A stretch of DNA of 64,000 nucleotides from DATKZS01 sp035527835 [NCBI: bacterium] (GTDB lineage Bacteria > RBG-13-61-14): positions 15,460 through 79,459 of the forward strand of contig DATKZS010000102.1 in assembly GCA_035527835.1 (NCBI GenBank), written 5' to 3'. The notes under the pieces are model-generated. The model saw only the letters and a program-made list of their open reading frames with translations. It was not told the origin of the DNA and did no database searches. Positions 1-64,000 of this stretch are shown here, one piece after another. The position numbers and the translations under genes are program-made. Each line of letters starts with the position of its first letter. Within the stretch, counting starts at the first letter, position 1.

Positions 1-1
1 C

Positions 2-1372
2 AGCGACATCGAGTTCCTGACGGGTTACAAGGTCGAGGTGGTGGTGGCGCCGGAGAACACGGTAAAGGAGGCGATTGACCGGTATTACGCGGCAAGCTCT
101 CAGAATTTGGACGATATGCTGGGGGACATGGAGGACCTGGACATCGCGCTGGGCGGGGACGGGGAAGAGGACGTCAACATCACGGACCTGGAAAAGGCCT
201 CCGACGACGCTCCGGTCATCCGGCTGGTCAACCTGATCCTGACCGACGCCATCAAGAAGCTGGCGTCCGACATCCACATCGAGCCTTACGAAAAGACGTT
301 TAGGGTCCGCTACCGGATTGACGGGGTGCTCTACGAGGTGATGAAGCCTCCGATGAAGCTCAAGAACCCGATCATCGCGCGCATCAAGATCATGTCGAAC
401 CTGGACATCGCCGAACGGCGGCTGCCGCAGGACGGCCGCATCAAGATCAAGCTGGGCAAGGACAAGGAGATGGACTACCGCGTCTCGGTGCTGCCCACCC
501 TGTTCGGCGAAAAAGCCGTGCTCCGGCTGCTGGACAAGTCCAACCTCCAGCTCGACATGACCAAGCTGGGCTTCCTGCCCGAGCAGCTCAAGATCTTCAA
601 GCACGCCATTGACATGCCCTTCGGGATGATCCTAGTCACCGGGCCGACCGGTTCGGGCAAGACCACCACGCTCTACTCCGCGCTGTCGGAGCTCAACAAG
701 ACCACCACCAACATCAGCACCGCGGAGGACCCGGTCGAGTTCAACCTGATGGGGATCAACCAGGTGCAGATGAAGGAGGAGATCGGACTGAACTTCGCGG
801 CGGCGCTGCGGTCGTTTTTGCGGCAGGACCCTGACATCATCATGGTGGGCGAGATCCGCGATTTCGAGACGGCGGAGATCGCGGTCAAGGCCGCCCTGAC
901 CGGCCACTTGGTGCTCTCCACTTTGCACACCAACGACGCGCCGTCCACGGTTAACCGGCTCCTCAACATGGGCGTGGAGCCGTTCCTGGTGGCCAGCTCC
1001 GTGAACGTCATCCAGGCCCAGCGGCTGGGACGGAAGATCTGCAAGGAGTGCAAGCAGCCGTTCGAGGTCGAGCCCAGCGCGCTGATCGAGCTCGGCCTCG
1101 ACGAGGAAAAGGCCAAGAGCTGTCAGCTTTACAAGGGCACCGGATGCTTCAACTGCTCGGAGACGGGGTACAAGGGCCGGATCTCGTTCATCGAGGTCAT
1201 GTACATGTATGACGAGCTCAAGGAGTTCGTGCTCAACGGGGCGAGCTCGGCGGAGCTGAAGAAGGAGGCCATCCGGCTGGGGATGGTCACGCTGCGGCAG
1301 TCGTCGCTGTATTACCTGAGCGAAGGCATCACCAGCCTGGACGAGGTGGTGCGGGTCACGGCGGCCGATTAA
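2..1372 (+). CDS. pilB: Type IV pilus assembly ATPase PilB (5' end outside window)
   Basis: Hexameric cytoplasmic ATPase that powers pilus extension. The frame is open from base 2, and the residues before the first internal start (SDIEFLTGYKVEVVVAPE) match the end of the N-terminal MshEN-type domain, so the gene begins upstream of the window. Visible motifs are Walker A GPTGSGKTTT, the Asp-rich Walker B region RQDPDIIMVGEIRD, the His box HTNDAPS, and the C-terminal zinc-binding CxxC pairs (CKEC and CFNC) that separate PilB/GspE from PilT. It is followed at 41 bp by pilT, then pilC, pilS and pilR on the same strand, the classic pilus motor and regulator order. Confidence 0.95.
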   Translation, partial: SDIEFLTGYKVEVVVAPENTVKEAIDRYYAASSQNLDDMLGDMEDLDIALGGDGEEDVNITDLEKASDDAPVIRLVNLILTDAIKKLASDIHIEPYEKTFRVRYRIDGVLYEVMKPPMKLKNPIIARIKIMSNLDIAERRLPQDGRIKIKLGKDKEMDYRVSVLPTLFGEKAVLRLLDKSNLQLDMTKLGFLPEQLKIFKHAIDMPFGMILVTGPTGSGKTTTLYSALSELNKTTTNISTAEDPVEFNLMGINQVQMKEEIGLNFAAALRSFLRQDPDIIMVGEIRDFETAEIAVKAALTGHLVLSTLHTNDAPSTVNRLLNMGVEPFLVASSVNVIQAQRLGRKICKECKQPFEVEPSALIELGLDEEKAKSCQLYKGTGCFNCSETGYKGRISFIEVMYMYDELKEFVLNGASSAELKKEAIRLGMVTLRQSSLYYLSEGITSLDEVVRVTAAD

Positions 1373-1412
1373 GAAATTTGATAGCCATAAAATGCGATAA
1401 AGAGGAGAGTCA

Positions 1413-2516
1413 ATGCCAAACCTTCATCAGTTGCTCAAAGCCATGATCGAGAAAGGAGCGTCGGACCTGCACCTCACCACCGGCGCGCCTCCGCAGCTTC
1501 GGGTGGACGGGCGGCTCACGCCGCTTAAGTCGCCGCCGCTGACGGCGCCGGAGACCAAGCAGCTCTGCTATTCCATCCTGACCGACTCGCAGAAGCACCG
1601 GTTCGAGGAAAGCAACGAGCTCGACCTGAGCTTCGGGGTGAAGGGACTGTCGCGGTTCCGTGCCAACATCTTCATGCAGCGGGGCGCGGTGGCCGGGGCC
1701 TTCCGGACCATTCCGTTCAAGATCATGAGCTTCCAGGAGCTGGGCCTGCCCCCGGTGGTCGAGGGCCTGTCCAACAAGCCGCGCGGACTGGTTCTGGTCA
1801 CCGGTCCCACCGGCTCGGGCAAGTCCACCACGCTGGCGGCGATCCTGGACAAGATCAACGCCGACCGTCACGAGCACATCATCACGGTGGAGGACCCGAT
1901 CGAGTACCTGCACCCTCACAAGAACTGCATCGTGAACCAGCGGGAGGTCAACTCCGACACCAAGAGCTTCAAGACCGCCCTCAAGTACATCCTGCGACAG
2001 GACCCGGACGTCGTCCTCATCGGCGAGATGCGCGACCTGGAGACCATCGAGTCGGCCCTGGTCTGCTCCGAGACCGGCCACTTGGTCTTCGCCACGCTCC
2101 ACACCAACTCCTGCGTGCAGACCATCAACCGTATCATTGACGTGTTCCCCTCCTACCAGCAGCCGCAGGTGCGGGCCCAGCTATCGTTTGTTCTGGAAGG
2201 GGTGCTGTGCCAGAACCTGATGCCCAAGTCCTCGGGCCACGGCCGGGTGCTGGTGTTGGAGGTCATGGTTCCGAACCCGGCCATCCGCAACCTGATTCGT
2301 GAGGACCGGATCCACCAAGTCTATTCGGCCATGCAGGTGGGGCAGGACAAGTTCGGGATGATTACATTCAACCAATCGCTGTCCAACCTCTATCTGAAGC
2401 GGCTGATCACTTTCGAGGACGCGCTGAGTAGGAGTTCGGATCCGGAAGAGCTGAAGCAGATAATCGAACGCGGGGCTCCGACTCGGACCCCTGGGGTGAA
2501 AGGGCCCGGGGCCTGA
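1413..2516 (+). CDS. pilT: Twitching motility retraction ATPase PilT
   Basis: ATPase that depolymerises type IV pili for retraction and twitching. 367 residues, the usual family length. It has Walker A GPTGSGKST, Walker B RQDPDVVLIGEMRD, the HTNS His box, and the C-terminal AIRNLIRE motif specific to PilT and required for retraction. It lacks the zinc CxxC pairs of PilB. The start ATG follows an AGAGGAGAG ribosome site. It lies between pilB and pilC and is presumably co-transcribed with them. The C-terminal tail (about residues 350-367) is basic and Pro/Gly-rich, beyond the conserved domain. Confidence 0.96.
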   Translation: MPNLHQLLKAMIEKGASDLHLTTGAPPQLRVDGRLTPLKSPPLTAPETKQLCYSILTDSQKHRFEESNELDLSFGVKGLSRFRANIFMQRGAVAGAFRTIPFKIMSFQELGLPPVVEGLSNKPRGLVLVTGPTGSGKSTTLAAILDKINADRHEHIITVEDPIEYLHPHKNCIVNQREVNSDTKSFKTALKYILRQDPDVVLIGEMRDLETIESALVCSETGHLVFATLHTNSCVQTINRIIDVFPSYQQPQVRAQLSFVLEGVLCQNLMPKSSGHGRVLVLEVMVPNPAIRNLIREDRIHQVYSAMQVGQDKFGMITFNQSLSNLYLKRLITFEDALSRSSDPEELKQIIERGAPTRTPGVKGPGA

Positions 2517-2574
2517 GGAGCGTCAAGCCGGCCGGCGGCATTGCCGGCGGTGAAACCAACAAGGGGGATGGGAA

Positions 2575-3813
2575 ATGGCTAAATTTGCCTGGCAAGGAAG
2601 GACGAAAGCGGGAAAAGTCGAGAAGGGCGTGATGGAAGCGCCGGATGTTGAAGCGGTGGTGGCCAAGCTGCGGTCCCAGGAGATCTCTCCCCTGCAGGGC
2701 TCGATCAAGCCCAAGGGCCTTGATTTCAGCATGGAAATAAACATCCCCGGGTTCGAGCCCAAGGTCAAGGACAAGGACGTCATCATCTTCACGCGGCAAT
2801 TCGCGACCATGATTGACGCGGGCCTGCCGCTGGTGCAGTGTCTTGACCTGCTGGCCACGGAGTCGGACAACCGGACGTTCAAAAAGGTGCTCAACGACAT
2901 CAAGGAGACGGTTGAGGCCGGCTCGACCTTCGCCGACGCCCTGGCCAGGCATCCCAAGGTCTTCAACAACCTCTACGTGCAGATGGTGAAGGCCGGGGAG
3001 ATCGGCGGTATCCTCGACACCATCCTGAACCGGCTGGCGCTGTCCATGGAAAAATCGGCCCGCCTCAAAAAGCAGATCAAGAGCGCCATGGTCTACCCCG
3101 CGATCGTCATCAGCGTCGCGGTGGTGGTGATCTCGGTGCTGCTGATCTTCGTCATCCCGGTGTTCTCGAAGATGTTCAAGGAGATGGGCGCGGAGCTGCC
3201 CGCGCTCACCCAGTACATCGTCAGCATCAGCAATTGGCTCACCGTCAAGTTCGGGTTTATCTACATCCTTGTCGCGACCGGCGGCTTTATCGCCGCTTAC
3301 GTCATGACCAACAATAACAAGAAGGGGCAGTTCATGCTGCACTCCTTTTACCTCAAGATCCCGATCATCGGCGACCTGATCAAGAAGACGGCGGTGGCGA
3401 GCTTCACCCGGACCCTGGGGACCCTGATCAGCTCCGGGGTTCCGATCATGGACGGGCTGGAGATCGTGGCCCGGGTCGCCGGCAACCGGGTGGTCGAAAA
3501 AGAGCTGGTGCACGTGCGCACGTCCATCGCCGAGGGCAAGACGCTCTCCGAACCCATGCGCGAGAGCAAGGTCTTCCCCCACATGGTGGTCCAGATGATC
3601 GGCGTCGGCGAGCAGACCGGCGCCCTCGATACCATGCTCGCAAAGATCGCCGACTTCTATGAGGAGGAAGTGGACGACGCCGTGGCGGCGCTCACCTCCA
3701 TGCTCGAGCCCTTGCTCATGGTGTTCCTGGGCGTGGCCGTCGGCGGTATCGTCATCGCCATGTACCTGCCCATCTTCACCATGGCCGCCAGTTTCGGCGA
3801 TGTCGGCGGATAA
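2575..3813 (+). CDS. pilC: Type IV pilus inner-membrane platform protein PilC
   Basis: Polytopic inner-membrane protein of the GspF/PilC family that couples the PilB and PilT motors to pilin insertion and removal. 412 residues. It opens with the typical FAWQGRTKAGK segment, then two T2SSF repeats with the signature TRQFATMIDAGLPLVQ in the first and FTRTLGTLISSGVPIMDGL in the second. Membrane segments lie near residues 175-200, 220-240 and 380-405. Start ATG at 2575 follows GGGGGATGGGAA. The gene ends just before pilS. Confidence 0.95.
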   Translation: MAKFAWQGRTKAGKVEKGVMEAPDVEAVVAKLRSQEISPLQGSIKPKGLDFSMEINIPGFEPKVKDKDVIIFTRQFATMIDAGLPLVQCLDLLATESDNRTFKKVLNDIKETVEAGSTFADALARHPKVFNNLYVQMVKAGEIGGILDTILNRLALSMEKSARLKKQIKSAMVYPAIVISVAVVVISVLLIFVIPVFSKMFKEMGAELPALTQYIVSISNWLTVKFGFIYILVATGGFIAAYVMTNNNKKGQFMLHSFYLKIPIIGDLIKKTAVASFTRTLGTLISSGVPIMDGLEIVARVAGNRVVEKELVHVRTSIAEGKTLSEPMRESKVFPHMVVQMIGVGEQTGALDTMLAKIADFYEEEVDDAVAALTSMLEPLLMVFLGVAVGGIVIAMYLPIFTMAASFGDVGG

Positions 3814-3844
3814 GCCAATCGTGAACCAGAAGGCCATCACAACG

Positions 3845-5713
3845 ATGGCCCGGAAAGACCCGGCCGCCGGTGGAGAGCTCCACCGGCGGCTGCAACTTTC
3901 CTTGTTGCTCCGGGTCATCATGGTCACGTTTTTGCTCGGAGCGACCGCCGTCATCCAGGCCCGGCAAACGCCCTCTCTCATCGCCACCTCACTGCTGGCC
4001 ATTTACATCCTGTCCGGCGTTACCTATTTCGTCACCCTCGTCTCCGCCCTCGCCCTGAGATACTTAAGGAGGCTGACCGCGCTCTCCTACGCCCAGATCG
4101 GATGGGACATCATCTTCGTCACCACCCTGATCTACGTCACCGGAGGAAACGAAAGCATCTTCTCCTTTCTTTACCTCCTCGCCGTCATCGTCGGCGGGAC
4201 GCTGCAATACCGGCTGGGAAGCTTCCTCGCCGCCTTCTCCGGGACCTTGTGCTATGGCCTGCTCCTCGCCGCCATGGAAGCCGGATGGCTGCGTCCCCTG
4301 GTCGGACGCCTCGAACCCGTGGGCTGGATCGAGATCCTCTACCTGGTGTCCATCAACCTGGCCGCCATGTTCGGCATGGCCGTGCTCTCCACTTACCTGA
4401 CCGAGAAGCTCCGGGTCACCGGAAACGAGCTGCAGGAGACGATGCGCCACCGCGATACCCTGGAGGCATTGAACGACAACATCGTGAGGTCATTGTCATC
4501 CGGCCTCCTCACGCTCGGGCTCGACGGCCGCATCACCTCGTTCAACCTGGCCGCGGAGTCCATAACCGGGGTCCCGGTGCGCTCGGCCATCGGTGAGCAC
4601 TGCGCTATCATCTTTCCCGAGCTGGTCGGCATCCTGTCGCTGGACCCGGCGCTCCGGGCGGCCAAGGCGAGCCGCCACGAAATCGTCTGGATCTCGCCGC
4701 ACGGCAAGGCCCACAACCTGGAGTTCCGCATCTCACCATTGCGCGCAGCGGGCGAAGAGCTGGTCGGGACCATGGTCATCATGAACGACATCACCGAGAT
4801 CCGGCAGATGGAGGAACGGCTCAGGAAAGCCGACCGGCTGGCCGCGGTGGGGCAGCTCGCGGCCGGCATCGCCCATGAGATCAGGAACCCGTTGGCCTCC
4901 ATCAGCGGGTCCATCCAGGTCCTGGATAATGACCTGGACCTCGATCCCGTGAGCCACCGGCTGATGCGCATCGTCATCCGGGAAACGGACCGGCTCAACA
5001 GCCTGATCACTCACTTCCTTCTTTATGCCCGGCCCGAGCCGCGCACCATCCAGGAGGTGAGGCTGGACCGGCTCATCCCGGAGATGATAGAGGTGTACAA
5101 GAACCGCACCGACATGCCCTCCGCAATCAGATGGAAGATCGCGGTGGACCCAGACCTGATGATCACTTCCGACCCCAAGCTGATCGAACAGGTCCTCTGG
5201 AACCTCCTCCACAACGCGGTCCAGGCCATGCCCGAGGGCGGCGACCTCATTATCAGGGCGTTCCAGGACGGGCGCGGGGCTGATCCCGCCGGCCGCGCTC
5301 AATCCGCGGAGGGAGGCGAAAACGAGGACCGGGGCCGGGACGGCGGCGGACCGGGGGCGGGCGACATGGAACCGGGAACCAGGCCGCGCGGGGAGGACGG
5401 GCCGCCGGTGGGCGATGACATTGATCAGCCGCCCATGGTGGTGATTGAGGTAGAGGACACCGGGTGCGGCATACCCGCGGAGTTCAAGGACAAGGTCTTC
5501 GACCCGTTTTTCACCACTCGTGACGGTGGGACCGGGCTGGGGCTGAGCACCGTGTATCGGATCATCGAGGCCATGCAAGGTTCGATCAGCGTGGAGGACG
5601 GCGAACAAATGGGGACCAGGTTCGTGGTGAGGATCCCGGTCAGGTTCACCGGAGACCCCGGCGCGCCGTACCGCGCCTCCGCGGATCAGGCCGCGGGAAA
5701 CAGGGGGAAATGA
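3845..5713 (+). CDS. pilS: Sensor histidine kinase PilS, with an inserted linker in the ATPase domain
   Basis: Membrane sensor kinase that phosphorylates PilR to control pilin transcription. About six membrane helices (residues 20-185), a PAS domain (205-320), then HisKA with the phospho-acceptor in GIAHEIRNPL (His344 from this start) and HATPase_c with N box NLLHNAVQAM, G1 EDTGCGIP, F and G2 boxes (FFTTRDGGTGLGLS). Between the N and G1 boxes is a charged, Gly/Pro-rich insert of about 55 residues (475-530) where most HATPase domains have a short loop. I chose ATG 3845 (AGAAGG upstream); GTG 3821 in the same frame is a possible alternative. It abuts pilR (1 bp gap), consistent with translational coupling. 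Confidence 0.9.
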   Translation: MARKDPAAGGELHRRLQLSLLLRVIMVTFLLGATAVIQARQTPSLIATSLLAIYILSGVTYFVTLVSALALRYLRRLTALSYAQIGWDIIFVTTLIYVTGGNESIFSFLYLLAVIVGGTLQYRLGSFLAAFSGTLCYGLLLAAMEAGWLRPLVGRLEPVGWIEILYLVSINLAAMFGMAVLSTYLTEKLRVTGNELQETMRHRDTLEALNDNIVRSLSSGLLTLGLDGRITSFNLAAESITGVPVRSAIGEHCAIIFPELVGILSLDPALRAAKASRHEIVWISPHGKAHNLEFRISPLRAAGEELVGTMVIMNDITEIRQMEERLRKADRLAAVGQLAAGIAHEIRNPLASISGSIQVLDNDLDLDPVSHRLMRIVIRETDRLNSLITHFLLYARPEPRTIQEVRLDRLIPEMIEVYKNRTDMPSAIRWKIAVDPDLMITSDPKLIEQVLWNLLHNAVQAMPEGGDLIIRAFQDGRGADPAGRAQSAEGGENEDRGRDGGGPGAGDMEPGTRPRGEDGPPVGDDIDQPPMVVIEVEDTGCGIPAEFKDKVFDPFFTTRDGGTGLGLSTVYRIIEAMQGSISVEDGEQMGTRFVVRIPVRFTGDPGAPYRASADQAAGNRGK

Positions 5714-5714
5714 A

Positions 5715-7118
<1,404 letters not shown>

Positions 7119-7125
7119 GGGGGGA

Positions 7126-8184
7126 TCATCCGACCGTGGAAATATGAAGCTCCACCGGAACGCGCACGGAAATGGCAGTCCCCGCCAGCTTGTGGGCCGC
7201 CACCGAGACCACCCCGCCCATCGCCGTGACCAGCCGCCGGGCCAGCATCAGCCGGAGCACCAGCCGCTTGCGTTCGTCCGGAAGACCCTTGAAGGTCTCC
7301 AAGAGCGGCGCCTTCTCCTCCAATAACTCGGTCTCCAGGCTCACGAAGCCGGTCCCGGTGACGGAATAGGCCAGCCAGGGCGAGCCGTTTTCCATGAGCA
7401 GAAGGTCAGCGGCGATGACCACGATCTCCTTGACCGGGACGGCCTTGACCATGTAATCCACGAGCAGGCCGAGCACACGGTTGAGCAGCGCGGGGTCGCC
7501 CTGCACCCGGGGCAGCTCGCGCGCCATGCCTTCCTCCAGGTACACGCCCCGCTGCTCGGCCAGGGGCCGGAGCGACTTGCGGGCCAGGGCGATCAGGCGG
7601 CCCGGGAAAAAGGGGACCCGCTCGGTCCGGATCTCTCCCAGAAGCAGTTCCGCGAAATCCCGGAACCGCGACAGGGCCTCCTCGACGTGCTCCACCCCGG
7701 AATGCATGGGCTTCAGGCCCTTCACCTTGTCCACCGGGCCGTCCAGCAGGTCCTTGAGCTGGTCCAGCGGATGCTCCAGGTCCTCGAGCATGGCCCGGAA
7801 CAGCTCAAGGTTGCGTAACTTCTGCTCGCCCTCCCGCGAAGCGTCCCACAACGTCACCACCGCCCCCGCGGTCCGGCCGTTCAGCGCAATGCCCGCCATG
7901 CTCACCCGGAACCGCTCCTGGCCGTTCTTGAGCCAGAAGTTATGGGGAGCGCTTTCCGGTTCCATCACCCGGAGCCGCGCCAGCACCGGCTCCCACATCC
8001 ACTGCGGCAGGGCCTCGGAAAAATGCTGGCCCACCACGTCCTTCCTCCGCACCTGGAAGCGGAAGCGGAAGGCGGGGTTGGCGTAGGCCACCGTGCCCTT
8101 GACGCTCAACACCACCACCGGGTCCTCCAGAAAATACAGGAGGGTGTTCTCGGAGACCCGGCCCCGGGCGTCCGCCGTGCTCAT
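7126..8184 (-). CDS. PAS-domain protein with degenerate histidine-kinase core
   Basis: 352 residues. An N-terminal PAS domain (residues 12-125; LYFLEDPVVVLSVKGTVAYANPAF, shown here as LYFLEDPVVVL then AYANPAF) is followed by a helical region resembling a dimerisation domain and a C-terminal fold with the outline of HATPase_c (NRVLGLLVDYMVKA; SVTGTGF where DTGxGI is expected; TAISVRVPVEL at the end). The N box Asn and the G1 Asp-Thr-Gly-x-Gly are not preserved, so ATP hydrolysis looks unlikely; I infer a pseudokinase or scaffold. No membrane segment. The start overlaps the stop of the TPR gene (ATGA), so the two are an operon. The nearness to pilSR is convergent, not co-transcribed. Confidence 0.65.
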   Translation of the reverse strand: MSTADARGRVSENTLLYFLEDPVVVLSVKGTVAYANPAFRFRFQVRRKDVVGQHFSEALPQWMWEPVLARLRVMEPESAPHNFWLKNGQERFRVSMAGIALNGRTAGAVVTLWDASREGEQKLRNLELFRAMLEDLEHPLDQLKDLLDGPVDKVKGLKPMHSGVEHVEEALSRFRDFAELLLGEIRTERVPFFPGRLIALARKSLRPLAEQRGVYLEEGMARELPRVQGDPALLNRVLGLLVDYMVKAVPVKEIVVIAADLLLMENGSPWLAYSVTGTGFVSLETELLEEKAPLLETFKGLPDERKRLVLRLMLARRLVTAMGGVVSVAAHKLAGTAISVRVPVELHISTVG

Positions 8185-8822
8185 CGTCCTTTCCTCTGGG
8201 TCTTCAATAGCCCGTCATCCAACAGCATCCGGATGATCTGGTAGGTCTGGAAACGGGGGATGGGGGACAGCGAGATCACGTCCATGAGCGAGGTCTCGCC
8301 GGAGACCAGGGAAAGCACGAACCCTTCCTCCTGGGTGAAATCCTTTCTTCCGATCAGCTCGGTCAGGGGCACCTTGAGGCTGATGACGGCGTGAATGCCG
8401 CCGGCGCGCTCGATCACGCTCTTGATGAGCCCGGCGCGCGCCAGCTCGACGTGGGTCCAGTACAGGGGGTTGGCGGGGTCAAAACGGTGCGCGGCCTCGA
8501 ACTCCTTGATCACCTGCGACCAGTCCTCGTGCTGGAGCAGGCGCTGCCCTTCCAGAAAGTCGTCGGCCAGGACCGGGGCGTCGGGCAGCTTCTCGGTGAC
8601 CTCGGCGTCCGGCTCCAGGATCTCCTCCGGTGCCGGCCGCTGTGCGGGCTTGACCTCGGGGGGCCGGCCCGTCTCGATCTCGATGTACTCGCGCGCCGTC
8701 TCGTTCCCGGGGTCCAGGCTCAGGACCTCGCGCCAAAGCTCGATGGCCTTCTTGACCTCGCCCAGGCCGTAATAGTAAAGGCCCTGTTCGAGGAGTCCCT
8801 GCACCCGGGATTGCGGGCTCAT
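8181..8822 (-). CDS. TPR-like protein with C-terminal DUF4388-like helical domain
   Basis: 213 residues, cytoplasmic. Residues 4-50 form a TPR-like pair (GLYYYGLGEVKKAIELW, LSLDPGNETAREYIEIE), followed by a Pro/Glu-rich linker (50-85) and another TPR-like stretch (DWSQVIKEFEAAHRFDPANP). The C-terminal 90 residues (LTELIGRKDFTQEEGFVLSL ... DVISLSPIPRFQTYQIIRML) resemble the winged-helix-like tails of DUF4388/PatA-type regulators seen in Myxococcota and Desulfobacterota. It is translationally coupled to the PAS protein downstream. Role unknown; a signalling adaptor is plausible. Confidence 0.6.
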   Translation of the reverse strand: MSPQSRVQGLLEQGLYYYGLGEVKKAIELWREVLSLDPGNETAREYIEIETGRPPEVKPAQRPAPEEILEPDAEVTEKLPDAPVLADDFLEGQRLLQHEDWSQVIKEFEAAHRFDPANPLYWTHVELARAGLIKSVIERAGGIHAVISLKVPLTELIGRKDFTQEEGFVLSLVSGETSLMDVISLSPIPRFQTYQIIRMLLDDGLLKTQRKGR

Positions 8823-8929
8823 GCTTCACACCTCATGGATATGGAATTATAGCACAAAGATCCCGGCCCTGTTTCTTTTCGTGCGTGGCGGCAAGACGGT
8901 GAATTCCGCCGAGGGAAGCCGGCGACGGA

Positions 8930-9931
8930 TCAGGGGAAAAGGCCGCGCCGCTCTCGGTACTCCGGAATGCTGAGCATGGGCGGCCGCTCGTTCAATTGCA
9001 CGGGCGTGTCCTCCAGCTTATAGACCGAGGGCGAGCAGGTCAGCTTGAAATATTCGCTGCCCAGCGTTCGCTGGAACTTGGCGCGGTCCAGCGCCTCGAG
9101 GCGGGAGAGGAAGGCGTGGATGATCTCGAAGCCCATGGTGCCGAGCGCGGTGGTGGATTGGTTGCGGTGCACGCGCTTGTCCAGGTTGACCTGCGCGATC
9201 ACGTCCTGGCCCCGGCGCGAGTGGATGTCTATGAGCATGCCGGTCTCGATGCCGTAGCCCGCCGCGAACGGCAGCGACTCGAGCAGCGACCGCCGGCCCG
9301 CGCACTCCCCGCTGCACGGCTGATAGAGCTGGGCCAGCTCCGGGAAAAAGGCCGAGAACAATGGCCGGACCAGAATCTCCGTCACCCGGCCCCCGCCGAA
9401 CTCGTCCTCCTCGCCCGGGCGGTGCAGCGGCCGCTCATAATAGGCCTTGACGAACTGGATCTCCGGGTAAAAAAGCAGCGGGCCCACCAGGCCGTAAACG
9501 AACTTCGGGTGCATGTTCCGGATGTCCGCGTCCAGCCAGACGATGATGTCGCCCTTGAGCAGGAACAGGCTCTTCCACAGGTTATCGCCCTTGCCTTTGA
9601 GCTCGGCAAGGTGGGGCAGGCAGTCGCGCGCCACGTAAGACTCGGCCCCCGCCCCCCGCGCCTCCTCCACCGTCCGGTCGCACGAGCCGCCGTCAATCAC
9701 CGCGATCTCGTCAACCAGCGGCCACCGGTCCATGAGCTCACTCTTGATCAGGCTGACCTCTTCCCCGATCGTGGTCTCTTCATTATAGGTGGGGAACCCG
9801 ACGCTGATGGTGACTCCCTGGGCCTCCTTCTCCCGCACCAGCCGCGGAAGATCGGAAAAATCCGAGTGATGAAAATTATTTCGCGATAACCAAGAGCCCA
9901 CGTTCACCTCGTCGTTCGATTCGAAGGACAA
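8930..9931 (-). CDS. gpgS: Glucosyl-3-phosphoglycerate synthase (GT81 family)
   Basis: Transfers glucose from an NDP-glucose to 3-phosphoglycerate, the first step to glucosylglycerate, a compatible solute and, in mycobacteria, a methylglucose lipopolysaccharide precursor. 333 residues. GT-A fold motifs: FPTYNEE near residue 46, IDGGSCDRT, KGKGDNLWKSL, the metal-binding DAD in VWLDADIRN, and FGGGRVTEILVRPL, which matches the GpgS acceptor-site region closely. No GpgP phosphatase lies beside it, so the second step must be elsewhere. Divergent from the Rrf2 gene, with its own promoter-like sequence at 9972-10001. Confidence 0.82.
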   Translation of the reverse strand: MSFESNDEVNVGSWLSRNNFHHSDFSDLPRLVREKEAQGVTISVGFPTYNEETTIGEEVSLIKSELMDRWPLVDEIAVIDGGSCDRTVEEARGAGAESYVARDCLPHLAELKGKGDNLWKSLFLLKGDIIVWLDADIRNMHPKFVYGLVGPLLFYPEIQFVKAYYERPLHRPGEEDEFGGGRVTEILVRPLFSAFFPELAQLYQPCSGECAGRRSLLESLPFAAGYGIETGMLIDIHSRRGQDVIAQVNLDKRVHRNQSTTALGTMGFEIIHAFLSRLEALDRAKFQRTLGSEYFKLTCSPSVYKLEDTPVQLNERPPMLSIPEYRERRGLFP

Positions 9932-9971
9932 CGGCGATGATACTGTCCTTGCGGTCAGGTCAAGCAGTTCA

Positions 9972-10001
9972 TTATTAGCAGATGGATCATCGGGTTGTCA
10001 A
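9972..10001 (-). promoter_or_regulatory. Probable sigma-70 promoter of gpgS
   Basis: On the minus strand, TTGACA (10001-9996) and TAATAA (9977-9972) are separated by 18 bp. The implied transcript start would be about 30 bases upstream of the gpgS ATG. The -35 is a perfect consensus. Confidence 0.5.
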
Positions 10002-10060
10002 GTCGAAAAAATGAATACGGTTCATTTGAGCCGGGCCGCGCAAATAATTTTCGCCCTGGC

Positions 10061-10089
10061 TTGCAACAACGCCCGAATGCAGTTATGTT
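10061..10089 (+). promoter_or_regulatory. Probable sigma-70 promoter of the Rrf2-cysK operon
   Basis: TTGCAA (10061-10066), 17 bp spacer, TATGTT (10084-10089), about 30 bases before the Rrf2 ATG. Back to back with the gpgS promoter. Confidence 0.45.
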
Positions 10090-10100
10090 ACCTTCATAAC
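10082..10100 (+). promoter_or_regulatory. Inverted repeat overlapping the -10: possible Rrf2 operator
   Basis: GTTATG (10082-10087), 7-base spacer, CATAAC (10095-10100), a perfect 6-bp dyad that covers the predicted -10 of the Rrf2 gene. Its place suits autorepression, as is common for IscR and other Rrf2 regulators. The sequence is not one I recognise as a known IscR or CymR box. Confidence 0.4.
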
Positions 10101-10119
10101 CTATAGGGAAGGTAGGGAA

Positions 10120-10563
10120 ATGAAGCTCAGCACCAAAGGACATTACGGGATCCATGCCATCATGGATCTGGCCGTCCGCTACGGACAGGGCGCGGCTTTG
10201 TTGCGCGACATCTGCCGGCCCCACAATTTTTCGGAGAAATACCTGGAGCAGTTGCTCCGGCTCCTGCACCAGGCCGGGCTGGTGGAGAGCGTGCGGGGGG
10301 CCCGGGGCGGGTATTGGCTGGCCAAGCCGCCGGACGAGATCACGCTCTTGGAGATCGTCGAGGCGCTGGAGGGCGCGCTGGTGCAGCTCCCGTCGCAGTG
10401 CAAGCCGGAGTGCTTAAAGCACGACCACTGCGCTCTGCACGAGACCTGGTTCGGGGCGGTGGAGGAGACGCGGCGCAAGCTGGCGGCGGTGACGCTCGGC
10501 GACCTGGTGGGCATTCAGCGCGACCTGGACAAAAAGCACGAGGGCGCCACCTACTCGATCTAG
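10120..10563 (+). CDS. Rrf2-family regulator with IscR-like Fe-S ligands
   Basis: 147 residues. N-terminal winged helix typical of Rrf2 (KLSTKGHYGIHAIMDLA, then GLVESVRGARGGYWLAKP wing). The C-terminal ligand loop has Cys94, Cys98, Cys104 and His107. E. coli IscR binds its [2Fe-2S] cluster through Cys92, Cys98, Cys104 and His107, so three of four positions coincide, which I read as a cluster-sensing regulator. Its gene precedes cysK, metY and metX, so it probably controls cysteine and homocysteine supply in response to Fe-S status, or to cysteine as CymR does. ATG follows GGTAGGGAA. Confidence 0.85.
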   Translation: MKLSTKGHYGIHAIMDLAVRYGQGAALLRDICRPHNFSEKYLEQLLRLLHQAGLVESVRGARGGYWLAKPPDEITLLEIVEALEGALVQLPSQCKPECLKHDHCALHETWFGAVEETRRKLAAVTLGDLVGIQRDLDKKHEGATYSI

Positions 10564-10635
10564 GTCCGTGGACCATTAGGGATTCCGTCTTGGCCCCTGT
10601 CAATGGAAGAGCACATTGTAAAAGGAGGAGACGCA

Positions 10636-11562
<927 letters not shown>

Positions 11563-11590
11563 GCCTGGACCTTGATAGAGATTTGAAAGC

Positions 11591-11671
11591 AGCCGCAGAT
11601 GAACGCCGATGAACGCAGATAACCCTAAAATGATTTTATCTATCTGCGTTCATCTGCGTTCATCTGCGGCT
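11591..11671. repeat. Long palindrome, GCAGATGAAC family (copy 1)
   Basis: Arms 11592-11621 and 11641-11670 are 30 bases each with one mismatch, around a 19-base loop. Each arm is three tandem units of about 10 bases of the type GCAGATGAAC. Copies of the same family are at 49020-49104 and 57577-57655. Lies between cysK and metY. Confidence 0.9.
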
Positions 11672-11743
11672 AAAATAAAATATTAACGCCAATGAAAGCG
11701 GCGTCGTGCCGCCGCACTCTCCAACCTGAAGGAGGACTGATTG

Positions 11744-12997
11744 ATGAGCAACAAGGAACATTCATTCGACACCAAGGTGATCCATGCAGGGCAGACGCCC
11801 GACGCCTGGCTGAACTCCACTCTCGCCCCCGTTTTCCAGAGTGCGGCGCACCGTTTCCCCGACGCGGAGGGCCTCTCGCGCGTGTTCGCGGGCAAGGAGC
11901 CCGGACATATTTACATGCGCCTTAGAAACCCGACCAACGAGGCCCTGGAGCGAAGGGTCAGCGCGCTGGAAGGAGCCATCGGCGCCGTGGCCACCTCCTC
12001 CGGCATGGCCGCCATCACCGACGCCGTGCTCGCCATCCTCAAAGCCGGAGACCACATAGTGGCCGGCAACTCGCTGTTCATGAGCACCTACCTCCTCTTC
12101 ACGCAGGTCATCAAGAAGTTCGGGATCGAGGTCACCCTGGTTGATCCCATGAAACCGGAGGAATGGAAAAAGGCGGTGAAGCCCAGCACCCGCCTCTTCT
12201 TCGCCGAGACCATCGGCAATCCGGTGATGGACGTGCCCGACCTGGCCAGGCTCGCCGCCGTTGCCCACGACGCCGGCTGCCCGCTGGTCGTGGACAACAC
12301 CCTGGCCACGCCCTGGCTCTGCCGGCCCCTGGACCTCGGCGCCGACATCGTGGTCCACTCCACCACCAAGTTCCTGAACGGACACGGCTCCGCGGTGGGC
12401 GGCATCATCCTGGACTCGGGCAAGTTCGGCTGGCCCGACGACCGCTACGCGGACTTCAAGCCGTTCAAGGACCGGGCCGGGGCCAGGGCCTTCCTCGACC
12501 GCGTCTGGCGAGAGATCCACATCAACTTCGGCACCAGCGCCGCGCCCTGGCACTCCTACCTCACCTTGATCGGCATTGACACGCTGGCCCTGCGCATGGA
12601 GCGGCACTGCCGCAACGCCGAGGCGCTCGCGGTGTGGCTTAAAGCACACCCCAAGGTCAAGTGGGTCAACTACCCGGGCCTGCCCGACCATCCCGCGCAC
12701 CCCGTGGCCCGCAGCCAGTTCAAGGGACTCGGCTTCGGCGGCCTGCTCACCTTCGGACTCGCCGACGAAAAAGCCTGCTTCGAGCTGATCCGCAGGCTCA
12801 AGCTCGTCTATCACCTGGCCAACCTGGGCGACTGCAAGACGCTCATCATCCACCCCTGGTCAAGCCAGTACGTGAGCTTCCCGGAAGACCGCCGCCGGGC
12901 GCTCAACATCTTCCCGGACCTGCTGCGCGTCTCCGTCGGAATCGAGGCCATTGACGACATCATCGGAGACTTCGACCAGGCCCTTTCCCAGTTATAA
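11744..12997 (+). CDS. metY: O-acetylhomoserine sulfhydrylase / cystathionine gamma-synthase family enzyme
   Basis: Cys/Met-metabolism PLP enzyme. 417 residues from ATG 11744 (AAGGAGG 8 bases upstream). PLP lysine Lys209 in [11 protein letters not shown], cofactor Asp in VVDNTLATP, substrate region [11 protein letters not shown]. The adjacent metX makes O-acetylhomoserine, so direct sulfhydrylation to homocysteine (MetY/MetZ role) is the natural reading; family members that act as cystathionine gamma-synthase or gamma-lyase cannot be excluded by sequence alone. It is separated from metX by 17 bp. Confidence 0.85.
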
Positions 12998-13014
12998 TAT
13001 TAAAGGCAAGGCGG

Positions 13015-14229
13015 ATGAAGAGCGCAAAGAAGATAATCAGGGAGCCCTGGCGGGCGCGCGAATCGGTGGGCATCGTCTCCACCAGGCACTATACCTTTGC
13101 CCAGACCCCCCGCGAGATGACCCTCGACAGCGGGCTCACCCTCGGGCCCATCACCCTGGCCTATGAGACCTACGGCGAGCTCAACCGCGACAAATCTAAC
13201 GCCGTGCTCATCTGCCACGCGCTGTCCGGCGACGCCCACGCCGCGGGCTATCATGACAAGGACGACAACAAAACCGGATGGTGGGACCTCGTGATCGGGC
13301 CCGGCAAGCCCTTCGATACCAATAAATACTTCGTGATCTGCTCGAACATCATCGGCGGGTGCAAAGGCAGCAGCGGCCCGTCCTCCATAAACCCCCGGAC
13401 CGGAGAGCCTTATGGCCTCCAGTTCCCGGTGATCACCATCGCCGACATGGTCCGGGCCCAGCATGCGCTCATCCAACACCTCGGCGTCAAGCGCCTGCTC
13501 AACGTGGTCGGCGGCTCGATGGGCGGGATGCAGGCCCTGCAATGGGCCGTGGACTACCCGGACATGGTGGGCTCCGCCACCTTGATCGCCACCTGCGCCA
13601 AGCTATCGGCCCAGGGCATCGCCTTTAACGCCGTGGGCCGCCGCGCCATCATGTCGGACCCGGCCTGGAAGGAAGGCCGCTACTACGGCGGGCCTTACCC
13701 CAACCCCGGCCTCTCGCTGGCCCGCATGATCGCCCACATCACCTATCTGTCCGACGAGTCGCTCCACGAAAAGTTCGGCCGCCGGCTCCAGGACCGGGAC
13801 AAGATCGGCTACACCTTCACCACCGAGTTCCAGGTGGAGAGCTACCTCGATCACCAGGGCGAGAGCTTCATCCGCCGCTTCGACGCCAACTCCTATTTAT
13901 ACATCACCAAGGCCATGGACTACTTCGACCTGACCCTGGGCGGCGCGCGCACCCTGGCCCGCGCGCTCGCCGGCGTCAAGTCGAGATTCCTTGTCATCTC
14001 CTTCTCCTCCGACTGGCTCTATCCGTCGGAGGAATCAAAGGAAATCGTGCGCGCCCTCAAAATGAACAACGCCGACGTGGCCTCCTGCGAAATCCAGAGC
14101 AACTACGGCCACGACTCCTTCCTCCTGCCCTGCCAGCTCCAGGAGGAAATGATCGCCCGCTTCCTGGCCGCCAACCTCAAGGGCAACGGAGTGGACCTCC
14201 CCGCCACCGGCGCCTGCCTTGTCAAGTAA
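13015..14229 (+). CDS. metX: Homoserine O-acetyltransferase
   Basis: Alpha/beta-hydrolase-fold enzyme that acylates homoserine for methionine synthesis. 404 residues. Nucleophile Ser168 in the elbow GGSMGG, catalytic Asp in SSDWLYP and His in YGHDSFL, and the family signatures [14 protein letters not shown] and GGCKGSSGP. Acetyl versus succinyl specificity cannot be settled by eye. It directly follows metY and provides its substrate. ATG after AAGGCAAGGCGG. Confidence 0.92.
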
Positions 14230-14258
14230 GGCTCATCACAATATCGAGGGGATGTGGG

Positions 14259-15008
14259 TCATCCTTTTTTCCCGGCCATGGCCCAGAACACGGGAGTAAC
14301 CATCATCAGGCTTCCTTGCCGATGCGCTTGGTGCAGCGAGCGCAGGGCCGAGTCGAGCTTGCGCCCGGCGACACGTCCGCTAAGCACGGTCCGCAGCCAA
14401 TGCTCTTCCTCTTTCAAGCGGTCTTCGCTGATCCGGCTGTCCCACACGCCCGGGTACAGGCCGAGCTCACGGACCGCAAATCCCGCCGCCGCGAGCAGGC
14501 CGGCCAGCTTCCGGCCGATCAGCGGATCAGCGCCCTGCCCCGCCAGCGCCTCCATCAATTCATCTCGCAGCCCGGCCTCCGGGGGCTCCACCATGCGGCC
14601 GCCGTAATCCGGCTCACACGCGAGAAGCACCGTGCCCTCCGGCTTCAGGATCCGGCTGAACTCCCGAAGCGCGCGGACCGGGTCGGGGAGCCATAACAGG
14701 AGCCAGTGGCAGGTCACGAGGTCAAATGAGGAGCGGCCAAAGGGGAGAGAGCAGGCGTCGGCCTCAGAGTACTCCGCCCTGCCCTGCCGCGCCCTCGCGG
14801 CCTCGATCGCTTCCGCATTCGCGTCCACTCCGGCCACCCTGCCCCGGCAAATCCCGGCCATCTCTTCCGTGATCTTGCCGTCGCCGCAGCCCACGTCCAG
14901 CACGCTCTTGCACGAAGCCAGCCGCGCGCGGCGATACAACTCGCGCCGCATCGGCCAGGTCCACTCAGCCTGGAGCGCGTGGAGCCGGATCTGGTCAGTC
15001 AGGTCCAT
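14259..15008 (-). CDS. SAM-dependent methyltransferase, class I (UbiE/BioC-like)
   Basis: 249 residues. Motif I VLDVGCGDGKI (about residues 36-46), acidic motif II GVDAN, motif III DACSLPFGRSSFDLVTCHWL (split: DACSLPF, FDLVTCHWLL) and the post-III LKPEGTVLLACEP. This is the small-molecule methyltransferase_11 fold. The substrate is unknown and the neighbours give no clear hint: metX is convergent, and the radical SAM unit upstream is separated by a palindrome. No signal peptide or membrane segment. Confidence 0.75.
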   Translation of the reverse strand: MDLTDQIRLHALQAEWTWPMRRELYRRARLASCKSVLDVGCGDGKITEEMAGICRGRVAGVDANAEAIEAARARQGRAEYSEADACSLPFGRSSFDLVTCHWLLLWLPDPVRALREFSRILKPEGTVLLACEPDYGGRMVEPPEAGLRDELMEALAGQGADPLIGRKLAGLLAAAGFAVRELGLYPGVWDSRISEDRLKEEEHWLRTVLSGRVAGRKLDSALRSLHQAHRQGSLMMVTPVFWAMAGKKG

Positions 15009-15033
15009 TTATCGCCTTTCAAGAAAAAGAGTA

Positions 15034-15115
15034 ACCGCCAAGACGCCAAGAACGCCAAGAAGAAATAATCTATTAATATAAAAATTCTTCTTGGCGTTCT
15101 TGGCGTCTTGGCGGT
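15034..15115. repeat. Long perfect palindrome, CGCCAAGA family
   Basis: Arms 15034-15064 and 15085-15115 are perfect 31-base inverted copies with a 20-base A+T-rich loop. Each arm is built of tandem CGCCAAGA-like units (period 8-9). Lies between the methyltransferase start and the radical SAM stop. Confidence 0.93.
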
Positions 15116-15142
15116 GATTCTTCGCTCAAAACTCCCACCATG

Positions 15143-16504
15143 TTAAAAGTTGGAAAGCGATTCCGTGCACACCACGCCCTTGCCGTCCTTTTCCAGGGGG
15201 CAGCCGCCGCCGCAGAGGTCGAGCCGGTCGCAGCTTTTACACTCCTCGTCCACCCAGCCGCGCTCGCGCAGGTCCTTTAAAAGTGGAGCGGTCCAGATTT
15301 TGTCCCAGTCGTCGGCCAGGATGTTGCCGACGGATTCAAAGTAGCTCTGGCAGGGCAGCACGGACCCGTCCGGCTCGATGCACATGTTGAAATGCCCGGC
15401 GGTGCAGCGCTTCATGCCCAGCCCGTGCTCGACGGGGTCGAGCTCGCAGTAACGGGTCGGCGTGTACCAGATGAAGTTCATGCCGAGCTCGTTGGCAACC
15501 TCCACCACGCGCTCCAGCGCCTCCTCCATCTCCTGGGCCGGCACCGCGTCGGGGTTGTCGGCGCCGCGGCCCGCGTGGATCACGCCGTTCATGGCGAAGC
15601 GCCGGACGCCGAGGCCGTGCAGGAAGCGCACGGTGTCAACGAGGCCCGCGATGTTCTTGCGGCTGATCGTGGTGTTGGTCACGGTGTAGAGCCCTTGAGC
15701 GAGCGCGTTCTCGATGCCCTTGACCGTGCGCTCGAAGCCTTCGGCGCGCACCATCTGGTTGTGGACGTTCTCATCGTGCGACTCGATGGTGATCTGCGCG
15801 TGGTCCAGGCCCTCGGCAATCAGGCGCTTCAGGTAATCGGGATCGGAGAGGCGGCAGCCGTTGGTGAGGAGCCCGGTAACCAGGCCCAGGTCCTCCGCAT
15901 GAGCGATCAGGTCCGGCAGGTCGTCCCGAAGCGTGGCCTCACCGCCGGTGAAACAGACGTGAGGGATGCCCACGGCAAAGAGCCGGTCCAGCACTTGTTT
16001 CCAGGCCGCGGTGTCCATCTCCTTCATCTCGCGCGGACCGCCCGCGTAGCAGTGGCCGCAGTTCAGGTCGCAGCGGTGGGTGATGGCCAGGTCCATCCGA
16101 TAGGGCGCGGACACGGGCATGGAGAATGGCTCGATGCGGCCGAATTCCAGGGCCTCCACCGGGCAGACATCGTCGGAGGCGGTCAGGCACAGGATTTTAT
16201 CCTTGAACTCCTTGAAGTCCGCCTCCGCCCGCTTGCGCCCCACCCGGTAGCGGGAGGCCATGGCGCGGGCCACGCCGGCGTCGTCCTTGCCGTCAATCAT
16301 GAGCTTCACGTACTCGACGCCGGTCTGGTTCAGGTGCAGCACCTTGGCCGCGTTGATGACCAGCACTCCCGATCCGTCGCCCTCCACCCGGAGGTGCATC
16401 CGATAGGCGCCGCCGTCGGGCAGCGTGCCGCGGCAGGTGTGGAAGCCGCGCTCGAGCGGCCGCTTCTTCGCGTAATAATCCTTGACCCGCCCGATGATGC
16501 CCAT
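15143..16504 (-). CDS. PqqD-like/radical SAM/SPASM protein, putative peptide-modifying enzyme
   Basis: 453 residues. Residues 45-105 look like a PqqD/RRE-type winged domain (GVLVINAAKVLHLNQTGVEY), the kind that binds a peptide substrate. The radical SAM core follows with Cys145, Cys149, Cys152 in HRCDLNCGHCYAGG, then TGGEATLRDDL and IESHDENVH. The C-terminal SPASM region carries further Cys (CTAGHFNMC, VLPCQSYF, CKSCDRLDLCGGGC) for auxiliary Fe-S clusters. The ATG immediately adjoins the stop of the DUF2207 gene, whose product ends in six Cys within a Cys-Ala repeat. I infer that this tail is the substrate. The enzyme also resembles AhbC/NirJ in outline, but it lacks their tail motifs and lies far from the heme cluster. 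Confidence 0.75.
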   Translation of the reverse strand: MGIIGRVKDYYAKKRPLERGFHTCRGTLPDGGAYRMHLRVEGDGSGVLVINAAKVLHLNQTGVEYVKLMIDGKDDAGVARAMASRYRVGRKRAEADFKEFKDKILCLTASDDVCPVEALEFGRIEPFSMPVSAPYRMDLAITHRCDLNCGHCYAGGPREMKEMDTAAWKQVLDRLFAVGIPHVCFTGGEATLRDDLPDLIAHAEDLGLVTGLLTNGCRLSDPDYLKRLIAEGLDHAQITIESHDENVHNQMVRAEGFERTVKGIENALAQGLYTVTNTTISRKNIAGLVDTVRFLHGLGVRRFAMNGVIHAGRGADNPDAVPAQEMEEALERVVEVANELGMNFIWYTPTRYCELDPVEHGLGMKRCTAGHFNMCIEPDGSVLPCQSYFESVGNILADDWDKIWTAPLLKDLRERGWVDEECKSCDRLDLCGGGCPLEKDGKGVVCTESLSNF

Positions 16505-18115
16505 CTATCTGCCCCCTCCCGCGCAGGCGCAGGCGCACCCGGCGCAGGCGCAGGCGCATCCGGAGCCGCCGCCGCTGCTGTAAGACCTGGCCGGAGGCGG
16601 GTTGGTGACGGAGGTGATGCCGCCGGTGAACGCGGTCAGACTGCCCACGGCGCGGTCGGCCAGGTTCTCGACGCGCGAGACCACGGAGTCGGCGAACTCG
16701 GCGCCGGAGACCCAGTTGCCGGAGGCGGTCTGGTTTACGGTGGACCAGGTGGAGGTCGGGTGATACGCGGGCCACCACACGGGCGGGGTGATCTGGCGGT
16801 CGGTCAGCGTCTCCTTGAGCCGCGTGTCCATGTGCTTGTCCACCATGAGCCAGGAGAACTGCTCATCGAGGTTTTTGGAGAGGTCGGCGGTGGACTCGGA
16901 CTTCTGCACCTGCGACCAGGCCAGGCTGACGATGGACGTATAGTACTCGCGGGTCTTCTTGACGTTAAAGCCCTTCAACTTTTTCTGCACCACCTTGATC
17001 CAGTCCAGGAAAAGATTTTTCAAGGCCTTCTCGTTCAGGTGCCCGTCGGGCCCGATGGCGCGGAGGAACTGTTTTTCGTAGGGCCATATCTCCTGGGACT
17101 CCGGGTTGAGCACGGTGAGTTGGAGCCTGGGGTTGGGCTCGACGCGCGCGACTCCTTTTTTCACCAGCCCGAATATGATCATGGCCGCAACCTTGTTCAA
17201 GGGCAGCTCGAGCAGGAGCGCGGCCTCCGGCGCCGTGAGACCGCGCTTGATCTGGGCGCCCTCCACCGCCGCCGTGGGCGGGAAGTATTTCATTTTGCGC
17301 CGCCGTGCCATATAGATGTTGAGAACGATGATCCCCGCGATGATGAGGAAGGGAGAGGTGGAGATGATCAAGGCGACGATCCAGGCGAAAAGATTAATGA
17401 AGAAGCCGGCCACTCCGCCCGGCTGCGGCTTCTGGTACTCGCTCTCGGAGACCGGCTCGAACACGGTGGAGACCAGCGACTTGGGGAAGCTGACGCCGAA
17501 CTTGTACTGGGATGACGGCGAGGCGTTGGGGTTGCGCCAGATATAGGTGAGCCGGCCTTTTTCGTCGGCGCCCTCCTGGTCGAACTTGCGGTAATGCCAC
17601 TTGACTTGGGCTTCGTCCGCGCCCTGGGGAAAGTGGATGGCGACCTGGAGCAGGGTCTGGCCGTACGTGAACTTGGAGCCGTAATAGACCGGGTAAAACT
17701 CGACGCTGGCGTATTCCGGGTTCTCGGAGTCGGGGAAGACCATGTGCGGGTTGGTGGCGGTCACCTGGAGCGTGCCGTGCTGTCCGGGCTTGATCTCGCT
17801 CGGCCCGAGAGGGACCTCGACCCCGACCGGAATGTACGACGACTTCCGGATGTCGCTAACCTGCTTTTTGTTGATCCAGGCGCGGACCGAGGAGAGGTCG
17901 TAATAATTATTGGGCAGTCCCACGTCCACCACGTCAATGGGGTGCGCGCCCGAGGCGCAGGTGAAGGTGAGGACGTATTCGATGTCCACGCCCCCGTCTT
18001 CGCGGATGAAAATGTCCGAGCGGTTCTCGTTCACGGCGAAGCGGTAGTCCTGCCCCAGCGCCGGCGCGCTGAAAGCCATCAACCACAAGATCGGGAATAT
18101 GATGCGCTTCACCAT
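16505..18115 (-). CDS. DUF2207 membrane protein with C-terminal Cys-Ala repeat tail
   Basis: 536 residues from ATG 18115, chosen because it gives a clean signal peptide (MVKRIIFPILWLMAFSAPAL, cleavage near GQD) and overlaps the upstream stop; a longer in-frame reading upstream is basic nonsense from another gene's frame. Residues 20-200 form an exported DUF2207 beta-rich domain, a membrane segment of about 25 residues follows (AGFFINLFAWIVALIISTS, LIIAGIIVLNIYMARRRK), then a cytoplasmic helical domain. The end is Gly/Ser-rich and closes with GCACACAGCACACAGGGR. The repeat is encoded by tandem GCGCAG-type hexamers. By topology (exported N-terminus, Arg-rich stop after the helix) the tail is cytoplasmic, where the adjoining radical SAM enzyme could reach it. 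Confidence 0.75.
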   Translation of the reverse strand: MVKRIIFPILWLMAFSAPALGQDYRFAVNENRSDIFIREDGGVDIEYVLTFTCASGAHPIDVVDVGLPNNYYDLSSVRAWINKKQVSDIRKSSYIPVGVEVPLGPSEIKPGQHGTLQVTATNPHMVFPDSENPEYASVEFYPVYYGSKFTYGQTLLQVAIHFPQGADEAQVKWHYRKFDQEGADEKGRLTYIWRNPNASPSSQYKFGVSFPKSLVSTVFEPVSESEYQKPQPGGVAGFFINLFAWIVALIISTSPFLIIAGIIVLNIYMARRRKMKYFPPTAAVEGAQIKRGLTAPEAALLLELPLNKVAAMIIFGLVKKGVARVEPNPRLQLTVLNPESQEIWPYEKQFLRAIGPDGHLNEKALKNLFLDWIKVVQKKLKGFNVKKTREYYTSIVSLAWSQVQKSESTADLSKNLDEQFSWLMVDKHMDTRLKETLTDRQITPPVWWPAYHPTSTWSTVNQTASGNWVSGAEFADSVVSRVENLADRAVGSLTAFTGGITSVTNPPPARSYSSGGGSGCACACAGCACACAGGGR

Positions 18116-18465
18116 TTCGGCTCCTCCGTCACCTGGTAGTCGTTGCCGCAATAGGGGCATTTGACGAACACCGCGCCGGCCCGGACCTCGACGGACTTGC
18201 GGTCCAATTCCGCGCCGCAGTTCTTGCACTTCATCAGGTCCAGGTTGACGTCGCCGGACAGGTCAATCTTCTGCGTGACCTCGACCTTCTTCACGACCTC
18301 CGGCTTCTTCGCCAGCGTGATCCACGCCACTCCCGCGCCCATGCCGATGGCAACAAGGCCCACCAGCGCGCGAGCCCCCGGATTGGCCTTGGCCGCGGCC
18401 ACGAGAAAAAGCAGGCCCAGGCCGAGCAGGACCACCGCGATAATCGTCCCTATGATTTTCGTCAT
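18109..18465 (-). CDS. Small membrane protein with C-terminal zinc ribbon
   Basis: 118 residues from ATG 18465. Two membrane helices (residues 3-25 and 32-52), a charged linker, then a zinc ribbon CKNCGAEL ... CPYCGNDY. Its stop overlaps the DUF2207 ATG by 7 bases, making this the first gene of the three-gene unit with the radical SAM enzyme. Function unknown; it could be a partner or delivery factor for the DUF2207 protein. An ATG 36 bases further upstream is in frame but adds a non-hydrophobic leader and lacks a better ribosome site. Confidence 0.65.
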   Translation of the reverse strand: MTKIIGTIIAVVLLGLGLLFLVAAAKANPGARALVGLVAIGMGAGVAWITLAKKPEVVKKVEVTQKIDLSGDVNLDLMKCKNCGAELDRKSVEVRAGAVFVKCPYCGNDYQVTEEPKW

Positions 18466-18508
18466 GGAGCCGAGATTACAACGGAGGAGGATGAAATACA
18501 AGACATCA

Positions 18509-18703
18509 TTGATTCCCGGTTAAGAGCGGCCTCCGATTATGGAATGCGGTGGCTTGACGCCGCTTTGACGAGCCGGGAGCTTGATCCCGGCGGAGCGCGA
18601 ATGAACAAAAAAGGTGAAAGTGCGACTCCAACTCCCCGACAAGCCGGGGCTAAGAAAAGCGCAATCAAGCTTGCGCACTCCAAGGCGCTTAACCGGGAAT
18701 CAA
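18509..18703. repeat. Composite palindromic element with four small hairpins
   Basis: Outer arms 18509-18524 and 18688-18703 are a perfect 16-base inverted repeat (TTGATTCCCGGTTAAG and its complement). Inside are four mini-hairpins at 18546-18563, 18573-18590, 18634-18649 and 18659-18676, with stems of 5-6 bp. The two on the left have CTTGA in the loop and the two on the right its complement (TCAAG or CAAG), so the whole element is symmetric. It fills most of the divergent gap between the zinc-ribbon gene and corA (18466-18810); I see no gene in it. Confidence 0.8.
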
Positions 18704-18810
18704 GGCAAGACATGGCATCGAGATGGCAATGAAAAATTTTCGGCGGGGATATGATATTATGAGAGAGGATCATGACGGGAAATTCCCATGAGCAAAAGGG
18801 GTAAAGTGGC

Positions 18811-19878
18811 ATGCCGAAGTCAATGAAGCGGCGTTCGAAGAAGCGTGGCCTTCCTCCGGGCACGCTGGTCCACATCGGCGACAAAAGGACGGAGAAGGTC
18901 AAGATCACGGTGATGGACTATGATGAAAACCGTTTTGAGGAAAAGGTGGCGGCGGCGGTGGAGGACTGCCAGGTTTACAAGGACCGGAAGAGCACGACCT
19001 GGATCAACATTGACGGCATCCACCAGGTGGAGGTGATGGAGAAGTTAGGGAAGGTCTTCGGCCTGCACCCGCTGGTGATGGAGGACATCGTCAACACTGA
19101 CCAGCGTCCCAAGGCGGAGGATTACGGGGACTACCTGTACATCGTGGCGCGCGAGCTCTCTTATAACGACCAGACCGGCGAGATCGGCAACGAGCAGATG
19201 AGCCTGATCCTGGGCCGGAACTTCGTGCTCTCGTTCCAGGAGACGGAGGGCGACATGTTCGACCCGATCCGCGACCGCATCCGGAACAACAAGGGCAAGG
19301 TGCGGAAATCGGGCGCGGACTACCTGGCCTACACCCTGATGGACGCGATCGTGGACAGTTATTTTTCGATCCTGGAAAAGCTCGGGGAGCGGATCGAGTC
19401 TTTGGAGGACCAGCTGGTGACCGAACCCACGCCGGCGACGCTGCGCGCGATCCATAACATGAAGCGCGACAATATCGGCCTGCGCCGGTCGGTGTGGCCG
19501 CTTCGGGAGGTCATCACCAGCCTTTACCGCGACGAGTCCGAGCTGATCAACGACACCACGCGCCTGTTCCTGCGCGACGTGTACGACCACACCATCCAGG
19601 TCATTGACACCATCGAGACCTACCGCGACCTCCTGGCGGGCATGCTCGACATCTATCTTTCCAGCCAGTCGAACCGCATGAACGAGGTCATGAAGCTGCT
19701 CACCATCATCGCCACCATCTTCATCCCGCTCACCTTCATCGCGGGGGTGTACGGGATGAACTTTAAAAACATGCCGGAGATCGAGTCGTGGAATTATGGA
19801 TACGCGTTCACCTGGGCCATCATGATCGCGGCCGCCATCTCCATGCTGATCTATTTCAGAAGGAAGAAGTGGCTTTGA
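18811..19878 (+). CDS. corA: CorA-type magnesium/cobalt transporter
   Basis: 355 residues. Large cytoplasmic N-terminal domain, long stalk helix (about residues 165-270), then two C-terminal membrane helices separated by the selectivity signature YGMNF in GVYGMNFKNMPEIESWNYGY (GVYGMNF, MPEIESWNYGY). It ends in the usual basic FRRKKWL. Forms homopentamers that take up Mg2+ and can carry Co2+ or Ni2+. ATG 18811 has AGGGGTA about 9 bases upstream. It is convergent with the peptide ABC genes. Confidence 0.95.
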   Translation: MPKSMKRRSKKRGLPPGTLVHIGDKRTEKVKITVMDYDENRFEEKVAAAVEDCQVYKDRKSTTWINIDGIHQVEVMEKLGKVFGLHPLVMEDIVNTDQRPKAEDYGDYLYIVARELSYNDQTGEIGNEQMSLILGRNFVLSFQETEGDMFDPIRDRIRNNKGKVRKSGADYLAYTLMDAIVDSYFSILEKLGERIESLEDQLVTEPTPATLRAIHNMKRDNIGLRRSVWPLREVITSLYRDESELINDTTRLFLRDVYDHTIQVIDTIETYRDLLAGMLDIYLSSQSNRMNEVMKLLTIIATIFIPLTFIAGVYGMNFKNMPEIESWNYGYAFTWAIMIAAAISMLIYFRRKKWL

Positions 19879-19943
19879 TGCGTGCTTGCTGAAAAACCAC
19901 GTTTGGCTACAGGCACTAATACATCCGTTGCCGCACCATATTT

Positions 19944-20861
19944 TTACTCCAGCCTCACCCTCGGGTCCAGGACGGTGTAGACCACGTCCACCACCAGGTT
20001 CATGACCACGATCAGGGCGGTGTAGACCAGGGTCACGCCCATGATCAGGGGGTAGTCGCGGTTGGTGACGGCCGTGATGAAGAACCGGCCCATGCCGGGC
20101 ACGGAAAAAATCTTTTCCACGATGAACGACCCGGTGACGAGCATGGCGGTGAGCGGGCCGATCACCGTCACCACCGGCCCCATCGAGTTCCTAAGCACGT
20201 GCTTCAGGATCACGGCCGCGCCGGAGAGTCCCTTGGCCCGGGCCGTGCGCACGTAGTCCTTTTCCATGACCTCCAACATGCTCGAGCGGGTGAGCCGGGC
20301 CAGATAAGCCGCCGGCCCGAGCCCGAGCGTGAGCGCGGGCAGGACCATGTTCCACGAGGTTTCCCACAGCGCCGGCGGCAGGAGCATCAACTTATAAGAG
20401 AAGAGCCAGATCAGGAACGCGCCCAGCACGAACGACGGCAAGGCGATGCCGAGCGACGCCGCCAGGATGGAGAGGCGGTCGAAGATGGAATCGCGCTTGA
20501 CCGCGGACACGATCCCGGCGGACACGCCCAGGCCCACGCCGATGATGAGGGCGATGAGCCCGAGCTGCGCGGACACGGGGAAGGTGTCGGCCAGGATGTC
20601 CTGTACCCGCCGGTTCCGGTACTTGAAGCTCGGGCCCAGGTCGCCCCGCAACAGGTCGGCCATGTAGTAATAGTATTGCAGTCTCAGAGGCTCATTGAGG
20701 TGATACTTGGCCAGGATGTTCTCCTTGATCTCGGGCGGAAAACTCTTCTCCTGGTCAAACGGCCCGCCGGGCACGTTGTGCATGATGAAAAAAGTGAGGG
20801 TCGCCACAATGAAGACCACCAGCGCCCCCGCCGCCAGCCGCTGCAGCAGGAACTTGATCAT
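19944..20861 (-). CDS. Peptide/oligopeptide ABC transporter permease, DppB/OppB type
   Basis: 305 residues, six membrane helices, opening LLQRLAAGALVVFIVATLTFF. The EAA loop of the BPD_transp_1 domain is visible around residues 215-235 (RTARAKGLSGAAVILKHVLRN, in parts RTARAKGLSG and ILKHVLRN). It is translationally coupled to the binding-protein gene upstream (ATGA overlap). The usual DppC, DppD and DppF genes do not follow: the next gene is corA on the other strand, so the rest of the transporter must be encoded elsewhere or has been lost. Confidence 0.9.
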   Translation of the reverse strand: MIKFLLQRLAAGALVVFIVATLTFFIMHNVPGGPFDQEKSFPPEIKENILAKYHLNEPLRLQYYYYMADLLRGDLGPSFKYRNRRVQDILADTFPVSAQLGLIALIIGVGLGVSAGIVSAVKRDSIFDRLSILAASLGIALPSFVLGAFLIWLFSYKLMLLPPALWETSWNMVLPALTLGLGPAAYLARLTRSSMLEVMEKDYVRTARAKGLSGAAVILKHVLRNSMGPVVTVIGPLTAMLVTGSFIVEKIFSVPGMGRFFITAVTNRDYPLIMGVTLVYTALIVVMNLVVDVVYTVLDPRVRLE

Positions 20862-22465
20862 AGCCCCGGCTCCTCGATGCGCGTGCTTCTGAGGTCGAGG
20901 ATGTCGAGGCCGTTCTCGGGGAAATTCTTGACCCAGGGCCGAAGCAGCATGTTGATGGTGTAGGAGTAGAGCGGGGCCACCACGGTGTCGTCGTAACAGA
21001 GGAGCTGCTGGGCGCGGTCATAGAGCTCCCGCCTTTTTTTCGGGTCCGGCTCCTGGGAGGCGTCGAGCACCAGCCGGTCGTAGGTCGCGGACTTCCAGCG
21101 GGTGTGGTTGTTGCCGCTGTTGGACAGGAACACGGTCATGATGGCGTCGGGGTCGGGGTAATCGAGGATCCAGCCCAGCCGCCACGCGTGCGGCGGATCG
21201 TATTGCAGCTCCTTTAAATACACCTTCCATTCCATGTTGGAGAGCTCGACCTTGATCCCCAGGTTCTCGCTCCACTGTTGCTGCACGAACTCCGCGATCA
21301 TCTTGTGCGCTTCCTCGGTGTTGTAGCCGATGGTGATGGCGGGCAGGCCCTTTCCTCCCGGATAACCGGCCTGGGCCAGGAGCTCGCGCGCGCGCGGCAG
21401 GTCGAAGCCGCGGCCCAGCGCGGGATTAGCTCCCTCCATTCCGACCGGGATAATGGTCGCGGTGGGGATCTGGTGGCCCTTCAGGATGCTGGGGATCTGG
21501 GAGCGGTCAATGGCGTGGGCGAGCGCGGCGCGGACCAGCGGGTTGTCCACCGGCGGCCTGGTCACGTTGAAGCCGTAGTAGTAGACGGCGAAGTAGGGGA
21601 AGTTCACGTACTCCGGGCTTTTCTCGTAGGAGGGTATGGAGGGCGGGGGCATGGGCTCGGTGGCGTCGAGCTCGCCGGTCTGGTACAGGGAGAGCGCGGT
21701 GGACAGCTCGTTCACCATGTAGAAGATGACGCGGTCGAGTCCGGGCCGGGGGCCGAAATAGTCCGGGTTGCGCTCGAGCGTGATGCGGTATTCATGGCGC
21801 CATTCCTTGAGCCGGAACGGGCCGCAGGTCACGATGTTCTCCGGCTCCGTCCACTTGTCGCCGAACTTCTCCACCACGTCGCGCCGGAGCGGGAAGGTGG
21901 CCCAGAAGGTCGTGATCATGGGAAAGAACACCACCGGCCGGTTAAGCTCGACTTGCAGAGTGAGCGGATCGAGCGCGCGCACGCCGAGCGCCGCCAAGTC
22001 TTTCTCCTCCCCGGAGTTGATGGCCTCCGCGTTCTTGACCATGTAGATGAAATAGGCATACTCCGCGGCGGTGTCCGGCGCCACGAGCCTGCGCCAGGCA
22101 TAGACGAACTGGTCCGCGGTCACCGGCGCCCCGTCGCTCCAGCGGGCGTCCGGCCGAAGGTGGAACACGTAGCGGCGGCCGCCATCGAGCACGTCCCAGC
22201 TCGCGGCCAGGTCGGGCACGGGGTGCAGATGTTCGTCAAAGCGGGTGAGCCCGGCCATGATGTTCACGATCACCCGCTGCGAGGCCTGGTCGGTGGCGAT
22301 GGTCCAATCCAGGCTCGGCGGCTCGGTCATGATGTTGAAGCGCAGGGTCCCGGCCACGGGCTTGTGCTCGCGGCCATGGCAGCCGGAGGCGATGATCAAT
22401 GCCGCCGCTATTATCGGCAGGGACCTGCTGTGCCAGGAATGCTTCATCATCACCGACGCGTCCAT
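20858..22465 (-). CDS. Peptide ABC transporter substrate-binding lipoprotein (OppA/DppA family)
   Basis: 535 residues, SBP_bac_5 family. The N-terminus has a lipoprotein signal with lipobox IASGC, so the mature protein is anchored by Cys. Family signatures: FNIMTEPPSLDW, LTRFDEHLHPVPDLAASWDV, YVFHLRPDARWSDGAPVTADQFVYAWRR (shown in part: FHLRPDARWSDG). It captures oligopeptides or related solutes in the periplasm. ATGs at 22450 and 22447 are alternative starts. Followed only by a DppB-type permease. Confidence 0.88.
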   Translation of the reverse strand: MDASVMMKHSWHSRSLPIIAAALIIASGCHGREHKPVAGTLRFNIMTEPPSLDWTIATDQASQRVIVNIMAGLTRFDEHLHPVPDLAASWDVLDGGRRYVFHLRPDARWSDGAPVTADQFVYAWRRLVAPDTAAEYAYFIYMVKNAEAINSGEEKDLAALGVRALDPLTLQVELNRPVVFFPMITTFWATFPLRRDVVEKFGDKWTEPENIVTCGPFRLKEWRHEYRITLERNPDYFGPRPGLDRVIFYMVNELSTALSLYQTGELDATEPMPPPSIPSYEKSPEYVNFPYFAVYYYGFNVTRPPVDNPLVRAALAHAIDRSQIPSILKGHQIPTATIIPVGMEGANPALGRGFDLPRARELLAQAGYPGGKGLPAITIGYNTEEAHKMIAEFVQQQWSENLGIKVELSNMEWKVYLKELQYDPPHAWRLGWILDYPDPDAIMTVFLSNSGNNHTRWKSATYDRLVLDASQEPDPKKRRELYDRAQQLLCYDDTVVAPLYSYTINMLLRPWVKNFPENGLDILDLRSTRIEEPGL

Positions 22466-22588
22466 CCTAACGCCATTATCGGGGCCAACGTCTCACGGCG
22501 GCCCGGCGGATTCAGCGGCGATGACGCGCAAAGCCGGGATGGAGAGCGCGGCGGCGCTGACCGCGAGCCCGGGCCTGTTCATGGCGCA

Positions 22589-24982
22589 TCAGGGAGGCTC
22601 GGGAGCGGGTGTTCCCGGACTGAAGTCTCCGCCCTGCTGGATCTTCTGCAAGCCGTCCAGGCATGGGCCATAGCCGGGAGATGCCTGCAGGCAGGCCTTG
22701 TAAGTGTCAGCGGCTGCCCCGGGCTTTTCAAGCTTAAGCTGAATCTGGGCTTTCACGGTATAAGGAAACGGGTCAACCGGGTTCAACTGGATCGCTTTAT
22801 CCAGGAGTTGTATAGCTTCGTCATACTTTCCCTGTACTCCCTTATCTCCGTGTTGTGCCTTTATATCTCCCTGTTGTTCCTTGATCCGGGCCAGGTTGAT
22901 GAACCCCTTGGGCAGCTCGGGGTTGTAGATGACCGCCTTCTCGTAGAACTTATCGGCCTGCTTGAGAATCTCATCCTGCTTTTTGGGGTCGGTTTCGAGT
23001 CGAAGCAGCATCATGAGGGTGGATGCCAGGTCGTTGTAACTCTCGCCGTTGGGATAGATCTGGGCGGCTCCTTTGAAAAATTCCACGGCCATGCCCAGGT
23101 GCCTCTTTGCGGCCTCGTTGTCACGGCTCATCATGTCAGCGCGCGCGTAGGTGTAGTTGATGGTCCCCAGATTGTGCCAGGCCTTGTAGTATGAACGCTC
23201 GACCCTGATGCCCCACAGGTAAAGCAGCTCGGCCCGGTTCAGGCCCTTCAGGCTGAGCTCGTCCAGGGTCTTTCTGACCTCCGGCGTGATCGGTCCCTCC
23301 GGCACGGACTGGCGGAAGGTCTGGGAGATGATCAGGCTGTCGGCCTTGTCTATCTTGCCGTCCTTTGTGATCTCGCCCCCTTCCGCCACCGCCCGGGCCG
23401 AGCGGTAGTAGGCGTTGCCCAGGTCGGACACCACCTGCGCCTTGGTCGGCGAGTTCCTGACGCTGTCGCGCCACACGGTAAGGTCGGTGTGCCAGCTCAA
23501 ATTGCGGACCGCGGTCAGGGACACGAAGAAGATGATGACGGCCACGGCCAGGGCCTGCGCCGGCGCGGGCCAGGCCCCGCGCGGCCCGTCCTTCTTCGTG
23601 AAATATGCCGCGCTCTGGTCCATGAGCCCGACGATCAGCAGGCACGCGCCCAGCGACGGCAGATACAGCCGGTGCTCGTTCTTGATGGCGTTGAGCGGCA
23701 TAATGGAGGTGATGGAGAGGGTGACGAAAAAATTGGCGATGGCAAAGCTGACGACCGGATGCTTCTTATACCAGGCCAGGCCCAGCCCGGCGAGTCCGGC
23801 CAGTAACGTGAGCCCGCCGAAGATCAGCGGGTCGTGAACCACGTCCTTGAACCTGTAGATGATGTTCTCATAGCTGATGTTCTGGTGGACCGGAACGAAA
23901 AGGAGGCGGAGGTAGGACACGAGAACCGGGATCTGGGTGGCGAAGTTGTCACCATAGGAACGCGGCGGCCGGCCCACCATGCTTTCCATGACCGCGGAAC
24001 GGTAAATCAGATAGGCCACGTCCACGGCGATCAGCACGGCGAATTTCCGGAAATGTCGGGCCAGATAATTCCGCATGTTGGCCAACATGTTTATAATGAA
24101 CGATTCGTCCTCCCGCTCATGCGCGTGCACGAAAATAAAGCCGGCCCAGAAGACCAGCGCCGGGGTCACGAAGGACATTTCCTTGGTCAGCAGCCCGAGC
24201 GCCAGGAACACGGCGGACAAAACAAGTGGCCGCCGTCCGTCCGTCTGCAGCGACCGCATGAAGAAATAAATGGAGAGCAGCATCCACAACACGCCGAAGC
24301 TCTCGGAGCGGCAGTTGATGTAGTTCACGCTTTCCGTGTTGATGGGGTGGACGGCGAAGAGGATGGCGGTGAGCAGCGCGATCCGGTGGCGGCCGGTGAG
24401 GTGGCACAGCCCGACGTAGATGATGATGGTGTTGATGAGATGGAGCAGGATGTTGAAGAGGAGCCAGCCGCGCGGATCGTAGCCGCGGTCCTTGCACCCG
24501 TTATGGAACGAGTCGCAGGCGATGGTCCCGGCCAGGTAGTTGAGGGCGAAGGTCTCCATGAGCAGGGGCCGGGGCATCCCCACCTTGGGACGCGAGCTGA
24601 AAAGCTCGGGCTGGTAAAAATAGCGGTAGAACAGGGTGCGCGATTCCGGGTTCTTGGTCCATTCCACCTGAACCCCGAAATTCTGCAGCAGCGAATGGAT
24701 GTCGTCATAATGGAACCCGTTGCGCATCGAGTTCAGAAACACCACGGAAACCAGCGCCACCAGCACCATGACCCCCAGCGCCCGCGCCGGAGTGTACCCG
24801 AGCAGCGACTTGCGGGGGGCGGGCAGGCCTTCCTTGTCCCGGTCCTTTACCGCCTGGCCCGACGACTCGATGACCTCACGCACCTCCTGCGGCCTGACAC
24901 CAAGCTCCCGCGCAAGGTCCTTGATGGAAACCGCCGGATAATTCTTCAAAATGTATTTGCGGTCCTTCTTGCTTATGGGCAT
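22589..24982 (-). CDS. TMTC-like multi-pass membrane protein with C-terminal TPRs
   Basis: 797 residues. Residues 5-45 resemble a small helix-turn-helix (SIKDLARELGVRPQEVREVI), followed by about ten membrane helices (75-490) of the dolichol-phosphate-mannose mannosyltransferase/TMTC type: an Asp pair in the first loop (HYDDIHS), FAVHPINTESVNYI, and RLYLPSLGACLL. The C-terminal 280 residues carry TPR units (SYYKAWHNLGTINY, KFYEKAVIYNPELPKGFINL, AIQLLDKAIQLNPVDPFPY). The family may glycosylate exported proteins with a lipid-linked sugar. The N-terminal HTH-like segment is unusual for the fold. It lies 123 bp upstream of the peptide-binding gene on the same strand. Confidence 0.7.
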   Translation of the reverse strand: MPISKKDRKYILKNYPAVSIKDLARELGVRPQEVREVIESSGQAVKDRDKEGLPAPRKSLLGYTPARALGVMVLVALVSVVFLNSMRNGFHYDDIHSLLQNFGVQVEWTKNPESRTLFYRYFYQPELFSSRPKVGMPRPLLMETFALNYLAGTIACDSFHNGCKDRGYDPRGWLLFNILLHLINTIIIYVGLCHLTGRHRIALLTAILFAVHPINTESVNYINCRSESFGVLWMLLSIYFFMRSLQTDGRRPLVLSAVFLALGLLTKEMSFVTPALVFWAGFIFVHAHEREDESFIINMLANMRNYLARHFRKFAVLIAVDVAYLIYRSAVMESMVGRPPRSYGDNFATQIPVLVSYLRLLFVPVHQNISYENIIYRFKDVVHDPLIFGGLTLLAGLAGLGLAWYKKHPVVSFAIANFFVTLSITSIMPLNAIKNEHRLYLPSLGACLLIVGLMDQSAAYFTKKDGPRGAWPAPAQALAVAVIIFFVSLTAVRNLSWHTDLTVWRDSVRNSPTKAQVVSDLGNAYYRSARAVAEGGEITKDGKIDKADSLIISQTFRQSVPEGPITPEVRKTLDELSLKGLNRAELLYLWGIRVERSYYKAWHNLGTINYTYARADMMSRDNEAAKRHLGMAVEFFKGAAQIYPNGESYNDLASTLMMLLRLETDPKKQDEILKQADKFYEKAVIYNPELPKGFINLARIKEQQGDIKAQHGDKGVQGKYDEAIQLLDKAIQLNPVDPFPYTVKAQIQLKLEKPGAAADTYKACLQASPGYGPCLDGLQKIQQGGDFSPGTPAPEPP

Positions 24983-25133
24983 ACCACGTGCTCCGAAAGG
25001 AAAAGCAGTCCAGATATAAGCCTATTTATTTACCACACTTCTCGCTCTTTGACCACCCCCGCCGCAAAAAAATGTCGGGGGCCGTGCGCAAATTGTTTGA
25101 GTTTTCCCGATCCCTTTGCTACCTTTGCCAACA

Positions 25134-26516
25134 ATGAACGTGAGCGCCGACGATAACGATACCATTGCCGCCATTGCCACGGCGCCCGGCCGCGGCGCCA
25201 TCGGCATCATCCGGATTTCCGGGCCACGGGCCGTTCCGATCGCGGCCTCCGTTTTTCACGGGGCGCGGGGCGTTGCGGACCAGTCGGACTGGAGCGCGGC
25301 CCTGGGCTGGATCGAGCATCTTGGCGAACGTATTGACGAGGCGCTGTGCCTTTGCATGCGCGGTCCCCGGAGCTACACCCGGGAGGACGTAGTCGAGCTG
25401 CACTGCCACGGCGGGCCCGCCGCTTTGCACCGGGTCCTGGCCGCGGTCATGGAGGCCGGGGCCAGGCCGGCCGGGCCCGGAGAGTTTACCCGCCGCGCTT
25501 TCCTCTCCGGCCGCATTGACCTGGCCCAGGCCGAGGCCGTGGCCGACGTGATCGCGAGCGAGACCGCGGCGGCGGCCCGCGCGGCCGCGGCGCAGCTCGC
25601 GGGCGGCCTGTCGCGGCGGCTCGGCGCGCTCCGCGAAAACCTCGCGGACCTGCTGGCTCGCATCGAGGCCGGGATAGACTTCAGTGACGAGGAAGACGTG
25701 ACGGCCATCACGCCCGCCGAGCTGTCCCGCCGCCTCGATGACGCGCGGGCCACGCTGGACGTACTGCTCGCCGATGCCGGCGCGGGCCGGCTGCTCCGGG
25801 AGGGCGCGCGGGTGGTGATCGCGGGCCGGACCAACGTGGGCAAGTCCACCTTGATGAACGCCCTGCTCCGTTCCGAGCGCGTGATCGTAACTCCCGTGCC
25901 CGGGTCCACCCGCGACGTGGTGGAGGACGCGGTTGAGATCATGGGCCTGCCCGTGCGCCTCTTCGACACCGCGGGCATCAGGGATGACGCGGACCCGGTC
26001 GAGAGCATCGGCGTGAGCATGGCGCGCGCCGCCCTCGATTCCTGCGACCTCGCCCTCATGGTGGTGGACGGCTCCAGTCCCCTCACCGCCGAGGACCGCG
26101 CCATCGCCGCAACCCTCCGCGGCCGGATGGCGCTGGTCGTCAACAAATGCGACCTGCCGCCGGCGCTTCGGCCGGATCAGGTCCAGGAACTGGCGGCGGG
26201 AGCGCCGGCCGTCGTGATCTCGGCCCTGACCGGACAGGGCATCGCTGACTTGGAACGCGAGATCGCCGCCGCCCTCGGCGCCGCCCCCTCGTCCCAGGAA
26301 GCGCCCCTGCTGACCAACTCCCGGCACATTTCCGCCCTCCGCGGCTGCCGCGAGGCGCTGCTCAGCGCGCGCGCGGCCAGGGAACAGGGGCTGTCCGACG
26401 AGTTCGCGGCCTCCGACCTGCGTGAGGCCCTCTCCGGCCTCGGCGAGATCACCGGCGAGACGGCCACCGAGGAAATCCTCGGCCTCATCTTCAGCCGCTT
26501 CTGCATAGGAAAGTGA
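25134..26516 (+). CDS. mnmE: tRNA modification GTPase MnmE
   Basis: With MnmG installs the cmnm5 group on wobble uridine of tRNAs. 460 residues from ATG 25134. N-terminal formyl-THF-binding domain (DTIAAIATAPGRGAIGIIRISG, in part TAPGRGAIGIIRISG), helical domain, and an inserted G domain with GRTNVGKSTL (G1), TRDVVED (G2), DTAGI (G3), NKCDLP (G4). The C-terminus ends in the essential FCIGK motif. It overlaps nothing and abuts the next gene directly. Confidence 0.97.
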   Translation: MNVSADDNDTIAAIATAPGRGAIGIIRISGPRAVPIAASVFHGARGVADQSDWSAALGWIEHLGERIDEALCLCMRGPRSYTREDVVELHCHGGPAALHRVLAAVMEAGARPAGPGEFTRRAFLSGRIDLAQAEAVADVIASETAAAARAAAAQLAGGLSRRLGALRENLADLLARIEAGIDFSDEEDVTAITPAELSRRLDDARATLDVLLADAGAGRLLREGARVVIAGRTNVGKSTLMNALLRSERVIVTPVPGSTRDVVEDAVEIMGLPVRLFDTAGIRDDADPVESIGVSMARAALDSCDLALMVVDGSSPLTAEDRAIAATLRGRMALVVNKCDLPPALRPDQVQELAAGAPAVVISALTGQGIADLEREIAAALGAAPSSQEAPLLTNSRHISALRGCREALLSARAAREQGLSDEFAASDLREALSGLGEITGETATEEILGLIFSRFCIGK

Positions 26517-27275
26517 ATGGGGTTCGCAATCATCTTTTTCGCGTTCGCGGCCCTGTTCGCCTGGGCGGGCGAGGCGTGCCGCGGTTCATCGTTCATCGGC
26601 TCCGCCATAGCGGCCGCGGCCTTTTACCAGGCGGCAATGGCCGAGATGTTCACCGGCCTGATGTATCTTGGCGCCTCGCTTTTTCGGATCAATCCGGGGC
26701 TTTTATTCAAGACGCCTCGCGGCCGCGTGAAATTGCTCATCCGCTTTTTCTGCTGGCCCTACCTGATTTTTGAAATGCGGGCATGGAAGAGGTATCGCGC
26801 TCGGGGGCATGAGCCGCTGTTCGAGGAGGTGCGGCAGGGGCTGTTCCTGGGAGCACGCGTCATCTCCAGCGATGTTCCCGAGCTCAAGCGCTCCGGGATC
26901 AGCGCGGTGCTCGACATGATCGCGGAATTCAGCGCGCCGCCCGAGCTCGTCGCCGACGACGCGTTTCTTTACGCCGCCATCCCGGCGCTGGACGGGACCG
27001 CGCCTACACTTGCCGAGCTTGAACAAGGCGCGCGGTTCCTGGAAGCCGCGCTTGCCGCAGGCCGCAAGGCGCTGGTGCACTGCACCTTCGGCCACGGCCG
27101 CTCCGCCACCATGGCGGCCGCCGCGCTGATCGTGATGGGAGACGCCGGAACGCCAGAGGAAGCGCTGGGCATCCTGAAAAAATTAGAGCGGAAAATCTGG
27201 CTCAGCCGCGAGCAAAAGAGGGCGCTCGAAAATTTCGCGGCGAGGCGGGGCCGGATGAAAGTTGAAACTCCGTGA
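26517..27275 (+). CDS. Membrane-anchored dual-specificity phosphatase-like protein
   Basis: 252 residues. Residues 1-90 contain two or three hydrophobic segments (GFAIIFFAFAALFAWAGEA, GSAIAAAAFYQAAMAEMF, FCWPYLIFEM), and residues 100-235 a DSP domain with the CX5R signature HCTFGHGRSA (Cys189, Arg195) and a probable general acid Asp159 in IPALDGTAP. The ATG begins on the base after the mnmE stop, so translation is coupled. The substrate (phosphoprotein, phosphoinositide-like or phosphatidylglycerophosphate) is not predictable from sequence. Confidence 0.8.
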   Translation: MGFAIIFFAFAALFAWAGEACRGSSFIGSAIAAAAFYQAAMAEMFTGLMYLGASLFRINPGLLFKTPRGRVKLLIRFFCWPYLIFEMRAWKRYRARGHEPLFEEVRQGLFLGARVISSDVPELKRSGISAVLDMIAEFSAPPELVADDAFLYAAIPALDGTAPTLAELEQGARFLEAALAAGRKALVHCTFGHGRSATMAAAALIVMGDAGTPEEALGILKKLERKIWLSREQKRALENFAARRGRMKVETP

Positions 27276-27367
27276 TCCCAGGCGCACAATTAGTGCGTCC
27301 GGGCATGACGTTTGCTTTCGGCTCAAGACCTGACCCTGCCTGTACAGGCAAAAGGAGAGGTGAAGAC

Positions 27368-27784
27368 ATGAAGAGGACGATTATCGCGGTCCTGGTGCTG
27401 GTCCTGCTGTCCGGCTGGGCCGTGGCCGCGGGCCTCGGCGTGGGCGAGGCCGTGATCTGCAAGGACGTAAAGGACCGCACACCGGTGGAGCCGGGCGACA
27501 GCTTCCCGACCGACGTGGGCAAGCTCTACTGTTTTACCCGAATTACCGGCGCGGCGGACGCGACCACGGTGAGCCATGTGTGGTTCTTGAACGACAAACA
27601 GGTCTCGGCGGTTGATCTCAAGGTCGGCTCGTCCAATTGGCGCACCTGGAGCAGCAAGCAGATCAAGCCGTCGGATGAGGGGTCGTGGAAGGTGGAGATC
27701 CGGGACCTATCCGGCAAGGTGCTGACTGCCGTTGAGTTCAAGACATATCGGCCCGAGCCGGAGGGAAGCGAGACCAAGCCGTAA
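27368..27784 (+). CDS. Exported DUF2914-domain protein
   Basis: 138 residues with a signal peptide (MKRTIIAVLVLVLLSGWAVA). The mature part is a single beta-rich DUF2914 domain, with GEAVICKDVKDRTPVEPGDS, KLYCFTRITGA, VSHVWFLNDKQ and EGSWKVEIRD as recognisable elements. DUF2914 proteins are periplasmic and of unknown function. ATG 27368 is preceded by AAAGGAGAGG; the frame is open further upstream but without a signal sequence. It is convergent with ahbB (19 bp). Confidence 0.8.
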   Translation: MKRTIIAVLVLVLLSGWAVAAGLGVGEAVICKDVKDRTPVEPGDSFPTDVGKLYCFTRITGAADATTVSHVWFLNDKQVSAVDLKVGSSNWRTWSSKQIKPSDEGSWKVEIRDLSGKVLTAVEFKTYRPEPEGSETKP

Positions 27785-27803
27785 GCGGGCGCGGCCTGAG
27801 CAG

Positions 27804-28289
27804 TCAGCCGCCGACCAGGTCCGGGTCCGCGCTCACGCCGGAAAGCGACGTCTTCTTGAGCTCACCCCGCGACGGGCACACCTCGACCTCCCTGACGCCC
27901 GGAATCCGCCGGATTTGCGCCACGGCGTCATCAACCACTTCCTGCCCCTGGCCGTGAACCATGATGTAAACGCACCAGGGGTCGCCGTTGGGATGGGCGC
28001 GGTGGTAGCAATGGCTCACCGCCTCGATCCGTTGGCCGGCGTTTCCAACCTCGTCAATGTGGGCCTCATCGGTATGCGCGATGACCATGGCGTTCACGGA
28101 AAAGCCGATGGGCTGGTGCCGCACGGAGGCCGCGAATCGCCGCACCTTGCCCTCCGCGATCAGCCGCTTGATCCTCGCGATGACCTCGGCCTGGCTCAGG
28201 CCCAGCTTCTCAGCGAGCGGCCTGAGCGGCTGGGCCTCGATCTTTAAGCCCTTCCCGGCCAAGTCAATAAATTCTCGGTCGCTTACCAT
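27804..28289 (-). CDS. ahbB: Siroheme decarboxylase subunit AhbB
   Basis: 161 residues, Lrp/AsnC-like fold lacking a DNA-binding role in this family. AhbA and AhbB form a heterodimer that decarboxylates siroheme to 12,18-didecarboxysiroheme. Marks of the family: PLAEKLGLSQAEVIARIKRL followed by KVRRFAASVRHQPIGF, and the ligand-pocket stretch SHCYHRAHPNGDPWCVYIMV (His residues). Last gene of the heme run, 25 bp after ahbA. Assignment of A versus B rests on gene order and on the RHQPIGF motif; the two could be swapped. Confidence 0.85.
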   Translation of the reverse strand: MVSDREFIDLAGKGLKIEAQPLRPLAEKLGLSQAEVIARIKRLIAEGKVRRFAASVRHQPIGFSVNAMVIAHTDEAHIDEVGNAGQRIEAVSHCYHRAHPNGDPWCVYIMVHGQGQEVVDDAVAQIRRIPGVREVEVCPSRGELKKTSLSGVSADPDLVGG

Positions 28290-28314
28290 TTAAATTCCAT
28301 GTTAGATTAGATAG

Positions 28315-28791
28315 TTATACTTCAAACTTAACGCCCAGCTTGAAGGACTTTTTCTGGGGCAGTTTTTTCACGTCGCTGAGCCGGGCCCGTTCTGTCACCT
28401 TCTTGATGATGGTGTCCATGGCGGCCTCGTTCTCCGCGATCACGGTGAACCAGAGGTTCCATTCGTGCTCGCGCAGGTAGGCGTGCGTGATCTCCGGGTG
28501 CTCGGCCACGGCGGACCGCGCGTCCTCGATCCTGTCCTCGTCCACCTTGGAGGCGACCAGGACGCCGCTCATGTCCCAGGCATGGTAGTTGATGATCGGC
28601 CCGAGCCGGCGCACAATGCCCAGGTTCCACATGCGCCGGACCCGCCCTATCATCTCGTCTTCACTCAACCCGAACTCATGTCCCAGCACGCGGAAGGGCC
28701 GCGGATCAAGCGGGACCTCCACCTGGATCCGGTTCAAGATCTTCCGGTCAAGCTCGTCGAGCTCGGGCCGGCCGTTTTCCGCTTGCTTCAT
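28315..28791 (-). CDS. ahbA: Siroheme decarboxylase subunit AhbA
   Basis: 158 residues from ATG 28791, which overlaps the ahbD stop by 3 bases. N-terminal helix-turn-helix-like part (LDELDRKILNRIQVEVPLD), then RVRRMWNLGIVRRLGPIINY and the AsnC-type effector region with THAYLREHEWNLWFTVIAEN (THAYLREHEWNLWF). Partner of AhbB in siroheme decarboxylation. A longer in-frame reading to 28893 is an Arg-rich product of the ahbD frame and was rejected. Confidence 0.87.
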   Translation of the reverse strand: MKQAENGRPELDELDRKILNRIQVEVPLDPRPFRVLGHEFGLSEDEMIGRVRRMWNLGIVRRLGPIINYHAWDMSGVLVASKVDEDRIEDARSAVAEHPEITHAYLREHEWNLWFTVIAENEAAMDTIIKKVTERARLSDVKKLPQKKSFKLGVKFEV

Positions 28792-29867
28792 AATCCCTCG
28801 CCGTACTCGCAATAAGGCTCCGCTTCCATGTCGTCGCCGGTGACGGCATAGGCGCGGGCGCGGCAGCCTCCGCAGACGCGGATGTAGCCGCATGATCCGC
28901 AGGGGTCCTTGTAGTTCTTGAAGTCGCGGAGCTTCCCGAACAGCGGCGAGCGCTCCCAGATCTCGCGGAAGCTCTGCTCGCGCACGTTGCCCGCGGCCAC
29001 CGGGTAATAGCCGCAGGGGAACACGTCGCCCTTGTAACTCACGAATCCGAAGCCCATCCCCGCGAGGCAGCCTCTGGTGCGGGCGTTCAATCCGAAGTGC
29101 AGGGCGTCCACCGGGATGCCGTCAGCCTTGGCCCGCTGGCGCAGGATGCGGTAATACTGCGGCGCGCAGGTGGGCTTGATCTCCATCTGCTCGTCGCGGT
29201 TCTTCTCGTAGATGTAGTTCAGGATGCGCTCGTAGTCCGCGGAGGTGATGAGGTCGCGCGATCCGGGGTCCTCGCCGCGGCCGGTGGGCACGAGCATGAA
29301 CACGTGCCAGGCGTGCGCCTTCATGCGCTTGACCAGGCGGAAGATGTTGTCGAGGTCATGCATGTTGCGCTGGGTGAGCGAGGTATTGACCTGGACGTTG
29401 ATGCCGGCTTCCTGGAGCATGGCCATGCCTTTGAGGCTCGCCTCGAAGGCGCCGGGCTGCCGGCGGAAGTCGTCGTGGACCTCGGGGGTGGGGCCGTCAA
29501 TGCTGATGGAGCAGGTCTTGACGCCGGCGGCGAGCAGCCGGCGGGCCACGTCGGTGGTGACCATGGTTCCGTTGGTGGACACCGCGACGGTGAGGCCGGC
29601 GCCGGTGCCGTAGGCCGCGATGTCGAAAAGGTCGGGCCGTAAGAGCGGCTCGCCGCCGGTGAGGATGAGGATGGGCTTCGCGAATGAGGCCACGTTGTCA
29701 ATCAGGGCCTTGTACTCGTCAAGCGTCAGCTCTCCCTCCGGGGCTTCCATCGAGGCCACGGCGCGGCAGTGGATGCAGTTCAGGTTGCAGCGCCGCGTGA
29801 GCTCCCACGCCAGCACGCGGGGCAGGAAGGCGTCGCCTTCTCCTTTATGTCCGGGTCCGGGATGCAT
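28788..29867 (-). CDS. ahbD: Radical SAM heme synthase AhbD
   Basis: Converts Fe-coproporphyrin III to heme by oxidative decarboxylation of two propionates. 359 residues. Radical SAM motif CNLNCIHC in ELTRRCNLNCIHCRA, TGGEPLLR, and a SPASM-like C-terminus with GCLAGMGFGFVSYKGDVFPCGYYP and CGSCGYIRVCGGCRARAY, the latter characteristic of AhbD and the NirJ2 group. Coupled to ahbA. Separated from hemB by a palindrome at 29898-29972. Confidence 0.9.
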   Translation of the reverse strand: MHPGPGHKGEGDAFLPRVLAWELTRRCNLNCIHCRAVASMEAPEGELTLDEYKALIDNVASFAKPILILTGGEPLLRPDLFDIAAYGTGAGLTVAVSTNGTMVTTDVARRLLAAGVKTCSISIDGPTPEVHDDFRRQPGAFEASLKGMAMLQEAGINVQVNTSLTQRNMHDLDNIFRLVKRMKAHAWHVFMLVPTGRGEDPGSRDLITSADYERILNYIYEKNRDEQMEIKPTCAPQYYRILRQRAKADGIPVDALHFGLNARTRGCLAGMGFGFVSYKGDVFPCGYYPVAAGNVREQSFREIWERSPLFGKLRDFKNYKDPCGSCGYIRVCGGCRARAYAVTGDDMEAEPYCEYGEGL

Positions 29868-29897
29868 AAAATTCTGTCCTCGTTGAGAAGATTTTTA

Positions 29898-29972
29898 TCA
29901 CGCAAAGGCGCAAAGATCGCAAAGCAAAGAATTTATTTTTTTATTCTTTGCGATCTTTGCGCCTTTGCGTGA
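29898..29972. repeat. Long palindrome, CGCAAAGG family (copy 1)
   Basis: Left arm from 29898 (TCACGCAAAGGCGCAAAGAT ...) and right arm ending at 29972 are inverted copies over 27 bases, built of CGCAAAG-type units with period 8-9; the left arm has one extra CAAAG. Lies between ahbD and hemB. A second copy lies just beyond hemB at 31014-31093. Confidence 0.9.
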
Positions 29973-29993
29973 GAACAGACTCTCCATTAACAT

Positions 29994-30980
29994 TTAATCC
30001 TTCAAGTATCCCTTCTCCACCGCTTCCACGGCGTAATAGGTGATGATCATGTCGGCCCCCGCCCTTTTGATGGCGGTGAGGGTCTCGCGGACGATCATGC
30101 GCTCGTCAACGAGCTTTTGCTGCGCCGCGTTCTTGATCATCGCGTACTCGCCGGAGACGGAATAGGCCGCGAGCGGGACGGCAAAGGCCTCGGAGACCTC
30201 GCGGATCACGTCGAGGTACGCGAGCGCGGGCTTGACCATGACCATGTCCGCGCCTTCCTCCAGATCGAGCGCGACCTCGCGCAGGGCCTCGCGCGCGTTC
30301 CCCGGGTCCATCTGATAGGTCTTGCGCGTGCCGTGGAAATGTCCCGAGCCCGCGGCCTCCCGAAACGGCCCGTAAAAAGCGGAGGCATACTTGGCGGCGT
30401 AGCTCATGATGGCCACGTCGGGGAAGCCCTCGGTATCGAGCGCGTCGCGGATGGCGCCGATCCTGCCGTCCATCATATCGGAGGGCGCGATGATGTCCGC
30501 GCCGGCCTCCGCATAGGTGAGCGCGATCTTGGCGAGCAGCTCCAGGGTAGCGTCGTTGTCCACGTCGTCGCCCGCGGGCGTGAGGATGCCGCAGTGGCCG
30601 GAGTCGGTGTACTCGCAGCAGCACAGGTCGCAGATCACGGCGAGCTCCGGCACTTGCTTCTTGAGCGCGCGCACGGCCCGCTGGATCAGCCCATCGTCGC
30701 GGCAGGCCTCGGACGCCTCACAGTCCTTCTTCTCGGTCACGCCGAAAAGGAGGACCGCGGGGATCTCCAGGTCGCGCACCCGCCTCGCTTCCTTCACCAA
30801 CAGGTCCACCGAGAGCCGGTCCTGGCCGCTCATGCTGGAGATGGGCTCACGAACCTTTTCGCCGTCCACCACGAAGTAGGGCATGATCAGGTTCGAGGGC
30901 AGCACGCGGTGCTCGCGCACCATCCTCCTGATGGCCTCGGTCCTTCTTAATCTCCTCATCCTGGTCTGGGGAAAGCCCAT
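29994..30980 (-). CDS. hemB: Porphobilinogen synthase (5-aminolevulinate dehydratase)
   Basis: Condenses two 5-aminolevulinate to porphobilinogen. 328 residues. Schiff-base lysines in SYAAKYASAFYGPFR and MVMVKPALAYLD. The Zn-site cysteines are present (CDLCCCEYTDSGHCG), so this is a zinc-type HemB. N-terminal arm RMRRLRRTEAIRRMVREH is the usual oligomerisation arm. It lies within the ahb/hem run and is bracketed by two copies of the same palindrome. Confidence 0.96.
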   Translation of the reverse strand: MGFPQTRMRRLRRTEAIRRMVREHRVLPSNLIMPYFVVDGEKVREPISSMSGQDRLSVDLLVKEARRVRDLEIPAVLLFGVTEKKDCEASEACRDDGLIQRAVRALKKQVPELAVICDLCCCEYTDSGHCGILTPAGDDVDNDATLELLAKIALTYAEAGADIIAPSDMMDGRIGAIRDALDTEGFPDVAIMSYAAKYASAFYGPFREAAGSGHFHGTRKTYQMDPGNAREALREVALDLEEGADMVMVKPALAYLDVIREVSEAFAVPLAAYSVSGEYAMIKNAAQQKLVDERMIVRETLTAIKRAGADMIITYYAVEAVEKGYLKD

Positions 30981-31013
30981 CTTAAAACCTCCTAAGAGAA
31001 CCAGAGAATTTTC

Positions 31014-31093
31014 TCACGCAAAGGCGCAAAGATCGCAGAGAAGAAATTAATAGTTTTTATTCCTAACTTTGTGAGCTTTGCGCCTTTGCGTGA
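31014..31093. repeat. Long palindrome, CGCAAAGG family (copy 2)
   Basis: Arms 31014-31037 and 31070-31093 match at 22 of 24 positions. The outer 18 bases, TCACGCAAAGGCGCAAAG, are identical to the arm at 29898. Lies between hemB and ahbC, so hemB is flanked by two copies. Confidence 0.88.
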
Positions 31094-31116
31094 AAAAAAC
31101 ATCTCAACTTTCCACC

Positions 31117-32286
31117 CTATCTCTCCGTCTCCTCCCAGGTCAAATAGCACGCCGGGTCCTCGGCCCACATGTCTCCGAACTTGGCCTCGGCCCGGGCGCG
31201 GAAGCCGCCGCGGCAGATGGCGAGGAAGCGGCAGCGACCGCACTTGCCCTTGACCAGCTCCTCGCGGCGGCGCAGGTCTTTGAGGAACTGGTTGTCCGGG
31301 TTCATCCAGATTTGTTCGAACGTGTTCTTGCGGACGTTGCCGAGGATTTTGTCGCGCCAGAACTGGTCGGGCGAGACGTCTCCGTTCCAGGAGACGCAGG
31401 AGATGCCCTGGCCGGTGCTCTGGGCGCGGTTTATGCTTATCATCTTGAAGACGCGGTCGGCGAGCTCGGGCCGGTGCTTCTTGGTCCAGAGCCAGAGATA
31501 GGGTCCGTCGGCGTGGTTGTCCACGGTGAGAACTTCCTTGGCGAGGCCGCGGGCGTGGATTTCGAGGGTCTTCGCGATGATGATGTCCATGGTCTCTCGG
31601 GTCTCGTCGTGGGTCAGGTCCTCCTCTATCATCTCCGAGCCGCGTCCGGTGTAAACCAGGTGATAGAAGCAGGCGCGCTGGATCTCACGCTCGACCAGGA
31701 GGTCGAGGATGGCGGGCACGTCCCGGTAATTGTGCCGGGTGAGCGTGATGCGGAGCCCGGTGCGCAGGCCCTCGGCCTTGCAGTTTTCCAGGCCCGAGAG
31801 CGCCTCCTGAAAGCATCCCTTGTGGCGGCGGAACTTGTCGTGGGTGTCCTCCAGCCCGTCCAGGCTGATGCCCACGTAGCCCATGCGGCAGGTCTTGAGC
31901 TCGCCCGCCAGCTCGCGCGTGATCAGGGTGCCGTTGGTCGAGAGCGTGGTGCGCATGTTCCTGGCGGCGGCGTGGCGCATGAGCTCGAACACGTCGCCGC
32001 GCATGAGCGGCTCGCCACCGGAGAAGAGCATGACCGGGCAGCCGAAGTCCGCGGCCGAGTCAATCATGGCCTTGGCCTCGGCGGTTGAGAGGATGTCCGG
32101 GGCCTCCTCGTTGGTCGCCTGCGCGTAGCAATGGATGCAGCGCAGGTTGCACCGGCGCAGGCAGTTGTAAACCACGATCGGCCGGTTCGAGGCCGCCGGC
32201 GTCTCGCCCGGGTGCCCCGCCTTGCCGTAGCGCAGCTCGTCGGAGGGCTCTTCCTTGTCAATGAGCAATTTGCTGATGCCGATCAT
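31117..32286 (-). CDS. ahbC: Radical SAM 12,18-didecarboxysiroheme deacetylase AhbC
   Basis: Removes two acetate side chains from didecarboxysiroheme to give Fe-coproporphyrin III. 389 residues from ATG 32286 (MIGISKLLIDKEEPSDELRY), which overlaps the stop of cobA-hemD by 3 bases. Radical SAM motif CNLRCIHC in NCLRRCNLRCIHCYAQ, SGGEPLMRGD, and the C-terminal CVSWNGDVSPDQFW and CGRCRFLAICRGGFRARAE signatures of the AhbC/NirJ family. A much longer upstream reading in the same frame is the shadow of the hemD part and is not coding. Confidence 0.92.
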   Translation of the reverse strand: MIGISKLLIDKEEPSDELRYGKAGHPGETPAASNRPIVVYNCLRRCNLRCIHCYAQATNEEAPDILSTAEAKAMIDSAADFGCPVMLFSGGEPLMRGDVFELMRHAAARNMRTTLSTNGTLITRELAGELKTCRMGYVGISLDGLEDTHDKFRRHKGCFQEALSGLENCKAEGLRTGLRITLTRHNYRDVPAILDLLVEREIQRACFYHLVYTGRGSEMIEEDLTHDETRETMDIIIAKTLEIHARGLAKEVLTVDNHADGPYLWLWTKKHRPELADRVFKMISINRAQSTGQGISCVSWNGDVSPDQFWRDKILGNVRKNTFEQIWMNPDNQFLKDLRRREELVKGKCGRCRFLAICRGGFRARAEAKFGDMWAEDPACYLTWEETER

Positions 32287-33770
32287 TTTGATCTCTCTTT
32301 GGAAATGTAATGGTATTCCTCGATGGCCGCCACCAGTCCGGGGATGGTGTGCTCTTTGGACTCGATGTCCGCGGTGAGGCCGTGCTCGCTGAGCGTCTGG
32401 GCGGTGATGGGGCCGATGCAGGCTATTTTGCATCCCGCGGGGAGCGTGGCCCGCTTGAGGAAATGGTCCACGGTGGAGCTGGAGGTGAAGACGGCGATGT
32501 CCACGTTGTCGGGGACCTCGATCTTGTCCTCGGCGCCCACGGTGCGATAGGCCGGGACCACGTCCACCTTGGCGCCGCGCCGGCGCAGTCCCTCCGGCAA
32601 CACCTCGCGGGCCTCCAGCGCGCGCGGGATCAGGACGCGCTTGTTGGCGAGGTCTTGCGGGAAGGCTTCGAGCAGCGACTCGGCCACGTACTTCTCGGGC
32701 ATGAGGTCGCAGCTCACGTTGAATTTGGCGAGCTCGGCGGCGGTGCGCGATCCGATGCAGACGGTCGCGAGGCCGGCCAGGGACCGCGCGTCCTTTTTCA
32801 GCGCGGAGAGCCGCTCGAAGAACGCGGTGACGCCGTTCACGCTGGTGAAGACCAGGTAATGATAGTCCGCGAGCTCCGCAATAGCGCGGTCGAGCTCGGT
32901 GTAGTCGGCAAGTCCCTTGATCTCGATGGCGGGGATGGACACCACGGCGGCGCCCCGGTCGGCCAGCAGCTCGCGCAGTTCCCTGGCCTGGTGGCGCGGG
33001 CGGGTGATGAGGATAGTGAGACCGAAGAGCGGCTTTTTTTCGAACCATGAGAGCGTGTCGCGGTAGCTTACGACCTTGCCCACCACGATCACGGCGGGCG
33101 GCCGGATCCCGCTCTTTTTCGCCTCGTCAACGATGGTGGCGATGGTGCCGGTGACCACGCGCTGGCGGGGGCTCGTGCCGCGATGGATGAGCGCCACCGG
33201 CGTGTCGGCGGGCCGCCCGGCTTTAAGCAGGGCGTCGGTCACGGCCGGCAGATTTTTGATGCCCATGTAATAGACGAGCGTGTCGGCGGCGGGAGTCGGG
33301 ATTTCCAGGTCGTCCTCCTTATCGCCCCGGCGGTGGCCGGTGATGAGGGCGAGGCTCGCGGAGGCGTCGCGGTGAGTGACGGGAATTCCGGCATAGGCCG
33401 GCGCGGCCACGCCGGCGGTCACTCCGGGCACGACCTCAAACGCGATGCCCGCTTCGACGCAGGCCTCGGCCTCCTCGCCTCCCCGGCCGAATACGAACGG
33501 ATCGCCGCCCTTGAGCCGAACAACCATCTTCCCCGCCCGCGCCTTTTCCACGATGAGCGAGATGGTCTCATCCTGCGTCACGTAGTGGGTTCCGCCTTCC
33601 TTGCCCACGAAAATTTTTTCGGCTCTCTCCGGAAAGAACTCGCGCACGCGCTCGTCCACCAACTGATCGAAGAGGATGACCTCGGCCCTCTGGACCAGCT
33701 CGAAGCCGCGCATGGTGAGCAGGCCGGGATCGCCCGGGCCGGCGCCGACCAGATAGACCTTGCCGCTCAT
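32283..33770 (-). CDS. cobA-hemD: Uroporphyrinogen-III C-methyltransferase / uroporphyrinogen-III synthase fusion
   Basis: 495 residues. N-terminal SUMT domain (residues 1-245): VYLVGAGPGDPGLLTMRG, VRLKGGDPFVFGRGGEE, TPVALIHRGTSP. C-terminal HemD domain (about 250-490): LITRPRHQARELRELLADRG, VFTSVNGVTAFFERL, VFTSSSTVDHFL. It closes the uroporphyrinogen ring and then methylates it to precorrin-2, the branch point to siroheme. The fusion is common in Desulfobacterota and Firmicutes. Overlaps hemC (upstream) and ahbC (downstream) by 4 bases each. The dehydrogenase/ferrochelatase that makes siroheme from precorrin-2 is not in the window. Confidence 0.94.
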   Translation of the reverse strand: MSGKVYLVGAGPGDPGLLTMRGFELVQRAEVILFDQLVDERVREFFPERAEKIFVGKEGGTHYVTQDETISLIVEKARAGKMVVRLKGGDPFVFGRGGEEAEACVEAGIAFEVVPGVTAGVAAPAYAGIPVTHRDASASLALITGHRRGDKEDDLEIPTPAADTLVYYMGIKNLPAVTDALLKAGRPADTPVALIHRGTSPRQRVVTGTIATIVDEAKKSGIRPPAVIVVGKVVSYRDTLSWFEKKPLFGLTILITRPRHQARELRELLADRGAAVVSIPAIEIKGLADYTELDRAIAELADYHYLVFTSVNGVTAFFERLSALKKDARSLAGLATVCIGSRTAAELAKFNVSCDLMPEKYVAESLLEAFPQDLANKRVLIPRALEAREVLPEGLRRRGAKVDVVPAYRTVGAEDKIEVPDNVDIAVFTSSSTVDHFLKRATLPAGCKIACIGPITAQTLSEHGLTADIESKEHTIPGLVAAIEEYHYISKERSK

Positions 33771-34747
33771 CCGCGCACCGCCTTTAAGATCTCTCCCGCG
33801 CCCTGCCGGAGCAGGTCATCGCTCAGGGCCTTGCCCAGCGCCTCCGCTTGGGCCGCCTTCCCTTCCGCGTCCGCCTTGATGAGCTTATTTCCCTCCGGAT
33901 CGCCCACCACTCCACTCACGCTCATTCTTTCTCCATCCACCGTGGCCAGGAACCCGGCGGGCACCCGGCAGCCGGCGCCGAGCGCGGCCATGGCCGTGCG
34001 CTCCGCGGTGACGGCGGCGCGGGTGGGCGCGTGTTCGAGCAGGAAGGCGACGGCGCGGGCGGGGTCATCGCTCCGGGACTCGATGGCGAGCGCGCCCTGC
34101 CCGGCGGCGGGCAGATACCAGTCGGGAGTGAGCTGAATAAAGAGGTGTCCCCGCGGCCCCACGCCGAGCCGGTTCAGGCCGGCTTCGGCGACCACCACCG
34201 CGTCCGCCCGGCCCTCCGCGACCTTTTTCAGGCGCGTGTCCAGGTTGCCGCGCAGCGGCGCGAATTCGAGCTTGGGGAAAAGATATTTGAGCTGCATGAC
34301 GCGGCGGAGGCTGGAGGTCCCGACCTTGAAGCCGTGGGGCAGCCGTGCCAGGGCCTCCCTGGCGGGCGTGGTTTTCGTGATGCCAAGCTGTTCAGCGCGC
34401 TCGGAGGTGATAATGAAGACGTCGCGGATGGACTCGCGCTCGGTGACGGCGGCGAGGGCGAGGCCCTGGCCCAGCCTGGTAGGCAGGTCCTTCAAGCTGT
34501 GCACGGCGAGGTCAATGCGCCGGTCCAGCAGGGCGCGGTCGAGCTCGGCGGTGAAGATGCCTTCCCTGCCGAAGGCCCCGGGGGACAGGTCGTGGCGGGC
34601 GTCGCCCTCGGTCTTGATGACCTGGAGTGTGATCTCCAGGTCCGGACGCAATTTCGAGAGCGCGTCGCGGACCCATCCCGCCTGCCACAGCGCGAGCTTG
34701 CTTCCTCGACTGCCGATAATGATTTTGGCCAACTTTATTACCAACAT
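33767..34747 (-). CDS. hemC: Porphobilinogen deaminase (hydroxymethylbilane synthase)
   Basis: Polymerises four porphobilinogens to hydroxymethylbilane on a dipyrromethane cofactor. 326 residues. IIIGSRGSKLALWQ near the start, HSLKDLPT, EAGLNRLG, and the cofactor Cys in GAGCRVPAGF. First gene of the heme run on the minus strand; its stop overlaps the cobA-hemD ATG. Several near-N-terminal starts are possible within the first six codons. I see no strong promoter in the 34748-34920 stretch upstream. Confidence 0.95.
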   Translation of the reverse strand: MLVIKLAKIIIGSRGSKLALWQAGWVRDALSKLRPDLEITLQVIKTEGDARHDLSPGAFGREGIFTAELDRALLDRRIDLAVHSLKDLPTRLGQGLALAAVTERESIRDVFIITSERAEQLGITKTTPAREALARLPHGFKVGTSSLRRVMQLKYLFPKLEFAPLRGNLDTRLKKVAEGRADAVVVAEAGLNRLGVGPRGHLFIQLTPDWYLPAAGQGALAIESRSDDPARAVAFLLEHAPTRAAVTAERTAMAALGAGCRVPAGFLATVDGERMSVSGVVGDPEGNKLIKADAEGKAAQAEALGKALSDDLLRQGAGEILKAVRG

Positions 34748-34953
34748 CTTGGATATGCCTCGGCCTCGCCATCGCGCCCGGGCCGGGAAATCATAGAGAG
34801 TTTTATAATGGTTTTGGTCCGCCCGGGCCGGGCCGCTTCAGCGGAAGAGTTTTACCTGAACCGTGGGTCCCAATCCCATCCCCTCACAATAATTATAATC
34901 AATCACAGGTGAATTCCAAGTGGAGCCTGGTCTTCCGTCCGCCCGCTCCTTCC

Positions 34954-34982
34954 TTGACAACCGGGCGGCCCGGTGTTTACAT
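34954..34982 (+). promoter_or_regulatory. Probable promoter of the PTS IIA-like gene
   Basis: TTGACA (34954-34959), 17 bp spacer, TTACAT (34977-34982), about 37 bases before the GTG start. Perfect -35, weak -10. The spacer is a G+C-rich near-palindrome (CCGGGCGGCCCGG), which could bind a regulator. Confidence 0.4.
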
Positions 34983-35019
34983 CAGGAGCGGTGAATTTCA
35001 TGCGGGGAGACGATAGCGC

Positions 35020-35508
35020 GTGAAGAGCAAGAAGATGCTCACTCTTTGCGAGCACCTGGCCACGACCTGCATCCAGATCGGGATCGAAGCCACGGAGCGG
35101 GAGGAGGTGCTGGCGCAGCTTGCCATCGAGGCCGAGGCCACGGGCCTGGTCAGCGACCACCGCCGCTTCCTGGAAAGCTTGAAGACGCGCGAAGCGGAGA
35201 TGAGCACGGGCGTGGGCCGCGGCCTCGCGGTCCCCCACGCGGAGGTGGCCGGGGCCAGGCGCACGTTCGTGATCGGGGCCACGCTGAACCGGCCGGTACC
35301 GTATCATTCCATTGACGGCCAGCCGGTGGACGTGATCTTCCTGATCGGGGGCAAGCCCGGGGAGGTCGGGCTGCATTTGCAGCTCCTGGCCCGGATCGCG
35401 CGGCTGGCCCGCCAGCCCGAGTTCCTGGCCCGCCTGCGCCGGCAGCGGACCGCGGAAGCATTTCTTTCCGTGATCGAGGAAGCGGAGCAGCAGCTTTACG
35501 ATCGCTGA
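35020..35508 (+). CDS. PTS EIIA-type protein (PtsN/fructose family), stand-alone
   Basis: 162 residues of the PTS_EIIA_2 fold. Probable phospho-acceptor His73 in GRGLAVPHAEV, a close match to the family motif GxGIAxPH; C-terminal LLARIARLARQPEFLARLR is also typical. No EIIB or EIIC gene is adjacent, so a regulatory PTS-Ntr role is likelier than sugar transport. GTG start with GGGGAGA about 10 bases upstream. Confidence 0.85.
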   Translation: MKSKKMLTLCEHLATTCIQIGIEATEREEVLAQLAIEAEATGLVSDHRRFLESLKTREAEMSTGVGRGLAVPHAEVAGARRTFVIGATLNRPVPYHSIDGQPVDVIFLIGGKPGEVGLHLQLLARIARLARQPEFLARLRRQRTAEAFLSVIEEAEQQLYDR

Positions 35509-35553
35509 AGTTGCGTGCCTAGAGGCGGTTTCATAACCCCGCCAAGAATTTTT

Positions 35554-35626
35554 TAACAAGGATATTCAGGATGTTCAGGATTAAGAAAACCGGAAATTAT
35601 CCTGGGAATCCTGAATATCCTTGTTA
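35554..35626. repeat. Palindrome, CAGGAT family variant, in a 377-bp gap
   Basis: Arms 35554-35579 (TAACAAGGATATTCAGGAT ...) and 35601-35626 are inverted copies, the outer 19 bases perfect. The rest of the gap 35509-35885 holds a small hairpin CTGGTTATTAAACCAG (35652-35667) and no gene that I can support. Confidence 0.85.
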
Positions 35627-35885
35627 TTAATCATTTTCATCTGAGATGGTTGTCCTGGTTATTAAACCAGTTCTAAATATCCTTTTAAAAAATCGTGCTT
35701 GCCTCCCCATCCGCTCCACCCGTTTTCATGGCATAAGCCGCCCCGCCCTTCTCGCGGACATCCGATGCCGCTCACGAACAATAGTTGACAGCCATCTATT
35801 CGATGGGCATGATTTTAACAGGGAGCGCGGCATTCCTTAAAGGGCCGGCGCGCCTGTTTGAACCTTAATTCAGGGAGGTCCGGCC

Positions 35886-36470
35886 ATGGCGGGACAGATC
35901 GAGATCAAGGAAAGTGACGCCCTGATCGCGGTGGACGTGCAGAACGATTTTATTCCGGGCGGCTCGCTCGCGGTCAAGGACGGGGACCAGGTGGTTCCGG
36001 TGCTGAACGGACTGATGGATAAATTCAAGACGCGGGTCTTCACGCGGGACTGGCACCCGGAGGGGCATGTCTCGTTTTCGGGCGCGCCCGAATTCTCGGA
36101 CCTGAGCTGGCCGCGGCACTGCGTGCAGAACACTCCGGGCGGCGAGTTCCACGCCTGCCTGAACGTCCCTAAGGACGCGATCATCGTGAGCAAGGGGGCG
36201 GTCAAGGAGCAAGAGGCCTACAGCGGGTTCCAGGGCACGGGCCTGGCCCAGGGCCTGAAAGCGCGGGGGGTGAAGAGGGTGTTCGTGGGCGGGCTGGCCA
36301 CGGATTATTGCGTGAAGGCCACGGTGCTGGACGCGCTCAAGAACGGGTTCGAGGCGGCGCTGATCGAGGACGCGGCGCGGGGCGTGGACATTCCGCCCGG
36401 CACGGCGCGGGCGGCGGTGGAACAGATGCGCAACGCCGGCGCCGAGATTGTGAGATCTACGGATTTTTGA
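35886..36470 (+). CDS. pncA: Nicotinamidase
   Basis: Deamidates nicotinamide to nicotinate for NAD salvage. 194 residues, isochorismatase-like fold. Catalytic triad Asp17 (IAVDVQNDF), Lys103 (VSKGAV) and Cys142 (GLATDYCVKAT); metal ligands Asp55, His57 and His61 in RDWHPEGH. ATG after AGGGAGG. pncB, which uses its product, follows after a palindrome, so the two form a functional pair. Confidence 0.95.
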   Translation: MAGQIEIKESDALIAVDVQNDFIPGGSLAVKDGDQVVPVLNGLMDKFKTRVFTRDWHPEGHVSFSGAPEFSDLSWPRHCVQNTPGGEFHACLNVPKDAIIVSKGAVKEQEAYSGFQGTGLAQGLKARGVKRVFVGGLATDYCVKATVLDALKNGFEAALIEDAARGVDIPPGTARAAVEQMRNAGAEIVRSTDF

Positions 36471-36476
36471 GGAGTG

Positions 36477-36588
36477 GGGCCTTGGGGCTTGAGGCTTGAG
36501 GCTTGGGGCTTGAGGCTTGGGGCTTGAGGCTTGAGGAGGAGTGGAGCGCGTGGCTGAGCTTCTTCCTCAAGCCTCACGCCTCACGCCT
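36477..36588. repeat. GCTTGAG/GCTTGGG heptamer array with short inverted arm
   Basis: 36477-36540 contains about eight tandem heptamers of GCTTGAG or GCTTGGG. 36560-36588 holds three or four units in the inverse sense (CCTCAAG, CCTCACG). The element is lopsided: the left arm is about twice the right. The same family, in balanced form, is at 45374-45458. Lies between pncA and pncB. Confidence 0.88.
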
Positions 36589-36616
36589 CTTCTAGCGAAT
36601 TGCGAGGTGGTATCTG

Positions 36617-38086
36617 ATGGTGAAAGATTCCGATCCGCTTGCGGGCTGGGTCCGGCGCGAGAACATGGCCCTGATGACCGACCTCTACCAGCTCACCATG
36701 GTGGCTGGCTATTTCAAGAACCAGGTCCACGAAAAGCGCGCCTGCTTCGAATATTTCTTCCGCGAGCTGCCTCCGCACTCCGGGTTCGCCGTGTTCGCGG
36801 GGCTGGAGCAGATGCTGGACGGCGTGAGCGCCATGCGTTTCTCGCGCTCCGACCTCGACTACCTTTCCGAGACGGTGGGGTTTTCCGCGGACGTTATTGA
36901 TTTCCTCTCCGGGTTTCATCCCGAGCTCGACGTGTTCGCCATGGCGGAGGGCGAGATCGTGTTCCCGCACGAGCCGGTGGTGCGGGTGGAGGGGCCGCTG
37001 TTCGCGGCGCAGCTCGTGGAGACGTATCTTTTGAACGCGCTCAATTATCCGACGCTGATCGCGACCAAGGCGGCGCGGGTGTGCCTGGCGGCGGAGGGCG
37101 ACCCGGTGCTGGAGTTCGGGCTCCGGCGCGCGCAGGGCCCGGACGGCGGGCTCAGCGGCGCGCGCGCGGCCTACATCGGCGGCGCCGCGGCTACGTCCAA
37201 CGTGCTGGCGGGCAAGGTGTACGGCATCCCGGTGAAGGGCACCCACGCGCACTCTTGGGTGATGAGCCACGCCTCCGAGCTGGAGTCGTTCCTCGCCTAT
37301 GCCCGGGCCTTCCCCAACGCCACCGTGCTCCTGGTTGACACCTACGACACCCTGGGCAGCGGCGTGCCTAACGCCATCACGGCGTTCAAGGAGCTGCGCA
37401 AGAAGAACCCGAACGTGCGCGCGGCCATCCGTCTGGATTCCGGCGACCTGGCCCGGCTGTCCAAGGAGGCGTACAAGATGCTCACGGCGGCCGGGTTCAA
37501 CGATCCCCAGATCGTGGGGTCGAACGACCTGAACGAGGACCTGATCGCGGACCTGAAGCGGCAGGGCGCCAAGATCAATGCCTGGGGCGTGGGCACGCAG
37601 TTGATCACCGGCTACGACTTCCCGGCGCTGGGCGGCGTGTACAAGGTGGTGGCAATGGAGGATGACGGAGAGTGGCGGCCGCGGCTCAAGGTCGCGGGCA
37701 ACCCGGAGAAGACCACCGACCCGGACCGCAAGCAGGTATACCGCCTCTACAACGGACAGGGCGCTCCGGAGGCCGACGTGCTTTGCCCGGTTGACGCGCC
37801 GGCGCCGGGCCCGGGCCGGGTGGCCGCCATGGACCGCGAGCGGTTTTATCGCCAGCACGAATTCGAGCCGGAGCGCGTCGTGCCGCTATTGCAAAAGGTC
37901 ATGGAGAAAGGCCGGATCGTGAGCGATCATCCCGGCCTGGACCAGGTCCGCGACCGCGCCCAGGCCGGCATCGCCGCCCTGCCCGACGAGATGAAGCGCC
38001 TGCGCAACCCGGACCGGTACCAGGTGCTGCTCTGCCGCGAGCTCGCGGCCACCAAGCAGAGGCTGCTCCGGGAAGGATCCAAGTAG
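36617..38086 (+). CDS. pncB: Nicotinate phosphoribosyltransferase
   Basis: Makes nicotinate mononucleotide from nicotinate, PRPP and ATP. 489 residues. N-terminal LMTDLYQLTMVAGYF (LTDLYQLTM family hallmark), catalytic-site HAHSWVMSH with the conserved His, RLDSGDLARLS and the phosphate-binding VGTQLITGYDFPALGGVYK (VGTQLIT, PALGGVYK). Directly downstream of pncA in sense. ATG 36617 with AGGTGG upstream. Confidence 0.96.
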   Translation: MVKDSDPLAGWVRRENMALMTDLYQLTMVAGYFKNQVHEKRACFEYFFRELPPHSGFAVFAGLEQMLDGVSAMRFSRSDLDYLSETVGFSADVIDFLSGFHPELDVFAMAEGEIVFPHEPVVRVEGPLFAAQLVETYLLNALNYPTLIATKAARVCLAAEGDPVLEFGLRRAQGPDGGLSGARAAYIGGAAATSNVLAGKVYGIPVKGTHAHSWVMSHASELESFLAYARAFPNATVLLVDTYDTLGSGVPNAITAFKELRKKNPNVRAAIRLDSGDLARLSKEAYKMLTAAGFNDPQIVGSNDLNEDLIADLKRQGAKINAWGVGTQLITGYDFPALGGVYKVVAMEDDGEWRPRLKVAGNPEKTTDPDRKQVYRLYNGQGAPEADVLCPVDAPAPGPGRVAAMDRERFYRQHEFEPERVVPLLQKVMEKGRIVSDHPGLDQVRDRAQAGIAALPDEMKRLRNPDRYQVLLCRELAATKQRLLREGSK

Positions 38087-38115
38087 CGCCCTCTAAAATC
38101 ATGAAGACCTTTCGG

Positions 38116-38188
38116 GACAGGATCAACAGGATTTACAGGATGAAAAAAAGCCTATTCCGAGAATCCTGTAAATCCTGTTGATCCTGTC
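38116..38188. repeat. Long perfect palindrome, ACAGGAT family (copy 1)
   Basis: Arms 38116-38141 and 38163-38188 are perfect 26-base inverted copies around a 21-base loop. Each arm is three ACAGGAT units with period 9. The same family is at 59803-59883. Lies between pncB and the next gene and ends about 20 bases before its start codon. Confidence 0.93.
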
Positions 38189-38210
38189 TCCAAATTCTTT
38201 TCGCAGGAGT

Positions 38211-39494
38211 ATGACGCCAGTGAGAACATCTGGTCCGAAACAACTGACCGGCACTTCCCGCATCCTGCCGCAGCACGACCCTGACGTCCTGGAGACGAGG
38301 AGCGGCGGCGGATGCCTATCCCTGTTCGGCCTGCCCTTTTTGCTGGCCGGGCTGTTCACCATGCAGATACCGCTCCGCCTCGTACCGGTGGAGAACTCCG
38401 ACAACATGCCGTGGTTCTTTTTCTTCCTGTTCGGGCTGGTGTTCGCAACGGCGGGGGGCGTGCTGGTCTTCGGCCGGAGTGGATTGATCCTGGACCGGCG
38501 CACCGGCATGGCCGTCAAGTGGTGGGGCCTGCTCCTGCCCATGAAGCGCCGGGAATACCCGCTCGACACGCTCAAGACCGTCTCCATCCACAAGAACGTG
38601 GGCGACAGCGACTCGCCGACCACGTACCCGGTGCAGATCACGGGCGAGGACGGCGGGAAACGGATCAGCGTCACCAATCCAACCGACTACGCCCAGGCCC
38701 GCTGCGAAGCCGAGCAACTGGCCAAGTTCCTGGGCCTGCCCGTGGCCGACACCTCGTCAGGAAAGAAAGTGGTGCGCGAGGCCGGCGAGCTTGACGAATC
38801 CGTCCGCGACCGGGCCCGCCGCACCGGCGAAAAAAGCGGCTATCTTCCCGATCCGCCTTTTAACATGCGGACCAGGGTCCAGGAAACCGGCGACGGCGTG
38901 GTCCTGGAAATCCCCGGCCCTCCCCTCAACGTGACCCACTACCTTTCCCTGGGAGCAGCGACGGTGGTCAGCCTGATCGCGCTCTTCTTCCTCTTTTCCA
39001 ATCTCGAACCCTCCGATCTCGCCTGGCCGCCATCCCCGCAAGACGCCGCCATCGCCGGCCTCATCCTCATCTTTTTCGTGGCCGCCCCCATCCTCTCCGC
39101 CCTGGCCCACGTCCGCCGCGACCGGAACCGGTCCACCCGCGTCATTGCCTCGCCCGCCCTGCTCCGGGTCGAGGAAAGAGTCAAGGGCAAGCTCGTCACC
39201 ACCGAGATCCCCGGCGATCAGCTCGAAGAACTTACCCTCCCCACTCTAACAGACGCCACTGCCGCTATGAATGCCCAGTCCAAGCGCCCCGCCTATGAGC
39301 TCGGCGACACCGGCGTCATGCGCATGCCCGATGGACGGCCCATGCCCGGCATCCTGGTGACGATCCTCAAGATGGCCGGGTCTCCCGGCATCGTCGCCCG
39401 CAGCGATACGGCCACGGTCACCTTCGGCGCCGGGCTCAGCGAGGCCGAGCTGCGATACCTGCAGGCCTTGATATTGAAGGCCATGACGCAATAA
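38211..39494 (+). CDS. Uncharacterised four-helix membrane protein
   Basis: 427 residues from ATG 38211 (GCAGGAG upstream). I do not recognise the family. Two membrane helices near residues 40-60 and 68-90 (LFGLPFLLAGLFTM, FFFFLFGLVFATAGGVLVFG), a soluble part with a beta-rich DRRTGMAVKWWGLLLPMKRREYPLDTLKTVSI pattern (in part RREYPLDTLKTV) that resembles PH-like membrane-associated domains, and a second pair of helices near residues 240-260 and 275-300. A soluble C-terminal domain follows. No obvious catalytic motif; neighbours (pncB, ligA) give no hint. Confidence 0.7.
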   Translation: MTPVRTSGPKQLTGTSRILPQHDPDVLETRSGGGCLSLFGLPFLLAGLFTMQIPLRLVPVENSDNMPWFFFFLFGLVFATAGGVLVFGRSGLILDRRTGMAVKWWGLLLPMKRREYPLDTLKTVSIHKNVGDSDSPTTYPVQITGEDGGKRISVTNPTDYAQARCEAEQLAKFLGLPVADTSSGKKVVREAGELDESVRDRARRTGEKSGYLPDPPFNMRTRVQETGDGVVLEIPGPPLNVTHYLSLGAATVVSLIALFFLFSNLEPSDLAWPPSPQDAAIAGLILIFFVAAPILSALAHVRRDRNRSTRVIASPALLRVEERVKGKLVTTEIPGDQLEELTLPTLTDATAAMNAQSKRPAYELGDTGVMRMPDGRPMPGILVTILKMAGSPGIVARSDTATVTFGAGLSEAELRYLQALILKAMTQ

Positions 39495-39638
39495 AATGGG
39501 GAACTGATGATCAAGGGTTTTTTCCGGCCTTGCGCTTGCCCGAAGGGCCGGGACCGGATGCGCGATAATAATGCTAGCGCCGCAGGATCTATTAATACAC
39601 CGCTTCAGGGCAAATATCATCGGCGCCGGGACGGCTGA

Positions 39639-41956
<2,318 letters not shown>

Positions 41957-42029
41957 TCGGACCGCATGAAAGGCGCGGCGAATTGTGTTAACATCGCGAC
42001 TGACAACTTAATGAAGAAGGTGCAATCAC

Positions 42030-42251
42030 ATGCCGCTGTATGAATTCCATTGTTCGAGATGTACCCGTGACTTCGAGGAGCTTGTAATGGGAGGGGCGAC
42101 GGGTGTAAAGTGTCCTTCCTGCGGGAGCAAGAGGGTGAAGAAGCTGATGAGCGCGTGCGCGCACAAGTCGGGCGGCAAGTTCGTGTCGAGCCAGGGCGGG
42201 TCGGGATGTTCGAGCTGCTCGGGCGGGAGCTGCTCCACCTGCGGACACTAA
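42030..42251 (+). CDS. FmdB-family zinc ribbon protein
   Basis: 73 residues. N-terminal MPLYEFHCSRCTRDFEELV with CxxC, second CxxC in KCPSCGSKRVKKLMS: a single zinc ribbon, the putative regulatory protein FmdB family (CxxC_CXXC_SSSS). The C-terminal 25 residues are Gly/Ser/Cys-rich (GSGCSSCSGGSCSTCGH), as is common in the family. Function unknown. ATG preceded by GAAGAAGG. Confidence 0.88.
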   Translation: MPLYEFHCSRCTRDFEELVMGGATGVKCPSCGSKRVKKLMSACAHKSGGKFVSSQGGSGCSSCSGGSCSTCGH

Positions 42252-42325
42252 AAGTAAAAAGGAAAAAGTAAAAAGGCAAAAAGAAGAAGTCAAAGGCCGA
42301 ACTTTTTCCTTTTTACTTTTTACTT
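42252..42325. repeat. A+T-rich palindrome, GTAAAAAGG family
   Basis: AAGTAAAAAGGAAAAAGT at 42252 on the left and ACTTTTTCCTTTTTACTTTT from 42301 on the right are imperfect inverted arms of tandem GTAAAAAGG units. It fills the gap between the FmdB stop and the kinase ATG, and could also act as a terminator. Confidence 0.75.
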
Positions 42326-42331
42326 GATCCG

Positions 42332-42970
42332 ATGAGCACCAGATATATAGCAATTGAAGGACCGATCGGGGTCGGCAAGACCAGCCTCTGCAAGCTGCTG
42401 GCGGAGGACCTCGACGCCCGGCTGTTTCTGGAGAACGTCGAGGACAACCCGTTCCTCAAGAAATTCTACGAGGCCCGGGCCGACCTCGCCTTTCAGACCC
42501 AGGTCTTCTTCCTCCTCTCCCGCTACCGCCAGCAGCTCGAGCTCCACCAGCAGGACCTGTTCCATCAGCACACTGTCGCCGACTACCTCTTTGACAAGGA
42601 CCGCATCTTCGCCTCCGTCAACCTGACCGACGACGAGCTCGTGCTCTACGACCAGGTTTACTCTTTGCTCGACAACCGCATCGTCCGGCCCGACCTCGTC
42701 CTCTTCCTCCAGGCCAGCCCCCGCGTGCTGATGGAGCGCATCCGGCGCCGCGGCAAGGACTATGAAAACGGACTGGACGCCAACTATCTCAAGAAGCTCA
42801 GCGAGGCCTATAACGATTATTTCTTCTACTACAACGCGACCCCGCTCCTGGTGATCAACACGGACAAGATAGACTTCATCAAGAACCGGGGCGATTTCGA
42901 GGAGCTGAAAAAGGAGATCGTCCGGGTCCGCCGCGGGACCCAGTATTTTGTTCCGCTTGGATCCAGGTGA
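42332..42970 (+). CDS. Deoxynucleoside kinase family protein
   Basis: 212 residues, dNK fold. P-loop GPIGVGKTSL (residues 10-19), LENVEDNPFLKKFYE, catalytic DR-type region QDLFHQHTVADYLFDKDRIFA (VADYLFDKDRI), and the LID region MERIRRRGKDYENGL. Phosphorylates deoxyadenosine, deoxyguanosine or other deoxynucleosides. It precedes panB; in several Desulfobacterota and other lineages a dNK next to panBC is a familiar order. ATG just after the palindrome. Confidence 0.88.
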   Translation: MSTRYIAIEGPIGVGKTSLCKLLAEDLDARLFLENVEDNPFLKKFYEARADLAFQTQVFFLLSRYRQQLELHQQDLFHQHTVADYLFDKDRIFASVNLTDDELVLYDQVYSLLDNRIVRPDLVLFLQASPRVLMERIRRRGKDYENGLDANYLKKLSEAYNDYFFYYNATPLLVINTDKIDFIKNRGDFEELKKEIVRVRRGTQYFVPLGSR

Positions 42971-43009
42971 CTGGACCGAGACGGGGGAAACTTACGCTGC
43001 CTTTTTTAC

Positions 43010-43092
43010 CGGCGTCACGGCCTGCCCGTTCATTGACGCCGCCAGGAGAGAGGAGTATGTAAGCCTTCCGGACCGGTCCGGGGGGCTTTTTT
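43010..43092 (+). terminator. Rho-independent terminator or attenuator in the panB leader
   Basis: Stem 43061-43088 (AAGCC, TT, CCGGAC pairing with GTCCGG, GG, GGCTT) about 13 bp, followed by a T tract 43087-43092. Just upstream is a second stem, CGGCGTCA (43010-43017) with TGACGCCG (43034-43041), perfect over 8 bp. The terminator may simply end the kinase transcript, but two stems 65-145 bases before panB would also fit a leader attenuator. I do not recognise a known riboswitch. Confidence 0.6.
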
Positions 43093-43157
43093 ATTGGGCG
43101 CAGGCGGCCGGCCGCGACCAAAGTCGGTCCCACGGTTGTGGGGAAAGGAGAAGTAAG

Positions 43158-44009
43158 ATGTCCGGGAAAGTAACCATTCTGGAAATCCAGGGCATGAAAG
43201 CCCGGGGGGAAAGGATCGTGATGCTGACGGCGTACGATTATCCGTCGGCCATGATCGCGGACGCCTGCGGGATTGACATGATCCTGGTGGGCGACTCCGT
43301 GGGCACGGTCATCCAGGGCGTGTCCACCACCCTGCCCGTCACCATGGAGCAGATGCTCTACCATACCGAGCTGGTGGCGAGGGCCCGGAAGCGCGCCATG
43401 GTCGTGTTCGACATGCCCTTCATGAGCTACCAGGAGAGCCTCGAGCAGGCCCGGCATAACGCGGGCCTGGCCGTCAAGGTTGCGGGAGCGGAGGCGGTCA
43501 AGCTGGAGGGCGGGGCCAACATGGCGCCCGTGATCGAGGCCATCGCGGGCATTGACATCCCGGTGGTCGCTCACATCGGTCTCACCCCCCAGAGCATCCA
43601 CCGCATGGGCGGCTACAAGGTGCAGGGCAAGGGCAAGGACCAGGGGAGGAAGCTCCTGGCCGACGCTCGGGCCGTGGAGCGCGCCGGCGCGTTCTGCCTG
43701 GTCATGGAGTGCATCCCGGCGCCGCTGGCCAGGGAGATCACGGCGGCTTTGAAAATCCCGACCATCGGGATCGGCTGCGGGCCGCACTGCTCCGGCCAGG
43801 TCCTGGTCTGGCACGACATCCTCGGGGTGTACCCCGGCCGCAAGATGACCATGGTCAAGAAATACGCTGATCTGCACGCGGTGATCTCCGACGCCGTGAG
43901 CGCGTATGCCAAAGAGGTCAGGGAAGGCAGCTTCCCGGGGCCGGAGCACTGCTTCGGGCCGGCGCCGGCCAAACCGGAAGAAAAGAAAAAGGCAAGCAGG
44001 AAGAAATAG
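43158..44009 (+). CDS. panB: 3-methyl-2-oxobutanoate hydroxymethyltransferase
   Basis: First committed step of pantothenate synthesis. 283 residues from ATG 43158 (AAAGGAG 7 bases upstream; an in-frame extension to 42948 runs through the leader and was rejected). Motifs: MLTAYDYPSAMIADACGIDMILVGDS (TAYDYPSA, DMILVGDS) with metal-binding Asp, VKLEGG, and GIGCGPHCSGQVLVWHDILG (GIGCGPHCSGQ). It has a Lys-rich C-terminal tail. Followed by panC at 13 bp. Confidence 0.96.
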   Translation: MSGKVTILEIQGMKARGERIVMLTAYDYPSAMIADACGIDMILVGDSVGTVIQGVSTTLPVTMEQMLYHTELVARARKRAMVVFDMPFMSYQESLEQARHNAGLAVKVAGAEAVKLEGGANMAPVIEAIAGIDIPVVAHIGLTPQSIHRMGGYKVQGKGKDQGRKLLADARAVERAGAFCLVMECIPAPLAREITAALKIPTIGIGCGPHCSGQVLVWHDILGVYPGRKMTMVKKYADLHAVISDAVSAYAKEVREGSFPGPEHCFGPAPAKPEEKKKASRKK

Positions 44010-44022
44010 GGCGGGAGCGAAG

Positions 44023-44871
44023 ATGGCGGCGAAGATCAAGGTAATAAAGACCGTGGCCGCGATGCAGTCGTGGTCCGAGGCGCAGAAGCGGGCGGGCCGG
44101 AGCGTGGGCTGCGTGCCGACCATGGGGTATCTGCACGACGGCCACGTGGCCCTGATCCGCGAGTGCGCGAAGCTCTCGGACCGGGTGGTGATGACCCTGT
44201 TCGTGAACCCCGCGCAGTTCGGTCCGCGCGAGGACCTGGCGCGGTATCCGCGCGACTTCGAGGGCGACTGCAAGAAGGCGGCGGCCGGCGGCGCGCATGC
44301 GGTGTTTTATCCGTCGGTGTCCGAGATGTACCCGGAGGGCTATCAGACCTACGTGACGGTGGAGGAGGTGACGCGGGACTTGGAGGGCGCGTTCCGGCCG
44401 ATCCATTTCCGGGGCGTGGCCACGGTCTGCGCCAAGCTCTTCAACGCGGTGCGGCCCACGGTTGCGGTGTTCGGGGAAAAAGACTACCAGCAGCTCAAGA
44501 CGGTGGAGCGCATGGCGCGGGACCTGAACCTGGGCCTCAGGATCATCGGCCTGCCCACGGTCCGCGAGCCGGACGGGCTCGCCATGTCCAGCCGCAACGT
44601 CTACCTGTCCGCTGATGAGCGGCGGCGGGCCTTGTCCATCAGCCGCGCGCTGTTCGCGGCCAGGGACGCCGTGAAAAACGGAGAGGACCGGCCCTATGTC
44701 CTGGCGAAGCGGGCCTTGAAGACCATCGCGGCAGAGGGCCTCATCCCGGATTACGTGGAGGTACGAGACGCCGAGACCCTGGCGCCGATCAAAAAGATCG
44801 CGGCCGCGGCGCGCATGCTGATCGCGGCCCGGGTGGGAAAGACCAGGCTGATAGATAACGTGGCGCTCTGA
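44023..44871 (+). CDS. panC: Pantothenate synthetase
   Basis: Joins pantoate and beta-alanine with ATP. 282 residues from ATG 44023 (GGGAG upstream). HIGH-like PTMGYLHDGHV, NPAQFGPREDLARYPR, FGEKDYQQL, and the KMSKS-equivalent AMSSRNVYLS. An in-frame extension upstream is inside panB and is not coding. Forms the panB-panC pair; panD follows with its own promoter. Confidence 0.96.
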   Translation: MAAKIKVIKTVAAMQSWSEAQKRAGRSVGCVPTMGYLHDGHVALIRECAKLSDRVVMTLFVNPAQFGPREDLARYPRDFEGDCKKAAAGGAHAVFYPSVSEMYPEGYQTYVTVEEVTRDLEGAFRPIHFRGVATVCAKLFNAVRPTVAVFGEKDYQQLKTVERMARDLNLGLRIIGLPTVREPDGLAMSSRNVYLSADERRRALSISRALFAARDAVKNGEDRPYVLAKRALKTIAAEGLIPDYVEVRDAETLAPIKKIAAAARMLIAARVGKTRLIDNVAL

Positions 44872-44913
44872 TTTGCACCGCGCCAAGTTTTCTGCTGCAA
44901 AGATAAAAATTTT

Positions 44914-44941
44914 TTGCAACTCGCGCGGGATTTGATATAAT
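44914..44941 (+). promoter_or_regulatory. Sigma-70-type promoter of panD
   Basis: TTGCAA (44914-44919), 16 bp, TATAAT (44936-44941, perfect -10), about 50 bases before the panD ATG. A TGCAAAGATAAAAATTTTTTGCA-like stem at 44896-44919 overlaps the -35 and may end the panBC transcript. Confidence 0.65.
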
Positions 44942-44993
44942 AGATTTTGGCGTTGACGCCGGTATCGGCGCAGCGACCCAAGGAGGTAAGATC

Positions 44994-45371
44994 ATGACGC
45001 GGAATATGCTGAAGTCCAAGATTCACCGCGCCACGGTCACCCAAGCGGATCTCGACTACGTAGGCTCGATAGAGATTGACCAAGATCTCATGGAAGCCGC
45101 CGACTTCCTGGTGAACGAACAGGTTCACGTCTGGAACGTCACCACCGGAGACCGCTTTGTGACCTATGCCGTTCCCGGCCCCCGCAAGTCCGGGGTCATC
45201 TGCGTGAACGGCGCCGCGGCGCACCTGGCCAATGCCGGCGATCTGGTGATCATCGCGAGCTTCACCGAGATGCCCGACGAGGCGGCGCGCAAGTGGGAGC
45301 CGCGACTGGTCTTCGTGGACGCCGACAACCGGATCATTCCGGAAGAGCGCCTCGCGGTCTGCGCCAGATAA
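44994..45371 (+). CDS. panD: Aspartate 1-decarboxylase proenzyme
   Basis: Makes beta-alanine for pantothenate. 125 residues. Self-cleaves at Gly24-Ser25 in DYVGSIEID to create the pyruvoyl group. Lys9 in [11 protein letters not shown] and Asn-Gly in [11 protein letters not shown] are the usual active-site elements. ATG preceded by AAGGAGGTAAGATC. Completes panB, panC, panD in one place. Confidence 0.97.
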
Positions 45372-45373
45372 AT

Positions 45374-45458
45374 AAGGCTTAGGGCTTGAGGCTCGGGTCT
45401 TGAGGCCGCTCATCGCGCGCGGTTCTTCTCAAGCCCCAAGCCTCACGCCTCAAGCCTT
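45374..45458. repeat. Long palindrome, GCTTGAG family (copy 2)
   Basis: Arms 45374-45405 and 45427-45458 (32 bases each, several mismatches) of heptamer units such as GGCTTGA, around a 21-base loop. Same family as 36477-36588. Its right edge touches the -35 of the rpsF promoter. Confidence 0.85.
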
Positions 45459-45487
45459 TTGCTTACCAGGCGGCAATGTGCTAAAAT
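45459..45487 (+). promoter_or_regulatory. Probable promoter of the rpsF operon
   Basis: TTGCTT (45459-45464), 17 bp, TAAAAT (45482-45487), about 60 bases before rpsF. The -35 begins where the palindrome ends. Confidence 0.5.
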
Positions 45488-45546
45488 TTTGATGTTTGCT
45501 GCTCCTTGCCCCTCCAGGGGCTATTTAACCCGAAAGGAGACCGTGA

Positions 45547-46176
45547 ATGAACAAGTACGAGACCCTTTTCCTCATCAAGCCCGACCTGCCGGAAGACCAG
45601 GTCCAGGCCGTTCTGGACCGCCTGCAATCACGCATCGAAGGCGCCCAGGGCAAGCTCGCCGTGATTGAGCACTGGGGCAACCGTCCGCTGGCCTACGCGG
45701 TGCAGTACCGGGGCGAAAAACTCTGGCGCGGCTACTACGTACTGCTCACCTACGGCGGCGGCGGCCAGACGGTTGACGAGGTCGAGCGCAACATCAAGAT
45801 CCTCGACCACACCTTCCGCTACCTGACGGTGAAGCTGGAGCACGGGATTGATCCCGCCGCCTTGGGAGAAGAAGTCCAGGTGATCAAGCGCTCGGAACAT
45901 GCAGCAAGGTCCCACGGGCCCGCCCGCGAAGGCGAAGAACCCGCCGCCCATGAGTACGGCGGCAAGCCCCCGGCCGAGGCGGCTGGCGATCAAGCCGCGC
46001 CCGCCGATGACGGAAAAATTCCGGCCGAGACGGCTGGCGATCAAGCCGCCGGCGACGCGGAGCCAAAGCCCGAGGAAGCCGCGCCCGCCGATGACGGCAA
46101 CGCCCCGGCCGAGACGGCCGATGAAGCACCGGACAGCCCCGGCCCGGATGAGCCCGCCGGCGAGAGAGAGGAGTAA
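45547..46176 (+). CDS. rpsF: Ribosomal protein bS6 with a long acidic Ala-rich tail
   Basis: 209 residues, about twice the usual 95-135. The S6 fold is residues 1-100 (YETLFLIKPDLPEDQ, WGNRPLAYAVQ, RYLTVKLEHGID). Residues 125-209 are a low-complexity acidic tail with imperfect repeats (AETAGDQAA twice, APADDG twice). The repeats are also visible in the DNA (GGCTGGCGATCAAGCCGC at two places), so the tail grew by duplication. Binds S18 and the 16S central domain. Followed directly by rpsR and rplI. Confidence 0.95.
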   Translation: MNKYETLFLIKPDLPEDQVQAVLDRLQSRIEGAQGKLAVIEHWGNRPLAYAVQYRGEKLWRGYYVLLTYGGGGQTVDEVERNIKILDHTFRYLTVKLEHGIDPAALGEEVQVIKRSEHAARSHGPAREGEEPAAHEYGGKPPAEAAGDQAAPADDGKIPAETAGDQAAGDAEPKPEEAAPADDGNAPAETADEAPDSPGPDEPAGEREE

Positions 46177-46179
46177 GCC

Positions 46180-46440
46180 ATGGCCACCAACAAACCCACG
46201 CGGCGCAAGCCCTACGCCCGGCGCAAAGTCTGCCGCTTCTGCGCGGACAGCCAGATCAAAATTGACTACAAGGACGTGGACCTGCTGAACATGTATATGT
46301 CCGAGCGCGGCAAGATCGTGCCCCGCCGCATCACCGGCACCTGCGCCCGGCACCAGCGCGAGCTGGCGGCGGCCATCAAGCGCGCCCGTTACATCGCCCT
46401 CATGCCTTTCGGACCGCCGGAAGCCGAGGAAATGAGATAA
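46180..46440 (+). CDS. rpsR: Ribosomal protein bS18
   Basis: 86 residues. [21 protein letters not shown] and [33 protein letters not shown] (in part [14 protein letters not shown]) are the family signatures; the CxxC and the second Cys suggest a zinc-binding form. It lies 3 bp after rpsF; no ssb gene separates them. Confidence 0.97.
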
Positions 46441-46453
46441 GCGGGTGGCAGCC

Positions 46454-46897
46454 ATGAAAATCATACTTCGCGAAGACGTGGACAATCTGGGAAAAAGCGG
46501 GCAGATCGTGGAGGTGAAGGACGGCTACGGCCGCAATTTCCTCCTGCCCCGCAAGCTGGCCGTCGAGGCCACCGGCAAGAACCTTAGGCAGCTCGAGCAT
46601 GAGAAGCGCATCATCGGCGACCACTCCAAGAAAAAGCACAGCAAGGCCGAGCAGCTCTCCGAGGCCCTGACCCAGCACTCCTGCACTATCCTGTGCCAGG
46701 TGGGAGAGCAGGACAAGCTCTTCGGCGCGGTCACGGCCATGGACATCGCCGACCAGCTCCGCCGTGACGGCTTCAACGTGGACCGCCGCCAGATCGCCCT
46801 GGCCGAGCCGCTCAAGCAGCTCGGGGTGTTCACCGTGGCCGTGAAACTGGGAGAGGGAGTCGAGGCCAGCCTCAAGGTGTGGCTGGTCCGCAAATAG
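46454..46897 (+). CDS. rplI: Ribosomal protein bL9
   Basis: 147 residues from ATG 46454 (MKIILREDVDNLGKSG); a GTG three codons earlier adds MAA and is possible. N-terminal RNA-binding lobe with DGYGRNFLLPRKLA, long linker helix, C-terminal lobe ending in KVWLVRK. Third gene of the rpsF operon. Confidence 0.96.
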   Translation: MKIILREDVDNLGKSGQIVEVKDGYGRNFLLPRKLAVEATGKNLRQLEHEKRIIGDHSKKKHSKAEQLSEALTQHSCTILCQVGEQDKLFGAVTAMDIADQLRRDGFNVDRRQIALAEPLKQLGVFTVAVKLGEGVEASLKVWLVRK

Positions 46898-46920
46898 CGG
46901 CTATAATCATTTCGAGGCCC

Positions 46921-47676
46921 ATGAAAAAATTCTCCCCATTGCTGCCGTGTCTCCTGCTCGCCATCCTGGCCCTCGCGGGGTGCAAGGAGGCCACGGGGGA
47001 AGCCACCGGAACGATCTCGCTTACCGGGAGTAGCGCCCTGGTGCTGCCTCCCGGCCATCCCGGCAAAATCTCCGGCTCGACCATGCTCCTGCCCGCGGAG
47101 GCCACGCCCCCCATGGTCCATTACGCCAACTGTTTCGCGGGCGTTCCCGACCTATACGATTTCGGCATCGGCTCCAGCGCCGGCGCCACCAAGACCTACC
47201 GCGGCTACGCCATCCTGCCGGTGAACGTCAACCTGGGCGACACCGTGCTCGGCGCATACCGCGTGAGGGTGGACGTCACCGACCCCGCGCTCCTGATTGA
47301 CATCCCCAACATCTCCGGCTCTAACCCGCGGCTCGGCGCCGGCAGTTGCGTGCTGCGCGGCTGCCCCTACGGCTGCGAGCAACGGCCGGACTTTTATCCG
47401 CCCGATGAGTTCTCGCCCGCGCAGGGATTCGAGACCGCGCCGGACGTGAGCGTGACCGCCGCCGGAGTCATCATCGAAGCAGTGGACGGCGACACGGCCC
47501 ACCCGACCAGCGGCATCGTCAACCTCTGCAACGTCCGCATCAACGTGGTGGGCGACCTGCCCGCCCTCGGCACGCCGGTTAACTTCACCGTGGACCTGCT
47601 CGAGACCGCGGCCGGAGACACGATCGCGGCCAATCCCCTCTCCGGCCTCTTCATCGAACATTTCCAGATCCAATGA
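46921..47676 (+). CDS. Predicted lipoprotein of unknown function
   Basis: 251 residues from ATG 46921 (MKKFSPLLPCLLLAILALAGC), lipobox ALAGC with Cys21 as the lipid site. The mature part is beta-rich and Thr/Gly-rich, with VLPPGHPGKISGS, a Cys cluster (GSCVLRGCPYGC) and a cohesin-like or Calx-like pattern (VNLGDTVLGAYRVRVDVTD) where value ranges are followed by variable loops. No enzyme motif seen. Transcribed after rplI with 23 bp between. Confidence 0.7.
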   Translation: MKKFSPLLPCLLLAILALAGCKEATGEATGTISLTGSSALVLPPGHPGKISGSTMLLPAEATPPMVHYANCFAGVPDLYDFGIGSSAGATKTYRGYAILPVNVNLGDTVLGAYRVRVDVTDPALLIDIPNISGSNPRLGAGSCVLRGCPYGCEQRPDFYPPDEFSPAQGFETAPDVSVTAAGVIIEAVDGDTAHPTSGIVNLCNVRINVVGDLPALGTPVNFTVDLLETAAGDTIAANPLSGLFIEHFQIQ

Positions 47677-47688
47677 CCGGGGTTCGGC

Positions 47689-48342
47689 GTGGCGGGCGGC
47701 TTTAACTCCGGGCTCTGGCTGCTCCGCGCCGCTTACCAGTACAACCGGCTCCGCTTCTCGATGCTCCGCCGCGGACTCCGGGGCCGGGCCGAGTTCGGGC
47801 CGCGCTGCGATGTCTGGGCCTCCTGCTTCAACTTCGTGGGCCAGGGCCGGGCGGTGTTCGGGCCCGGATGCATCGTGGAAAGAGGGCCTTTCCCCCTGGT
47901 CCTGGAGATCGCCGCCGGAGGGCTGGTGCAATTTCGCGAGGACGTGTGGGTCCGCGGCAAGTACCGGCCCAACGTCATCACCTGCTTCGAGGGCGCCGCC
48001 GTCAGCATCGGCGCGGGCTCACTCATCAACGGCGCCATCATCTCGGCCCGGACCCAAGTCACCATCGGCAAAAAGGCCATGCTCTCCTGGAACACCACCA
48101 TCATTGACTCCAACCACCATCCCCTTGACAATGACGAGCCGCTCGCGGCCCGGCCCGTGGCCATCGGCGATTACGTGATGATCGGCGCCGGGGCCACCGT
48201 GCTGGCCGGCGCCACCATCGGTGGGCACAGCGTGATCGGCGCGGGGAGCGTGGTGGCGGGGGATATCCCTGACCACGCCGTGGCCGCGGGCTCTCCGGCC
48301 CGGGTCATCCGGCGAATCGGCGACCGCGACCAGTGCCTTTAG
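47689..48342 (+). CDS. Acyltransferase with left-handed beta-helix (LbetaH) fold
   Basis: 217 residues from a GTG at 47689. Hexapeptide repeats dominate residues 95-205: ISIGAGSLINGAIISA, VTIGKKAMLSWNTTII, and VMIGAGATVLAGATIGGHSVIGAGSVV (in part VMIGAGATVLAGATIGG). The catalytic His is probably in DSNHHPLDN. Such enzymes O- or N-acetylate surface sugars; the acceptor is unknown. The N-terminal 90 residues are a beta-helix lead-in. ATG 47761 is a possible later start but would cut this lead-in. Confidence 0.82.
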   Translation: MAGGFNSGLWLLRAAYQYNRLRFSMLRRGLRGRAEFGPRCDVWASCFNFVGQGRAVFGPGCIVERGPFPLVLEIAAGGLVQFREDVWVRGKYRPNVITCFEGAAVSIGAGSLINGAIISARTQVTIGKKAMLSWNTTIIDSNHHPLDNDEPLAARPVAIGDYVMIGAGATVLAGATIGGHSVIGAGSVVAGDIPDHAVAAGSPARVIRRIGDRDQCL

Positions 48343-48525
48343 TCCTGGCCCCGGCCATGATATATTTTCGCGGGGTCCCGGTTGCAAACATTTCAGATCC
48401 GGGTAATCTAATAATTGAAGGGACCGGTTCGGAACGAAAAGGAAGGGATGCGGCCCGGTAGCGCGCAGGCGGAAAACGGGGCCGCGGGCGGAAAAATGGC
48501 CCGGCAAGCCTAAGGAGGTCTCATA

Positions 48526-48954
48526 ATGCCCTATTGTCCGAAATGCGGATACGAGTACGAGGAAGGGGTCGCCGTGTGCGCGGATTGCGAGGTCAAGCTG
48601 GTTGACCACTTGACCGAGGAGAGCTTTGTCGGCGAGATGACGGAAGTCTACTCCAGCTTTTCCGTGGCGGAGGCCGGCATGGTCAAGGAGCTGCTCTACA
48701 ACGAGGGCATCTTCTCGGCCTTGACCAACGAGATGGGCTCATCCATTTTCGGCGGGGTCCCCTCCGACGCCGGCGAGGTCAAGGTGTTCGTGTCCGAGAC
48801 CGACGAGGCCCGCGCCCGCGAGCTGATCGAGACGTACATGGAGGACAACCCACTCGACGAGCCGGACGAGTACTCCATCTGCGGCCACTGCGGGGGCAAG
48901 GTGGACGAAGGAGAGGAAAACTGCCCCTTCTGCGGAGAGCCCATGGAGGAGTGA
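48526..48954 (+). CDS. DUF2007 protein bracketed by two zinc ribbons
   Basis: 142 residues. N-terminal ribbon CPKCGYEYEEGVAVCADCEV, central DUF2007 domain (about residues 45-105, VYSSFSVAEAGMVKELL and VKVFVSETDEARARELI), and C-terminal ribbon CGHCGGKVDEGEENCPFCGE. DUF2007 is a small ferredoxin-like fold thought to sense or bind PII-like signals; function not known. ATG preceded by AAGGAGG. The leader 48343-48525 contains a weak TTGCAA/TAATCT pair but no gene that I can see. Confidence 0.8.
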   Translation: MPYCPKCGYEYEEGVAVCADCEVKLVDHLTEESFVGEMTEVYSSFSVAEAGMVKELLYNEGIFSALTNEMGSSIFGGVPSDAGEVKVFVSETDEARARELIETYMEDNPLDEPDEYSICGHCGGKVDEGEENCPFCGEPMEE

Positions 48955-49019
48955 GACCCTTTCTTTGGCCCCCTATTACAAGCGAGGCCAGTCTTTATCA
49001 GCATGGGTTCAAAAAGTAA

Positions 49020-49104
49020 CCGCAGATGAACGCGGATGAACGCAGATGAAAAAGAAAGATCTTTAATTGTTTTTTCATCCGCGTTCATCTGTGTTCATCT
49101 GCGG
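49020..49104. repeat. Long palindrome, GCAGATGAAC family (copy 2)
   Basis: Arms 49020-49053 and 49071-49104, imperfect, units CGCAGATGAA. Lies in the 418-bp gap 48955-49372 together with a terminator and a weaker palindrome. I see no gene in this gap. Confidence 0.88.
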
Positions 49105-49201
49105 CAAATAAATAAAAATCGGGCAGGACCAGAAACGCAGTTGATCACATTGGCAACTTTATAATCTCAATTCAAGGGAGTATGCCAGCCCGGACCCGGG
49201 C

Positions 49202-49234
49202 ACCCAGCTTCCCGCGGGAGCTGGGTATTTTTTT
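49202..49234 (+). terminator. Strong rho-independent terminator
   Basis: ACCCAGCT (49202-49209) pairs with AGCTGGGT (49219-49226); the loop region TCCCGCGGG is itself self-complementary, extending the stem. T tract 49228-49234. It ends the DUF2007 transcript before pabA. Confidence 0.8.
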
Positions 49235-49264
49235 ATCAACAAGATGGGGTAAAATGGAAAACAA

Positions 49265-49342
49265 GGATGAAGTGTGAAGGTTGAAGGATGAAAATACGCC
49301 TTACATTCGAGGATGAGTTCATCCTTCATCATTTCCTTGACC
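49265..49342. repeat. Weak palindrome, GGATGAAGG family
   Basis: GGATGAAG and GAAGGATGAA units on the left (49265-49293) and TTCATCCTTCATCATTTCC on the right (49318-49336) form imperfect inverted arms. Same design as the clearer palindromes but more decayed. Confidence 0.55.
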
Positions 49343-49372
49343 ACCATGCTTGATCCTTGAGGTGAGGTCGGC

Positions 49373-49941
49373 GTGCGGATCCTGATGATAGATAATTACG
49401 ATTCCTTCACCTACAACCTGGTCCAGGCCCTGGGGGCGATGGGCCATGAGCTCATGGTGTTCCGGAACGACCGGATCACGGTGGACGAAATCCGGCCGCT
49501 TCGCCCCGAGCGCATCGTCATCTCGCCGGGTCCGGGCCGGCCGGAGCAGTCCGGGGCGGCGATGGACGTGATCCGGGCGTTTTCCCCCGAGATTTGGACC
49601 CTGGGCGTGTGCCTGGGCCACCAATGCATCGGCTCGGTGTTCGGCATGCCGGTGGTCCAGGCCCCGGAGATCATGCATGGCAAGACCTCCTGGGTCGTCC
49701 ACGACGGCCAGGACATTCACCAGGGCGTGGCCAACCCGTTCCAGGCCATGCGCTATCATTCGCTGGCTCTGCGGGAGGAGGACCTGCCGGAGTTCCTGGC
49801 GCCCACCGCCCGCACCCTGGAGGGCACGCTCATGGGCGTGCGCCATAAGATCTGGAAGCTGGCCGGGGTACAATACCATCCCGAGTCCTTCCTCACCGGC
49901 CAGGGTTTGAGGGTCCTCCGGAATTTCATGGAGTTGCCCGG

Positions 49942-49945
<4 letters not shown>
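49373..49945 (+). CDS. pabA: Aminodeoxychorismate/anthranilate synthase glutaminase subunit
   Basis: 190 residues, class I glutamine amidotransferase: nucleophile Cys in GVCLGHQCIG, oxyanion SPGPGRPEQSG, His-Glu in GVQYHPESF, and MRYHSL. It supplies ammonia to PabB, whose gene overlaps its stop by 4 bases. GTG start after GAGGTGAGG. May also serve anthranilate synthase. Confidence 0.92.
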
Positions 49946-51381
<1,436 letters not shown>

Positions 51382-51426
51382 GGCGATGCCGCGGCCTCGA
51401 AACCGTCTCATCCTGCTCAGAAAAAC

Positions 51427-51493
51427 GATCGAGCGGCGAGGAGCGAGGGGTTCCGGAAAATTACCTCGATTCCCGCTCCTCGATCCTCGCTCC
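51427..51493. repeat. Palindrome, GGAGCGAGGA family
   Basis: Left arm 51427-51450 (GATCGAGCGGCGAGGAGCGA ...) and right arm 51464-51493 (CCTCGATTCCCGCTCCTCGA ...) are imperfect inverted arms of GAGCGAG-type units. Lies between the convergent pabB and HD-GYP genes. Confidence 0.7.
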
Positions 51494-51561
51494 TTTTCAT
51501 GATTTCCGGGCTCCGCCTCGGGGCATGAGGAATTGTCTGGGAGATCCTCCCAACCATTACA

Positions 51562-53088
51562 CTAGAAGGGCGTGCGCGTGGACTCCAGGGCCTTCTCGGC
51601 CTCGCCTGATTTCTTCTTCTGGTTATCCTCGATGATTCGGACGAACACTTCCACGATGCCGGCGTCGAACTGCGTGCCGGAAAAGCGGCGCAGCTCCTTG
51701 ATCGCCTTTTGCTGATTCATGGCCTTGCGGTAGGGGCGATCCGAGGTCATGGCGTCGTAAGAGTCCGCCACCGCCAGGATACGGGCGCCCAGCGGAATTT
51801 TATCGCCCCGGATCCCGTCCGGATACCCCTCGCCGTCGTACCACTCGTGGTGGAAATACACCAGCGGAACGATGTCGCGCAGGAAATGGATGGACTCGAG
51901 AATCTGCTTGCCCATCACGCAGTGGTCCTTGAACATCTCGTGCTCTTCCCGCGTGATCTTCTCCGGCTTGTTCAGGGCCTCCAGCTTGATCCCGATCTTG
52001 CCGATGTCGTGCAGGAGGCCCGCCCATTCGATCTTCTCGAGCTCCTCCGGCGATAGCTTGAGCTCGCGCGCGATCATCACCGCCAGCTCGGTCACCCGCC
52101 GCGAGTGGCCCGAGGTGTACTTGTCCTTGGCCTCCAGCGTGCTCACCAGGCCCTGGATCGTCTCCCGGAACGTCCGCTGCAGGTTCTCGAACAGGCGAGC
52201 GTTCTCGATCGCCTGCGCCGCCCGGGAGGCCAGGATGATGAGCAGCTTGGCCTGCCCCTCCGTGTACTTGAAGTTGCGCATGTACGAATAGACATTGATG
52301 GTGCCCACGATCTTGTCCCGCACCTTGAGCGGCACCGACAGCAAAGAGGAAAGTCCCTTGCGCTCGGGAGGGGACTTGAAGAACCTCCGCCCCTTCGCTC
52401 CCGGCACGATCAGGAACGGGTTGTCCTTGAGCCAGCCCAGCAGCGAGCCGTAATCCAGGTCGCCCAAAAGCTCGTCCCGGTCATCGGCGTTGCACAGCGT
52501 GTGCGAAATGTTGATCGTCGGCTGGCTCGGATAGTCCCGCTCCTCCTCCAGGATCAGGTTCACCGCGTCGGCCTCCAACTCGCTCTTGGTCGTCTCCAGA
52601 ATGAGCTGAAGAATATGCTCAAGGCTCAACGAAGTGGTCATGGCCTCGCTCACCTTGTAGAGGCTCATCACCTCCTTGAGCTTCACGTTCTCCTGCTCCA
52701 GACGCTGCTTCTCCAGCGCCCGCTTGATGATCTGCAAAAGCTCGTCCATCTTGAACGGCTTCAGGATGTAATCGTAAGCCCCCTGCTTCATGGCCTGGAT
52801 CGCCGTCTCCACCGTGCCGAACCCGGTCATGATGATCGTGATCAGCTCGAACTTCCGCTTCCTCACTTCCTTGAGCAGGTCAATGCCCCCCATCTGCGGC
52901 ATCATCAGGTCCGTGATCATGAGGTCAAAGGGGTGCGTCTCCAACTCCGTGAGCGCCGCCAGGCCGTCTTCAACCGACTTGACCACGCACCCTTCCGAGG
53001 AAAGAAAATCGGAGAGAATGGACCGGATCACTTTCTCGTCGTCCACCACCAGGATTCGGGGGTTTTCCTTGCCATAAATATATTCCAT
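51562..53088 (-). CDS. Response regulator with GAF and HD-GYP output (c-di-GMP phosphodiesterase)
   Basis: 508 residues from ATG 53088. Receiver domain with Asp60 in MITDLMMPQMGG, coiled-coil linker (about residues 120-160, ALEKQRLEQENVKLKEV), GAF domain (165-305), then HD-GYP with HSRRVTELAVMIA, LLHDIGKIGIK, HEMFKDHCVMG and the signature HHEWYDGEGYPDGIRG. The metal and GYP residues are intact, so c-di-GMP hydrolysis is expected. Upstream ATG 53211 would add unrelated sequence and was rejected. No kinase gene is adjacent. Confidence 0.93.
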   Translation of the reverse strand: MEYIYGKENPRILVVDDEKVIRSILSDFLSSEGCVVKSVEDGLAALTELETHPFDLMITDLMMPQMGGIDLLKEVRKRKFELITIIMTGFGTVETAIQAMKQGAYDYILKPFKMDELLQIIKRALEKQRLEQENVKLKEVMSLYKVSEAMTTSLSLEHILQLILETTKSELEADAVNLILEEERDYPSQPTINISHTLCNADDRDELLGDLDYGSLLGWLKDNPFLIVPGAKGRRFFKSPPERKGLSSLLSVPLKVRDKIVGTINVYSYMRNFKYTEGQAKLLIILASRAAQAIENARLFENLQRTFRETIQGLVSTLEAKDKYTSGHSRRVTELAVMIARELKLSPEELEKIEWAGLLHDIGKIGIKLEALNKPEKITREEHEMFKDHCVMGKQILESIHFLRDIVPLVYFHHEWYDGEGYPDGIRGDKIPLGARILAVADSYDAMTSDRPYRKAMNQQKAIKELRRFSGTQFDAGIVEVFVRIIEDNQKKKSGEAEKALESTRTPF

Positions 53089-53217
53089 CTCTTTGCTTCC
53101 CCCTATAAATCTAGAGAATCCGGGGGAAAATGTCAAAGGACCATGAGTCGCGGATGATTTTCCGAACCATGGAAAATACCAGCCGCCGCCCGGAAGCAAT
53201 AGAGTCTTCATTCGTTC

Positions 53218-53724
53218 TTATCGCTCAAGATGAGTCCTTGCCCCGCTCCCGCCCTTGGCGAAGAAGATGCCCTTGAAGTTGTCCCGCACGAACGTCCCGG
53301 CCTTGGGGTTGTCGGCCAGCAGCGCCTCCAGCTCGTCGTCCGAGAGCCGGACCTTGTCGTTCTCGATGATCGCCCGCGCCGCGTGGTAGCAGTAGCGCAG
53401 CCGGTCGTTGGCCATGACATTGAGGCCCTTGGTCTTATACATGTAGGCCACGGCCGCAGACCCGGAGAAGGCATCCAGCGCCGACTCCACGCCCTCCGGC
53501 GTATGCTTCCAAATCCAGTCCACCAGCTTCTGCTTGGAGCCGATGTAGTTGGTGATGTACTTGGGGCGCTCTTCCGAATGCGGAATGGCGAATGCGGATT
53601 GAGGAATTTCATCAGCACCCTCTTCCAATTCCGCATTCCGCATTCCGCGTTCCGCAATCCAAAGGGCCGCGTCGGTCTCCAGCAGGAACGCCAACCGTTC
53701 GTAATCAGTAGCAAAAAGCTCCAT
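53218..53724 (-). pseudogene. Truncated D12-class adenine DNA methylase with a palindrome inserted in frame
   Basis: 168 residues. Sequence from PKYITNYIGSKQKLVDWI through DAFSGSAAVAYMYKTKG is the N-terminal half of a Dam/D12 N6-adenine methyltransferase (motif I FSGSAAV). The catalytic DPPY motif is missing because the gene stops early (53218). Between the true N-terminus (MELFATDYERLAFLLETDA) and the YIGSKQK motif is a 30-odd-residue insert (WIAERGMRNAELEE and PQSAFAIPHSEE) that is just the translation of the palindrome at 53576-53660. It is presumably non-functional. It lies in an A+T-richer island. Confidence 0.8.
53576..53660. repeat. Long palindrome, GAATGCG family, inside a coding frame
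   Basis: Arms 53576-53608 and 53627-53660, units GAATGCG (period 7), imperfect, loop about 18 bases. Lies in frame in the methylase remnant, so the host gene had to gain a multiple of three bases to stay open. Confidence 0.88.
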
Positions 53725-53884
53725 TCACATCCTCGCGGGAGCTTTGGTCCAGGCAGGTCGTCCAGGCCCATGACAAGCTCCTGCGGGATATATACCGGCG
53801 GAAAGTGAAAAGTGTCGGAAAAAAGTTGAAAAAAATTTATGAGGCGGACTTCAGGGTAGTTAAACTGGCCTGTTTCGCACGTTG

Positions 53885-55588
53885 TTAAAAGAAAAATTCT
53901 TTGGCTTTTGAAATGATTAGTTCACTCCTGGCCTTACAGAACTCCTCAAACTTGTTGTGTTTCCAAAGTTCACGGTTCATGGGGATAAGCTGCTGTTCCA
54001 GGGACGCAATGCCACCTTCCGTACTGGCAATCTCTGCAAGATAGTCAGAAGGCAGACGGTTCCCTATCTGTATGTTTGTTCGAGGAGTCAAAAAAGCTAA
54101 GTTAGCCACCGAGGTAATCTTATCTTCCAAGACTCGTATTGCTTCTTCAATCTCCTGGCTAAGTGAAACCTCTCCTTCGGCTTGAGCTTCTTCGAGCATA
54201 TTACGCAAATCAGCCCTCTGCCCATCAAAGGTTTCATCGGGGAAAATATGATGGAAATGCCAAGGGCTATTATCAATTGGCAAGGGGTCTCCCACCCTGA
54301 ATTCCGATTGCTTCCAATCAACCGCATTGGTCTTTCGACAAATCATATATAGCAGAGTCACATATGCAGATCTAAAACCTGCAACACGTAATTTATCTGG
54401 GGAAAGATGATGACTCGCTGTCTCCAAGTCAAGGGCGTTCTTGTGCTTGAAAAGTGCGGATATGTCTTTATTTTGTCTTGTTGCCCTAATATCAGCGCCA
54501 TATTTGCTCAAGGCCCGTTCATGGTATCTTCCAGATACAAGACTGAGTATGAGCCATCGCTTGAGTTTGTCCTTTTCCTCATCGGTTGCTTTGATATGAG
54601 TTGCTAGATAATAAGCGGCAACGCTGAGCGGATAGTATGATCTGATAAACCTAAAATTGGTTAGGTCCAATTCGTCCCGCATGAGAGAAATCAGTTTGTC
54701 TATTCCATGAGTTGTAATTTTCCAGGATGATTCGTAAAGTTCTGACCTCATCATTCCATAATATTTTGATTTTGGGCTTTCGGGGGCTAAATGCTTCACG
54801 AGATGCTGTTCTGTATGAACAGCGGTCCATACTTGAAAGACAAAAGTTGGGTCTTCGATTTGATCAAATCCCATTTCCAAATTCATTTTCTTTAAGAGCT
54901 CATAAGTCCTCCGAAAAACTCCAGGCCAACAGCGGGATATGCCTGCCATTGTGAGTTGAGCTTCGCTAAGCTCCAACCCGGCAATGTTTGATCTCTTAAA
55001 AATGTCAAGAACAGTTGAATACTCAGAGTGGCGAATAGTTTGATTGGGTATCTCGCGATTTGATAAAATCCCTTTGAGACGATTGATCTGCTTTGCATAG
55101 GTTTTTTTCTGCGACTCGCTTGCGTGGTACTCAAAATACAAGGACTCCCCGGCCTCATCAAAACTCCTCTTGTTGCCCTCTGCATCTCTGAGTATATCAA
55201 GGCGAAGACTGTCAGGGCCATCACTGTAGGTAAACTTTTCCTCTCTTAAATCAAACTTCAGCGGAACGTTTCCATTTAAAACAAGCTGCAATGCTGTAAG
55301 GCGTTGTTGACCATCAATTATCGCCACAACGTTTTTGCTTGGCTTTACTTCTTCTTGGCTATACCCAAGGGAGCGCATTGGAAAGTCAACTTCATCCGGT
55401 TCCCAAAGCATTATTTGTCCAATCGGATAGCCGTTGTATAAGCTATCCCAAAGCTTCAGTATTCGCTCATTGTCCCAAACAAACGTGCGCTGAAATTCTG
55501 GAAGTTGATAATCGCCCCTATCAACGCGCAGGAGATGGGTCTCGATCTTAGGGGTTTCTGCCTTGACGTCAAGTATAGCTACAACCAT
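53885..55588 (-). CDS. DUF262/DUF1524 protein (GmrSD-like, probable defence)
   Basis: 567 residues. N-terminal DUF262 (ParB-like nucleotidase) with YQLPEFQRTFVWD, IDGQQRLTALQLVL, a distinct DGQQR hallmark; C-terminal DUF1524-type HNH with WHFHHIFPDETFDGQRADLR (HHIFP). Type IV enzymes of the GmrSD family cut glucosylated hydroxymethylcytosine DNA of phages using this pair fused in one chain. Base composition is clearly A+T-richer than the flanks (codons such as TTT, AAA and ATA are common), so I infer recent transfer. ATG has AAGGAGAC upstream. Whether it targets modified DNA is untested. Confidence 0.85.
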   Translation of the reverse strand: MVVAILDVKAETPKIETHLLRVDRGDYQLPEFQRTFVWDNERILKLWDSLYNGYPIGQIMLWEPDEVDFPMRSLGYSQEEVKPSKNVVAIIDGQQRLTALQLVLNGNVPLKFDLREEKFTYSDGPDSLRLDILRDAEGNKRSFDEAGESLYFEYHASESQKKTYAKQINRLKGILSNREIPNQTIRHSEYSTVLDIFKRSNIAGLELSEAQLTMAGISRCWPGVFRRTYELLKKMNLEMGFDQIEDPTFVFQVWTAVHTEQHLVKHLAPESPKSKYYGMMRSELYESSWKITTHGIDKLISLMRDELDLTNFRFIRSYYPLSVAAYYLATHIKATDEEKDKLKRWLILSLVSGRYHERALSKYGADIRATRQNKDISALFKHKNALDLETASHHLSPDKLRVAGFRSAYVTLLYMICRKTNAVDWKQSEFRVGDPLPIDNSPWHFHHIFPDETFDGQRADLRNMLEEAQAEGEVSLSQEIEEAIRVLEDKITSVANLAFLTPRTNIQIGNRLPSDYLAEIASTEGGIASLEQQLIPMNRELWKHNKFEEFCKARSELIISKAKEFFF

Positions 55589-55651
55589 GATTGTCTCCTT
55601 GGTATCTGCGCATAACCTTCACATTGAATCTAGCCTTATACCACACTGATC

Positions 55652-55989
55652 TTAGTGAGGCAACTCGACCTTGACGCAAGCTTCTATCGAGAAGAATTCA
55701 TCCGTCTCGATTACTGGCCCGCGCATGCCGCGATAGGGGGAGAGCGTGGTCTGGTGGTAGTCAAGAAAATCCTCGAGTAGCGACTTGATCCCCTTCTCCA
55801 CCAGCCGGTTGATAATCCAGTCGGCCTCTTCCTGGGCCTCGGGGTTGCCGGGGAGGTACTCGATGACCAGGTCCAGCCCGGGGCCGGGCCCTTGGACCCA
55901 GACGCCGATGGGTTCTTAGTGGGGATCGCGGAGGCGGTCGCGGAGCGTAACTCGATCATGTAGCGGAGCTTGAGTCCGTGACTCTTCAT
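55652..55989 (-). pseudogene. Frameshifted small gene of unknown function
   Basis: The ATG at 55989 overlaps the stop of the neighbour upstream. It reads MKSHGLKLRYMIELRSATAS ... PTKN and then must shift frame near 55910 to continue sensibly as IGVWVQGPGPGLDLVIEYLP, followed by EADWIINRLVEKGIKSLLEDF and ending VKVELPH at 55652. In the alternative frame an in-frame TAA (about 55914) has the same disabling effect. I read this as a broken gene of about 112 codons; the family is not recognised. Confidence 0.55.
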
Positions 55990-56123
55990 TCCCACTCCTC
56001 CGCGATCCGGAAGTGTTCTTCGAGGATGCTCTGATCGGCTTCATCGAATCTCTCTTTGTTCTCGGCCTTGTACTTCTGCCAGGTATTCCAGTCCTCGATC
56101 ATCCCCGGCTCCGACGCCTCCAT
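55986..56123 (-). CDS. Small acidic ORF, partner of the broken gene
   Basis: 45 residues (MEASEPGMIEDWNTWQKYKA, ending RIAEEWE), stop overlapping the start of the next small gene. The same frame stays open upstream to 56198 (LETDDTRLIDLFDDRDRRFH) until a TGA, with protein-like composition, so the gene is probably truncated at its N-terminus. Family not recognised. A two-gene small cassette such as a toxin-antitoxin pair is one guess only. Confidence 0.45.
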   Translation of the reverse strand: MEASEPGMIEDWNTWQKYKAENKERFDEADQSILEEHFRIAEEWE

Positions 56124-56361
56124 GATCAACTCCGCGTGGAAGCGCCGGTCCCGGTCATCGAAGAGGTCAATGAGGCGGGTGTCGTCCGTCTCCAGCGCTC
56201 ACTGAATTGCCTGCGAACCAGGGAGGACGAATAGACTCCGCCCCCATGCGGTGCTAAAATATTTTCCGGTCCGAGCGCTGTCCCCTGGGCGGGAAGTTTC
56301 CCATATTCTATCAGTGTCAGATGCATATTCTCGACCAATTAACATTACGGGAGGTGTTGAG

Positions 56362-57540
56362 ATGAAGGAAGCAGTTATCGTATCCGGTGTGCGCACGGCC
56401 ATCGGCAAGTTCGGCGGGAGCTTGAAGGACGTTCCCGCGCCCGACCTGATGGGCATGGTGATCAAGGAGGCGGTCAAGCGATCCAAGACCGCGCCCGAGA
56501 CCGTCGGCGACGTGATCGTGGGCCAGTGCATGCAGCGCACCGACGAGCTGGTTACCGCGCGGCTGGCCGCGCTCAAGGCCGGCCTGCCCATCAGCGTCCC
56601 CGGCGTCACCATCCAGCGCAACTGCGCCTCCGGCATGCAGGCCGTGATCTACGCGGCGCAGCAGATAATGCTGGGCGACGAGGACGTGATGGTGGCGGGC
56701 GGCGTCGAGGTCATGAGCCGCGTGCCCTACAGCCTCAGCGACGCGCGGTGGGGCAAGCGTCTCCAGCACGGCGAGATGCGCGACGGCGTCTGGGACGGGC
56801 TCACCGACGCCTGGTCCGGACTTATCATGGGCCTCACCGCCGAGAACCTCGCCGCCAAGTACAACATCTCCCGCGAGGAGCAGGACGAGGTGTCGCTCCG
56901 CTCCCACCATAACGCCGAGGCCGCCACCAAGGCCGGCAGGTTCAAGGACGAGATCATGCCCGTCGAGATGCCCTCGAAAAAAGGACCGCCCACCTTCTTC
57001 GACACCGACGAGCACTTCCGCCCCGGAATGAAAATGGAGGACCTGTCCCGCCTCAAGCCGAGCTTTAAAAAGGACGGCACCGTCACCGCCGGCAATGCCT
57101 CCGGCATTAACGACGCCGCCGCCGCCCTCGTCCTCATGAGCGCCGACAAGGCCAAGGAGCTGGGCGCAGCTCCCGTCGCCCGCCTCCGCGGCTACGCCGT
57201 CGCCGGCGTCGAGCCCGAGCTCATGGGATACGGGCCGGTGCCCGCCACCAAAAAAGCGCTCGCGCGCGCGGGAATGAAACTCGAAGACATGGAGCTCATC
57301 GAGTGCAACGAGGCCTTCGCCGCCCAGTACCTCACCTGCGAAAAACTGCTCGGACTCAAGCGCGACATCACCAACGTCAACGGCTCCGGCATCGCCCTCG
57401 GCCATCCCGTCGGCTGCACCGGCGCCCGCATCATCGTCACCCTGTTGAACGAGATGAAGCGCCGCGGCAATACCCTGGGCCTCGCCACCCTCTGCGTCGG
57501 CGGAGGCATGGGCGCGACAACCATCTGGGAAATGATGTAA
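56362..57540 (+). CDS. Acetyl-CoA acetyltransferase (thiolase)
   Basis: 392 residues from ATG 56362 (GGGAGGTG upstream). Acyl-enzyme Cys88 in QRNCASGMQ, His in CNEAFAAQYL, NGSGIALGHPVGCTGARI and the C-terminal Cys in LCVGGGMG. Condenses two acetyl-CoA or cleaves acetoacetyl-CoA/3-ketoacyl-CoA. No hbd or fadB is adjacent, so direction is unknown. An in-frame extension upstream is not protein-like. Confidence 0.94.
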   Translation: MKEAVIVSGVRTAIGKFGGSLKDVPAPDLMGMVIKEAVKRSKTAPETVGDVIVGQCMQRTDELVTARLAALKAGLPISVPGVTIQRNCASGMQAVIYAAQQIMLGDEDVMVAGGVEVMSRVPYSLSDARWGKRLQHGEMRDGVWDGLTDAWSGLIMGLTAENLAAKYNISREEQDEVSLRSHHNAEAATKAGRFKDEIMPVEMPSKKGPPTFFDTDEHFRPGMKMEDLSRLKPSFKKDGTVTAGNASGINDAAAALVLMSADKAKELGAAPVARLRGYAVAGVEPELMGYGPVPATKKALARAGMKLEDMELIECNEAFAAQYLTCEKLLGLKRDITNVNGSGIALGHPVGCTGARIIVTLLNEMKRRGNTLGLATLCVGGGMGATTIWEMM

Positions 57541-57576
57541 GCGAAGGGCATCTTGCAAGGCGGAGCAGAATAATTA

Positions 57577-57655
57577 AGCCGCAGATGAACGCAGATTAAC
57601 GCAGATAAATATTATAATCCTAATTATCTGCGTTAATCTGCGTTCATCTGCGGCT
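57577..57655. repeat. Long perfect palindrome, GCAGATGAAC family (copy 3)
   Basis: Arms 57577-57608 and 57624-57655 are perfect 32-base inverted copies around a 15-base loop; each arm is GCAGATGAAC, GCAGATTAAC, GCAGATAA. Lies between the thiolase and the next gene. Confidence 0.94.
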
Positions 57656-57710
57656 AAAATCTTTTTCCCTCTTTTTATTACTCCCGGCAAATTTGCTAGA
57701 CTATAATCGC

Positions 57711-59735
57711 ATGGCACCGAAAACCACCGGCAAGCCGGGCAAGAAGCAGCGCGGCGATGCGCGCAAGGCCCCTCCTCAACCAGCAGTTCGGCCCGCCGTG
57801 GCCGGGACGCCGTGGGGCCCGCAACAGACCTGGATGGTTTTCATTCTCATCCTGGCCTTCTCCGTGCTCCTCGGCGTCATCGCCGTGGCCCAGTTCCGCG
57901 AAAGTCCCTTCTTCAATCTGCCCATCATTGACGAGGAAAGCTACGTGAACTGGGCCGACCAGATCGCCGGGGGCGACGTCATCGGCAAGACCATATTTTA
58001 CCAGGACCCGCTCTACCCGTACTTCCTGGCATTCCTCTTCACCGTCTTCGGCAAGAGCTTCCTCATGGTGCGCCTTTGCCAGGTCGCGCTCGGCGCCATG
58101 AGCGTGGCGCTGGTGTTCTGGACCGCCCGGAAGCTGCTGGGCGACGTTCCCGCCCTGCTGGCCGCCGCCATCGTGGCGGGTTACGGCGCCATGTACTTCT
58201 TCGAGCTGCAGCTCGAAAAGGGCGTGCTCATCATCTTCCTCTCCGCGCTCTCCTGCGCGCTGGGGGTGGCCGCCGCCGACCGGCCGCGCTCGCCGTGGCG
58301 CTTTGCCGCCGTCGGCGTGAGCATCGGACTCCTCACCCTGCTCCGCGGCAACTTCATCCCCATGATCCCCTTCATCGTGCTGTGGGCCGCCGCCATCCCG
58401 TGGAAGTCAGCCCTTTCCCAACGCCTGCTCCGCGCCGGTCTGCTCTCCGCCGGCATCGGCCTCATCATCCTGCCCGTGAGCATCAGGAACTACGTGGTCG
58501 GCGGAGAGTTCGTCATGACCACCAGCCAGGGAGGAGCCAACTTCTTTATCGGCAACAACGAGCGCGCCAACGGCCGCTACGTGACCCTGCCCTTCGTGCG
58601 CGCCAACCCCCAGTTCGAGGCAGGCGATTTCAAGGCCGAGGCCGAGAAGCGTGTGGGCCACCCGCTCCTGCCGGCGGAGGTCTCGGGGTTCTGGTTCCAC
58701 GAGAGCATGAAGTGGATCGAGGCCAACCCGGAAAAGGCGCTGCTGCTCTTCCTGCACAAGGCCCGGCTCATGATCCACGAGCACGAGATCCCGGACAACC
58801 ACAGCTTATATCTCACCCGCGACGTTTTCGTGAGCGCGCTCTGGCTCCCGTTTTTGCGCCTGGGCCTGCTCTGGGGAGCCGCAGTGGTAGGCATCATTGT
58901 ACTTGTAAAGAAAGATGAGCGTTCCATCTATCCGGCTTTATTCGCCGTGCTCTACGCCGGTTCCATCATTCCCTTCTTCATTGTGGACCGCTACCGCCTG
59001 CCGGTCGTGCCATCGCTGGCCGTCTTTTCATCCGCCTTCTTTTTCTGGGCCCACGAAAAATGGCGGGAACGGAACAAAAAACCACTCGCCGCGGCCGGGA
59101 TCTTCATCGCCATCGCGCTGCTCCTCGGCTTGCTCCCCACCTCCGAGTCCCGCGCGCCCATGGGAGCGGAGTATTACCTCCTCGGCAACGGATACCTCAA
59201 GACCGACCAGCCCGACAAGGCCGTGCCCTGGTACGACAAGGCCATCGCGGCGCTCCCCGACAACGAAGACGCCATGCGCAACCGCGCCGAGGCCTTGCGG
59301 CGCCTCAACGGCGGCGAGCTGTCCCTGCTCGTGGCGGAGGCGCAAAAACCAGAGACCACCGCTCCCGAGCTCCTGGACCTCGGCAAACAATTCGAGCAGC
59401 TCGGCCAGATCAAGCTCGCCGTGGAAGCCTATGAGAAGGCCGCGGCCAAGGACCCCGACCTCTTCTCGGCCCACGCCCGGCTCGGCTATCTCTACACCAC
59501 ACGGCCGGAGGTCAAAAACATGGACAAGGCGCTCCGCCATTTGCAGCGTGCGCTGGAAATCCAGCCCGACAATCTCGACACCCTGAACGCCATCGGCAAC
59601 TGCCAGTTCATGGCCGGCAACACCGTCGAGGCCAGAAAAGCCTGGGAGCAGATCATCCTCAAGCAGCCGGATAATGGGGCCGCGAAACAGAACCTGGAGA
59701 TGATGGAAAAAAGCAGGGCGAGTGGAGAAAAATGA
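57711..59735 (+). CDS. Membrane glycosyltransferase-like protein (PMT/ArnT type) with TPRs
   Basis: 674 residues from ATG 57711. A basic cytoplasmic N-terminus, then about ten membrane helices with an Asp-Glu pair in the first periplasmic loop (IIDEESYVNWADQI) as in GT-C enzymes of the PMT/ArnT/GT39 type, YQDPLYPYFLAFLF and DRYRLPVVPSLAVF. Residues 490-674 carry TPRs (YYLLGNGYLKTDQPDKAVPW, AVEAYEKAAAKDPDLFSAHA, ALRHLQRALEIQPDNLDTLN). It probably moves a lipid-linked sugar onto an exported target. TATAAT (57702-57707) lies only 4 bases upstream of the ATG, too near for a promoter of this start. Confidence 0.75.
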   Translation: MAPKTTGKPGKKQRGDARKAPPQPAVRPAVAGTPWGPQQTWMVFILILAFSVLLGVIAVAQFRESPFFNLPIIDEESYVNWADQIAGGDVIGKTIFYQDPLYPYFLAFLFTVFGKSFLMVRLCQVALGAMSVALVFWTARKLLGDVPALLAAAIVAGYGAMYFFELQLEKGVLIIFLSALSCALGVAAADRPRSPWRFAAVGVSIGLLTLLRGNFIPMIPFIVLWAAAIPWKSALSQRLLRAGLLSAGIGLIILPVSIRNYVVGGEFVMTTSQGGANFFIGNNERANGRYVTLPFVRANPQFEAGDFKAEAEKRVGHPLLPAEVSGFWFHESMKWIEANPEKALLLFLHKARLMIHEHEIPDNHSLYLTRDVFVSALWLPFLRLGLLWGAAVVGIIVLVKKDERSIYPALFAVLYAGSIIPFFIVDRYRLPVVPSLAVFSSAFFFWAHEKWRERNKKPLAAAGIFIAIALLLGLLPTSESRAPMGAEYYLLGNGYLKTDQPDKAVPWYDKAIAALPDNEDAMRNRAEALRRLNGGELSLLVAEAQKPETTAPELLDLGKQFEQLGQIKLAVEAYEKAAAKDPDLFSAHARLGYLYTTRPEVKNMDKALRHLQRALEIQPDNLDTLNAIGNCQFMAGNTVEARKAWEQIILKQPDNGAAKQNLEMMEKSRASGEK

Positions 59736-59802
59736 GCAATGACGTCTCTCGCCCAGTTCATCATGCCGCGAGGCGGCGCCCTGAAATCATGAGAATTCTC
59801 AA

Positions 59803-59883
59803 GACAGGATTAACAGGATTTACAGGATAAAGAAAAAGCAAGTGGCGTCTTCCGAAAATCCTGTTAATCCTGTTGATCCTGTC
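59803..59883. repeat. Long palindrome, ACAGGAT family (copy 2)
   Basis: Arms 59803-59828 and 59858-59883, 24 of 26 bases inverted-complementary, units ACAGGATTA with period 9. Flanks extend with GAGAATTCTC on the left and AATTCTC on the right. Same family as 38116-38188. Lies in the convergent gap between the two GT/TPR genes. Confidence 0.92.
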
Positions 59884-59936
59884 TGTAAATTCTCTGAGCA
59901 GGGTCACAGAGAACTCCGAGAAGAAGGTGTAAGGTA

Positions 59937-61535
59937 TTATTTCTTCGGCGCCAGCGGGTCTTCCTTGATCAATCGGTAGGCCTCTTCCTTCCGGCCGGAG
60001 GCCATGAGCAACTGGGCCAGCGTCATCCGGGCCTGCCGGAACTCGGGCTTGTGCGCGATGGCCCGCCGATAAAGAGTCTCCGCCCTGGCCGTGTCCCCTT
60101 GTTTCTGCGCCAGCACGCCCAAGTTGAATTCAGCCTCCGGATATTCCGGCCGCTCCTGAAGGGCCTTCTCGTAATGCGCCATGGCGTCCGCTTCGTTGCC
60201 CTGGCCCGCCAGCGCGTTTCCCAGGATGAAGTGAGCGAGCGCCGCGTCAGGCTGATGCGCCAGCACCGTGCGCATCAGCGTGGCGTCGTCGCGCCAGGCC
60301 GGCGCCCGGAGGAAGGTGATTACCGTGTAGGCCGCGATGAACGGGACCAGCACGAGCGCGTTAAGAGGCACGCTCATCCCGCCAATGGTCACGCGGCGAG
60401 GCGTCTTGTCCAGCATTAGCCCCGCCGCCAACAAGAAAAAAAAGCCCGGGATGAGCAGGAACCTGACCGCGAACACAACGCCGATGGGTATCACGCCCGA
60501 GACGGGCAGCAGTGCGATCAAGCCGGAGCCGAGCGCGAACGCCACCGCCTTCTCGCGCTTCCATAAGGCAACGCCCATGCCCGCGAGGCACGCCGCGAGC
60601 GGGAGGAGGACGGCGGCAAGATGCAGGCCCTGCGGAATGGCAAAATCCCTGGCCGCCTGTTCCCGGGTCGCCGTCACCAGGTACTGGAACCCGCCGGGCG
60701 CGAGCGAGTACCAGATGCCAAGCCCCAGGTTGCGCAGCACGTTAAGCACATACGACGCGGGCGTGGTGTAGATGTTCTCGGGCTGAATGTGCGGCGCGGC
60801 CAGCGAGTGCAGGACCCAGAACACGGCGGCCGCGCCGGCAAAGGGCAGAGTGCGCAGGACCGCGCGCCGGGAAAGGCCGTGCCCCAACCACTGGTGCAGC
60901 CCGACCACGGCAATTAACGTGATGCTCATCTCCTTCCCGAACAGGGACAACAGGAAGAGCGCAACCGACGCCACCCACCACCCCGTCCGGTCCGTCTCAT
61001 CGGCGATGAGATACGCGAGCATGGCCGCGAACATGAAAGCCGCGCACATGAGGTCGGTCCGTCCCGAGATCCAGCACACGTTCTCCGTGTGCGCGGGCAG
61101 CGCCGCGAAAACCAGGCCCAGCAAGAGCGCGAGCAAGGACGACCCCGCCATGCGCTTGAACAGCAGATAGGCCAGTCCGCACACCACGCTGTAAATCAGA
61201 ATGTTGGTGAAATGATACCCGCGCGCGCTGCCGTCGTGAAGCGCATAATCCAGCATGAAGCTCGAATTGGTGAGCGGCCGATAATATTCGGAATGATTGC
61301 TGGAGCGGTCCGTCTGCCAGAAGTCGCTGCTCCAGGCCTTGACGAAGTCCGCCGCCGAGTGCCGGCTCGCGTTCATCTGCACCAGCAGATGATCGTCCCA
61401 CACAAAGCCCGCGTTAAGAGTGTCAACATATAAAAGCCAGGGCAGGAGCATCACGGCGAGCAGGGGCCACGGGAATGCGCGCCGCTGGAGTGGCGGAGGC
61501 GGGGCCTCCTTTTTCTTTCTGGTCCGCTTGCCCAT
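59937..61535 (-). CDS. TMTC-like membrane protein with C-terminal TPRs
   Basis: 532 residues. Basic N-terminus, about ten membrane helices: FVWDDHLLV in the first loop (Asp pair), YYRPLTNSSFMLDYAL, FAALPAHTENVCWISGRTDL (the HPxxTE-type motif of TMTC/DUF1736), and PIGVVFAVRFLLIPGFFFLLAAG. Two or three TPRs at the end (AHFILGNALAGQGNEADAMA, EAEFNLGVLAQKQGDTARAE). Same general family as the protein at 22589-24982. Convergent to the PMT-like gene. Confidence 0.75.
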   Translation of the reverse strand: MGKRTRKKKEAPPPPLQRRAFPWPLLAVMLLPWLLYVDTLNAGFVWDDHLLVQMNASRHSAADFVKAWSSDFWQTDRSSNHSEYYRPLTNSSFMLDYALHDGSARGYHFTNILIYSVVCGLAYLLFKRMAGSSLLALLLGLVFAALPAHTENVCWISGRTDLMCAAFMFAAMLAYLIADETDRTGWWVASVALFLLSLFGKEMSITLIAVVGLHQWLGHGLSRRAVLRTLPFAGAAAVFWVLHSLAAPHIQPENIYTTPASYVLNVLRNLGLGIWYSLAPGGFQYLVTATREQAARDFAIPQGLHLAAVLLPLAACLAGMGVALWKREKAVAFALGSGLIALLPVSGVIPIGVVFAVRFLLIPGFFFLLAAGLMLDKTPRRVTIGGMSVPLNALVLVPFIAAYTVITFLRAPAWRDDATLMRTVLAHQPDAALAHFILGNALAGQGNEADAMAHYEKALQERPEYPEAEFNLGVLAQKQGDTARAETLYRRAIAHKPEFRQARMTLAQLLMASGRKEEAYRLIKEDPLAPKK

Positions 61536-61669
61536 CCTGGCTCCGATTATAAGCGGATACTCCGCTAGATGAAAAGCCCTGGACCGCGCCCACGCCCGGC
61601 ACGAAATCCAAGTATAGACTTTTCAAGGCGCATAAAATATGATGGGCTTGGCCGGGGCGATAATAACTG

Positions 61670-62986
61670 ATGACGCGCACGTTACCATGGGGAAAGGGCC
61701 AAGGCATCGGCCTCATGGTCCCCGATACCTGGAAGATCATCGTGGACCACAAGGCTATTGGCCGGCCCGCCATCGCCGATGTATCCGCCGCCCTTGCCGG
61801 CGCCCTCGCCCGCCCGGACGCCGGGCCCCCGCTCGCCGAGCTCGCCGCTGGCGCCAGGGACGCCGTGATCGTCATTGACGACGTTGGCCGGCCCACTCCC
61901 GCGCGCCTGCTTGCCCCCGCGGTCCTGGAAACGCTTCTATCCTCCGGCCTGGCCGCGGACCGGATCAAGGTCGTCTTCGCGCTCGGCACCCACCGGCCCA
62001 TGACCGAAGCCGAGATGCGCGCCAAAGCGGGAGAGGACGTTTTCAGCCGGGTGCGGTGTGAAAACCATAACTGCCGCGACCCGGATAATCTCCTCGATAT
62101 CGGGACCACTTCCTTCCATACCCCGGTGCTGATCAACCGCGCCGTGGCGGAGGCGGGACTGCGCGTGCTCATCGGGACCATCGAGCCCCACCCGCAGGCC
62201 GGCTTCGGCGGCGGCGGGAAGCTCATCCTGCCCGGCTGCGCCGGTGCGAGGTCCATCGGCCATAATCATCTCATCATGCCCTCGCCGGATCGTTACAACA
62301 TGATCGGCACCCTCCCCGACGACAATCCCATGCGCCAAGACATCGAGCAAGCCGCCGCCATGCTCCCCGGCAAGACCTTTATCGTCAACACCGTGCTCGG
62401 CACCGACCTCGCTCCCGTCGCCCTGGTCGCCGGCGAGCCCGTGGCCGCGCACGAGAAGGGCGTGGCCATCGCCCGCGAGCTCTACGGTGTCCCCCTCCCC
62501 CGCCGGCTCGATGCCGCTATCGTCTCCAGCTTCCCCATGGACGTGGACCTGCGGCAGGGAGTCAAGGGCGTGGCCAACTTTCCCGGCGCCATCAAAAAAG
62601 GCGGCGCGATCTTGTGCTTCCTGTCCTGCGAGCGCGGGCTCGATGGCATCAGGGCCCCGCGCACGGTCCCGCCGCTCGGCCCCGTCCGCCTCCTGCTCAA
62701 GCTCCTCGGCGCGCGCGGCATCTATGCCATTACTAAAAGATTACCGAAAAAAGTGCCGGTCGAGGCCCGCTTCATCATCAACTTCGGCCTCCAGGTGCTC
62801 AAGGATTATCACGTCCTGATTTTCTCGCCGAAGCTGGCCGCGGAAACCGGCGGCAGGCTCGGGCAATTCATTTTCGACGACCAGGCCCGCATGTTTCGCC
62901 GCGCCGAAGAACTCCTGGGCACGTCCGCGCCGGAGGCCTGCATCGTGGCAGAGGGAGGCGTGAGCTTCCCGGTGGTGGACCCATGA
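61670..62986 (+). CDS. LarA-like nickel-pincer racemase family protein (DUF2088)
   Basis: 438 residues. N-terminal DUF2088 domain with VIDDVGRPTPARLLAPAVLE and GTHRPMTEAEM; then IGTIEPHPQAGFGGGGKLILPGCAGARSIGHNH (in parts IEPHPQAGFGGGGK and GARSIGHNH), where the His and Lys match the cofactor-binding positions of lactate racemase LarA. Homologues act on various alpha-hydroxyacids; substrate unknown. No larB, larC or larE is adjacent for cofactor synthesis. Its stop overlaps the SDR gene start by 4 bases. Confidence 0.82.
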   Translation: MTRTLPWGKGQGIGLMVPDTWKIIVDHKAIGRPAIADVSAALAGALARPDAGPPLAELAAGARDAVIVIDDVGRPTPARLLAPAVLETLLSSGLAADRIKVVFALGTHRPMTEAEMRAKAGEDVFSRVRCENHNCRDPDNLLDIGTTSFHTPVLINRAVAEAGLRVLIGTIEPHPQAGFGGGGKLILPGCAGARSIGHNHLIMPSPDRYNMIGTLPDDNPMRQDIEQAAAMLPGKTFIVNTVLGTDLAPVALVAGEPVAAHEKGVAIARELYGVPLPRRLDAAIVSSFPMDVDLRQGVKGVANFPGAIKKGGAILCFLSCERGLDGIRAPRTVPPLGPVRLLLKLLGARGIYAITKRLPKKVPVEARFIINFGLQVLKDYHVLIFSPKLAAETGGRLGQFIFDDQARMFRRAEELLGTSAPEACIVAEGGVSFPVVDP

Positions 62987-63966
62987 GACATCTCGTTACC
63001 GGCGGATCTGGTTTCCTGGGATGGCGGCTCGCCCGCGCCATCATCAGAGCCGGCGATTCCGTCCGCGTCTATGACCTCAACCCCTCTGACAGCCTGCCCG
63101 AACGGGCGGAGTTCGTCAAAGGCGACATCCGCGACCGCGATAAACTCTTCGAGGCGGCCAGGAGCGTTGACGTCATCCACCATCTCGCGGGCCTCATGCC
63201 GCAGGCCCGGGCCTCCGATGAAGTAATGCGGGAGGTCAATGTGGAGGGAACCAGGAACGCGCTCGACGCCGCGGTCCGGGCCGGAGCGCGCCGCTTCGTG
63301 TTCCTCTCCAGCATGGAGGTCTACGGTTTTCCCGAGCGCGCGCCTTTTAATGAAGACCACCCTAAAAACCCCATCGGGACTTACGGCCACAACAAGCTCG
63401 AGGCCGAAGAGATGTGCATCGCTTATTGGAAAGAGCATGGACTCGAAACCGTGTCCCTCCGTCCCTCCACCCTGGTCGGGCCCGGCATCAACGAGCCCAC
63501 CTTCCTCGACCTCCTCGGCTTCATTGACCGTCCGCCGCCTCTCTTCCCTCTCCCCGGCGGCGGAAAATCGCGCTTCCAGATGACGGAGGTCATGGACTGC
63601 GTCTCGGCCTGTCTTCATGCCGCCGAAAAACCAGGCGTGGCCGGCGAGGCATTCAATATCGGCGCCGACAACACGCTGACCATGAAAGACCAGGTCATTG
63701 CGATGTTCACCAGCCTCGGGAAAAAGCCGCCGCGTTTCCTCTCCGTGCCTTCCGGGATCGCCCGCGGCGCGCTGCTGCTCGCGTACAAGCTGGGACTCTC
63801 CAAGCTGGAGCCCGACCACATCCGGCTCATGGACACGGACATGATGATGGACTGCCAAAAAGCCGCGCGCGTGCTCGGATGGCGCCCGCTAAAAACAAAC
63901 ATTGACATGATCAAGGAAACCTATGAATGGCTTGGAAAGGAGAGAAAAGATGGTGCGGTCAGATGA
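62983..63966 (+). CDS. NAD-dependent epimerase/dehydratase (extended SDR)
   Basis: 327 residues. NAD-binding GGSGFLGWRLARA, acidic VYDLNPSD, HHLAGLMPQA, and catalytic YGHNK (YxxxK) with SSMEVYG upstream. Sugar-nucleotide epimerase, or 3-beta-hydroxysteroid dehydrogenase/NAD-reductase type. Translationally coupled to the LarA-like gene, so the two probably act on the same pathway. The end overlaps the next gene. Confidence 0.87.
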   Translation: MRHLVTGGSGFLGWRLARAIIRAGDSVRVYDLNPSDSLPERAEFVKGDIRDRDKLFEAARSVDVIHHLAGLMPQARASDEVMREVNVEGTRNALDAAVRAGARRFVFLSSMEVYGFPERAPFNEDHPKNPIGTYGHNKLEAEEMCIAYWKEHGLETVSLRPSTLVGPGINEPTFLDLLGFIDRPPPLFPLPGGGKSRFQMTEVMDCVSACLHAAEKPGVAGEAFNIGADNTLTMKDQVIAMFTSLGKKPPRFLSVPSGIARGALLLAYKLGLSKLEPDHIRLMDTDMMMDCQKAARVLGWRPLKTNIDMIKETYEWLGKERKDGAVR

Positions 63967-64000
63967 GAAAATCAAGAAAGCCATGGAGCTGGCCGGGGCC
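63950..64000 (+). CDS. Start of a further gene (cut by the window end)
   Basis: ATG 63950, 17 codons visible (MVRSDEKIKKAMELAGA), preceded by GGAAAGGAGAG 7 bases upstream and overlapping the SDR stop by 17 bases in another frame. The good ribosome site and the coupling pattern of the operon support it. Product unknown from this fragment. Confidence 0.6.
   Translation, partial: MVRSDEKIKKAMELAGA

What the first reader, a model, noticed from the sequence alone, without database searches (positions are those of the whole stretch)
15143..18465. Three-gene unit: zinc-ribbon membrane protein, DUF2207 protein with Cys-Ala repeat tail, and PqqD/radical SAM/SPASM enzyme
The DUF2207 protein ends in GCACACAGCACACAGGGR, with six Cys alternating with Ala, encoded by tandem hexamers. 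The very next codon position begins a radical SAM enzyme that carries its own PqqD-like recognition domain and SPASM Cys clusters. Repeats modified by a neighbouring radical SAM enzyme are known in other settings (His-Xaa-Ser and CXXX repeat systems; PqqD domains bind leader peptides). Here the substrate would be the tail of a large membrane protein rather than a small peptide. All three genes overlap or abut. The enzyme and substrate assignment is inference; no experiment is implied by the sequence.
Basis: partly seen in the sequence, partly recalled or inferred. Interest (0 to 1): 0.82.

Follow-up and report, generated by a model that had tools for sequence, protein, structure and literature searches.

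The report
Cys-repeat membrane tail with radical-SAM partner
Bacteria of at least two phyla carry a membrane protein with a cysteine-rich repeat tail together with one particular radical enzyme, even where the two genes lie apart, which suggests that the enzyme chemically alters the tail of a large anchored protein rather than a small released peptide.

Summary
Three minus-strand genes overlap or abut: a zinc-ribbon membrane protein, a signal-peptide/TM protein ending GCACACAGCACACAGGGR, and a radical SAM/SPASM enzyme with an N-terminal PqqD/RRE domain. The link is stronger than one locus shows. I collected 62 enzyme orthologs (window plus 61 genomes). In 4 the contig ends before the partner can be read; all 58 others have a membrane protein with a Cys-repeat tail: 50 adjacent, one 2.6 kb away, 7 on another contig. 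Two separate searches of the same 317 genomes found the enzyme in 15 and the membrane protein in 16: the same 15, plus one truncated, tail-less copy in a genome without the enzyme. Five tail types, from (CA)n to (CHSA)n, match five clades of the enzyme tree with the minimum of four changes. In the window clade 17 tail residues are invariant while codons vary. I accept enzyme and tail as a co-evolved pair. The chemistry (most likely Cys thioether cross-links, as in SkfB or RumMC2) and the physiological role are inferred. The DUF2207 label is only distantly supported. I found no named family and no paper for the pair in the libraries searched. New variant of a known kind.

The parts
18109..18465 (-). 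Small membrane protein with two hydrophobic stretches and a C-terminal CxxC...CxxC zinc ribbon (118 aa), ending ...PKW
   Evidence: a similar protein ending PKW precedes the tail protein in L001, L166 (G605), L177 (G607), L192 (G789) and the truncated G038 copy
16505..18115 (-). DUF2207-like membrane protein: signal peptide, extracytoplasmic domain, TM helix (about 232-270), cytosolic helical domain, Gly-rich linker, Cys-Ala tail (536 aa)
   Evidence: remote DUF2207 relation only through other family members; structure model of low confidence
16508..16561 (-). Tail GCACACAGCACACAGGGR, proposed substrate (core) region with six Cys
   Evidence: CACACAGCACACAGGGR invariant in 10 of 10 members of its clade, codons vary
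15143..16504 (-). Radical SAM/SPASM enzyme with N-terminal RRE (453 aa), proposed tail-modifying enzyme
16181..16447 (-). RRE/PqqD-like domain (residues about 20-108)
   Evidence: PF05402 24.5 bits, residues 53-100; predicted E20-27 E33-40 E46-50 E54-58 H60-70 H75-86 H90-108
15620..16084 (-). Radical SAM core with C145-x3-C149-x2-C152
   Evidence: PF04055 residues 141-295; the three Cys conserved in 62 of 62 orthologs
15200..15406 (-). SPASM region, Cys 367, 385, 422, 425, 431, 435
   Evidence: PF13186; kept in four clades (one of 36 rows lacks Cys422); in the 26-row clade with HCACASSC tails Cys 422, 425, 431 are present in 0, 1 and 1 rows
14259..15008 (-). Class I SAM methyltransferase (Methyltransf_11) next to the enzyme; possible further partner
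   Evidence: PF08241 3e-25; a similar ORF in the same place in L001 and directly after or before the enzyme in L156, L157, L158, where the tail gene is elsewhere (Pfam run on L156's only)

Best explanation
A radical SAM/SPASM enzyme with its own RRE domain recognises the cytosolic part of a membrane-anchored DUF2207-like protein and modifies the Cys residues of its low-complexity tail. Shown here: the domain architecture; the co-inheritance of enzyme and tail, also when unlinked; the match of tail type to enzyme clade; conservation of the tail's residues against changing codons. Inferred: that the tail is the substrate; that the reaction is formation of Cys thioether cross-links, most likely to an alpha-carbon within the tail (Ala precedes most Cys in every tail type); that the cytosolic region before the tail acts as a built-in leader; that the tail is not released but stays on the membrane protein as a cross-linked, perhaps metal- or redox-active domain working in the envelope.
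For: Pairing: all 58 judgeable of 62 enzyme orthologs have a tailed protein (50 adjacent, 1 at 2.6 kb, 7 on another contig). Same 317 genomes searched separately: enzyme in 15, membrane protein in 16, 15 shared; the 16th, G038, has no enzyme match and its protein stops after about residue 154; naive chance 9e-25. Three enzyme-less relatives (G602, G604, G606) have no tail-protein match. The exact CACACAGGG pattern was next to the enzyme 6 of 6 times. Both gene orders occur. Five tail types equal five enzyme clades, 4 changes, the minimum possible, shuffled mean 32 (caveats in the report). Mechanism: PqqD/RRE + radical SAM + SPASM; the best full-length structural matches are the sactisynthase SkfB (Z 21.6, rmsd 5.7, 336 residues, model 36-419) and SuiB (Z 21.0, 22-427); PqqE (21.4) matches the core. 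Literature: RumMC2, with the same three domains, makes C-alpha thioethers; passages describe a bridge to a labelled Ala residue, and an RRE-deleted enzyme cleaved SAM but did not modify the peptide (PMC8188230, passages); QhpD makes thioethers in a protein subunit (PMC7876137, passages). Topology: hydropathy gives a TM helix after the signal peptide with a positive C-flank, which would put the tail in the cytosol with the enzyme.
Against: No experiment. The co-occurrence figure ignores relatedness and linkage. The RRE passes Pfam's cutoff only in the window enzyme; of six other enzymes scanned it is sub-threshold in one (L110, 16.3 bits) and unlisted in five. In the fold comparison, viperin chains, which are not peptide maturases, tie with the best rows over the radical SAM core alone (Z 20.5-21.1). 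The 26-member HCACASSC clade has lost three SPASM Cys, so its auxiliary clusters and perhaps its chemistry differ. Enzyme and tail could cooperate without covalent modification. Membrane-protein model confidence is low (pLDDT 50), so topology rests on simple hydropathy.
Confidence: 0.74

Rival explanations
1. The tail is an unmodified metal- or Fe-S-binding ligand cluster (metallothionein-like) that works with the radical enzyme, for example by supplying or storing iron-sulfur clusters, and is not its substrate.
For: Dense Cys (and Cys-His in the CHSA type) is metal-ligand-like; a zinc-ribbon protein is encoded next door in several members of the window clade; co-inheritance fits equally well.
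Against: The enzyme carries an RRE, a peptide-recognition domain of radical SAM peptide maturases; tail type tracks enzyme clade; CHSA (period 4) and CA (period 2) tails share A-C pairs rather than one metal-site spacing.
Confidence: 0.15
2. The genes are merely operon neighbours kept together by descent or co-transfer, with no functional contact.
For: Many loci share gene order within a clade.
Against: Seven genomes keep both genes on different contigs; both gene orders occur; of the enzyme-less genomes in which I sought the protein by profile none had a full-length match, and the one partial match is truncated.
Confidence: 0.03
3. The tail is a precursor (core peptide) that is modified, then cut off and released as a RiPP product or cofactor.
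For: In two clades the repeat is followed by further residues, in L068 by a TPM domain, so processing is conceivable; classical RiPP logic uses RRE-bearing radical SAM enzymes.
Against: In the window clade and two others the tail is at the very C-terminus of a membrane protein of about 450-600 aa; a Gly-rich linker looks like a tether. I noticed no constant protease or exporter in the ORF lists that I printed, but neighbours were not systematically annotated.
Confidence: 0.08

Closest known systems
Sactisynthases and related RRE/radical SAM/SPASM maturases (SkfB, SuiB, RumMC2; CteB for 5wgg/5why, name recalled)
   Same: Same three-domain architecture; SkfB, SuiB and 5wgg are among the best PDB sequence and fold matches; Cys-rich targets
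   Different: Their substrates are peptides; here the target region is a tail of a membrane protein of about 360-690 aa, and the enzyme scores far below the cutoffs of the 25 NCBIfam models listed for it (80 matched)
QhpD (quinohemoprotein amine dehydrogenase maturation)
   Same: Radical SAM enzyme cross-linking Cys within a functional protein subunit, encoded in the same operon as its substrate (PMC7876137, passages)
   Different: Substrate is a subunit of about 15 kDa with a 28-residue leader and Cys-to-Asp/Glu bridges; not compared by sequence here
Cys-Xaa-Xaa-Xaa repeat radical SAM target protein (NCBIfam TIGR04117)
   Same: Tandem Cys repeats of period 4 as presumed radical SAM targets; the (CHSA) protein L110 gives a weak hit, E 0.084, 13 bits of a cutoff of 50
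   Different: The model is 98 positions long (small peptides, recalled); here a membrane-protein tail; the CA type has period 2
DUF2207 (PF09972) membrane proteins
   Same: N-terminal extracytoplasmic domain of a membrane protein; 5 of 29 family members hit PF09972 at E<=0.1
   Different: The window protein itself has no hit; a Streptococcus mutans DUF2207 mutant shows acid and peroxide sensitivity (PMC10457818, abstract); no paper holds both DUF2207 and radical SAM in the library searched

Membership tests
RRE-containing radical SAM/SPASM peptide maturase | Radical SAM core with CX3CX2C | tested here: met
   PF04055 3e-24; three Cys in 62 of 62 orthologs
RRE-containing radical SAM/SPASM peptide maturase | SPASM domain with auxiliary-cluster Cys | tested here: met
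   PF13186 2e-9 in the window enzyme; six Cys kept in four of five clades (one of 36 rows lacks one), three almost wholly lost in the 26-row clade
RRE-containing radical SAM/SPASM peptide maturase | PqqD-like RRE domain | tested here: met
   Window enzyme: 24.5 bits against 23.4, model topology, SuiB and SkfB alignments reach residues 22 and 36. Other members: sub-threshold in L110, unlisted in five others scanned
RRE-containing radical SAM/SPASM peptide maturase | Acts on a peptide or protein partner | not testable with these tools
   Only genomic association with the tail protein
Sactipeptide/ranthipeptide synthase | Installs Cys thioether cross-links | not testable with these tools
   Needs mass spectrometry; only architecture and Cys-rich target are consistent
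Sactipeptide/ranthipeptide synthase | Meets a named NCBIfam cutoff (SkfB, AlbA, StsB) | tested here: not met
   SkfB 91 of 300, StsB 102 of 625, AlbA 73 of 850 bits; best of all models PqqE 144 of 381
CXXX-repeat target (TIGR04117) | Target protein meets TIGR04117 cutoff | tested here: not met
   13 of 50 bits for the CHSA protein L110; no hit for P0002 or for L071, L070, L034, L107
His-Xaa-Ser system | HxsC-type enzyme | tested here: not met
   HxsC 68.6 of 267.9 bits
DUF2207 (PF09972) | Pfam cutoff 24.4 bits | tested here: inconclusive
   Window protein no hit at E<=1; relatives up to 23.5 bits where seen, best E 5e-5 among 29

The most novel reading that the evidence does not exclude
A previously undescribed class of radical-SAM-modified membrane proteins: the cell uses RiPP chemistry not to make a released product but to build a permanently tethered, cross-linked Cys-repeat domain on the cytosolic tail of a conserved envelope protein. 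The tail sequence has co-diversified with the enzyme (CA, CA with VSC, HCACASSC, CA with GGCT, CHSA), and loss of the enzyme is accompanied by loss or decay of the protein.
Probability: 0.55. Interest if true: 0.85.

Novelty: new variant of a known kind. Interest (0 to 1): 0.74.

Why it matters
It gives a directly testable enzyme-substrate pair for a radical SAM family without a name in NCBIfam, found in Firmicutes and in at least one other phylum, and a first functional handle on DUF2207-like membrane proteins with strange low-complexity tails. If the tail is cross-linked and stays attached, radical SAM peptide chemistry would serve as a maturation step for an envelope protein, widening a field now centred on small peptides.

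Tried and rejected
Rejected: (1) chance or slippage of GC-rich hexamers: tail codons vary while residues are fixed. (2) Simple operon hitch-hiking: unlinked pairs. (3) Filing the enzyme under a named family: cutoffs of all models listed were missed (best 25 of 68-100 shown per enzyme). (4) An apparent enzyme-tail gene fusion in L056: a run of N bridges the two genes, so it is taken as an artefact. (5) Plasmid carriage: 193 plasmid records match, but the 10 listed are distant PqqE-like or pseudo-SAM proteins and only 1 of 193 covers 80% of the query. (6) No Rfam hit in 12000-22000. (7) No solved structure related to the tail protein by profile. (8) The membrane-protein model (pLDDT 50) was too weak for a fold search, which I did not run.

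Not tested: tails of ordinary DUF2207 proteins as a control; a phylogeny-corrected co-occurrence test; whether enzyme-less genomes hold other tail types. The tail protein was sought independently of the enzyme only (60 genomes: full-length match in G001, partial ones in G038; 398, one tail pattern; 13; 317).

Limits of counts: orthologs were taken by score gap. With profile A4 the lowest family member has 335 bits and the best other radical SAM protein 222. Left out as other radical SAM proteins: 13 genomes and 39 genomes (40 matches); of these only one region (L113) was read, and no Cys-repeat protein was found in it. With the narrower profile A3 the three CHSA members (187-202 bits) stand only a little above the rest (164). 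Dropped as unreadable at contig ends: G061, G092, G550, G438 (the last shows the start of a tail). The script missed the tails of the window and L001 because its expression asked for four CX units in a row; they are counted. Genome groups are unnamed, so statements on phyla rest on the named contigs L001 and L002 and on the group settings of the searches.
Full report
What is there. On the minus strand of the window three genes overlap or abut: a 118-aa membrane protein with a CxxC/CxxC ribbon (18465-18109), a 536-aa signal-peptide and TM protein (18115-16505) that ends GCACACAGCACACAGGGR, and, starting on the base after its stop, a 453-aa enzyme (16504-15143). A Methyltransf_11 methyltransferase follows (15008-14259). 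The enzyme has a PqqD-like domain (24.5 bits, cutoff 23.4), a radical SAM core and a SPASM domain. It scores well below the cutoff of each of the 25 NCBIfam models listed for it, of 80 that matched. The membrane protein has no Pfam or NCBIfam hit at E<=1.

Relatives. One scan of genome contigs found two relatives. L001, a MAG called delta proteobacterium, has the same three genes and the methyltransferase; the enzyme is 69% and the membrane protein 55-56% identical, and the last 18 residues are identical. L002, Firmicutes CAG:176, has the enzyme next to a membrane protein of similar start, cut by the contig end. From their genomes (handles G001, G061) and from further ones I searched relatives and phyla with enzyme profiles: 26 of 149 relatives of G061, 18 of 398 genomes of its phylum (15 at E<=1e-87, G061 again among them, plus three of the CHSA type at 1e-55 to 1e-60), 1 of 3 of the phylum of G001, which is G001 itself, 9 of 193 relatives of G038 and 15 of 317 relatives of G698, of which 8 were new. 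A search of relatives of G218 gave no new member but showed the score gap to other radical SAM proteins. With the window this gives 62 enzymes.

The partner. Reading the flanks shows a membrane protein with a Cys-repeat segment beside the enzyme (gaps up to 211 bp, many overlapping) in 50 of 62 cases and 2.6 kb away in one (G679). In four cases the contig ends too early (G061, G092, G550, G438). In seven (G670, G607, G603, G605, G816, G807, G790) I saw no tailed protein beside the enzyme, but a profile search of those genomes found one on another contig, with tails containing CACACAGCACACAGGGR (six) or CHSA repeats (G790). So 58 of 58 judgeable genomes have both.

Independent searches. In 398 genomes the DNA pattern for CACACAGGG matched 6, with none for the reversed control; all 6 lie in membrane proteins touching the enzyme gene. 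In the same 317 genomes the enzyme profile matched 15 and the membrane-protein profile 16. Fifteen are shared; the extra one, G038, has no enzyme match and its protein matches only residues 8-154 and then stops. Three other relatives without the enzyme, G602, G604 and G606, have no match. A naive probability for the overlap is 9e-25; genomes are related and many pairs are linked, so it is only descriptive.

Tail types and co-evolution. I sorted the tails into five types after seeing them: GCACACAGCACACAGGGR at the C-terminus, with one more CA in several members (window clade); SCACACACACASSGGCT or, in G221...AGGGGCT at the C-terminus; CxCVSCACACVSCACACACAGGxGAGC, internal (x varies; in L067-L069 the frame runs on for 267-305 residues, with TPM PF04536 9e-9 found in L068, the one scanned); HCACASSCACACACACAGGGRAGCSAKNLYG near the C-terminus (G067 differs: RCASSC and one more CA); and (CHSA)n with small variations, ending ACV then SGGxR/H or SSGH, at the C-terminus. 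Ala precedes most Cys in all of them. On a maximum-likelihood tree of the 62 enzymes each type is one clade, four changes in all, the minimum; shuffled labels need 32 on average (quick tree; SH-aLRT 98-100 for the five groups; G789 and G221 have long branches and the program warns of long branches meeting). Three of the 62 labels (G061, G092, G550) were given by kinship because their tails could not be read. Gene order, where linked, is tail-then-enzyme in three clades and enzyme-then-tail in two. In the window clade 17 tail residues are invariant in 10 of 10 while codons differ at a mean of 7.8 of 17 positions; in the HCACASSC clade 23 of 24 readable genomes share 21 residues with a mean of 7.0 codon differences.

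Anatomy and mechanism. The enzyme model (mean pLDDT 64.5, three sequences) has beta strands at 20-58 and helices at 60-108, the order expected of an RRE (expectation recalled), and aligns over most of its length with the sactisynthase SkfB (Z 21.6, rmsd 5.7, 336 residues, 36-419) and SuiB (Z 21.0, 22-427); PqqE (Z 21.4) and viperin (up to 21.1), tied with them, match the radical SAM part only. CX3CX2C is kept in 62 of 62; the six SPASM Cys are kept in four clades (one of 36 rows lacks one) and three are almost wholly lost in the 26-row clade. Simple hydropathy gives the membrane protein a TM helix with a positively charged C-flank after the signal peptide, so the tail should be cytosolic. RumMC2, with the same three domains, forms C-alpha thioethers, including a bridge to a labelled Ala residue in the passages seen, and its RRE-deleted form cleaves SAM without modifying the peptide (PMC8188230, passages). 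QhpD shows that such chemistry can mature a protein subunit (PMC7876137, passages). The most likely reaction is therefore thioether cross-linking within the tail; this step is inferred. Why an envelope protein needs it is unknown; a DUF2207 mutant of Streptococcus mutans is sensitive to acid and peroxide (PMC10457818, abstract), but DUF2207 kinship is remote here.

Novelty. Searches of the held PMC library for DUF2207 with radical SAM, CXXX-repeat names, Cys-Ala repeats, and TPM domain with radical SAM returned no papers. A broader search returned nothing relevant in its listing. A mapping study of radical SAM enzymes (PMC9062424, passages) describes small precursor peptides in the passages shown, and a review of radical SAM RiPP enzymes (PMC8326336, passages) showed no membrane-protein tail among them. 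Subscription papers and preprints are largely not held, so prior mention cannot be excluded. I file it as a new variant of a known kind: RRE/radical SAM/SPASM with a repeat target, but the target is the tail of a large anchored protein.

Noticed in passing
window 14259-15008; L001 3551-4291; L156 6495-7232, L157 6678-7421, L158 7042-7785 (reverse-complement coordinates): A class I methyltransferase sits next to the enzyme in the window and L001, and a similar ORF also in three genomes where the tail gene is unlinked, so it may belong to the modification system (Pfam run on the window's and L156's only).
   Followed up: partly
L159-L162, L194-L197: The (CHSA)n loci show a similar ~320-340-aa ORF beside the enzyme, with no Pfam hit in the two members scanned (L194, L161).
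   Followed up: partly
L067, L068, L069: The Cys-Ala repeat is internal and the same frame continues into a long C-terminal part; in L068 this holds a TPM domain (PF04536, 9e-9), and L067 and L069 look alike by eye.
   Followed up: partly
L032-L056 (26-row enzyme clade): These enzymes have lost three of the six SPASM cysteines while keeping a very regular tail, so the auxiliary-cluster set differs between clades.
   Followed up: no
L058 8621-9151 (G038): A tail protein truncated after about 150 residues in a genome without an enzyme match, just behind the end of a zinc-ribbon ORF; looks like decay of the orphan partner.
   Followed up: partly
window 15036-15113: An inverted repeat of GCCAAG units lies between the ends of the enzyme and methyltransferase genes; the exact words tested occur once each in the window, no Rfam hit.
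   Followed up: partly
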